Below, in pieces: positions 1 to 33,465 of a stretch of DNA of 33,465 bases. A program made the translations under genes and the position numbers. The notes under the pieces are model-generated. The model ran no database searches and was not told the DNA's origin. It saw nothing but the letters and a program-made list of their open reading frames with translations. Source of the stretch: an uncultured Acidobacteriia bacterium. GTDB taxonomy: Bacteria; Acidobacteriota; Terriglobia; Bryobacterales; Bryobacteraceae. Every line of letters starts with the position of its first letter. Position 1 is the first letter of the stretch. Location of the stretch: NCBI GenBank assembly GCA_903875575.1, contig CAIQWJ010000008.1, forward strand, positions 1-33,465, read 5' to 3'.

Positions 1-251
1 GCCTTCATCCTTGCCGCATGCCCCATCTCCAGCCTCGCCGCATGAGGCCTCAGGTGCTGGTAAATCCAGTGACTGAAAAGCGTCGCTTCCATCGCTCCAT
101 GCCAGGGCCGAGGTAACGTCATCACCCATTCGTCCAGCGCAGCTCGTGTCGCTTTTATGGTCCCTTCGCGAATGATCGTTCCGTCCAGCTTCTTCACGCA
201 GTACGCGATAACTTGCTTATGCACGTCCAATCCGACAAAATGTTCTTGCAT
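1..251 (-). mobile_element. IS110-family transposase, N-terminal part (runs off the window)
   Basis: Reading leftward from an ATG at 249-251, the frame is open to the window edge (83 codons). It begins MQEHFVGLDVHKQVIAYC and continues with GTIIREGTIKATRAALDEW. This is the typical start of the DEDD/RuvC-like domain of IS110 transposases, whose first catalytic Asp lies in the GLDVHK motif. IS110 enzymes move by a recombinase mechanism guided by a bridge RNA made from a noncoding end of the element. The C-terminal Tnp_20 domain with the catalytic serine lies outside the window, so intactness cannot be judged. The SD sequence GGAG lies about 8 nt upstream, inside a hairpin (see 257-309). Confidence 0.85.
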
Positions 252-256
252 AGGCT

Positions 257-309
257 TTCTCCATAATCAGGATTCTCGGGCTCTTCCGGCCCTCCCTGAT
301 TATGGAGAA
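257..309 (-). promoter_or_regulatory. 15-bp perfect hairpin covering the transposase ribosome binding site
   Basis: Positions 257-271 and 295-309 are perfect 15-bp inverted repeats (TTCTCCATAATCAGG and its complement) around a 23-nt loop. In the transposase sense strand the second arm contains GGAG, the apparent SD sequence, a few nt before the ATG at 251. A folded mRNA would hide the SD. Hiding the start site in this way is known in IS10, IS50 and IS200, where it stops expression from outside transcripts. In IS110-group elements the upstream noncoding end can also encode the bridge RNA, so the hairpin could be part of that RNA. Confidence 0.6.
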
Positions 310-329
310 TTCCGAATAGCCCTTACCTA

Positions 330-361
330 CCCATCCAAACAGGAAGGAGCGGCACTCAAAC
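330..361. repeat. Diverged single copy of the repeat found at 17702-18124
   Basis: CCCATCCAAAC followed by AAGGAGCGGCACTCAAAC matches the motif at 17702 and 17951 (CCATCCGAAC ... AAGGAGCGGCACCCAAAC), with the same order and nearly the same spacing. It lies in the noncoding stretch between the IS110 end and the small ORF at 378. This shows the motif is dispersed and not confined to the act operon. Confidence 0.5.
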
Positions 362-377
362 TTACGTCTGGAGCACA

Positions 378-584
378 ATGAGCCAGCTCACGCCAATCCA
401 AGGGATCTTTTTCTATGGGCAGCTTTCAATGAACGTATTCTTCGGCACCTGGTTTGGACGAACAGCGTTCTTCCCGAAGCCAACCGACAACCTCACGCGA
501 CGTCGCCGCCTGATTCACGGCATCGGCGCAGTACTTTTTGGAATCGACCTGCTGTTACACATTCTCTATTGGCCCGGTCGATGA
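378..584 (+). CDS. Small hypothetical protein with hydrophobic segments
   Basis: A 68-residue frame with a good SD (GGAG, 5 nt before the ATG). The protein has an N-terminal aromatic/hydrophobic part (IQGIFFYGQLSMNVFFGTWF), a basic stretch (TRRRR, residues about 41-45) and a second hydrophobic helix (residues 47-65). It could therefore be a small membrane protein with a positively charged loop. It overlaps the 3' end of the PhyH gene on the other strand by 19 nt. I recognise no family. It may be a chance ORF next to the IS110 end. Confidence 0.4.
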   Translation: MSQLTPIQGIFFYGQLSMNVFFGTWFGRTAFFPKPTDNLTRRRRLIHGIGAVLFGIDLLLHILYWPGR

Positions 585-1309
585 TCCGTGGCATCCCGAG
601 GCAGCCAGCAAAGCCCCCCAGACAGATCTGCACAGGCATAGTCGATGTGAATGACGCGACGATGCACCGCACCGGAAGTTCTGGGCGACGACGAATGCAG
701 CAAAAGTGGACGCATCAAGACCACGCCACCTCGCCCCACCTCGCAACACACAGATGAAACATCGCGTTGAAGTTCCGCAATCGCCGGCGCATTGAGGCGT
801 CCGAGCTTATGAGTCCCGGGCAGCACCCGCAGCGCGCCATTAGATTCCGGACAGTCATCCAGGTGAATCCGCCCCGACACCATCCCCTCGAGGACTGACA
901 CCGGTGGCTGAACATGGCAAACTCCAGCCTTGACGCTCCACGGCCCGAATCCATCGACCTCTCTCCGGGCTGCCACGCAGATCGTCAAATCCTGATGCCA
1001 CGGCACCAGCCAGTTCGCACCGTCCGTCTTGTCGAAGAGCGTCGCACGAACAGGAAAGCAACGCCGCCCCGGCTCCGCAGGTGCCAGCGACACAACCTTG
1101 GAAGACTGAGCCAGCGCACGGATCGCAGGCGACAATTCCAGCAAATTGCGAACAGCATACACGCCCTTCCGGCTACGAACGCCGTCGCTCGCCTCGATCT
1201 CCGAAAGGACCGATATCATGCCGTCGACTTCGTCAGTAGTGAAGACGTCCGGAACAATGGCGAAACCATCCTTCTCAAGTTGTCCTGAATCGGCTATCGT
1301 TGCAGTCAT
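566..1309 (-). CDS. PhyH-type Fe(II)/2-oxoglutarate dioxygenase
   Basis: A 247-residue protein of the phytanoyl-CoA dioxygenase (PhyH) superfamily. These enzymes hydroxylate small substrates using Fe(II), O2 and 2-oxoglutarate. The iron-binding H-x-D motif is visible as PWHQD (His105, Asp107). The distal His is in LLLHSSSPR (His205), and an Arg for 2-oxoglutarate lies near HRRVIHIDY (about 217-225). The N-terminus LEKDGFAIVPDVFTTDEV is the usual family start. The frame is open further upstream, but the ATG at 1309 is preceded by GGAG at about 8 nt and begins the conserved region, so I prefer it. It lies 19 nt after the zeta-toxin gene and may share its transcript. The substrate is unknown. 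Confidence 0.8.
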   Translation of the reverse strand: MTATIADSGQLEKDGFAIVPDVFTTDEVDGMISVLSEIEASDGVRSRKGVYAVRNLLELSPAIRALAQSSKVVSLAPAEPGRRCFPVRATLFDKTDGANWLVPWHQDLTICVAARREVDGFGPWSVKAGVCHVQPPVSVLEGMVSGRIHLDDCPESNGALRVLPGTHKLGRLNAPAIAELQRDVSSVCCEVGRGGVVLMRPLLLHSSSPRTSGAVHRRVIHIDYACADLSGGLCWLPRDATDHRPGQ

Positions 1310-1328
1310 GCTCAATACTCCGAGTAAA

Positions 1329-1919
1329 TCAACTCGGCGTGTGTCCTGCGCCGGCAAGAGCTGCAACCACCCGCGCCACCCACTCAGGCTCATCCTCCGC
1401 CCGCCAAACGATAACCCCGTCTCGAACTTCCAGCACCTTCCGTGCCGCGGCCCGTGTATTGTCAAACAGAGCCGCTTCGTCCGCCAACCTCAACGCAGCC
1501 GGCAGATTCTGAAGGCTGCGGTCGTATCGTCGTCGGACGTCCTCATCCGGCACGTCGTGCCCGCCGTTTGCCACCCGTTCTCGAACACGTTCAATATTCC
1601 AATCGGGATTCTCGACACATACGTAAACCAGTCGTACGACAAAGCCGCGCTCGCGAGCCTGCCGCATGGTCTCGATAATACTTGCGTTGGAAAGCGTAGT
1701 CTCGATCGCGAAGCTTTCCCCATCCCTGAGGTACTCGCGAGTCCTGCGAATCACCTCTCTTGCTGCCTCAATTGACGCCAAGCGAAGGTCCGCAGGGTTA
1801 ATCCTCCGCGCGACGGCGTCCGGATCCAGGAGATTGTCGCGCCCTTCGAACTTGAGCATCCGGGTAATGCTACTCTTCCCTGAGCCGTTCGGGCCGCCGA
1901 TCACCGTCAGATGTGGCAC
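1329..1919 (-). CDS. Zeta-toxin-like P-loop kinase
   Basis: A 196-residue P-loop protein. The Walker A motif is GGPNGSGKS at residues 8-16. The motif FAIETTLSN (70-78), with the catalytic-type acidic residue E73, is typical of zeta toxins and related kinases. Several Arg residues in the middle (RRRYDRS) fit phosphate contacts. Zeta toxins phosphorylate UDP-GlcNAc and so poison cell-wall synthesis; relatives in this superfamily act on other small molecules. It starts 3 nt after the small upstream ORF (1923-2156), the arrangement expected of an antitoxin-toxin pair. Alternative: a housekeeping kinase-like ATPase. Confidence 0.8.
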   Translation of the reverse strand: MPHLTVIGGPNGSGKSSITRMLKFEGRDNLLDPDAVARRINPADLRLASIEAAREVIRRTREYLRDGESFAIETTLSNASIIETMRQARERGFVVRLVYVCVENPDWNIERVRERVANGGHDVPDEDVRRRYDRSLQNLPAALRLADEAALFDNTRAAARKVLEVRDGVIVWRAEDEPEWVARVVAALAGAGHTPS

Positions 1920-1922
1920 GCG

Positions 1923-2156
1923 CTAAGCGGCGTTCCTGCCGAGTTCACGCAGCACTTCGTAATGGTTCTCACGAGGAGCTCCTGCTTTGAACCGGATCTC
2001 GAAGATTCGACCATCCGGACGCTCCATAACATCCCGACCCGAAACAGAATCGTGATAGAACAGCGGCACACCGGCCGCCAGCGTTTCTCTGCGTGCCTGT
2101 TCTATAGCGGCCTCTACCGTTCGCGTCAAACCACCATCAAAAAAGCCAGTTTCCAT
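1923..2156 (-). CDS. Probable antitoxin partner of the zeta-like protein
   Basis: A 77-residue protein with a strong SD (GGAAGG about 5 nt before the ATG). An N-terminal amphipathic helix (TRTVEAAIEQARRETLAAG) is followed by a beta-hairpin-like part (LFYHDSVSGRDVMERPDGR) and IFEIRF. Small proteins of this shape often precede stand-alone zeta-like kinases. It is not recognisably the classic epsilon antitoxin. The function is inferred only from its size and its 3-nt spacing from the kinase gene. Confidence 0.6.
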   Translation of the reverse strand: METGFFDGGLTRTVEAAIEQARRETLAAGVPLFYHDSVSGRDVMERPDGRIFEIRFKAGAPRENHYEVLRELGRNAA

Positions 2157-2189
2157 AAAGAACCTTCCCCATAATACCGCGTTTCACCC

Positions 2190-2975
2190 CTACCCCACCC
2201 GCCCCGTAACCGCCCCCATAGCCAGCGTCTGCCGCACCAACCCGGTCTTCACCCAAGCCCCATACACCTCCCCCGCAGCCCGGCACTCCGCCTCCGAACA
2301 AAACCCCGCCTCCACCACCTGCGCCCCCACATGCTCAATCACGCCCAGCCAAATCGCCGCCCGCCCCTCAAAATCCGCCTCCCCCCGCTCCGTCACCTCA
2401 TCCTGCCCGCAACTCGCAATCTCCTCCAAACCCGCCGCCCCAAACAGCCCCGGCAAATGCGCCGCCATCGCGTTATCCCATCCATTCGCTTCCCGCCACG
2501 CCAGAAACGCCCGATAGAAAACCCCAAACTCCTCCGGCACCTCCGGGCTCCACCCATTCCGCACATGGTCGTAATCCAGCACCACCACCAGCCCACCCAC
2601 CCGCGCAGCCCGAACCATCCCGGCCATTGCCAACCCCGGCGCAGCAATCCACTGCAACGTCCGCGCCGCAGTCACCACATCAAACTCCCCGCAAAAATCC
2701 AGCCCCATCGCATCCGCCGTCAGAAACGAAAGATTCCCCAACCCACCATGCATCTCCCGCGCCCGCGCCAGATTCCGCTCATCCTTATCCACCCCCACCA
2801 CGCGCCCCTCCGGCCCCACCGCCTCAGCAATCCCCGCCGTAATCGCCCCGGTCCCGCATCCCACATCCAGCACCGCCATCCCCGGCCGCAGCAACCCCGC
2901 CAGCACCCGATGATCCCCCCGAAGCGTCCGGCGATCCAGAATCTTCGGATCTGATTGATGCGTCTGTTCGCTCAT
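2190..2975 (-). CDS. Class I SAM-dependent methyltransferase
   Basis: A 261-residue Rossmann-fold methyltransferase. Motif I is VLDVGCGTG (residues about 36-44). The acidic residue ending strand 2 is in VVGVDKDERNLARA, and motif II-like FDVVTAARTLQWI and motif III-like RVGGLVVVLDYD follow. This places it in the Methyltransf_25/11 (UbiE-like) group that methylates small molecules. The substrate cannot be told. It is divergent from the DUF1801 gene, with about 35 bp between the starts. Third codon positions are extremely C-rich, even for this window. Confidence 0.85.
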   Translation of the reverse strand: MSEQTHQSDPKILDRRTLRGDHRVLAGLLRPGMAVLDVGCGTGAITAGIAEAVGPEGRVVGVDKDERNLARAREMHGGLGNLSFLTADAMGLDFCGEFDVVTAARTLQWIAAPGLAMAGMVRAARVGGLVVVLDYDHVRNGWSPEVPEEFGVFYRAFLAWREANGWDNAMAAHLPGLFGAAGLEEIASCGQDEVTERGEADFEGRAAIWLGVIEHVGAQVVEAGFCSEAECRAAGEVYGAWVKTGLVRQTLAMGAVTGRVG

Positions 2976-3010
2976 AAAGCCCCCTCAAATTGTGCCATAA
3001 TCGCAAAACA

Positions 3011-3526
3011 GTGCCCGCCAAATCCAAACCCGTTCAGACCGTGGCCGACTACCTCGCCACCCTCCCCGAAGACCGCCGCGCCGCCCTCAACGCCGTCCGC
3101 GAAGTCATCCGCCGCCATCTCGACCCAATCTACGAAGAAGGCATCACCTACGGCATGATCGGCTACTACGTCCCGCACTCCGTCTACCCCGCCGGATACC
3201 ACTGCGACCCCAAACTCCCCCTGCCCTTCATCAACCTCGGCTCCACCAAAACCGCCATGTCGCTCCACCTCATGCCCCTCTACACCGGTGGCGACCCTAC
3301 CGGCCCCGCAGCCAAACTAAACGAATGGTTCCGCGCCGAGTGGGCCAAAACCGGCCTTAAGCTCGATATGGGCCAGGCCTGCCTCCGCTTCAAAAAGCTC
3401 GAAGACCTCCCGCTCCCCCTCATCGGCAAGACCGTCGCCAAAGTGCCTGCAGCCAAATGGATAGCCATCAACGAAGCCTTCGCCAAACTACGTCAAACCC
3501 GTAAACCCGCCGCCAAAAAGAAATAG
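3011..3526 (+). CDS. DUF1801 family protein
   Basis: A 171-residue protein if it starts at the GTG at 3011; a TTG at 2990 would add seven residues. The N-terminal helix VADYLATLPEDRRAALNAVR and the following core (YEEGITYGMIGYYVP, FINLGSTKTAMSLHLM) are typical of DUF1801/YdhG-like proteins, a small alpha/beta fold of uncertain function. Some members have been proposed as iron chaperones. The C-terminus is lysine-rich (KKK end). No clear SD precedes either start, so the message may be leaderless. Confidence 0.75.
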   Translation: MPAKSKPVQTVADYLATLPEDRRAALNAVREVIRRHLDPIYEEGITYGMIGYYVPHSVYPAGYHCDPKLPLPFINLGSTKTAMSLHLMPLYTGGDPTGPAAKLNEWFRAEWAKTGLKLDMGQACLRFKKLEDLPLPLIGKTVAKVPAAKWIAINEAFAKLRQTRKPAAKKK

Positions 3527-3670
3527 TCCGGATTTCCCGCCTCTACCTCCAAAACAATCACCTCCCTGGTCCTCCAATTGCCATAGCTCAGGCTGTGACG
3601 CTGGAAACATTACTACTTTCAAGATCCAGCAGCGTCATATCACGCAACTGGCGTGCGCAATGACTCAACT

Positions 3671-4783
3671 ATGAACAACTTTCCCGCAGTTGACCAAATT
3701 CCCCTACCAGCACCGGTCTGGTTACTCAAAGCACTGCACGATCTGACGTTCTCGCTCCATCTCGCCTCCGTCGGATTATTGGTCGGTGGCCTGATCCTCG
3801 CGCTCGCCTTCGCCCTCCTCGGCCGCATGCAGAATGCGCCGGTCATGGTCCAGGCCTCCGGCATGTTGATCCGCCGCCTCCCCACCGTCATGGCCTTCGT
3901 CGTCAACCTCGGCGTCCCCCCGCTGCTCTTCGCCCAGGTTCTTTACGGACGCGCCATCTACACCAGCAGCGTCCTGATTGGCGCTTACTGGATCGCCGTG
4001 ATCTTCCTGTTGATGGGCAGCTACTACGGTCTCTACGTCTCCGCCGGCTTCGCCGCCCGCAAGAAGACGTGGTTCGCCCCCGGCTTCGCCTCGCTGCTCC
4101 TCATCCTGACTGTCGCCTTCATCTACAGCAACAACATGACCCTGATGGTCCGGCCCCAATCCTGGAGCGCCATGTACATGCACAGCCCCGGCGGACTCCA
4201 ACTCAACACATCCGATCCCACCCTCACCCCCCGCTGGCTGTTCTTCATGATCGGCTCCTTCCCCGCCGCCGGTGCCGCCCTCATGCTGATGGCACTCCGC
4301 TCCGGCCTTGCCGATGAACTCTCCGCCTTCCTCACGCGCGCCGGCGGCCTCGTTCTCGCCGTGACCATCGTTCTCCAGGCGCTCCTGGCCCAGATGACTC
4401 TCGGCGCCCAGCCCGGCAACATCGCAGCCACCGTCATGAATGATGCCCTCTATCACACTTTCTTCCTGGGTTGGCTCGCCACCGCCGCACTCCTCGCCGT
4501 TCTTGGCATCCTCGCCTTTGTCGGCAAAAGGGCCAACTCCCTGTTCGGCATCCTGGCCGCTGTCGTGGCCTTCGTCAATGTCGTCTCCACCACCATGGTT
4601 CGCGACGGCATCCGCGATGTCACCCTCCGCGCCGCCGGCTTTGACGTCTGGGACCGTCAGGTCGCCGCCAACTGGTCTGTCATTGGTTTGTTTCTGGTGT
4701 TACTGGTCACTGCCATCGTCGTCATCGCCTGGCTGGTCAGCGTAGCAGGAAAGGCAAAACGAGTGGAGGAAAACTATGCCTGA
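3671..4783 (+). CDS. CydA-like polytopic membrane protein, first gene of a Rieske/cytochrome b operon
   Basis: A 370-residue integral membrane protein with about eight or nine hydrophobic helices. An in-frame GTG at 3653 would add six residues; neither start has a clear SD. It carries two His in helix 1 (LHDLTFSLH, H23 and H30). Read side by side with the N-terminal part of the protein at 6389-7969 it shows the same order of helices and matching blocks (LHDLTFSLHLASVG with FHVMISHFAVGGG; NNMTLMVRPQSW with GILTFMMTPGQTW). It is therefore probably a paralogous CydA-like subunit without the cytochrome c extension. It overlaps the Rieske gene by 8 nt, so the two are surely co-translated. The assignment to the bd-oxidase superfamily is by eye and needs an HMM search. 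Confidence 0.65.
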   Translation: MNNFPAVDQIPLPAPVWLLKALHDLTFSLHLASVGLLVGGLILALAFALLGRMQNAPVMVQASGMLIRRLPTVMAFVVNLGVPPLLFAQVLYGRAIYTSSVLIGAYWIAVIFLLMGSYYGLYVSAGFAARKKTWFAPGFASLLLILTVAFIYSNNMTLMVRPQSWSAMYMHSPGGLQLNTSDPTLTPRWLFFMIGSFPAAGAALMLMALRSGLADELSAFLTRAGGLVLAVTIVLQALLAQMTLGAQPGNIAATVMNDALYHTFFLGWLATAALLAVLGILAFVGKRANSLFGILAAVVAFVNVVSTTMVRDGIRDVTLRAAGFDVWDRQVAANWSVIGLFLVLLVTAIVVIAWLVSVAGKAKRVEENYA

Positions 4784-5273
4784 TGAAATTGTGCCCGGCA
4801 TTGCAAACGACGCGGCTGCAATCGATACCCCCGACGGCAGTCGCCGTACCCTGCTACAGATGGGCATCACCCTGGCCGGTGCTTGTTACGCCGGTGCCAT
4901 CGGCTACCCCGTCTATCGCTATCTGGCCACACCCGCGCGCCGCGCCGAACTCGCCGAAGGCGAAATCACCACCGTCACCATTCCGGCCGCCGGCCTCCCC
5001 GGCCCCGGCACCGCGACAATCTTCCTCTTCGGTTCCCGGCCCACCCTTCTGATCCACCACAAAGACGACAAGTACGTCGCGTTCGACGCCGTCTGCACCC
5101 ACCTCGGCTGCACCGTCGCCTACCAGCCCGATAACAATCGTCTCTTCTGCCCGTGCCACGGCGGCGTCTACGACATCAACACCGGTGCCGTCACCGGCGG
5201 CCCTCCACCCAAGGGCCTCAAATCCTACAAGCTGGAGGTCAAAGGCGATCATGTCGTCGTTTCCAAAGCCTGA
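4776..5273 (+). CDS. Rieske 2Fe-2S protein (bc/b6f type), TAT-exported
   Basis: A 165-residue protein. A twin-arginine signal (SRRTLLQMG, residues 22-30) leads into one membrane helix (about 30-50), which usually stays as an anchor. The cluster-binding motifs are CTHLGC (Cys107, His109) and CPCHGG (Cys125, His128). Cys112 and Cys127 form the disulfide typical of high-potential Rieske proteins. The final GPPPKGLKSY matches the proline loop. The ATG at 4776 has a strong SD (GGAGG) and overlaps the previous stop. The protein would carry electrons from quinol oxidised at cytochrome b to the next haem, here most likely the dihaem domain encoded at 6389-7969, since no c1 gene is present. Confidence 0.93.
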   Translation: MPDEIVPGIANDAAAIDTPDGSRRTLLQMGITLAGACYAGAIGYPVYRYLATPARRAELAEGEITTVTIPAAGLPGPGTATIFLFGSRPTLLIHHKDDKYVAFDAVCTHLGCTVAYQPDNNRLFCPCHGGVYDINTGAVTGGPPPKGLKSYKLEVKGDHVVVSKA

Positions 5274-6363
5274 AATTCCAGGCAAATCATCCCTCGTCGA
5301 TGGCCTGTACAACTGGGCCGATGAACGCCTCGGCCTGACCGACGTCGTCGCCCTCGCCACCCACAAGCAGGTCCCCCAGCACAAGCATTCCTTCTGGTAC
5401 TACTGGGGCGGCATCTCTCTCCTCTGCTTTATCGTGCAGCTTCTGACCGGCGTTCTTCTCCTGGTCTATTACCGCGCAGGCAAAGACGCCTACGAATCCG
5501 TCCGCCAGATCACTTACGATGTCGATTTCGGCTGGCTTATCCGTTCCGCCCATTCCTGGTCGGCCAACATCATGGTGTTCGCCGTCTTCGTCCACATGTT
5601 CTCGGTCTACTTCATGAAGGCCTACAAAAAGCCCCGTGAATTTGGCTGGTGGACCGGCCTCGGCCTCCTCGGCGTCGTCATGATCTTCGGCTTCAGCGGC
5701 TATCTGCTGCCCATGGACGAGCTCTCTTACTTCGCCACTAAAGTCGGACTCCAACTCCCCAGCATGATGCCCGGCGTCGGGACCATCGTCAATAACGTCG
5801 TCCGCGGCGGCCCGTCGGTCGGCGAAAACACTGTACAGCGCTTCTTCGCGCTGCATACGGTCGTCCTGCCCCTGCTCTTCATGCCACTCCTCGGCCTGCA
5901 TCTCGCTCTGGTCCAGAAGCATGGCAATGCACTGCCTCCCGGCGAAGCCGCCAAACCTGCTTCACAGCGCCGCAGCGTCCCCTTCTTCCCCAACTTCTTC
6001 GCCATGGATCTCGCCATGTGGCTGATCGCCCTCAACGTGATCACCATCCTGGCCACCCTCTTCCCGTGGGATCTCGGCAAGCCAGCCGACCCCCTCGCCT
6101 CCGCCCCCGTCGGCATCCACCCCGAGTGGTACTTCATGTCGCAGTTTCAGTTGCTCAAAGGGATGGGCCTGGTTCTTCCCGGCATGATGGGCGAAGTCGC
6201 AGGCATGGGCCTGTTCACAGTCGTCCTGATCTTCTGGGCCTTAATCCCGCTGTTCGATAACGAAACTGTCCTGGGCAAACGCGCCCGCATGGCCACCTGG
6301 TTCGGCCTCATGGTCGTCACCGGCATGCTCGCTTTAACAGTCTGGGGGTACGCAGCCCTATGA
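5251..6363 (+). CDS. Cytochrome b, fused b6/subunit IV type
   Basis: A 370-residue membrane protein starting at the ATG at 5251, inside the end of the Rieske gene (23-nt overlap). The four haem ligands are visible: His101 (SAHSWSAN), His115 (FVHMF), His202 (ALHTV) and His217 (GLHLAL). The 15-residue spacing of the second pair is that of b6f and Gram-positive complexes, not mitochondrial-type bc1 (14). The quinol-site motif is PEWY (291-294). The C-terminal part supplies the subunit IV helices. It oxidises (mena)quinol at the Qo site and recycles electrons through the two b haems. Confidence 0.93.
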   Translation: MSSFPKPEIPGKSSLVDGLYNWADERLGLTDVVALATHKQVPQHKHSFWYYWGGISLLCFIVQLLTGVLLLVYYRAGKDAYESVRQITYDVDFGWLIRSAHSWSANIMVFAVFVHMFSVYFMKAYKKPREFGWWTGLGLLGVVMIFGFSGYLLPMDELSYFATKVGLQLPSMMPGVGTIVNNVVRGGPSVGENTVQRFFALHTVVLPLLFMPLLGLHLALVQKHGNALPPGEAAKPASQRRSVPFFPNFFAMDLAMWLIALNVITILATLFPWDLGKPADPLASAPVGIHPEWYFMSQFQLLKGMGLVLPGMMGEVAGMGLFTVVLIFWALIPLFDNETVLGKRARMATWFGLMVVTGMLALTVWGYAAL

Positions 6364-6388
6364 GCGTAGCGAATGGAGGAACAACAAA

Positions 6389-7969
6389 GTGAACTACCCC
6401 ATCTGGGACGTCCCCTTCCTCGGTAGCGGCTGGATCGTCGGCATCATCGCCATCTTTCACGTGATGATCTCCCACTTCGCCGTCGGCGGAGGCTTTTACC
6501 TGATTCTGGCGGAACAAAAAGCCCGCCGCGAAAACCGCGCGGACTGGCTCGCCGTCATCCGCGAACACTCCCGTTTTTTCATGGTTCTCACCATGGTCTT
6601 TGGCGCCGTCTCCGGCGTCGGCATCTGGTTCTCCATCGGCCTCGCCAGTCCGCAGAGCACCAGCGCGCTCATCCACAACTTCGTCTTCGGCTGGGCCATG
6701 GAATGGTGCTTCTTCATCGTCGAAATCGCAGCCATCGCCGTTTACTACGCCACCTGGGACCGCGTGTCCCCCGAAACCCATATGCGGGTCGGCTGGCTCT
6801 ACGCCATCACGTCCTTCGGAACCCTGGTCATCATCAACGGCATCCTCACCTTCATGATGACGCCGGGTCAAACCTGGCTGACCGTCGCCGGCACCGGTCG
6901 CGAATCGTCCGAGTTCTGGGCGGCGTTCTTCAACCCAACCTACTGGCCAAGCCTCGTCCTTCGCACCCTCACCTGCCTTGCTCTGGCCGGTGTCTGGGCC
7001 CTCGTAACCGCCAGCCGCATCGACGGTTTCGAAAAACCGGCCCTCAAATCCGAGGTCATCCGCTGGTCCGCCAAATGGCTGCTCCCATCGTTCCTCCTGG
7101 TTCCCCCCGCCCTCGCCTGGTATCTCTTCTCAATCCCTGAGAACAGCCGCCAATTACTGCAACTCGGCGTAGGCACCATCGGCTCCGGCCTCTTCACGCA
7201 GGTCGCCCGCGCCGCCCTCGTCACCATCATGTCGTCGGCCACCATCCTCGCCGTCGTCTACTTCCTCGCCTGGAAGAATCCGAAAGATTTCGGCCTCGGC
7301 CACGCCGTCGCTGTAGTCTTCCTCGCCCTCGCCGCCACCGGTGCCACCGAACACGGGCGCGAAATGATGCGCAAACCGTTTTCCATCAGCCAGTACATGT
7401 ACTCCAACGGGCTGCACAAAGCGGAAATCTCCCACATCAACCAGGCTGGCTTCACCACAAACAGCCTCTGGGCAGGCAACAACGTCGGCGAAGCGATGTT
7501 CCGCGGCCAATGCATGAATTGCCACACTCTCGATGGCTACCGCGCCATCCGGCAACTTCTCAACGGCCGGGATCGCAGTTCCATCACGAAGCTGCTCGAC
7601 TTGCTCCATGACGCCCCGGCCAACTCGCCCTACAAGCACTACATGCCGCCCCTCGCCGGCACCCCCGATGAAATCAAGGCGCTCGGCAACTACCTGGGCG
7701 ATCTCATCGGCACCTCCAAAGTCGACCCCGCCACGGCTGGCAAGGCCATCTACGAAGCCAACGCCTGCAACGCCTGCCACGGCGACGGTGGCACCGGTGG
7801 CCCACTCGCTCCGGCGCTCACCGGCATCGGCGGCCGTCTGCCGGAAGACAAACTGACTGACTTCCTCAAGAAGCCCTCGGACAAAGCAATCGCCGGCGGT
7901 ATGCCGGCACCCAAACTGTCCGACTCCGAAATGAAGGCTCTCGTAACCTATCTGGACTCGCTGAAGTAG
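6389..7969 (+). CDS. CydA-like membrane protein fused to a dihaem cytochrome c
   Basis: A 526-residue protein with a GTG start and a good SD (GGAGGA, 8 nt). Residues 1-320 are about eight helices resembling cytochrome bd subunit I. His24 (FHVMISHF) sits where CydA has its haem b595 ligand His19. Glu105 and Glu112 and the TWDRV block match CydA Glu99/Glu107 and GWDRL. EHGRE...KPF (321-331) resembles the EYGRQPW signature. The position matching the b558 ligand His186 appears to be Arg192, and the quinol-binding Q-loop is not evident. The C-terminal part has two c-haem motifs, CMNCH (375-379) and CNACH (460-464), with candidate axial Met419 and Met506. It could receive electrons from the Rieske protein and pass them to O2, NO or a soluble partner; the reaction is inferred. 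Confidence 0.75.
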   Translation: MNYPIWDVPFLGSGWIVGIIAIFHVMISHFAVGGGFYLILAEQKARRENRADWLAVIREHSRFFMVLTMVFGAVSGVGIWFSIGLASPQSTSALIHNFVFGWAMEWCFFIVEIAAIAVYYATWDRVSPETHMRVGWLYAITSFGTLVIINGILTFMMTPGQTWLTVAGTGRESSEFWAAFFNPTYWPSLVLRTLTCLALAGVWALVTASRIDGFEKPALKSEVIRWSAKWLLPSFLLVPPALAWYLFSIPENSRQLLQLGVGTIGSGLFTQVARAALVTIMSSATILAVVYFLAWKNPKDFGLGHAVAVVFLALAATGATEHGREMMRKPFSISQYMYSNGLHKAEISHINQAGFTTNSLWAGNNVGEAMFRGQCMNCHTLDGYRAIRQLLNGRDRSSITKLLDLLHDAPANSPYKHYMPPLAGTPDEIKALGNYLGDLIGTSKVDPATAGKAIYEANACNACHGDGGTGGPLAPALTGIGGRLPEDKLTDFLKKPSDKAIAGGMPAPKLSDSEMKALVTYLDSLK

Positions 7970-7992
7970 CACATAAGTATTGCATTAACAAT

Positions 7993-8015
7993 TGGTTACA
8001 GGCTTTCCGTAACCA
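7993..8015. promoter_or_regulatory. Short inverted repeat after the bc/CydA operon
   Basis: TGGTTAC (7993-7999) and GTAACCA (8009-8015) form a 7-bp stem with a 9-nt loop, 23 nt after the operon stop codon. No T-run follows, so it is at best a weak or Rho-assisted terminator, or a protein-binding site. Confidence 0.3.
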
Positions 8016-8029
8016 CCGTCGCGCTGTAA

Positions 8030-8076
8030 GCTGGAATTAGCTCTGGGCTCATCCCCTTCCCGAAGCTAATTCCAGC
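8030..8076. promoter_or_regulatory. 13-bp perfect inverted repeat just before the porin gene
   Basis: GCTGGAATTAGCT (8030-8042) and AGCTAATTCCAGC (8064-8076) are perfect complements around a 21-nt loop. The second arm ends 8 nt before the ATG at 8085. No T-run follows. It may be an RNA structure controlling porin translation, a regulator-binding site, or a terminator for the respiratory operon. No other SD-like sequence is seen before the porin start. Confidence 0.5.
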
Positions 8077-8084
8077 AAACCGCG

Positions 8085-9413
8085 ATGCCACGTTCGTTCC
8101 CCATCTCCGCCCTCATCGCGTTTGCCTGCGCCGCGCCGCTTCTCGCCCAACAAACACCCCCCGAACCCCAAACCTGGAATCTCTTCTACCAGGCCACCTC
8201 CATCGGCCAGTACCACGGGACTTTCACATCCCCCTACTCCGGCCCCTTCAGCCTCCAGGCCTACCCCGAGCGCGACGTTTCCCTCACCACCACGCTCTTT
8301 CTCGGCCTGCGCATCTCCAAACTCACCACTTTCTATTTCGACCCCGAAATCGCCGGCGGCAAAGGCTTCAGCGGCGTCAACGGCCTCGGCAACTCCTCCA
8401 ACGGTGAACTCCCCCGCGTCGCTACCGCCACCCCCAAACCCTACGTCGCCCGCCTCTACCTACAGCACGATTTCAACCTCGGCGGCGGTACCGAATCCGT
8501 CGAGAGCGACGCCAACCAACTCGCCGGCACCCGCCCCCTCCGCCGCTACACCGTCACCGCCGGTCGCTTCACCCTGACAGACTTCTTTGACGACAACCGC
8601 TACACCCACGACGCCCGCACCCAGTTCATCGGTTGGGCCGTCATGTTCAACGGTGCCTGGGACTACCCGGCTGACGTTCGCGGCTACACCTGGGGCTGGG
8701 TACATGATCTGCACCTCAAAAACTGGTCCCTCCGCTACGCCAGCGCCGCCATGCCCCGCGAAGCCAACGGCCTTCGCTTCGATCGCCGCCTCTTCGTCAA
8801 CCGTGGCGACGTGTTCGAAGCAGAATACCGCTGGCAATCCTCCGCCCACCCCGGCACCGTGCGACTCCTCACCTACCGCAACCACGCCAACGCAGGCACC
8901 TACGGGGACGCTATCGCGCAAGCCCGCAAAACCAGCGACACGCCCGACGTCACCCTCGCCCGCCGCAACGGCACCGTGAAGTATGGCTTCGGGATCAGTG
9001 CCGATCAGGAACTGACAAAGGATCTCGGCGTCTTCGCCCGCCTGGGCTGGAACGATGGCAAGACCGAAAGTTTCGCCTTCACAGCGGTGGATCGCCTCGC
9101 GACAGGCGGCGTCTCCCTAACCGGCACCCGCTGGCACAGGCCGCACGACACCGTCGCGGCGGAGTTCACGACGAGCGGCATCTCCGGCGTCCACGCCAGC
9201 TATCTCGCCCTCGGCGGCCACGATTTCGAAATTGGCGACGGCCGCCTCACTTACGCCCCGGAATACGTGGCGGAAATGTATTACAACGCGAAACTCTTCC
9301 CCGGCTTCTACGCGACGTTAGACCTCCAGCACGACGCCAACCCCGCCTACAACCAGGCCCGCGGCCCCGTCTGGATCCCCTCCCTCCGCCTCCACATGGA
9401 ATTCGGCCACTAA
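8085..9413 (+). CDS. OprB-like carbohydrate-selective outer-membrane porin
   Basis: A 442-residue protein with a clear Sec signal peptide (MPRSFPISALIAFACAAPLLAQ, cleavage near 21-22). The rest alternates polar and aromatic residues as in a beta-barrel (TWNLFYQATSIGQYHG, FAEMYYNAKL-type segments near the end). It ends in an aromatic/His tail (LHMEFGH), near the pattern used for outer-membrane insertion. The C-terminal block with YAPEYVAEMYYN, FYATLDLQHDANPAYN and GPVWIPSLRLH is typical of OprB-family porins, which import sugars and related solutes. It follows the respiratory operon in the same direction but is separated by two inverted repeats, so it is probably regulated separately. Confidence 0.75.
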   Translation: MPRSFPISALIAFACAAPLLAQQTPPEPQTWNLFYQATSIGQYHGTFTSPYSGPFSLQAYPERDVSLTTTLFLGLRISKLTTFYFDPEIAGGKGFSGVNGLGNSSNGELPRVATATPKPYVARLYLQHDFNLGGGTESVESDANQLAGTRPLRRYTVTAGRFTLTDFFDDNRYTHDARTQFIGWAVMFNGAWDYPADVRGYTWGWVHDLHLKNWSLRYASAAMPREANGLRFDRRLFVNRGDVFEAEYRWQSSAHPGTVRLLTYRNHANAGTYGDAIAQARKTSDTPDVTLARRNGTVKYGFGISADQELTKDLGVFARLGWNDGKTESFAFTAVDRLATGGVSLTGTRWHRPHDTVAAEFTTSGISGVHASYLALGGHDFEIGDGRLTYAPEYVAEMYYNAKLFPGFYATLDLQHDANPAYNQARGPVWIPSLRLHMEFGH

Positions 9414-9504
9414 GTGACGTAGTCCCTTGGCCCGCGCTTTTCAGCGGTCGCTGATGTACGTTCCAGGTTGGCCGTAGTTCGCGTCCGTTGCGCCAAAGCC
9501 ACCG

Positions 9505-9954
9505 TCAGCCGATCAGTCGTTCGATCAGTTTCGCATCAGCGCCCCTGACCGCGCGCCATGGAATGCCGCCGTCAAAAGTGGCCAGCCTTCCACCCTTGCG
9601 AAACGCGATTCCCGCCAGATAAGCGTCGGTGATTTGCCTCGCACCAGTAAGCACGCCGAGATCAAACAACGAGTGATCGCAAACCGAATCATCCAGCCCC
9701 CAGAAACGATGCGAACCGGAAAAAGCCGTCTTGAGTTGAGCCAGCGAGTTCGCGGCCATCGCAGGACTCAATCGGAGATTCGGGTAACTGACGGAGGAAA
9801 CGACGCGAACAAACCCGTTCTCCGTTATCGCGGTCGTAGCCCATCCATCCACCACCGCGACAGATCGAAACCAGTTGACCGCTGCCCCATGATGAGCATG
9901 CGCGGAATCCAGTAGACTCACCAGGACGTTGACGTCCAGCAAGACGCTACTCAT
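9505..9954 (-). CDS. vapC: VapC-like PIN-domain ribonuclease toxin
   Basis: A 149-residue PIN-domain protein with the full acidic set: Asp7 (LLDVNVLV), Glu45 (TENGFVRV), Asp110 (QITDAYLAG) and Asp128 (LATFDGG). These residues bind Mg2+ for RNA cleavage. The ENGFVRV variant marks a well-known VapC subgroup. The start overlaps the 3' end of the antitoxin gene by 8 nt, which fits translational coupling. Unlike the toxins at the right end of this window, it appears intact. Confidence 0.88.
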   Translation of the reverse strand: MSSVLLDVNVLVSLLDSAHAHHGAAVNWFRSVAVVDGWATTAITENGFVRVVSSVSYPNLRLSPAMAANSLAQLKTAFSGSHRFWGLDDSVCDHSLFDLGVLTGARQITDAYLAGIAFRKGGRLATFDGGIPWRAVRGADAKLIERLIG

Positions 9955-10180
9955 ACTCTTCTGCCAGGTTGCGAACCAATTCGCTCGTCACAGTCACCGC
10001 GCCCGGACCGTGAACCCACACCGGAATTCCATCGCGAATCTCCACAACCGGGGCCGCTTCAGGCTGCAGACCACGGCGCACCAGATCGGAAACTGTCCGG
10101 CCAATCGCCTGATTCTGTAGCCGTGCGAGATCCTTCACCGCAGACATCACATCATCATCAATCTCAAGTGTTGTTCGCAT
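9947..10180 (-). CDS. vapB: VapB-like ribbon-helix-helix antitoxin
   Basis: A 77-residue protein. MRTTLEIDDDVMSAVKDLA is the standard ribbon-helix-helix N-terminus that binds the operon promoter. The linker (QNQAIGRTVSDLVRRGL) and the C-terminal acidic tail (SELVRNLAEEYE) should wrap the toxin. The frame is open 13 codons further upstream, but the ATG at 10180 begins the conserved domain. No strong SD precedes it. It should be autoregulated together with the toxin gene. Confidence 0.85.
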   Translation of the reverse strand: MRTTLEIDDDVMSAVKDLARLQNQAIGRTVSDLVRRGLQPEAAPVVEIRDGIPVWVHGPGAVTVTSELVRNLAEEYE

Positions 10181-10221
10181 ATTGACATCATAACATCTTG
10201 ATGCGCGAACACAAGGCAAGA

Positions 10222-11070
10222 CTAATTCGGTGTCGGCAACTCCACGTGATCCACCACAATCACCGGCACCGGATGCTTCGTCAGTTTCCCCCTGTCAATC
10301 CGCAGCCCCGCCTGTTTCTCGAACGCCGCATTAAAGACGCGGTGATACTCGAATTCGCGACCGGCGGCCTCGTCAGCGTCTCTGGGGGACGACGGTAATG
10401 GCGTCTCAATCAATACGTCCAGATCGTACAGCCCTTGAATTCCGGTGGCATCCACAACAGGCCCGTTATCCGAGAGCGCTAAGGCCAGATCGCCCACCGA
10501 AATCGATCTGCCCGTATACGTTGAGCGCATCACGCCGTCCTTCATCTGAATGCTGAAGGCAACTTCGCCACACCGGCTTTGCCCTTCGGGCAGCTTTGCA
10601 GCTCGCGGAATACTCACACATTCGCCGCTGGCAGGTTTCAGTTTCGCGCCGCCTTTTGCTGCCTCAATTGCCACCACCGGCAACTCCCGCACTTCGCGAT
10701 GCATAGCAAACGCGAACCGATCTGCAAGCATCGCCTGCAGCATGGCGCGGAACTGTTCGTCCCCAACGTCAGCAGCCATCTTTGCTGTAATGTCGAAAGC
10801 GACCTCCCTGGTCTGGAACTTGCCCGGGACGTTTACAACCTGATTCAGCGCTACGTCATATGCGTAACTGACAAGAAAGGATAACGGAATTCGGGTCCAC
10901 TTCCAGGTGCCGTGCGAGGGAAATTTATCTCCGGCCCCGCCCGTTGCCGCATCGTCCAGCCGGATGGAGACAACATCGAATTCGGGCCTCATGGGAGCCT
11001 GTCCCAATGCAACGCGATAAGGCAAAAGCAACAGGACGGTCAGGCCCAACGGAGCGAAGACGCGGCGCAC
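10222..11070 (-). CDS. TIGR03435 family secreted protein
   Basis: A 282-residue protein with a hydrophobic signal-like N-terminus (LGLTVLLLLPYRVALGQA). FDVVSIR begins the mature part and VIVVDHVELPTPN ends it; these are the hallmarks of the TIGR03435 family, expanded in Solibacter-type acidobacteria. The central DRFAFAMHREVRELPVVAIEAAKGGAKL block is also typical. Function is unknown; members are exported and often sit beside regulators. The GTG start overlaps the Uma2 stop (TAGTG), so the two genes are probably co-transcribed. Confidence 0.85.
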   Translation of the reverse strand: MRRVFAPLGLTVLLLLPYRVALGQAPMRPEFDVVSIRLDDAATGGAGDKFPSHGTWKWTRIPLSFLVSYAYDVALNQVVNVPGKFQTREVAFDITAKMAADVGDEQFRAMLQAMLADRFAFAMHREVRELPVVAIEAAKGGAKLKPASGECVSIPRAAKLPEGQSRCGEVAFSIQMKDGVMRSTYTGRSISVGDLALALSDNGPVVDATGIQGLYDLDVLIETPLPSSPRDADEAAGREFEYHRVFNAAFEKQAGLRIDRGKLTKHPVPVIVVDHVELPTPN

Positions 11071-11573
11071 TATTCCACCCCCGGCATCGGCACTTCAATA
11101 TTCGGATCCTTCGCCCGCAGTATGCCGTCTTTGGCCTCCAGCATCCCGTCTGCCGTGTAAATAAACGCGCGCCGCGTGCGCGGATTCACCACCCACACGT
11201 ACCGCACGCCAAAACCCAGATAGTCGTCGATGCGTTCCTGCATGTCGTCCATGCTGTCTTCGCGGGAAAGAATCTCGATGCAAAGAAACGGTGGCTCTCT
11301 GAGCACCGCGGTCGTCGGCAGACTTCCAGACATCACAACGATGTCCGGCACGCGATACCGGCTCGACCTCACCTGTATCCGCTGCTCCGGCAATACCGTA
11401 ATACCCCAGAGGCGTTCTCTGCTGAAAAGGTAGGCCGCCAGTAGCATCTGCAGACGGCTATGATCTGTTTCACCCATCTTCCGCTCCCGGAGTTCGCCGT
11501 CGATATACTCGCAGTCCGGCCTGTAGGCCGACTGCAGATACACAACTACGGGCATGAAAGTGGCTGTTGCCAT
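11070..11573 (-). CDS. Uma2 family protein (PD-(D/E)xK nuclease fold)
   Basis: A 167-residue Uma2/DUF820 protein. Visible motifs are YIDGELRE, SSRYRVPDIVV with the putative catalytic Asp77, PFLCIEILSRED with Glu100, and RIDDYLGFGVRYVWVVNPRTRRAFIY. This is the usual single-domain length. Uma2 proteins are numerous in cyanobacteria and acidobacteria; a nuclease function is predicted from fold, but cellular roles are mostly untested. A second Met at residue 7 is a possible start. It precedes and overlaps the TIGR03435 gene. Confidence 0.85.
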   Translation of the reverse strand: MATATFMPVVVYLQSAYRPDCEYIDGELRERKMGETDHSRLQMLLAAYLFSRERLWGITVLPEQRIQVRSSRYRVPDIVVMSGSLPTTAVLREPPFLCIEILSREDSMDDMQERIDDYLGFGVRYVWVVNPRTRRAFIYTADGMLEAKDGILRAKDPNIEVPMPGVE

Positions 11574-11589
11574 GTTCTTCTAATTCAGA

Positions 11590-11700
11590 TTGTACCTGTT
11601 TCTGTTTTCGGCCGCCCCTTCCGTTGCTCCTCAATCCCCCGGACCAGCCACCGTATCCCGAACCGGAACACCTCATCAAAATTCCATTGATCGATCGTCG
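11590..11700 (+). pseudogene. Possible relic of an acidobacterial FtsX-like permease (ADOP)
   Basis: In the noncoding stretch before the second TIGR03435 gene, one frame reads LLLNPPDQPPYPEPEHLIKI. This resembles the N-terminal VLLRPLPYPEPERLV block of the duplicated permeases common in this phylum. Upstream the match continues only in another frame, so it would be a broken fragment. The rest of 11574-11866 shows no gene. This is a weak match by eye. Confidence 0.25.
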
Positions 11701-11866
11701 AAGGCACCGAAACAAGATTCGGATAGCGCTACTTCGACAGCATGGTCCAGGCCCCACCGCCGCGACCGGCCCCCCGCCAGTCCACATCTGCGCCCCTTAC
11801 CGCGCTCCTCGCACTGCACCACCCATCTTGTTGTAACCTCCCGGCCCAAATCGAGTACTAACAGTC

Positions 11867-12589
11867 ATGCGCCGCATTCTCGCCTGCCTCCTGCTCCTCG
11901 CATTCGGAGCCTCCCCGCAGGCACCGTACCATTTCGAGGTCGCCTCTATCCGGCCCAACAAGGCCGGTGGCAGTTCCGATGCCGACTTCCTCCCCGGCGG
12001 CCGCTTCAGAGGCCGCAATTTATCCGTACGCAAAATGATCCAGATGGCGACGATGGTGGAGGATAACCAGATGCTCGGCGTTCCGGGCTGGACGGACACG
12101 GAAAATTACGACATTGACGGCAAGACCAACAGCACCGCACCGGTGTCGCAGGAACAAAAGTCGGACGTGATGATGACTCTGCTGGAAGAACGTTTCGGTT
12201 TCACCTTCCATCGCGAGGCAAAGGAAGGGCCTGTGTATCGGCTGGAAATCGCAAACAACGGACCCCGGCTTTCCGCGAACGCAACTGCCGACCGCCTGAT
12301 GAGCACGAACGCAAACGGGACCAGGATCACCATGAAGGCCGCAAAGATCTCCATGCCGGAACTCGCCATAAGCCTTCGCCGTCAGGTCGGCCGGACCGTT
12401 GTAGATGCGACGCACCTCGGTGGCAAATTCGATTTTGAGCTCGTTTGGGATCGCGAAGAAACAGTTGACTCGACCGCCCCCACACTGCTCACGGCCCTAC
12501 AGGAACAACTTGGACTACGCCTCAGTGCCGCCAAGGGGACGGTTCCGATGGTCGTCGTCGATCACATCGGTCACCCATCGGACAACTGA
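11867..12589 (+). CDS. TIGR03435 family secreted protein, second copy
   Basis: A 240-residue protein with a short signal peptide (MRRILACLLLLAFGASPQA). FEVASIRPNKAGG follows, and it ends in VPMVVVDHIGHPSDN, the family's C-terminal signature. The block ERFGFTFHREAKEGPVYRLEIA is shared with the copy at 10222-11070, but the two are clearly diverged and not a recent duplication. It is convergent with the actE gene (26 bp between stops) with no obvious terminator between. Function unknown. Confidence 0.85.
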   Translation: MRRILACLLLLAFGASPQAPYHFEVASIRPNKAGGSSDADFLPGGRFRGRNLSVRKMIQMATMVEDNQMLGVPGWTDTENYDIDGKTNSTAPVSQEQKSDVMMTLLEERFGFTFHREAKEGPVYRLEIANNGPRLSANATADRLMSTNANGTRITMKAAKISMPELAISLRRQVGRTVVDATHLGGKFDFELVWDREETVDSTAPTLLTALQEQLGLRLSAAKGTVPMVVVDHIGHPSDN

Positions 12590-12615
12590 TACGGAGCGAC
12601 CTTTCGATGCCGCCC

Positions 12616-12972
12616 CTACTTCGACTGCAGATAATCGATCAGCAGCTCGATCTCTTTATCGCTCAGCGTCGCCGCAAACGCGGGCATAATCGCGCCGCCA
12701 ATCTGCACCCGAACCTTGACGTATTCCCGGTTCGGCTTCATCCCCGCCCCCGGCATCTTTTCCTGCCGGAACAACTGATAAAAACTCGGCCCCAGCTTCT
12801 TTGACTCCGCCTGTCGCCTGTCAATGTCGTGACACACCACGCAGTTTGCCCGATACAGCGCCTGTCCGCTCTGCAGCCGGTTCTTCTCCCACGGCAGCGC
12901 CTTCTTCTGATCCGCCGCCGAAAGCGATCCCGCAAAAACTCCCAGCGCCAAAGCCACGGTAAGCACTCGCAT
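12616..12972 (-). CDS. actE: Monohaem cytochrome c subunit of alternative complex III (ActE-like)
   Basis: A 118-residue exported protein with a signal peptide (MRVLTVALALGVFAGSLSAA). It has one c-haem motif, CVVCH, and a later candidate Met ligand in GAIMPAF. It ends DKEIELLIDYLQSK, a standard class I cytochrome c helix. The ATG overlaps the actD stop (TGATG). In alternative complex III this subunit takes electrons from the pentahaem ActA and hands them to the oxidase or a mobile carrier. It is the last gene of the operon here. Confidence 0.82.
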   Translation of the reverse strand: MRVLTVALALGVFAGSLSAADQKKALPWEKNRLQSGQALYRANCVVCHDIDRRQAESKKLGPSFYQLFRQEKMPGAGMKPNREYVKVRVQIGGAIMPAFAATLSDKEIELLIDYLQSK

Positions 12973-13511
12973 CACAGCCCTGCCCCCGTCTTCGCTTCAA
13001 TCGACACCGCGCCGGCTTCCTGCAATGCCGCCGTCGGCCGCACCGTGTTCCCGCCCTCGCAGCGCACGCGCACCCAGATCTTTTCCGGCGGCACCACCGG
13101 CACCGGCGCATCTTTATCGCGCTTGAGCCTGCCGTGCTTAAACACCAGCCCGCTTTCAAACAAAAAATATCCGAACGTCGAAAGCACCGCGCCCAGCATG
13201 GTCAGCTCATACGTGATCACGCCCGTACCCCAGAAAGAAAACACCGGCATCCCGCCCGTAATTACTTCGTATGTGTGCTGCGCATACCAGACAAACGCCG
13301 TTCCCCCAATACCAAACGCCGCCGCGCCCAGCACAGCTACCAGCGACGAATGGCTCGGCCGGTCCAGCACGCCGCGCGGCAACTCCAGCGGCTCTTCGGA
13401 AAACAAATCGAGGTCCCCAGGCTGCACGCCCGCAGCCCGCAGCGCGCGGATCGCGTCAATCACCGAATCCTTGTCCCGAAACTCGCTCAACAGCCAGGTA
13501 ATGGATGCCAT
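12972..13511 (-). CDS. actD: ActD-like membrane subunit (DUF3341)
   Basis: A 179-residue protein starting at MASITWLLSEF, 1 nt after the actC stop. The N-terminal domain (FRDKDSVIDAIRALRAAG...DLFSEEPLELPRG) and two membrane helices (about 57-76 and 95-118) match DUF3341, the ActD subunit of alternative complex III. An open extension upstream overlaps actC and is not likely to be used. ActD anchors against the NrfD-like ActC and has no cofactor. Confidence 0.85.
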   Translation of the reverse strand: MASITWLLSEFRDKDSVIDAIRALRAAGVQPGDLDLFSEEPLELPRGVLDRPSHSSLVAVLGAAAFGIGGTAFVWYAQHTYEVITGGMPVFSFWGTGVITYELTMLGAVLSTFGYFLFESGLVFKHGRLKRDKDAPVPVVPPEKIWVRVRCEGGNTVRPTAALQEAGAVSIEAKTGAGL

Positions 13512-13512
13512 C

Positions 13513-14850
13513 TTAAAGCTCATCCTCCGCCACATGCGGCTTGAATTCCCACACCGCGATAATCGGGAACAGTTTTGAGAACAGCAGGTACAACACCACC
13601 ATCCCCGCAAACGTCGCGCAGGTGATGGCAATTTCCACCCAGCTCGGCAGATACGACATCGAACTCGCCGCCGGCAGCCTCGTGTTGCTCAGCGTCGGCA
13701 CCACAATGATGTAGCGCTCCAGAAACATCCCGAGCAGAATCCCGAACGACGCAATCACGCCGGTCGTGATACTCCGCAGCTTGCGAATGCCAAGCAGAAC
13801 AAACGGCACCACGAAATTCACGAAAACCATCAGCCAGAACAGAAATGCGAAACGAGTCCGCGTGCGCGCGCCGAACACCACCATCTCGCTCGGATCGTTC
13901 CCGTACCACGCAGTAATATGTTCCGCCAGCGTGAAGTAAAGCCAGAGCACGCTCATCAGCAACAGCAGCTTCGCCAGATTGTCGAAGTGGTGCTTCGTGA
14001 GATACAGTTCCAGACCCATCAGCTTGCGGATCAGAGCCATCACGATCATCAGTCCGGCCAGCCCGCTGAAGATCGCGCCCACAACAAAATACGGCCCGAA
14101 AATCGTGCTGTGCCACATCGGCGCAATCGCCATCGCGAAATCCCACGCCACAATCGTATGCACCGAAACCGCGACGGCCAGGATGATGCCAGCCATCAGC
14201 TTCATCGCGCGTTCCAGCGCGTGCCATTCGGTATCGCTGCCGGTCCATCCCAGCGAAAGCGCCTTATACAATTTACGTCGCCACGGCGTATTGTGCTCGG
14301 CCAACTGCGCCATATCCGGAATCAGCGGCAGATACAGGAAGATCACGCTGCCCGTCACGTAAGCGCAGATCGCCGTCAGATCCCAAAGCAGCGGCGACCG
14401 GAAATTCGGCCACAGTAAACGCGAATTCGGATACGGCATCAGCCAGTAAAAGCGCCACGCTCTGCCCAGGTGGATGATGGGAAACAACCCGCCAATCATC
14501 AGCGCAAAAACCGTGATCGCTTCCGCCGCGCGCGTGATCGGTTTGCGCCAGCCCGCGTCTGTCAAACGGAGGATCGCGGAAATCAACGTGCCCGCATGCG
14601 AAATGCCGATCCAGAAAACAAAGTCGACAATGTAAAAACCCCAGAACACCGGCCGATGCAGCCCCGTGACGCCCATGCCATAACGAAGCTGCACGCTCCA
14701 CGCGTACGCCCCGAACAGAATCACCAACAGCGGCAGCAGAATCGCAATGAAATATTTCTTCGTCAGCCCGGAGAGCGGACGAAACAAATCTTCCCGAATC
14801 TTGCCGTATGGCAAAAGCTCAGGAGGCGTGACTTTGACCCTGCCCGGCAT
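13513..14850 (-). CDS. actC: ActC, NrfD-like quinol-binding membrane subunit
   Basis: A 445-residue polytopic protein with about ten helices, the NrfD/PsrC double four-helix-bundle type. Characteristic blocks are TGLHRPVFWGFYIVDFVFWIG (first helices), IIHLGRAWRFYWLMPYPNSR, TEWHALERAMKLMAGII and EMVVFGARTRTRFAFLF. In alternative complex III this subunit binds the quinol on the periplasmic side and passes electrons to the Fe-S clusters of ActB. The ATG overlaps the stop of the Fe-S gene (TGATG). Confidence 0.92.
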   Translation of the reverse strand: MPGRVKVTPPELLPYGKIREDLFRPLSGLTKKYFIAILLPLLVILFGAYAWSVQLRYGMGVTGLHRPVFWGFYIVDFVFWIGISHAGTLISAILRLTDAGWRKPITRAAEAITVFALMIGGLFPIIHLGRAWRFYWLMPYPNSRLLWPNFRSPLLWDLTAICAYVTGSVIFLYLPLIPDMAQLAEHNTPWRRKLYKALSLGWTGSDTEWHALERAMKLMAGIILAVAVSVHTIVAWDFAMAIAPMWHSTIFGPYFVVGAIFSGLAGLMIVMALIRKLMGLELYLTKHHFDNLAKLLLLMSVLWLYFTLAEHITAWYGNDPSEMVVFGARTRTRFAFLFWLMVFVNFVVPFVLLGIRKLRSITTGVIASFGILLGMFLERYIIVVPTLSNTRLPAASSMSYLPSWVEIAITCATFAGMVVLYLLFSKLFPIIAVWEFKPHVAEDEL

Positions 14851-15536
14851 CAGCGCCCACGCTCCAGATAAAATACCTTCGGCTTCGTCCCCAGCTCTTC
14901 GAGCAAACGCGTGGCCCGGCTGCTCTCCGCCATTCGCGACACTTTGCTCTCGGGATCGTTCAAATCGCCAAACACCATCGCTTCAGCGGGACAACCCTGC
15001 ACGCAAGCCGGCTGGATATCGCCATCCGCCAATTCCTGTCCGGACGCTGCCGATTCATCCTTGCCGCGCTTAATACGCTGGATGCAGAACGTGCACTTCT
15101 CCATCACGCCCGCCATGCGCACGGCCACATCCGGGTTGTGCTGCAGTTGCATCGGTTCCGGCCAGACCGGATCGAACCAGTTGAAGTAACGCACCGTGTA
15201 CGGGCAGTTATTCGCGCAATAGAAAGTCCCCACGCAGCGGTTGTAAACCTGAACGTTGAGCCCTTCGGGATTGTGATAGGTTGCGTACGTCGGGCAAACC
15301 GGTTCGCAGGGCGCTTCGTCGCACTGCTGGCACAGCACCGGCATGTACTTCACCTTCACATCCGGGAAATCGCCTTCGTAGTAGCGGTCCACGCGAAGCC
15401 AGTGCGTCGTGCGGCCCGTCGCCGCCTGCTCCGGCGTGGAAATCGGAATGTTGTTCTCGGCATGGCAGGCCACCACGCAGGCTTCACAGCCCGTGCAGCG
15501 GTCCAGATCGATTGCCATTCCCCAGCGGTGTGCCAT
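14850..15536 (-). CDS. actB2: ActB Fe-S part, separate polyferredoxin subunit of ACIII
   Basis: A 228-residue ferredoxin-like protein with the four Cys groups of the dicluster family: CTGCEACVVAC, CQQCDEAPCEPVC, CVGTFYCANNCPYTVRYFNW, and CTFCIQRI with CVQGCPAEAM. In most alternative complex III loci this is the C-terminal half of a single ActB of about 1,000 residues; here it is its own gene 4 nt after the first half. It has no signal peptide, so it must be exported with its partner, as in other molybdoenzyme-type complexes. It wires ActC-bound quinol to the haem subunits. Confidence 0.88.
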   Translation of the reverse strand: MAHRWGMAIDLDRCTGCEACVVACHAENNIPISTPEQAATGRTTHWLRVDRYYEGDFPDVKVKYMPVLCQQCDEAPCEPVCPTYATYHNPEGLNVQVYNRCVGTFYCANNCPYTVRYFNWFDPVWPEPMQLQHNPDVAVRMAGVMEKCTFCIQRIKRGKDESAASGQELADGDIQPACVQGCPAEAMVFGDLNDPESKVSRMAESSRATRLLEELGTKPKVFYLERGR

Positions 15537-15540
15537 AGTT

Positions 15541-17676
15541 TTACCTGTGCGCGCCTCTGTTCTCGCTCTTCGTCGCGGAGAACTGAATCAGCTTGCCGTC
15601 GTCGCTTACACGCGTCAACTTCACGCGCGTCGCGCCGGTCGCCATCGCGCCCGTCGACGCCTCTGCCGATGGACCCAGAATTGAAAGCGCATTGACCCCG
15701 TAGCCCGATCCATAGCGGCTGAAATGCGTGTGTCCGCCGCCGATCCCCATACTCACCACGCCCGGAATCGCCGCCGGATGAATGAACGCCGCCGCTTCAA
15801 TCGCGCCGTGAGCCGATTCTATCCGCACCAGGTCGCCTTCCGAAATGCCAAGCTTCGCGGCAGTCGCGTTATCGATCTCCACCGGCAAGCCCCAGATCGC
15901 GCTGGAAACCGGATCCGGCAATTCCTGCAGCCAGGGCAGATGCGAGCTGCTGCCATCGTGGAACTGCACCGAAAGATACGGCTGGAAGTAGAGCGGGAAC
16001 TGCCCTGCGTCACCTTCAAATTTCGCAACGCTCAACGCCGCATCCTTACCCGGCTTCGCGGCAACCGGCTTCGCATCGGGAACCAGCCAAATACCGCCCT
16101 CGCGAGTCACTTCCGCGTAGGTGGCATCGCCCTTGAGCAGCGGCTTCACCAGGTCTGCCGCCGTGGGTGCCGTATAGGAGTCGCCCAGCTTACCCGAAAT
16201 GTCCGCCAGCGTTTTCTCAACAGCCTGCGTCTCGTAAAGCGGTTCCACGAAGGGTTCCGCCACGGCCATCGCTGTCCTGTCTGAAACCAGCGCCGACACC
16301 GCGACCGTCGATTCAAGCGCGTGATGATCGGGCAGAATGAAGTCTGCATACGCCGCCGAATCATCCACCACGGGTGCAAAACTCACCACCATCTCGGCCT
16401 TATTCAGCGCATCCAGTACGCCGGAAGACTTCGGTAAGAGATACGCGGGGTTCGTGCCATCAATCAGGATCACCTGAGCATTCGCCAGCCGTCCAGCTAA
16501 CGCGGAACTCTCCACGCTGACCGCGTTCGCCGCCGGAGCCAGCACGCCGCCCGGCTTGCCCACATTGCCCAGCATCAGATTCAGATAGTGTGACGCGATC
16601 ACGGCATCCACCGAATTCGTGTGCACCGCCGAAGCCCCGCCAATAACCAGTGGCGCATGCGACGCGCCGAACTCCAGAATGATCGACCGCGTGCGCTTCT
16701 CATCCTGACCGCAGGCCTTCAAATTCGCAGCCACATCAGCCGTGCGGAACGCGGTCGCAACCGCAGCAGGCAGACCAGCGACAATCGGAGCCAGCTTTGC
16801 ATCGATCAGAATTCTTGCCACCGCAGCGATGAACTGCGGTTCCGAACCCGGCGTCAGCGGCAACCAACGATCCGCCGATGTCGCCGTCGTCGAGAATCGC
16901 GACTCCGCCTGGAACAACGTCCCACGCATGCCGACGCGACCCTGCCGGAAATGCCCAAACTGCCGGGCGTAATAGACCGGCGACTCCCAGCCACCCAGAA
17001 AATCCGCCCCTATACCAAGCACGTGCGTCGCGTTAGCCACATCGTAAACCGGCAGCCCGCTCCAGCCCAACGCGACCTCCGCAGCCTTGCGCTCCACCGC
17101 AAAATCCGTAAGCGAACAAACCGACGCCGCCGGTGCTTTGATCGCCTTGAGGAAACCCTGCACTGCAGCTGAACGGCTGCCCGCATTGGGACCAGTGAGA
17201 AACACGATGCGCGAAGGATCTGCCGTGCGGATCTTGTCCGCCACTCCAGCCACGGCCTCGGCCCAGGGCACTGCCGCGAACGAAGCCTTGCCCCGATCGC
17301 CATTGCGCTTCACCGCACCGCGCAGGCGGTCCGGATGATACAAAGCCTGCACCACAGCCTGACCACGCGCGCACAACCGACCGCCGCTAATCGGATCCAG
17401 CGGATTTCCTTCAATCTTCTTGACCGCTGCAACACGCTGTCGAACCTGTTCACCCTTGACTTCGATGACGCGCTCGGCGCCCATCACTCGGACCAGCGTG
17501 CCGCAACCTGCTGAACATTCCGTGCAGACCGCCGGATACCAGCGTTCCTCGCCGATGGGGATATTGTGTTCGGGGACAAGCAGTGGAATCAACGCGTCGG
17601 TGTTACTGCCGCAACCGGTTGCGACCGCACCCGCCGTGCTGGCACCGAGGATCTTGAAGAAGCTACGCCGTTCCAT
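15541..17676 (-). CDS. actB1: ActB molybdopterin-oxidoreductase-like part of ACIII
   Basis: A 711-residue TAT substrate: MERRSFFKILGASTAGAV is a twin-arginine signal and ATGCG is lipobox-like. The 4Fe-4S motif CTECSAGC ... LCARGQ follows (near residues 50-105). The body resembles the molybdopterin dinucleotide fold (FLTGPNAGSRSAAVQGF, VLGIGADFLGGWESP, IWGLPVEIDNATAAKLGI). In studied ACIII complexes this domain has lost the molybdenum cofactor and is structural; whether that holds here cannot be seen. The ATG at 17676 begins the TAT signal; the longer frame enters the repeat array. The Fe-S half is a separate gene. Confidence 0.9.
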   Translation of the reverse strand: MERRSFFKILGASTAGAVATGCGSNTDALIPLLVPEHNIPIGEERWYPAVCTECSAGCGTLVRVMGAERVIEVKGEQVRQRVAAVKKIEGNPLDPISGGRLCARGQAVVQALYHPDRLRGAVKRNGDRGKASFAAVPWAEAVAGVADKIRTADPSRIVFLTGPNAGSRSAAVQGFLKAIKAPAASVCSLTDFAVERKAAEVALGWSGLPVYDVANATHVLGIGADFLGGWESPVYYARQFGHFRQGRVGMRGTLFQAESRFSTTATSADRWLPLTPGSEPQFIAAVARILIDAKLAPIVAGLPAAVATAFRTADVAANLKACGQDEKRTRSIILEFGASHAPLVIGGASAVHTNSVDAVIASHYLNLMLGNVGKPGGVLAPAANAVSVESSALAGRLANAQVILIDGTNPAYLLPKSSGVLDALNKAEMVVSFAPVVDDSAAYADFILPDHHALESTVAVSALVSDRTAMAVAEPFVEPLYETQAVEKTLADISGKLGDSYTAPTAADLVKPLLKGDATYAEVTREGGIWLVPDAKPVAAKPGKDAALSVAKFEGDAGQFPLYFQPYLSVQFHDGSSSHLPWLQELPDPVSSAIWGLPVEIDNATAAKLGISEGDLVRIESAHGAIEAAAFIHPAAIPGVVSMGIGGGHTHFSRYGSGYGVNALSILGPSAEASTGAMATGATRVKLTRVSDDGKLIQFSATKSENRGAHR

Positions 17677-17678
17677 GC

Positions 17679-18224
17679 TTAGCGCACCCCCGCCAGTAAT
17701 TCCATCCGAACCGCGACTGTAAGGAGCGGCACCCAAACCTTCAGCCCGACCGCAAAAACCCGCACTACCGCAAAAACCTTGCGTGCCGTGACCGTAAGGG
17801 AGCGGTACGCGAAACCTGGCACCACGCTATCACTCGCGCCACGCACCAACTCGGCCTGACGCACGACCGCCAAACCGAACACCGCAGCATCACTCGCGCC
17901 GCGCGCCAATTCCGCCAGGAGCACCGCATAACACCGCACGACCGCTAAACCCATCCGAACCGCGACTGCAAGGAGCGGCACCCAAACCTCCAGCCCAACC
18001 CCAAAACCCCGCGCCGCAGCATCGCTCTCGCCGCCCGCCGGCTCCGTCAATCGCACCGACGCCAAACCCCGACCTACCGCAAAGCCCTTACGAGCCGTGA
18101 CCGTAAGGGAGCGGCACTCAAAACCCCAGTCCGCAGCATCACTCACACCGCGCGCCGCCAAACCCCACGCCGCCGCAGCGCCGCCACTCTGAGCCCGCCC
18201 CGAAGCCCGTCCTAGTAATGACAT
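17679..18224 (-). CDS. Open frame through the repeat array between actA and actB (uncertain)
   Basis: The minus strand is open for 181 codons from an ATG at 18224, inside the end of actA, to a TAA 2 nt before the actB ATG. The peptide would be built of degenerate repeats: SLTVTARKGFAV / SLTVTARKVFAV, VWVPLLAVAVRM / VWVPLLTVAVRM, and ELARGASDAAVFG-like units. The fit between the neighbouring genes is exact enough to suggest translation coupling. However, the frame could be open only because the repeat is GC-rich and happens to lack stops on this strand. No known domain, signal or SD is seen. Treat as a repeat first and a gene second. Confidence 0.25.
   Translation of the reverse strand: MSLLGRASGRAQSGGAAAAWGLAARGVSDAADWGFECRSLTVTARKGFAVGRGLASVRLTEPAGGESDAAARGFGVGLEVWVPLLAVAVRMGLAVVRCYAVLLAELARGASDAAVFGLAVVRQAELVRGASDSVVPGFAYRSLTVTARKVFAVVRVFAVGLKVWVPLLTVAVRMELLAGVR
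17700..18160. repeat. Degenerate interspersed repeat array splitting the act operon
   Basis: At least three motif families recur. (1) CCATCCGAACCGCGACTG followed by AAGGAGCGGCACCCAAAC, at 17702 and 17951. (2) GCCGTGACCGTAAGGGAGCGG, at 17785 and 18094, a close relative of the first core. (3) GCAGCATCACTCGCGCC-like units, with cores at 17829, 17889, 18021 and 18138. Distances are 249 bp for family 1, 309 bp for family 2, and 60, 132 and 117 bp for family 3; every one is a multiple of three. A copy of family 1 is also at 330-361. The array accounts for nearly all of the 535 bp between actA and actB. Confidence 0.8.
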
Positions 18225-18751
18225 GTAGCGCAATCCTGCGAGGCCCCTTTCTGACGGTGGCAGGTCAGGCAAGTGCCCATGTTGTGGTTCACCAGCTTTT
18301 GCGCCGTATCCGCCTGCGTCATATCGCCGTGACAGGTCGCGCACTCCACCTTCGCCCGGACATGGGGAGCGTGGTTAAACTTCACCAGAGCCTGCTTTTC
18401 AAACCCGTAAACCCGCTGCCATGGAATCTCACGTCCCTTGGCCGCATACTCCGCGATCTTCTTGACTTCGGGCTTGTCGGTGCCGAACGTCGCGTGGCAA
18501 AGCATGCACTTCGCCACCGACGGGATGGTAGCGGCTGGACCAATATCCGCCATACTGTGGCAATCAATACACTGGAGCCCCATCGCAATGTGTTTCTTAT
18601 GCGAATAGGCGATCGGCTGGTCCGCCGCGGAGAGTGACAAAGCACCCGTCAGGACCAGTAAAAACGCGAGGGCGCGTGCGGCTGACGCATGAATAGCGCA
18701 GGGACGCGGCAGGCGACCTCGAATGAATTTGTACACGCCGGAATCAGACAC
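18212..18751 (-). CDS. actA: Pentahaem cytochrome c subunit ActA of alternative complex III
   Basis: A 179-residue exported protein with one hydrophobic segment near residues 26-42 (ALAFLLVLTGALSLSAA). Five c-haem motifs follow: CIDCH, CMLCH, CATCH, CLTCH and a final CATCH just before the stop. Several extra His (HKKH, NHAPH, NHN) can be second ligands, as in cytochrome c7/class III proteins. Five haems is the ActA number. The start codon is a GTG at 18751 with no clear SD. It is the first gene of the operon, behind the promoter at 18844-18872, and is separated from actB by the repeat array. Confidence 0.88.
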   Translation of the reverse strand: MSDSGVYKFIRGRLPRPCAIHASAARALAFLLVLTGALSLSAADQPIAYSHKKHIAMGLQCIDCHSMADIGPAATIPSVAKCMLCHATFGTDKPEVKKIAEYAAKGREIPWQRVYGFEKQALVKFNHAPHVRAKVECATCHGDMTQADTAQKLVNHNMGTCLTCHRQKGASQDCATCHY

Positions 18752-18843
18752 GAGTATGAATCAGAAGCGAAAAAACACGGGTACAGATGGACCGTACCTT
18801 CCCCGGATGCGGACCAAAACCCGGGGACACAGGGCAACTCATG

Positions 18844-18872
18844 ACAATAGCGAGACTGAGCGCGAATGTCAA
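18844..18872 (-). promoter_or_regulatory. Sigma70-type promoter of the act operon
   Basis: On the minus strand, TTGACA (18872-18867) is followed by a 17-bp spacer and TATTGT (18849-18844). The -35 is a perfect match and the -10 matches at four of six positions. Transcription would start near 18837, leaving an 86-nt leader before the actA GTG. No other good promoter is seen between the upstream terminator and actA. Confidence 0.6.
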
Positions 18873-18934
18873 ACCCGTTGCACCGGAAACTCCATTAGTA
18901 CGCGCAGGTTTCGCACCACCTGAACGTGGGTAGG

Positions 18935-18979
18935 TCAATAAAAACAAAGAGCGGAGAGGCCCGAAGGCGCTCTCCGCTC
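18935..18979 (-). terminator. Rho-independent terminator after the dihaem cytochrome gene
   Basis: GAGCGGAGAG (18949-18958) and CTCTCCGCTC (18970-18979) form a perfect 10-bp GC-rich stem around an 11-nt loop that can itself form a 3-bp extension. On the minus strand it is followed by TTTGTTTTTATTG. It lies 25 nt after the stop codon of the gene at 19004-20044 and separates that gene from the act promoter. Confidence 0.85.
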
Positions 18980-19003
18980 CATCTGATCCGCCCTGCTCCG
19001 TAT

Positions 19004-20044
19004 TTACGGCTTCAGCGTGGCCACGTAAGCCACAACATTCAGCATGTCGTCCTGGCTCATTTTGTCCACAACAGGCTTCATCAGACCGGTCGCGAAGCCC
19101 TTCCGCGTACCTTGCTGCATGTCGTACATCTGGCGCATCATGTAGCTGGGCGAACGGCCCGCAATCGTCGGAGCCGGGCCCACGCCCTTCAGCTCCGGGC
19201 CGTGGCAAAGTGCGCATTGCCCGGATTTCGCCAGCGCTTCGCCCTTCTTCACGGCTCCCACCGGCACGTAAGCGATGAAGCTCGAATGTGGGTTGCGATA
19301 CGTTTCCGTCATTTCCGCGCTCACCGGCACTTCGATGATCCGGTTATCCAGCGGCTCCGTCTCGTTACCATCCAGAGCCAGGAACAGGCCCACATTGATG
19401 CGGGTCTTCGGCGCAGTGGTGGATTCCTGCACCTTGATCCACTGTTTGAACTGGATCTGCGCATAATACTCAGCCGAGGCCTTCATTTCTTCCTCAGTCA
19501 TCGCCTTCGCAATCGACGCCATGGCACCCGTGTTTGCCTTGCGGGTATCCGCGCTCTTACGGTTTCCTGCGGCAAAATCCTTCAGTTGCTGGATGAAATA
19601 CTCCGCCGGGAAGCCGTTCACGCCGGCGTTTTCCGCGCGTCCCTGGCCGTTCGGATAGTGGCAGAGCGCGCAGGCGCGAATCGCCGGCGTACGTCCCTTG
19701 GCCACGATCTCGGGCATCGCCGGGTGCTCATTCGGAAACCAGTCCGCCGGGCCAAAACCGTCGTTCACCTGGGTACGCGTGAATTCCAGCGTGCTCCCTT
19801 CAAGCTTCAGCATTGTTGTGTCCGGAGCACGGCCGGGACCACCACCACGCCCTGAACCGCCACGGCCACCGCCACCGCCGGAACCGCCCCGACCGCCGCC
19901 CGGACCGCCAAAGCCGCCACCACCGCCCGCCGGTGCCGAAGACAGACCGGTCGTAAATCCATATGCCCAGGCGGGTGGATCAGCCGCAACAGCGGACCAC
20001 GCCCCCGCGATCAGGAAAGTCAGAACAAATAACGAACGTTTCAT
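19004..20044 (-). CDS. Dihaem cytochrome c with a glycine-rich linker
   Basis: A 346-residue exported protein. A signal peptide (MKRSLFVLTFLIAGAWSAVAA) is followed by a low-complexity Gly-rich stretch at residues 40-72. Two cytochrome c domains come next, with CALCH at 125-129 and CALCH at 277-281. Each is followed by typical class I helices (EYFIQQLKDFAAGNRKS; YMMRQMYDMQQGTRKG) and candidate Met ligands (GAMASIAKAM; GLMKPVVDKM). The pair resembles c4/c553-type electron carriers. The ATG at 20044 has an SD (GGAG, 9 nt) and begins the signal; the open extension upstream is not used. It has its own terminator but lies next to the act operon, so it is a plausible electron acceptor of that complex. 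Confidence 0.85.
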   Translation of the reverse strand: MKRSLFVLTFLIAGAWSAVAADPPAWAYGFTTGLSSAPAGGGGGFGGPGGGRGGSGGGGGRGGSGRGGGPGRAPDTTMLKLEGSTLEFTRTQVNDGFGPADWFPNEHPAMPEIVAKGRTPAIRACALCHYPNGQGRAENAGVNGFPAEYFIQQLKDFAAGNRKSADTRKANTGAMASIAKAMTEEEMKASAEYYAQIQFKQWIKVQESTTAPKTRINVGLFLALDGNETEPLDNRIIEVPVSAEMTETYRNPHSSFIAYVPVGAVKKGEALAKSGQCALCHGPELKGVGPAPTIAGRSPSYMMRQMYDMQQGTRKGFATGLMKPVVDKMSQDDMLNVVAYVATLKP

Positions 20045-20127
20045 ACCGTGAATTCTCCAGTTTGGCCGACTTGCTCGCGCCTCGCGCACAATGAATCGGG
20101 ATATCGGCGGGTGCCCGACCGCCCCTA

Positions 20128-20133
20128 ATTATA
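20128..20133 (-). promoter_or_regulatory. Possible -10 element of the dihaem cytochrome gene
   Basis: On the minus strand TATAAT occurs in an AT-rich island (TGCATATATAATTAGG) about 85 nt before the ATG at 20044, in an otherwise GC-rich gap. No good -35 hexamer is at the right distance. The rest of the gap 20045-20174 shows nothing beyond the small inverted repeat at 20143-20158 (ACCGGG / CCCGGT). Confidence 0.35.
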
Positions 20134-20174
20134 TATGCAGTCACCGGGTCTGCCCGGTACCAGTCCAGCCACGA

Positions 20175-21230
20175 TCAAACGGACGCTGCCGGAGAACGCT
20201 GACTCGCAATAAACATCTGGATTTGCTTGATTGTGAGTGCCACCGGAGGAGTGAGGCGAAGAACAGACCAGGCAGCAGAGATCGGAATCATCACGGCGCG
20301 CCCGTTGCCGCTGAACGTGCCCTCCAGAGGTTCATCGAGCATTCGCCGAACCTGAGCCCGCACCTGTTCCATCGTCTCGTTCCGGTCCAGCAGGGCGACA
20401 ACCGCCGGCCCGTCCCAGCGAAAGAGCTTATCTGAGTGCATGATGTGACGATCAACGTGTTGCGCGAAGAGGTACAGCATGCGATCACCAACATCGAAGC
20501 CGAACCGCGCGTTAATGGATTGCACGCCCTTGACCACCATGACGAGCACGTAGGTATGCTTCCCGCTCTTCGCGGCTTCCTGCATTTCACGGGTTCCCGT
20601 CGTCTGCCTCGGCAGCCCCGTGACAGGGTCGGTATCCGCCATTTCCCCCGAGAGATTGCATGCCGGCCTTCGTTCGATCTCCCGCTGCAGAGCCTGAATC
20701 GTGGCGTCGGATTCGGCCCGCTGTCTCTGGGTTTCTTCCCGAAAACTCTGCAGACATTCGCGGAGATGGGTCTTCAGCGAATGCAGATCATGCATCTCAC
20801 CGGCCGCTTCAAAACGATTCCCGATCTCCTGGAGGCGCTGCGCGGCCTCCGCATTTCCCCCACCCAGACGGAGCGCGGTCTCCGCCACCGCCGCCGCAAT
20901 ACCCTTTATTTCTTCGTTCTGCTTGCTCAGAAATGCCGAAACCCGGCGATTGTAGTCCGTCATTGCCTGCGCTGCCGCGCCCGAAGTTACAAACAGCGTA
21001 TCCGGGGACGGATCTTCCGCGGTGCGCAGTTGAAGCTGCTTCATCTCCTCAGCGAAGGCTTCTCGTTCCACCCGATTACAATCGACAGCTGCCGCGCCTA
21101 TGCTCTCGAGGAACAGCGACACGACTTTCCGCAAAGCCAGTTCGGCTTCGTCGACATCCAGAAAGCGCTTCAGACTGAGAATGGCCACAATATGGTTGGG
21201 CTCAACCGGGAGCAGCCCTGATTCACTCAT
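20175..21230 (-). CDS. GGDEF-domain-like protein with a degenerate active site
   Basis: A 351-residue protein. Residues 1-190 are mostly helical, with a coiled-coil-like stretch (SLKTHLRECLQSFREETQRQRAE). Residues about 200-335 have the GGDEF fold signature: TDPVTGLPRQ, YVLVMVVKGVQSINARFGFDVGDRML, and DKLFRWDGPAVVALL where active diguanylate cyclases have R-Y/W-GGDEF. RWDGPA replaces the GG(D/E)EF loop, so cyclic-di-GMP synthesis is unlikely; the domain may bind nucleotides or act as a regulatory scaffold. No membrane helix or signal is seen. It is divergent from the plsC gene. Confidence 0.75.
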   Translation of the reverse strand: MSESGLLPVEPNHIVAILSLKRFLDVDEAELALRKVVSLFLESIGAAAVDCNRVEREAFAEEMKQLQLRTAEDPSPDTLFVTSGAAAQAMTDYNRRVSAFLSKQNEEIKGIAAAVAETALRLGGGNAEAAQRLQEIGNRFEAAGEMHDLHSLKTHLRECLQSFREETQRQRAESDATIQALQREIERRPACNLSGEMADTDPVTGLPRQTTGTREMQEAAKSGKHTYVLVMVVKGVQSINARFGFDVGDRMLYLFAQHVDRHIMHSDKLFRWDGPAVVALLDRNETMEQVRAQVRRMLDEPLEGTFSGNGRAVMIPISAAWSVLRLTPPVALTIKQIQMFIASQRSPAASV

Positions 21231-21315
21231 CGGCGAGATAGCCAGATACTTGAGGGGTCCGGCTTTTCCGAGCCTGCTAGCATGAATAGACGGCCCTTCG
21301 CGGCACTTTCACACA

Positions 21316-22089
21316 ATGTTTCAGCACATGAGATCCATCTGGATCTGGACAGCAAGCACCATCCTTGTGGTCATCTGGCTGCCTGTTATGGGCCTGATCT
21401 GGACTTTTGACGGGGAAATACGTTTGAGAACCGGTCGCTCGTTCCGCCGACTGGGCCGCATGCTGACTCGGGTCAATCCCTGGCGAATTCAGATTACCGG
21501 CCTCGAGCATATGGACGCGAAACAGGTTTACGTAATCGTCAGCAACCACCAGTCGCTGGCAGATATTCCTCTGCTTTCCCATCTGCGGCTGGATACCAAA
21601 TGGCTGGCCAAAGTTGAACTGTTCCGCGTGCCGCTGTTCGGCTGGATGTTGAAAATGGCCGGCGACGTCCCTGTGGATCGCGCGGTACCGCGGCAGGGCG
21701 CAAAGGCTATCCTCCGCTGCGCAAAGTACCTGAGGCAGCACTGCTCCGTCGTCTTCTTCCCGGAAGGCGGCAGGTCGCCCAATGGTGAAGTGCAACCGTT
21801 TAACGAAGGCGCGTTCCAGTTGGCCATTCGCGAACAGATACCGATTCTTCCGCTCGTCGTCGAGGGCACGGGCAAAGCATTGCCTTCTAAGACATGGCTA
21901 TGGGGAAAGAGCAAAGACATCCAGCTGCGGGTGCTGGAAGCGATTCCCGTGGAAGGCTGGGGAGTAAAGGAAAGCGCGGCTCTGCGCGATGCCGTAAGAC
22001 AAAAAATTGTAGATGAACTGGAACGCCTGCGCAGTCTGGCTCGCGAGGCCGCGGAAGCCACTCCGGTTCCGGATCGGTCACTTGGCTAG
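21316..22089 (+). CDS. plsC: 1-acyl-sn-glycerol-3-phosphate acyltransferase (PlsC family)
   Basis: A 257-residue membrane-bound acyltransferase. An N-terminal helix (residues 8-30) is followed by the catalytic H-x4-D motif NHQSLAD (His78, Asp83) and the FPEGGRS motif (148-154) that binds glycerol phosphate. The block VPVDR before it and PILPLVVEGTGKALP after it are also typical. It acylates lysophosphatidic acid to phosphatidic acid at the inner membrane. A second Met at residue 5 is a possible start. It is followed 90 bp later by the coiled-coil/zinc-ribbon gene in the same direction. Confidence 0.9.
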   Translation: MFQHMRSIWIWTASTILVVIWLPVMGLIWTFDGEIRLRTGRSFRRLGRMLTRVNPWRIQITGLEHMDAKQVYVIVSNHQSLADIPLLSHLRLDTKWLAKVELFRVPLFGWMLKMAGDVPVDRAVPRQGAKAILRCAKYLRQHCSVVFFPEGGRSPNGEVQPFNEGAFQLAIREQIPILPLVVEGTGKALPSKTWLWGKSKDIQLRVLEAIPVEGWGVKESAALRDAVRQKIVDELERLRSLAREAAEATPVPDRSLG

Positions 22090-22179
22090 CCATGATTCAA
22101 ATTCGTGTCGGAAACGGCCGATGAGACTTCATAGAATCAGTTCGAGCGATTCCAGCTATACTGCCGAGTAAGGGAACCC

Positions 22180-22809
22180 GTGTCAGCACATAAGCCAATG
22201 CGCCCGACTCGTCCAGCCCTGAAACGGCGTAAACCGCTGTCTCCTGCCCGCGGAAGGAGCACGGCAGCGCGGATTTCAGCGCTCGAAAGCCAGGCCCCTG
22301 TGGATCCTGAAATCTCACTGGATCTGCTGGCTAAGATCCATCAGGAAGTCGATGCGCGAATGGGCGCGCTGGAACAGGAACTTCAGGAACACCTGGTGCA
22401 CTACGAAGGTCGCATGCTCAGCGATGCGGCCGAAGCGGTGGGCCAGACCATTCATGAGCGTCTAGAACTGCTTGAGAATGCAGCCGCGGTGCAGTTGCAG
22501 GAACTCACGACAATTGAGGATTCGTCGCAGGCTGCGGCGCGCCGCGTGGATGCCGCCGTCACTGCGCTGGAGCAAATGCTGGTGGTTCCGCCGGTGTCGG
22601 AGCCGAAGCCGGTATACTTGCCGAAACCTGCCGTCGCCAAGCCTGCGGCTGCCTTGACTGTAGCGAAAAGCTCATTCGTGTGTCCAAGGTGCAGTTCCCC
22701 CAGCGTCGTTCGGACGCGTATGGATAGTTTTTACGCCCGGTTCCTGCGGTTATTCTTCATCCAACTGATGCACTGCAAAAACTGCTCGCATCGCTTCCTT
22801 CGCTTCTGA
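22180..22809 (+). CDS. Hypothetical protein with a coiled coil and C-terminal zinc ribbon
   Basis: A 209-residue protein with a GTG start preceded by AGGG. The N-terminus is basic (RPALKRRKPL). Residues about 45-135 are helical and acidic, rich in Glu/Ala/Leu, likely a coiled coil. A Pro/Ala/Lys linker (PKPVYLPKPAVAKPAAAL) follows. The C-terminal 45 residues hold two Cys pairs, CPRC and CKNC, ending SHRFLRF: a zinc ribbon with a hydrophobic stretch (FLRLFFIQLM) between the pairs. No family was recognised. It ends 10 nt before the DUF2252 gene, so the two are probably co-transcribed. Confidence 0.65.
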   Translation: MSAHKPMRPTRPALKRRKPLSPARGRSTAARISALESQAPVDPEISLDLLAKIHQEVDARMGALEQELQEHLVHYEGRMLSDAAEAVGQTIHERLELLENAAAVQLQELTTIEDSSQAAARRVDAAVTALEQMLVVPPVSEPKPVYLPKPAVAKPAAALTVAKSSFVCPRCSSPSVVRTRMDSFYARFLRLFFIQLMHCKNCSHRFLRF

Positions 22810-22819
22810 CGGTTCCCCT

Positions 22820-24151
22820 ATGAAGACACGGATCAGCGATTCCAGACAGAGGCGGCTTGCGGACGGCAAGAGACACCGCGAAATCGGGAGCCGCCAATCA
22901 CAGGCGGACCTGCGTCCCGCTGATCGAGCCTTCGATCCACTCACGGTGCTGCTCGCATCCGAAACCGGTCGAGTTCGTCAGTTGTTGCCGGTGAAGCACG
23001 CGCGTATGCAGGTCTCGCCATTTGCGTTCTTCCGCGGTTCCGTCTCCATCATGGCGGCCGATCTGGCGCGACTGCCGAACTCAAGCCTCCACGTGCAGCT
23101 CTGCGGCGACGCCCACGTGCAGAACCTCGGCTCCTTCGCTGCCCCCGATGGCAAGCTCGTCTTCGATCTGAATGACTTCGACGAAACCATCCGCGGCCCC
23201 TGGGAATGGGACGTGAAGAGAATGGCCGCCAGCATCATCCTCGCCGGGCGGGAGTGCGGTCACGACGATGCTGGCTGCCGCTCGGCCGCCACTGTGTTTG
23301 CGGAAAGCTATTGCAGCGCTATTCGGGAGTTCTCGGAGTTGCCAATACTTCAGGCAGCCCGGCATCAGGTGCATCGCGAGGAACGCATCGCGCCTGTCCA
23401 CGCGGCTCTGCGGCAATCCGAACGAGCGCGCCCACTCGATCTACTGAAGAAGTTCACGGCACCGGATGCACACAGCGCGCCCAGGTTCCGCAGCGCGCCC
23501 CCGTTGTATTGGCGCGTGACCGGCAAGACTGCGCGGGATGTGCTGAATAGTCTTCCCGAGTACCGGGCGACCCTCGGACCGGAACGGCGGCACTTCTTCG
23601 ATCAGTTCCGGCCGCTGGATATCGGCTTCAAGGTGGTGGGAACGGGCAGCGTCGGCCTGCGCGATTATGTCGTCCTGTTCGAAGGCAACGGACCGAAAGA
23701 TCCGATGTTCCTGCAAATCAAGCAGGAGGTGGCCTCCACTTATGCGCCGTACATCGCGGGCGAAAAGGCGAAGCATGAGGGGCGTCGCGCGGTGGAAGGA
23801 CAGCGAGCGATTCAGCCGCTCTCCGATCCCCTGCTGGGATGGACGACCATCGGATCTCACAACTATCTGGTTCGGCAGCTCAATGATCACAAGGGCAGCA
23901 TCGAACTCGAGAAACTGAGAGGTGCAGGTCTGGCGCGCCTCGCGCTCCTGGCCGGCGAACTCCTGGCGCGCGGACATGCGCGTTCAGGTGACGCCTGCCA
24001 CATTCGCGGCTACTGCGGCGCGGGCGAGAAGATGCCGAAGGCGCTGGCAGCATTTGCGGCCGCGTATGCCGATCAGGCGGAGAAGGACTACAAGCTGTTT
24101 CTCGCCGCGATCAAAAGCGGCAAGATCAGGATTGAGAAGCCGGCGAACTGA
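22820..24151 (+). CDS. DUF2252 family protein (kinase-like fold)
   Basis: A 443-residue DUF2252 protein. Typical blocks are PFAFFRGSVSIMAADLA (67-83), LCGDAHVQNLGSFAAPDG (94-111), FDLNDFDETIRGPWEWDVKRMAAS (115-138), FKVVGTGSVGLRDYVVLFEG and the C-terminal ARSGDACHIRGYCG. The GDAHVQN and DLNDFD motifs look like the catalytic and Mg-binding loops of aminoglycoside-phosphotransferase-like kinases, but the substrate is unknown. It converges with the long Hsp70 gene; the coding ends overlap by 26 nt. Confidence 0.88.
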   Translation: MKTRISDSRQRRLADGKRHREIGSRQSQADLRPADRAFDPLTVLLASETGRVRQLLPVKHARMQVSPFAFFRGSVSIMAADLARLPNSSLHVQLCGDAHVQNLGSFAAPDGKLVFDLNDFDETIRGPWEWDVKRMAASIILAGRECGHDDAGCRSAATVFAESYCSAIREFSELPILQAARHQVHREERIAPVHAALRQSERARPLDLLKKFTAPDAHSAPRFRSAPPLYWRVTGKTARDVLNSLPEYRATLGPERRHFFDQFRPLDIGFKVVGTGSVGLRDYVVLFEGNGPKDPMFLQIKQEVASTYAPYIAGEKAKHEGRRAVEGQRAIQPLSDPLLGWTTIGSHNYLVRQLNDHKGSIELEKLRGAGLARLALLAGELLARGHARSGDACHIRGYCGAGEKMPKALAAFAAAYADQAEKDYKLFLAAIKSGKIRIEKPAN

Positions 24152-26747
24152 GGACAAGCCCGGAAGGCAGCGCTTCGCCGAAGATCCGGCCGAGGGCGCG
24201 TTCGTCGCGTTCCGTATCGCCATCGAGTTGCGCGACCAGAGATTCATCGGTGATGCGTCCGCGCACCGCAGTCAAAGTGGCGGCAGCCACATCGCGTACC
24301 GGGTCGCCCGTCTTCCGGGCGAGCGATACGAGAGCATCTTCGGCTTTGGGAATTGCGATCAGTGCTTCAATCCAGCGCGTGGCGATACCCGGCGCGAGCA
24401 CCTGATTCGCAGGGCCGTAGAATAACTGGCGCGCGCCCAGGCGACCGAGACACCACAGGATGTTGTCCGTGAAGCCGCCCTGTTTGCCCAGTTTGACCAG
24501 CGCATCGCCAAGCTGGATGCGATTCGCTGCGGGGATGAGTTCCATGCTGGAGGCGGTGCGCCACATTTCCCGCAACAGACTGGAATTCACGCGCTGCGGT
24601 TTGGTTCCCACTTTGGGGAGCAACACCGGAAGCACGCGCTGCACGATGTCCGATTGCTGGTTGCGGTTCAGGCCACCGGCAAGACGACCCCAATATATCC
24701 ACCAGTCAATTTCGTTCTGCGCCTGATTGCCGAACTTCAGACCGCCGCTGTAAATGCGGCGCGCCTGCTCGATACGGAAATCGTCGCCGATGAAACCGAA
24801 GCCGGGCCGCAGACAGAAGCCTCCGAGATTGAGCCAGCGTACTTCGCAGGCGGCGTTGCGTCCGCGCGATTCGTTGAGCTCCAGGAAGACATCGGCCAGG
24901 CGTCGCGCCACATCGACCGGCCACGAATTGCGACCGAGGCCGAGCACCGCTTCGAGGCGTGCGGGTAATTCTTCCGGTGGAATATCGCCCTTCGTGAAAG
25001 TGGAGCGCACGAGTTCACAGGCGGCATCCACAACTTCGCCGCTGACCACAGCGGCTGGCCTGCGCGCCATCGAGGAACTCGCTGCTGACTTGCGAATCTG
25101 AAACTGTAACCGCCAGCGATTGTCGCTGATCTTGGAATCACACCAGGTTTCGAGCGTGCCAGTCTCAGTAAGACGCGCTCCGAGTTTGACCGGCACCAGC
25201 CGTTCCCCGCCTTTGCCAAACCGGATCACCGCTTCCAGCGGCGCGTGCGCGTGGATACTCTCGCCCTCGTCAAACCGAACCACTTCACCGGCTTTATCGC
25301 CGGTACGGGTCAGGGAACTGAGCAACCGGAAGGCGACGGGCTTGTTCGCAACCAGTTGCAGACCTTCTTGATCGATCTCGACGGAATCGCCCTCTTCCGC
25401 ACCGCGTGGCAGCAGACAGACGGCAGAGCCTTCGTCGAACCCTACGTAGTAAGCGCGCGGCAGACCGCCACGTACCAGCACGCCGGAGCCGGTGGAACGC
25501 ACGTAGGAGTAATAGGCGGCACCGCTGGCGACGGCGAGATCGAGGTCGCGATTCTCAAAGACCTCCGGGCGCTTGCCGTACCAGTTCTCCAGGATATCGG
25601 CCACGCGTTCGCGCAGGATTTCGGGAATGAAGAAACCGCCGTTGAAGAGAATCGCGTCCGGCACCTGTCCGGCAGATTCCAGAAACGCTGCCAGATGGCG
25701 ACTGATCGCGGGATCGGAAACGTAGGGCAGGCCTAGTTCGCGGAACAGGCTGCGTTTCTCTTCCTTCGGTAATTCGCCGCGTGGGGTTATCGGCAGGAAG
25801 CCATCGAGCGCAAGCTCCAGCGCTTCGGTCCGTGTGATCTCGGTTTTCAGCGAACCACCGATCATCGATGAGCCACTGCCCAGTACCTTGATCTCGACGC
25901 TTTGGCGATTGGGATCACACAGCAGGATCTCTTTGGCCGCCGAGCACTCGCGGCGGAGACCGCTGCGCTGACGGATGGACAACTGCTTACCGAGCTTCGT
26001 CTCCGCCAGCCAGGCCAGCGTGAGATCCAGGTTGTCGCCGCCCAGCAGCAGATGTTTGCCTACTGCGGTGCGGGTGAAATCGATCTTGTCGCCATCGCGC
26101 GAAACGCGAATCAGGGAGAAGTCGCTGGTGCCGCCGCCGACGTCGCAGATCAGAACCACCTGGCCATCGAACAGAAGTTTTCGCGACCGTGCGAAGTTAT
26201 TCGCGATCCAGGAATAGAAAGCTGCCGCGGGCTCTTCGAGGAGGGTCAGCTTTTCGAGACCGGCATCGTGCGCGGCCTGCACCGTGAGTTCGCGTGCTTC
26301 TTCGTCGAACGACGCGGGCACCGTGAGGACAATCTCCTGCTCCTGCATGGGGCCGAAGCGACCGGACTTGTCCCACGCGTCGCGCATCGTCGCGATCAAT
26401 CGCGTGGAAACTTCCACCGGCGACATGACGCGGCCGGTCTCGCCCGCGTCCCACGGGAGGATCTTTGCGGTGCGATCGACATCGGGATTTGACAACCAGG
26501 ATTTCGCGCTGTGCACCATGCGGGTGGGCACGATGGCTCCCTGCTCGCGCGCGTAAGTGCCGACCGGATTGCCGTCTTCGAGATAGAGAAACGAGGGCAG
26601 CGTGCGGCGCGGTTCCACGCGGCCGGGGGCTACGAGTTGCGGAATATCGAAGATGTGGATCGGGGGAAAACTGGTGTCTTCCGCGTCGGCCGGGTCAATC
26701 CAGGCGAGGGCGGAGTTGGTGGTTCCAAGGTCGATACCGATTTTCAT
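24126..26747 (-). CDS. Large Hsp70-like ATPase with a C-terminal extension (DUF3731 type)
   Basis: An 873-residue protein. The N-terminal 380 residues are an Hsp70 ATPase: phosphate loop 1 IGIDLGTTNS (3-12), VLTVPASFDEEARELT, phosphate loop 2 VVLICDVGGGTSDFSLI, then LLLGGDNLDL and ILFNGGFFIP. The peptide-binding part is short and is followed by a roughly 300-residue helical C-terminus (RIYSGGLKFGNQAQNEIDWWIYWGR; HEAT-like AAATLTAVRGRITDE near the end), as in the DUF3731 Hsp70 group. The ATG overlaps the stop of the other Hsp70 gene (ATGA), so they are translated together. No DnaJ or GrpE gene is next to it. Its clients are unknown. Confidence 0.88.
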   Translation of the reverse strand: MKIGIDLGTTNSALAWIDPADAEDTSFPPIHIFDIPQLVAPGRVEPRRTLPSFLYLEDGNPVGTYAREQGAIVPTRMVHSAKSWLSNPDVDRTAKILPWDAGETGRVMSPVEVSTRLIATMRDAWDKSGRFGPMQEQEIVLTVPASFDEEARELTVQAAHDAGLEKLTLLEEPAAAFYSWIANNFARSRKLLFDGQVVLICDVGGGTSDFSLIRVSRDGDKIDFTRTAVGKHLLLGGDNLDLTLAWLAETKLGKQLSIRQRSGLRRECSAAKEILLCDPNRQSVEIKVLGSGSSMIGGSLKTEITRTEALELALDGFLPITPRGELPKEEKRSLFRELGLPYVSDPAISRHLAAFLESAGQVPDAILFNGGFFIPEILRERVADILENWYGKRPEVFENRDLDLAVASGAAYYSYVRSTGSGVLVRGGLPRAYYVGFDEGSAVCLLPRGAEEGDSVEIDQEGLQLVANKPVAFRLLSSLTRTGDKAGEVVRFDEGESIHAHAPLEAVIRFGKGGERLVPVKLGARLTETGTLETWCDSKISDNRWRLQFQIRKSAASSSMARRPAAVVSGEVVDAACELVRSTFTKGDIPPEELPARLEAVLGLGRNSWPVDVARRLADVFLELNESRGRNAACEVRWLNLGGFCLRPGFGFIGDDFRIEQARRIYSGGLKFGNQAQNEIDWWIYWGRLAGGLNRNQQSDIVQRVLPVLLPKVGTKPQRVNSSLLREMWRTASSMELIPAANRIQLGDALVKLGKQGGFTDNILWCLGRLGARQLFYGPANQVLAPGIATRWIEALIAIPKAEDALVSLARKTGDPVRDVAAATLTAVRGRITDESLVAQLDGDTERDERALGRIFGEALPSGLVLSSPASQS

Positions 26748-28507
26748 TTTTCGCGCACGTTGAACTCCAGTTTCCAGCGGCGGCCATCGCGGGCCACGCA
26801 CCAGAGCTGGAGCATTCCTGTCTCTGTGATTACTGTTTCGAGGCTGACGGTTTCGAGCGAAGACGCATCGCCCTGCGGTTCGAGGCGAATCGAGACCGGG
26901 GAGAGTTCCTGCAACTCGTCGCCAAAATCGTCAATGAGGGTGCCTGGCGCGTCATGCTTACGCGACGCCGAACAGAAGAAGCGGAACTCCGCGGTCTGCC
27001 CTACCGTGAGAGCAAACTCGCGATTCGGCATCTGGACCGAAGTTCCCTCTTCCATACCGAACTGCGCGACCACGAAGGCCTTCAGCGGAGCGCGAATGCC
27101 GGGAACGGCGGGCATGGCGGTCTCAATGCCGACGTAGTAAGAACGCGGAATGCCGCCGCGAATCCGAACACCCTTGCCGTGGCGCGCCGCGCCGTAATAG
27201 GCCGCACCGCGCGCGACCGCGTGCATGAGATCTTCGCCGGAAAGGACCTGAACCGGGGGACAACCTTCCGCTTCCACCCAGCCGTTGAGAACGGACAACA
27301 GCCTCTCTCGCACAAACGGAGCGTGCAGTACTCCGCCGTTGAAAAGAATGTGTGTGGGATGCCCGAGACCGGCATCGCCCTGCCGCAGAAACCCAGCCAG
27401 ATGCCTTGTGATGGCCGCGTCCGCCGCGTACGGCAGACCTACTTCCTGTAGCCCGGTGACTCGGGGTTTGAGCGGCATTTCCGTGCTTGCAACCTGTGGC
27501 AGAAAGCCTTCGAGCACTGCTTCCACCTGTTCGCGGCGCAACGTCGCTTTGATGGTGCCGCCAATCAGACTGGAACCCTTGCCGAGAATCGTCACCGGTA
27601 CCTGATCGACGGGAGAAACCGGATCGAGCAGCTTTTCCTTAGCCAGACGGCAGTTATTCCAGAGCGCCTGAAGTTGCGCAGAATCGATCTTCGTGCCGCG
27701 CGAGGCCAACTCCGCCGCAACCGTGTGGGCGAGGGCGAGATCGATGTTGTCGCCGCCTAACAGGATGTGATCGCCCACCGCGACGCGGTCGAGTTGCAGT
27801 TGGCCTTCGTGTTCGCTGACGGAGATGAGCGTGAAGTCTGTCGTGCCGCCGCCGATATCCACGACGAGTACGAGATCGCCTTTGCCAATCCGCTCGCGCC
27901 AATCGTCGTGGCGTTCGAGCCAGGCATAGAAGGCCGCCTGCGGCTCTTCGAGCATGGTGACGTGCCGGTAGCCAGCGGCCTGCGCGGCCTGTTCGGTGAG
28001 TTCGCGCGCCACGGCGTCAAACGACGCGGGGACTGTGACCAGAACTTCCTGCTCGGCGAGAGGTGCTTCGGGATGCTCGTGATCCCAGGCCAGTCGAAGA
28101 TGCCGGAGATAGGCGGCCGAGGCATCGACTGGAGAAACGCGCGTCACGCCATCGGCGGCGTTGACTGGCAGCGAGGCAGCCTTGCGGTCAATCGCCGTAT
28201 ACGAGAGCCAACTCTTGGCGGAAGATACGAGACGCCGGGCCACTTCGGCACCGCGACGCTGCGCGAAACGTCCGACGATATTGCCGCCGGTTGAATCCCA
28301 GGGCAACGCTGTCGCACCCGCAGGGAATTCCTTCTCGCCAGGTATATAGAGAAACGACGGCAGAAGCGGCTCCGCAGCCACTTCGTTCAAATTCACGATC
28401 TGCGGGATAGCCGCAATAGTGACGACGCCTTCGTCCGCCAGCGCACGAGAAGCCAGAGCGCTGTTCGTGGTTCCGAGATCGATGCCGATGGAATAAGACG
28501 ACGGCAA
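26744..28507 (-). CDS. Second Hsp70-like ATPase
   Basis: A 587-residue Hsp70 with the full ATPase motif set: IGIDLGTTNSALA (residues 7-19), VLVTVPASFDAVARELTEQ, VLVVDIGGGTTDFTLI, HILLGGDNIDLALA and HILFNGGVLHAPFVRERL. It ends after the beta-sandwich-like part (LQLWCVARDGRRWKLEFNVREK) and lacks a normal helical lid. It starts at a TTG with GGAG 6 nt before it, inside the end of the DUF2760 gene (3 nt between stop and start). It is clearly a paralogue of the 873-residue protein. The tandem suggests the two work together. Confidence 0.88.
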   Translation of the reverse strand: MPSSYSIGIDLGTTNSALASRALADEGVVTIAAIPQIVNLNEVAAEPLLPSFLYIPGEKEFPAGATALPWDSTGGNIVGRFAQRRGAEVARRLVSSAKSWLSYTAIDRKAASLPVNAADGVTRVSPVDASAAYLRHLRLAWDHEHPEAPLAEQEVLVTVPASFDAVARELTEQAAQAAGYRHVTMLEEPQAAFYAWLERHDDWRERIGKGDLVLVVDIGGGTTDFTLISVSEHEGQLQLDRVAVGDHILLGGDNIDLALAHTVAAELASRGTKIDSAQLQALWNNCRLAKEKLLDPVSPVDQVPVTILGKGSSLIGGTIKATLRREQVEAVLEGFLPQVASTEMPLKPRVTGLQEVGLPYAADAAITRHLAGFLRQGDAGLGHPTHILFNGGVLHAPFVRERLLSVLNGWVEAEGCPPVQVLSGEDLMHAVARGAAYYGAARHGKGVRIRGGIPRSYYVGIETAMPAVPGIRAPLKAFVVAQFGMEEGTSVQMPNREFALTVGQTAEFRFFCSASRKHDAPGTLIDDFGDELQELSPVSIRLEPQGDASSLETVSLETVITETGMLQLWCVARDGRRWKLEFNVREK

Positions 28508-28510
28508 GGT

Positions 28511-29032
28511 CTACTCCACTTCGATTTCGGCGGGGGCGAGGATGGTGAGATCCTGCTTTGAGCTGAGTTTCGGAAGCGACGGGGCGGAGGCGCGCCAGCC
28601 GCGATGCCGCAGGGCACCGCCTTTGGCTTTGCCAGACGCCGGCACGTTGCCGATGAATTTCACGAGGGCCGCGTCGCCAGCGGGGGCAGTGACTGCGCTG
28701 CCTTCGACGGCGTCAATGACGGGTTGCGGGGCGAAATGGCGGGTCAGTATTTCGCGGGTCCTGGTGTGGACGTCGCGCGCCGCCGCGCCGATCTGCTCAT
28801 CGGAATAGGGCGCGATATCTTCCATGAAGAAATCGAGAATGCGGCCATCGCGCTGGAGAATGCCGAGCAATTGCAGGGCTCCGTCTTCATAGGTAACGGG
28901 CGGCGGGGCCGGCGGTTTCGGCGCGGGCGGGGGCGCTTTCTGGGCGAGGCCGAGTTGCGCGACCATGTCGTCCGGCAGCTTGCCGCCAAACAGAAGCGCA
29001 AAAAATGCGCGGAATGCCAATGCGATGTTCAA
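28511..29032 (-). CDS. DUF2760 family protein
   Basis: A 173-residue protein if started at the TTG at 29032; the frame is open for 135 more codons upstream, but that part reads like the shadow of the next gene. The N-terminus NIALAFRAFFALLFGGKL, a Pro-rich linker (APPPAPKPPAPPP), the core ALQLLGILQRDGRILDFFMEDI, DEQIGAAARDVH and GWRASAPSLPKL are typical of DUF2760. This family is regularly encoded beside two Hsp70-like genes, as here, which suggests a joint but unknown role. The start is my least certain choice; a possible SD (GGAGA) lies about 10 nt upstream. Confidence 0.75.
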   Translation of the reverse strand: MNIALAFRAFFALLFGGKLPDDMVAQLGLAQKAPPPAPKPPAPPPVTYEDGALQLLGILQRDGRILDFFMEDIAPYSDEQIGAAARDVHTRTREILTRHFAPQPVIDAVEGSAVTAPAGDAALVKFIGNVPASGKAKGGALRHRGWRASAPSLPKLSSKQDLTILAPAEIEVE

Positions 29033-29053
29033 AGTGGGAGAGTCTCCGGTGGT

Positions 29054-29077
29054 TCTTTCAGGATGATCTTTCAGGAT
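29054..29077. repeat. 11-bp direct repeat upstream of the DUF2760 gene
   Basis: TCTTTCAGGAT occurs at 29054-29064 and again at 29067-29077. The copies lie 22-45 nt before the TTG start of DUF2760 in the 92-bp gap after the previous gene. The position would suit an operator or regulator site, but chance is not excluded. Confidence 0.3.
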
Positions 29078-29124
29078 ATCAATTGGGTTAAGCGCCACAG
29101 ATACACGCGGATAAGGGAAACCCC

Positions 29125-30050
29125 TCAGCGTTTCTTCTTTTCGCACTCCTCGGGATGGTAGTACCTGCGCAGGGCGATGGATTCGGGGGAGACGCCGTGG
29201 ATTTGGGCAGGATGCGATCCGGCGGGCGATGGCAGGGGATGTTGGCGAACAGATCCGGGCTGTCGGCACCGGTGGAACCGTATTTTCCCCTGGGCATTTT
29301 GTTGTTGAGCAGGTAGATGCAGGCTTCCAGGTTGCGTTCGCGCTGGGCGGCGGCGTTGATTTCGTCACTTGAAAAAACGAAGCCATTTGGGGTGGGCGCG
29401 CCGGCGGCCTGGTAGGGTAAGTCCTTGAGATCTTCAAACCGGGCGAGGAGGATCTCTTCCTGGCGGTCCTGCTGGTATTTGCGCTGGCGTTCCTCCCGAA
29501 GCTCGCGGAGTGCGGCGCGGTTGCGATAGAGCGAACGCGTCAGCCGCTGTTCGTAAAGGCTCATGAGTTCGAAGCGGGCCGCCTTGTCACGGTAAGTATC
29601 GGCGCTGGCGATGCTGGCGGTGAGTTCGCGGTTGGGTGCCGCGGTGGAGACGTCGGTGAAGGCGGTATCGGCTTGCTGGTTGCCTGCTGCTTCGCATTCC
29701 GTTTCAGCCTCGGCATTCGCCTCGGCTTCGGCGACGCCGAGGGCGTAGATGTTCATTTCGGTGGCGCGGAGGCGGTCGAGAAGCCATGTGTCCCAGGCGA
29801 TGCTTTGGGCGAGTTTGTGCTCTTCGAGAGTTTGGGGATTGAGGTTGGCAATGTGTTCGGCTTCGAGTTTTTCAAAGATGGGTCGCTCTTCCGGGGAGAG
29901 GGAGATGACCTGGCCGGTGAGGCCGTCGCGGACGGCGTTGAGACGAGAGATGGCGCGGCCTTTGGGGGAGTTGGGGCCGGTGGATTTGCGGGCGTTGGCG
30001 CGGTTGGCGGCGAGTTGCTTTTGGGAGATGGGTTTCGGCGAGGGGGTCAT
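29125..30050 (-). pseudogene. Acidobacterial hypothetical protein with a frameshifted C-terminus
   Basis: The frame starting at the ATG at 30050 begins KPISQKQLAANRANARKSTGPNSPKGRAISRLNAVRDG. This is a block I know from many unannotated acidobacterial proteins. A helical, Ala/Glu-rich middle follows (AEAEANAEAETECEA; RLTRSLYRNRAALRELREER). After about residue 275 the reading turns into Pro/Ser-rich nonsense and runs to a stop at 29088. In the neighbouring frame the DNA reads PAQIHGVSPESIALRRYYHP and then EECEKKKR with a stop at 29125-29127, which looks like the natural end. One nucleotide is therefore missing near 29205-29260, by mutation or sequencing error. Function unknown. Confidence 0.65.
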
Positions 30051-30394
30051 GGCTGAGTATCCGCTTATTGTGTTGTGAGTCGTTCGTACGATTTTGGTAT
30101 AGCAGGCGGGGCAAGGGGCGGCGGGTGGGAATTGGTGGTTTCTTGCTGGGTAAGTGGTTTGGAATGAGCGGGAAAATAAAGTTGGGGGATTTGTGACTCG
30201 ATTGTGCCGACATGTCTGAGAGCTCGTCTAATGCGCAAAGGGCGCGGCCAATCGCAAGCGTTGCGCAGAACTGTATTTGCCAGTTGAGGGCCTGATAAGC
30301 ATCCGCCATTCGTTCTTTTCGCTGTTACACTTGTGCTTTGTTTCAGATTCTTACGTACCAAGTCGTATAGAGTTAGACCCGCAGGAGAAGCGAT
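30051..30394. other. Intergenic region without a recognisable gene
   Basis: This 344-bp gap separates two divergent genes. It must hold their promoters, but I see no convincing -35/-10 pair. TATAGA about 30 nt before the gene at 30395 is a possible -10. No hairpin or repeat stands out, and both strands lack long plausible frames. Confidence 0.4.
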
Positions 30395-31129
30395 ATGGCT
30401 CGCGAATGTGGCTGCCGCGGCGGAAATGAGAACTGCACTTTTTGTCACGGGTCTGGTTATGTGGACCGCCCCGTCCAAAAGCGTGTCAGCGATGAACGTA
30501 AGTCTTGGTGTGGTGCTGGTCAGGTCGAGGCTAACTCCCGATCTTACTGGATTGATGAGTCGGAAGATCATGATGTCTCGCGTTTTGCTGTGCAGTTGAG
30601 TTGGGCAAAGTCAGTTGAGGAGATAGACATACTTTGGGCCGAAGAGCAGGCGAAGGCGGAGGTGCAGGACAGGGCAGAGACGCAGGACAGCGCGTACCTA
30701 CCCGAATGGCGCAGGAATTTAGCCGAGTGGAAGGCCAAGGCTAAGCTTGAGGCCAACGCGCGTGAGGTGACCTTAGCCAAGACGAGGGTCAGTGCTAAGT
30801 TGGAGTCCGAGGCACAGGCCAGAGCGTGGGCTGAGGCTCAGGCCAAGGCCGAGGAACAGGTAAATACTGAATTGCGGATTCAGGCTGAGGCGCGGGCCAA
30901 GGCTGAGGTACGGGTCAATGCTGAACTGCGGATTCAGGCCGAGGCGCGGGCCAAGACTAAGGCGGTGGCCGAACAGGCCTGGAGAAGCAAGGAGTTGGCC
31001 GAGCAGGCCACGAGGGCCAAGATATTCGCTGAAGCCCGGGCCAGGGCGCTGGTTTGGCGGCTCATCTTGATAGCGGTCCTGACTGGCTTTGTGTTGATAG
31101 GCATTTTGAACAAGGTTCTGAAGGGCTGA
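30395..31129 (+). CDS. Zinc-finger-like, coiled-coil, tail-anchored protein (novel architecture)
   Basis: A 244-residue protein with a strong SD (AGGAGA). The N-terminus has a Cys pattern CGCRGG ... NCTFCHGSG (Cys5, 7, 14, 17), like half of a DnaJ-type zinc finger. Residues about 70-215 are a long Ala/Glu/Lys/Arg-rich coiled coil with an 18-residue repeat (VNTELRIQAEARAKAEVR, then VNAELRIQAEARAKTKAV; the DNA repeats with a 54-bp period from 30863). The C-terminus is one hydrophobic helix (WRLILIAVLTGFVLIGIL) with a short basic end, so the protein is probably anchored by its tail with the finger in the cytoplasm. No family was recognised. Confidence 0.75.
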   Translation: MARECGCRGGNENCTFCHGSGYVDRPVQKRVSDERKSWCGAGQVEANSRSYWIDESEDHDVSRFAVQLSWAKSVEEIDILWAEEQAKAEVQDRAETQDSAYLPEWRRNLAEWKAKAKLEANAREVTLAKTRVSAKLESEAQARAWAEAQAKAEEQVNTELRIQAEARAKAEVRVNAELRIQAEARAKTKAVAEQAWRSKELAEQATRAKIFAEARARALVWRLILIAVLTGFVLIGILNKVLKG

Positions 31130-31377
31130 ATTACAGCGCGATCACCCGGTGCGCCAACACGAGAAGACGTGCAAGTTCGGGGAACTCGTCTCATTCGTGC
31201 CATACGCATTCCGACACACGCCTGCCACGGTGAGAAGAAATCCTTGATTCGAGCACGCTGGCGTATCTCGCGACGAACATCGAATCTAGAAGCGCCGAGG
31301 GTTAAGTGCACTTCCCAAGCATTACCAGATTCTGCCAAGTGGACCGGAATTTCAAGCTGAAGCGTTACAATTCAGCT
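31130..31377. other. Short noncoding stretch before the TA cluster
   Basis: No convincing gene on either strand. The open frames here have no recognisable motifs and no SD. It may contain the promoter of the small gene at 31378 and further TA debris. Confidence 0.35.
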
Positions 31378-31596
31378 ATGCTTACGCTCGCCGAAGACGA
31401 AGAGCACCTGGTGGATGCGCTGCGCACGCTGCCGCCTGGCGTTGCCGATCACGTGATCACCTGGGTCAGTCAGGTTCGCAAACTCGGAAGTGGCGGGAAT
31501 GCGGATTGGTCCGATACGTGGACCGAGGAAGACATGGCGGATGCCCGGCGCGCGTCTTTGCAGACATTTGACGAGCGGGAGCACGGGAGGGCTTGA
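31378..31596 (+). CDS. Probable antitoxin of a MazF/PemK-type module
   Basis: A 72-residue acidic protein starting at MLTLAEDEEHLVDALRTLP. The middle VADHVITWVSQVRKL is helical and the C-terminus (DTWTEEDMADARRASLQTFDEREHGRA) is the disordered acidic kind that covers a toxin. Its stop overlaps the toxin start (TTGA). It looks intact. It is assigned as antitoxin by position, size and charge; no DNA-binding domain is obvious. Confidence 0.6.
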   Translation: MLTLAEDEEHLVDALRTLPPGVADHVITWVSQVRKLGSGGNADWSDTWTEEDMADARRASLQTFDEREHGRA

Positions 31597-31918
31597 AACC
31601 TGGCGACATTGCAATCTGCGCGTTCCCCGGCGTGCGAAATACAAAGGTCCGACCCGCGTAGTACTATCCACAACCGTCTATCAGCGACATCGACCGGACG
31701 TCATTCTGGGGCTCATCACAACAAGGTCAGCCGATCCGTTGTGCCCGACCGACTATGAGATCAGCGACTCGGATTCGGCAGGCTTACACGCGCGATCATG
31801 CTTCCGCCTCTATGTTGTCACGATGCTTCAGGAGGATGTGCGGGTGGTTGGTCGGCTTTCGGGCGGAGATTGGGATGAAGTCAAGCTTCGGGTTCAGGTG
31901 GGAATCGTCGGGGAGTAG
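31593..31918 (+). pseudogene. MazF/PemK-type ribonuclease toxin broken by a frameshift
   Basis: From a TTG at 31593 (SD GGAGGG in the antitoxin end) the frame reads KPGDIAICAFPGVRNTKVRPA, the standard start of a PemK/MazF fold, and then meets TAG at 31659-31661. The next frame continues without interruption as VVLSTTVYQRHRPDVILGLI and on to SGGDWDEVKLRVQVGIVGE, ending at 31918. One missing base near 31656-31659 joins the two halves (family pattern KRPAVVLS). No slippery heptamer is present, so this is probably a mutation and not programmed shifting. An active mRNA interferase is not expected. Confidence 0.8.
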
Positions 31919-31939
31919 ACCGCATGGAACCGGTGGGCG

Positions 31940-32083
31940 TCCAATACTTCTGGCCCAGTTCCAAATGTCGAGGCCGGCGGACTGTTTCAGGCCAACATCA
32001 CGCACGTGAACAAGTCCAGGAAACAGCGAATTCAGCCTGAGGGTTAACCGGGGCGACAAGTTCTCGTCAAGAAGAAGGGCCGC
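31940..32083 (-). pseudogene. Truncated DUF5615 (PIN-like) toxin fragment
   Basis: Directly after the DUF433 stop, in the same frame, the minus strand reads LLLDENLSPRLTLRLNS and LFPGLVHVRDVGLKQSAG, then LDIWNWARSIG. This is the N-terminal half of DUF5615 proteins, the PIN-like partners of DUF433 antitoxins (DENLS carries the first catalytic acid). No normal start codon lies between the DUF433 stop and this segment. After about 31940 the similarity ends and the frame runs into the antisense of the MazF-like gene. The expected second half with KDxDF and RLGNxST is absent. A deletion or recombination probably joined the two modules tail to tail. Confidence 0.75.
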
Positions 32084-32086
32084 AAC

Positions 32087-32311
32087 TCAATTCAGGTTCG
32101 CCCGCCGTCCTGCTTCGGCAGCGAACTGATAAACAGCGGGAAAATCGGCTCGCTCAAGATCCGGATGCTCGTCGAGAATCTGGTCTTCGGTCATACCTGC
32201 GCCAAGCCAACCGAGGACGTCCCAAACGGTAATCCGAAGACCGCGAACGCACGGCTGACCGCTGCGTTTACCCTGTTCAATCGTAATTCTATTGATGGTC
32301 GCCGTTGGCAT
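32087..32311 (-). CDS. DUF433 antitoxin
   Basis: A 74-residue protein: RITIEQGKRSGQPCVRGLRI, then TVWDVLGWLGAGMTEDQILDEHPDL and FPAVYQFAAEAGR. This is the compact helix-turn-helix DUF433 domain at its usual length. DUF433 proteins are the antitoxins of DUF5615 PIN-like toxins, and a fragment of such a toxin follows directly. The gene looks intact although its partner is broken. Confidence 0.85.
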   Translation of the reverse strand: MPTATINRITIEQGKRSGQPCVRGLRITVWDVLGWLGAGMTEDQILDEHPDLERADFPAVYQFAAEAGRRANLN

Positions 32312-32381
32312 GGAGATCCCGTCTGCTGACAGTATGACACCAGTTTTCCCACCCGAGGCCGAAATGTCGGACGAATGGGCG

Positions 32382-32409
32382 GCTCATGCGTGTGAGCTCA
32401 TGCGTGTGA
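32382..32409. repeat. 14-bp perfect tandem repeat next to a TA promoter
   Basis: GCTCATGCGTGTGA occurs twice in direct succession (32382-32395 and 32396-32409), ending two bases before the -35 box at 32412. Direct repeats at this position suit an operator for the ribbon-helix-helix-type antitoxin encoded just downstream. Confidence 0.55.
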
Positions 32410-32411
32410 GT

Positions 32412-32439
32412 TTGACACGCGTCGCCACCATCCTACTCT
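32412..32439 (+). promoter_or_regulatory. Promoter for a possibly leaderless antitoxin mRNA
   Basis: TTGACA (32412-32417), a 16-bp spacer and TACTCT (32434-32439). The antitoxin ATG is at 32447, only 7 nt after the -10 box, so the transcript would begin at or next to the start codon. No SD with usable spacing exists (GGAAAG ends 1 nt before the ATG). Confidence 0.55.
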
Positions 32440-32446
32440 GGAAAGT

Positions 32447-32671
32447 ATGGAAGTGCATTTCTCGCCCGAGCAGGAGGCCCAGATATCCCGCATGGCCTCT
32501 CACGCAGGCATGGACACAGAGCTTTTCTTAAGAAATGCCGCCCTGCGAAGTATTGAGGGGCGTAACCGTTTCAGCGCGGCTGTCCGCGAAGGCATCGCGC
32601 AGGCCGACGGTGGCGACCTGATTGACGACGACGAAGTGCGGATTTGGCTGGAACAACAAAAACGCTCCTGA
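32447..32671 (+). CDS. Antitoxin of a ParE/RelE-type module
   Basis: A 74-residue protein beginning MEVHFSPEQEAQISRMASHAG, a short beta strand and helix as in ribbon-helix-helix antitoxins. The central helix (TELFLRNAALRSIEG) is followed by an acidic C-terminal part (GGDLIDDDEVRIWLEQQKRS) that would bind the toxin. Its stop overlaps the ATG of the next gene by one base (TGATG). It looks complete. It is probably made from a leaderless mRNA and autoregulated at the tandem repeat upstream. Confidence 0.75.
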   Translation: MEVHFSPEQEAQISRMASHAGMDTELFLRNAALRSIEGRNRFSAAVREGIAQADGGDLIDDDEVRIWLEQQKRS

Positions 32672-32844
32672 TGCGTATCCGCTGGACGACCCTGGCGCTC
32701 GAAGACCTTAAACTTATTTCCGCCCGCGTCGAGAGCCAACACAATCTCGCCAGTGCCAACCGCGTGTGTCGCGCGATTTACGAAACGGTCCAGATTCTCC
32801 GCCGGTTTCCTTACAGTGGAAAGGTCGACGTCGAGGAGGGGTGA
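32671..32844 (+). pseudogene. ParE/RelE-type toxin, prematurely stopped
   Basis: The frame encodes 57 residues, MRIRWTTLALEDLKLISARV through ANRVCRAIYETVQILRRFPYSGK, and then stops at TGA 32842-32844. Family members are about 90-100 residues and continue with an E-G-T-R-E-L motif and the strands that bind the ribosome or gyrase. Here the codons after VEEG are TGA AGA TGA, so the motif itself is hit by stop codons. The second half of the fold is missing and the toxin should be inactive. Confidence 0.75.
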
Positions 32845-32889
32845 AGATGAGACGGGTAACTGCCGCAGCGAGGCGTTTCGGCAGTCGGC

Positions 32890-33336
32890 TCAAACTTCCG
32901 GATTGATCACTTGTAGGTTTTCCAGCGTAGCCACTTCCGCCAGAACCTTGTCGGCCGCGACGAAATACTCAGAGAGGCGCTGGTCCGCCAGGTCCAGGGC
33001 CACGGCCAACTGAATGGCGTCGAGCGCGCGCAGACGGATCGAATAGCTATGTCGCGCAATCAGTTGCCCGGAAACCCGGAAATGCCGATCCGTCACTTTG
33101 AAAACTTCCAGAGCGCCGTCGGCAACGTCCTGGAGAAGCCGATTACGCTGGAGTTCCGCGGAAGCTTGAGTCAGCACACCCGACCGCACCTTCATGGCCA
33201 GGGCCGATTGCATTTCCACGAGGCCCAGTCGTGAAATCAGGCCCGTCCTGCCCGGCTCAGACAGAATCGAGATAACGCGTCAGGAACCGGGTTGTTCGTG
33301 ATAGTACTTGAGAATTGCGCTGGTATTCAGAAGGTT
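32890..33336 (-). pseudogene. PIN-domain (VapC-like) toxin with an in-frame stop
   Basis: The minus strand encodes a PIN domain ending in LRALDAIQLAVALDLADQ, FVAADKVLAEVATLENL and QVINPEV. Reading back in frame, GLISRLGLVEMQSALA continues upstream to RVISILSEPGRT. Before that is a TGA at 33280-33282, and before the stop LLNTSAILKYYHEQPGS, which is clearly the PIN start. The first catalytic Asp (family LDTSA) is Asn here. The part after the stop could still be translated from a GTG at 33219 (109 residues) but lacks the first catalytic strand. No antitoxin gene is visible upstream within the window. Confidence 0.7.
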
Positions 33337-33465
33337 GCTTCGGCTGGCGGGGCACGATTCACTGCATGCGGGACACTCTGCGGCCCGACAGGTGATGCAA
33401 CCGCCGGGTGAACGAAACCGTTGCGCCCCGGGCAGAATTGACCGTCAAAGCCGATTATTTCGTCC
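33337..33465. other. Window end without a recognisable gene
   Basis: Neither strand gives a convincing coding frame here. A plus-strand frame at the very edge (ending AELTVKADYFV) may be the start of something outside the window. Confidence 0.3.

Follow-up and report, generated by a model that had tools for sequence, protein, structure and literature searches.

We identified a four-gene unit at positions 3671..7969 (+ strand) of the analyzed stretch of DNA (33,465 nucleotides; hereafter, the window), whose products probably form one complex carrying electrons from quinol through cytochrome b and the Rieske protein to a c haem, and from there to a bd-type dihaem site and O2. The gene order is P1–Rieske–cytochrome b–P4, all on the + strand. 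P1 (3671..4783) is a 370-amino-acid membrane protein of the CydA fold without a c haem, a putative CydA'-like partner subunit; it is followed by a Rieske [2Fe-2S] protein with RR in its N-terminal region (4776..5273) and a single-chain b6-type cytochrome b with haem ligands and a PEWY motif (5251..6363). P4 (6389..7969) combines a CydA-like domain bearing the bd-site residues with two CXXCH motifs for c haems. The initial annotation had described this composition, a CydA-like protein, a Rieske protein, a cytochrome b and a CydA-like protein with a dihaem cytochrome c, and our analysis confirmed that the arrangement is real, with neither c1 nor CydB encoded among the four genes.

A gene-neighborhood survey for this order, which the initial annotation had proposed, was conducted on the best 80 of 526 loci; these were picked by similarity to P4 of the window, so that the counts describe near relatives and not the whole family. 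The four genes occurred in identical order in 72 of the 80 loci, and the other eight were interrupted by contig ends. According to the depositors' labels, the best 80 loci fall into eight phylum-level groups. The pairwise distances of the four proteins were correlated (r = 0.80–0.87, 73 operons), a range that relatedness alone also inflates. When 396 genomes of the phylum were searched, the top 11 matches to P4 had E values of 1.3e-128 or lower, with the following match at 5.1e-106, and the top 11 to cytochrome b had values of 1.6e-123 or lower, with the following match at 5.7e-109; both sets belong to the same 11 genomes. Among 41 near relatives, the distribution of P1 was patchy (7/41, including the window's own genome). 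Three of the 80 operons (L082, L089 and L124) enclose a gene resembling those of short-chain dehydrogenases, and seven small ORFs lie inside six (L078, L089, L097, L102, L107 (twice) and L120).

The CydA family profile and the fold place P4 in the cytochrome bd superfamily. Its CydA-like domain spans approximately residues 1–345 and contains eight long helices, with putative bd-site residues at His24, Glu105, Glu112, Glu325 and Arg328. In the alignment, these equivalents of E. coli H19, E99, E107, E445 and R448 were kept in 81 of 81 P4 proteins, in 14 or 15 of 15 stand-alone pairs and in 16 of 16 canonical CydA proteins; the match to the E445 region depends on one short motif. We take H19, E99, E107 and E445 of E. 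coli CydA to be the residues of the dihaem active site, and H186 and M393 to be the b558 ligands. The H186 column contained Arg in all 81 P4 proteins and all 15 stand-alone pairs, and His in 16/16 canonical CydA proteins; the M393 column, which is gapped and hence less certain, was mostly Gly or Ser in P4. P4 thus lacks the b558 ligand expected of a canonical quinol-oxidizing CydAB, and the cluster P1–Rieske–cytochrome b–P4 also lacks a CydB.

After the CydA-like domain, P4 of the window contains a first c-type haem domain (Cys375-x2-Cys378-His379, with Met419) and a second (Cys460-x2-Cys463-His464). Whereas the four residues of the first domain were present in 81/81 P4 proteins, 78 of the 81 had a single CXXCH, and in the tree the two-haem forms (the window, L047 and L048) were nested within the one-haem forms; a further locus of the same genus, L014, which is outside that tree, likewise has two. 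One c haem is therefore the rule and the second is a local addition, and we rejected the idea that two c haems define the complex. In the next-nearest cytochrome b loci (L200–L218), which are Rieske/cytochrome b operons with multihaem c from the same phylum, the order Rieske–cytochrome b is alike; unlike in the window, however, c-type cytochrome genes stand at the place of P4 in 19 of the 19 examined. Rieske and c-type cytochrome genes were present in each of these 19 loci, and neither P1 nor a full P4 was found in any. The initial annotation had regarded the dihaem domain as a replacement for c1: the position of P4 in the slot of a c-type cytochrome agrees with a replacement, but its dihaem character is not conserved.

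A Pfam search with P1 gave no match, but its predicted model is nearer to CydA than to CydB chains. In a 58-row alignment, His30 of P1 was invariant and aligned with His19 of E. coli CydA; although this equivalent is kept, those of E99 and E107 were absent. P1 and P4 are thus both of the CydA fold, as the term 'CydA-like pair' in the initial annotation implied, but the pair should not be taken as two active sites. An NrfD-like protein or an unrelated transporter was considered for both membrane proteins and rejected on the basis of fold and profile; neither the PF03916 profile nor the nearest fold pointed to NrfD or alternative complex III.

The electron-entering half retains the residues typical of a bc/b6f complex. 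In the Rieske protein, the cluster residues Cys107, His109, Cys112, Cys125, Cys127 and His128 were conserved in 76/76 sequences, as was Gly130, and Tyr132 was conserved in 74/76. The position of the Gly beside the cluster is presumably the site at which Ser raises the potential; because Gly and not Ser was observed there in 76/76, the suggestion that this is a high-potential Rieske protein was not supported. In cytochrome b, the predicted haem ligands are His101/His115 and His202-x14-His217 (conserved in 78/78, 78/78, 79/79 and 80/80 for positions 101, 115, 202 and 217, respectively), and the Qo PEWY motif (residues 291–294) was present in 81/81. Cys59 of the window's cytochrome b is at what we take to be the c_i position of b6f; Cys occurred there in only 8 of 78 members, and haem c_i was rejected as a family feature. 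A bc/b6f complex also requires a c-type cytochrome, such as c1 or f, as a subunit of its own, and none was found inside the operons: CXXCH was absent from all 10 same-strand ORFs (at least 90 amino acids) located there.

The CydA fold, the recurring gene order, the c-cytochrome slot, the bd-site residues and the absence of the b558 His are all predicted if P4 replaces c1 and feeds a bd-like site. In the complex that we propose, the Rieske/cytochrome b half would oxidize (mena)quinol by a Q-cycle, the high-potential electron passing directly from the Rieske protein to the c haem tethered to P4, rather than to cytochrome c1. The electron would then reach the putative two-haem site on the same polypeptide, where O2 would be reduced to water, while P1, which lacks the full ligand set, may take the structural place of CydB or CydA'. 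There is about an even chance that the unit represents an uncharacterized 'bc–bd' class of quinol:O2 reductase, inherited as four genes across several phyla, in which a CydA–c protein replaced a c-type cytochrome; we found no description of it in the largely open-access literature searched.

We also considered the possibility that the unit is only a complex III, in which P4 would be a membrane-anchored c1 that reduces a soluble cytochrome c for a haem-copper oxidase, its CydA part being a scaffold. Beyond the position of P4 in the c-cytochrome slot and the second c haem gained by near relatives of the window, this possibility is favored by two counts over the member genomes: a COX1-family protein, a family that also takes in NO reductases, was found in 46 of 50, and the unit's cytochrome b was the only one found in 16 of 50. 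A full-length canonical CydA occurred in 15 of the 50, with a perhaps broken one in G437, and neither COX1 family nor canonical CydA was found in G445, G462 and G477, all of which are MAGs and may be incomplete. Because most member genomes contain other oxidases, no genome is certain to depend on the four-gene complex. However, in 37 of the 46 genomes with COX1, by-eye reading placed a COX1 gene at most approximately 7 kb from a gene of the NrfD family, an arrangement as in ACIII–oxidase clusters, so that the four-gene complex would mostly be unneeded to feed that oxidase. Moreover, a scaffold would not need the five bd-site residues, which are nevertheless kept in every P4, and a similar P4–P1 pair occurred without Rieske/cytochrome b genes in 12 of 12 stretches read (14–15 kb each), indicating that the CydA pair can be its own unit. 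We therefore consider this explanation unlikely.

The same stand-alone pairs could instead suggest that the operon yields two separate enzymes, namely a bc complex and a bd-superfamily cytochrome c oxidase connected by a diffusible cytochrome c. A 2017 Chloracidobacterium genome note indeed treats two bc complexes and 'a bd-cytochrome c' as distinct entries (PMC5629043). Such a division would, however, leave the bc half without its own c1, the operons were found to contain no additional cytochrome c gene, and the two lineages coincide in the same 11 of 396 genomes, which makes it very improbable. It is also conceivable, albeit quite unlikely, that the complex assembles as proposed but reduces NO or peroxide as a detoxifying or signaling device, since conserved haem ligands define the site and not the substrate, and since other oxidases are already present in most member genomes. 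Against this, the superfamily members whose activity is known to us reduce O2: E. coli bd does so, and archaeal CydAA' reportedly does in the 2021 work of Murali et al. In addition, no other family recurs around the operons in more than 8 of the best 80 of 526 loci, although recurring neighbor families were identified only in part.

If the proposed quinol:O2 pathway is correct, a respiratory chain in which a bc complex ends at a bd-family site would be wired in a distinct way, and a quinol-independent bd branch would gain a concrete electron donor. The charge of the Q-cycle would be added to an electrogenic bd step, and thus the energy conserved per electron in a bd-type reaction would exceed that of cytochrome bd on its own. 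We are not aware that an activity or a spectrum has been reported, or a complex isolated, for any member of the four-gene unit; since the genes are present in the culture-collection strain Bryocella elongata DSM 22489 (L121), the complex is open to experiment. To our knowledge, chains ending in O2 proceed either from quinol directly, through bd and its like, or from bc or ACIII to a haem-copper oxidase. Bd-like ends of chains have been proposed for Nitrospira (PMC6606698).

Compared with CydA of cytochrome bd (PF01654), P4 has Arg at H186 and a CydA domain of approximately 345 residues versus 522 in E. coli, which leaves no room for a Q-loop; CydB is absent, and the predicted c haem follows the eighth long helix. 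The OR-C and OR-N groups are said, in the 2021 work of Murali et al., to be c-haem and quinol-independent branches of the bd superfamily, and P4 has the C-terminal c haem of OR-C on a CydA-like protein. These branches (for OR-N, PMC10839748 and PMC12342949) share with P4 and P1 a lost quinol site, two CydA-family paralogues and cytochrome c as the likely donor, whereas here the genes of the two paralogues enclose a Rieske/cytochrome b pair and are fixed to it. In Nitrospira moscoviensis, complex III and bd-like oxidases were proposed to possibly form a III–IV supercomplex; the region is broad and expressed, with several separate cytochromes c (PMC6606698), in contrast to the compact four-gene operon found here, in which the CydA-like subunit is predicted to carry the c haem on its own chain. 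In Nitrospirales, an OR-N5 CydAA' lies directly downstream of ACIII (PMC12342949); as here, a quinol-oxidizing complex III substitute is paired with a bd-like reductase, but ACIII stands in place of Rieske/cytochrome b. In the obligate bcc–aa3 supercomplex of actinobacteria, a tethered c domain wires the bc half to the oxidase and free cytochrome c is absent (PMC8361435). The unit described here, judged by its genes, would resemble that supercomplex in joining a bc half to an oxidase via a tethered c domain with no free cytochrome c, but there the oxidase is of the haem-copper type and the c haems are carried by QcrC rather than by an oxidase subunit.

The operon in the window comprises four forward-strand genes: P1, a CydA-fold membrane protein without a c haem (3671–4783, without a match in the Pfam search), a Rieske protein (4776–5273, Pfam Rieske), cytochrome b (5251–6363, Pfam Cytochrome_B and Cytochrom_B_C) and P4, a CydA-like protein (6389–7969, Pfam Cyt_bd_oxida_I at 61.5 bits against a cut-off of 26.2, plus cytochrome c domains). 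P1 overlaps the Rieske gene by 8 bases and the latter overlaps cytochrome b by 23 bases; a gap of 25 bases separates cytochrome b from P4, which is preceded by GGAGG. As contig C8, the window belongs to a 5.98 Mb assembly. Directly downstream of the operon lies an OprB-family porin gene (8085–9413, forward strand), and two small reverse-strand genes (9505–10219) resemble, from their translations alone, a VapC/PIN-type toxin and antitoxin.

A profile search of genome contigs with the P4 alignment yielded 526 relatives, of which the best 80 were analysed. Within these 80, all four genes were found on one strand at 72 loci, and all 72 had the order P1, Rieske, cytochrome b, P4. The remaining eight contained Rieske and cytochrome b (three) or cytochrome b only (five), and in every one a contig end falls within the operon. 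The depositors' labels for the 80 loci, the majority of which are MAGs, comprise Acidobacteria, Verrucomicrobia, Hydrogenedentota, Sumerlaeia, Omnitrophota, Planctomycetota, Armatimonadetes and Chlorobi (Thermochlorobacter, Chloroherpetonaceae), in addition to unlabelled bacteria; the nearest to the window by P4 were L047 (uncultured Acidobacteriia) and L048 (Bryobacterales). No neighbouring gene family occurred around more than 8 of the 80 operons, and the 10 ORFs detected on the same strand within them all lacked CXXCH. P1 was present in 7 out of 41 genomes close to the window, its own genome included, and the four-gene unit is therefore patchy. At three loci labelled Acidobacteriaceae or Terracidiphilus (L082, 4899–5663; L089, 4627–5391; L124, 2321–3085), a gene that looks like a short-chain dehydrogenase stands between Rieske and cytochrome b, and the four genes remain together despite the insertion. 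Small ORFs of ~115–180 aa, alike among themselves, are inserted between operon genes in L078, L089, L097, L102, L107 and L120; we take them to resemble the four-helix-bundle proteins of intervening sequences.

Across 396 genomes from the phylum, we examined the linkage of P4 to cytochrome b. The top 11 P4 matches had E values of 1.3e-128 or better (next, 5.1e-106), and cytochrome b adjoins P4 in the ten of these genomes other than the window's. The other P4 matches over at least 340 residues showed 29–51% identity, a range overlapped by the operon clade, which itself reaches down to 47%, so that identity alone is no divider. When the same genomes were searched with the window cytochrome b, the top 11 matches fell in the same genomes (54–100% identity, E 1.6e-123 or better; next, 5.7e-109). 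Among the next 21 matches, 19 loci were returned (L200–L218), and each of the 19 had Rieske together with a CXXCH gene on the same strand. In 18 of them, 8 to 11 CXXCH motifs were present in the gene that follows cytochrome b (two cut by the locus end), and L218 had two genes with 4 and 6. P1 or a full P4 was found in none of the 19, one small c protein in L214 matching P4. Given these c-type cytochrome genes, P4 occupies the slot of c-type cytochromes in these related operons.

We then compared 81 operon P4 sequences (80 loci and the window) with 15 P4 sequences from stand-alone pairs, that is, P4 and P1 relatives without Rieske or cytochrome b nearby, and 16 canonical CydA sequences (E. coli, NC_000913, and 15 from member genomes, which carry the operon). 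H19, E99, E107, E445 and R448 of E. coli CydA, residues of the bd site, align with P4 H24, E105, E112, E325 and R328. All five were identical in 81/81 operon P4; in the stand-alone P4, the four other than H24 were present in 15/15 and H24 in 14/15, with one gap. The column of the b558 ligand H186 contained His in 16/16 canonical CydA, and Arg in 81/81 operon and 15/15 stand-alone P4. The window P4 lacks Met at the other b558 ligand, M393, a column in a gapped region and hence less certain. A c-type haem site (C375, C378, H379) and Met419 were present in 81/81 operon P4. Because eight long helices precede the c domain in the structure model and the N-terminus of CydA is on the periplasmic side, this domain is predicted to be periplasmic, on the side where the Rieske head acts. 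In P1, H30 corresponds to H19 and is kept in 58/58 alignment rows; equivalents of E99 and E107 were absent from the alignment. Eight further P4 residues (W80, H96, W102, Y119, N150, W163, E321 and R324) were identical in 81/81 and mostly unlike canonical CydA; they are candidate members of a new electron path or of the surroundings of Arg192.

In the Rieske/cytochrome b half, the six ligands of the Rieske cluster (four Cys, two His) were kept in 76/76 sequences, as was Gly130, presumably the site of the potential-raising Ser in high-potential Rieske proteins; Tyr132 was found in 74/76. Among cytochrome b sequences with a residue at the position, His101 (78/78), His115 (78/78), His202 (79/79) and His217 (80/80) were invariant, and PEWY occurred in 81/81. 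His202 and His217 are separated by 14 residues, which we take to be the b6 spacing. Cys59, presumably the haem c_i position, was present in only 8/78.

P4 and P1 also occur as a pair. At 19 short loci of more distant P4 relatives (L028–L046), 18 had P1 and none had Rieske or cytochrome b; in 12 wider stretches of 14–15 kb (L175–L186), P4 and P1 were adjacent in 12/12, and a search at E 1e-5 detected Rieske or cytochrome b in 0/12. In a FastTree analysis of core columns of the 81, 15 and 16 sequences, operon-linked P4 formed one clade (support 0.89), stand-alone P4 another (0.89), and the two joined at 0.80; since the 80 loci were picked by similarity to the window, the operon clade is a clade of the sample. 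A single CXXCH was present in 78/81 operon P4, and the two-CXXCH forms (window, L047 and L048) were nested among them. Of the 15 stand-alone P4, 12 had two CXXCH, two had three and one had one.

We assigned the ligand residues from sequence, and infer the electron-transfer steps, assembly and substrate. Quinol would be oxidized at the PEWY site, one electron being recycled via the two b haems of cytochrome b and the other passing by way of the Rieske cluster and the P4 c haem to the P4 dihaem site, where O2 would be reduced. In such wiring, haem b558, which faces quinol in ordinary bd, would no longer have a purpose, and its His ligand is in fact missing.

The operon might instead simply be the complex III of a haem-copper oxidase. 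In 50 member genomes surveyed, from 50 of the 80 loci, proteins of the COX1 family, which includes NO reductases, were found in 46, NrfD-family proteins in 46 and cytochrome b in all 50 (16 with only one). NrfD lay within ~7 kb of COX1 on the same contig in 37 of the 46 COX1-bearing genomes (by eye), as in ACIII–oxidase clusters. Most members thus have another O2 route, mostly with its own complex III substitute, which weakens this alternative; accordingly, the P1–Rieske–cytochrome b–P4 complex would not be their only oxidase. Four member genomes, which may be incomplete, yielded no COX1 (G445, G451, G462 and G477), and only G451 among them had canonical CydA. Full-length canonical CydA occurred in 15/50 (E below 1e-100), besides two fragments in G437. 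In the window genome, canonical CydA was not found; five COX1-family genes were above the cut-off, with one weak match below it, and NrfD was near one COX1. The 766-residue COX1-family frame on contig C36 looks like an NO reductase. This genome also has a second Rieske/split cytochrome b operon (L138, 3803–7755, G000:C20) with a 695-aa protein containing eight CXXCH. In the window itself, a reverse-strand series of NrfD (PF03916), 4Fe-4S, molybdopterin oxidoreductase and five-CXXCH cytochrome genes (13513–18751) resembles an alternative-complex-III or Mo-type quinone complex; next to it is a two-CXXCH cytochrome c gene (19004–20089).

For Chloracidobacterium, a 2017 genome note counts two bc complexes and 'a bd-cytochrome c' as distinct entries (PMC5629043). 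This 'bd-cytochrome c' is, at a guess, a P4. The clustering and expression of genes in Nitrospira moscoviensis led to the proposal of a supercomplex that joins complex III to bd-like oxidases (PMC6606698), and in Nitrospirales, OR-N5-type CydAA' is located after ACIII genes (PMC12342949). Cytochrome c is regarded as the likely electron donor of OR-N proteins (PMC10839748), and Nitrospina bd-like proteins lack quinol-binding residues (PMC3578206). Direct wiring of a bc complex to its oxidase has a tested precedent in the actinobacterial bcc-aa3 unit (PMC8361435). As described in the portions of these reports consulted, none of these systems is the P1–Rieske–cytochrome b–P4 unit; in a wiring that we did not find described in the literature searched, as far as read, the operon combines known modules.
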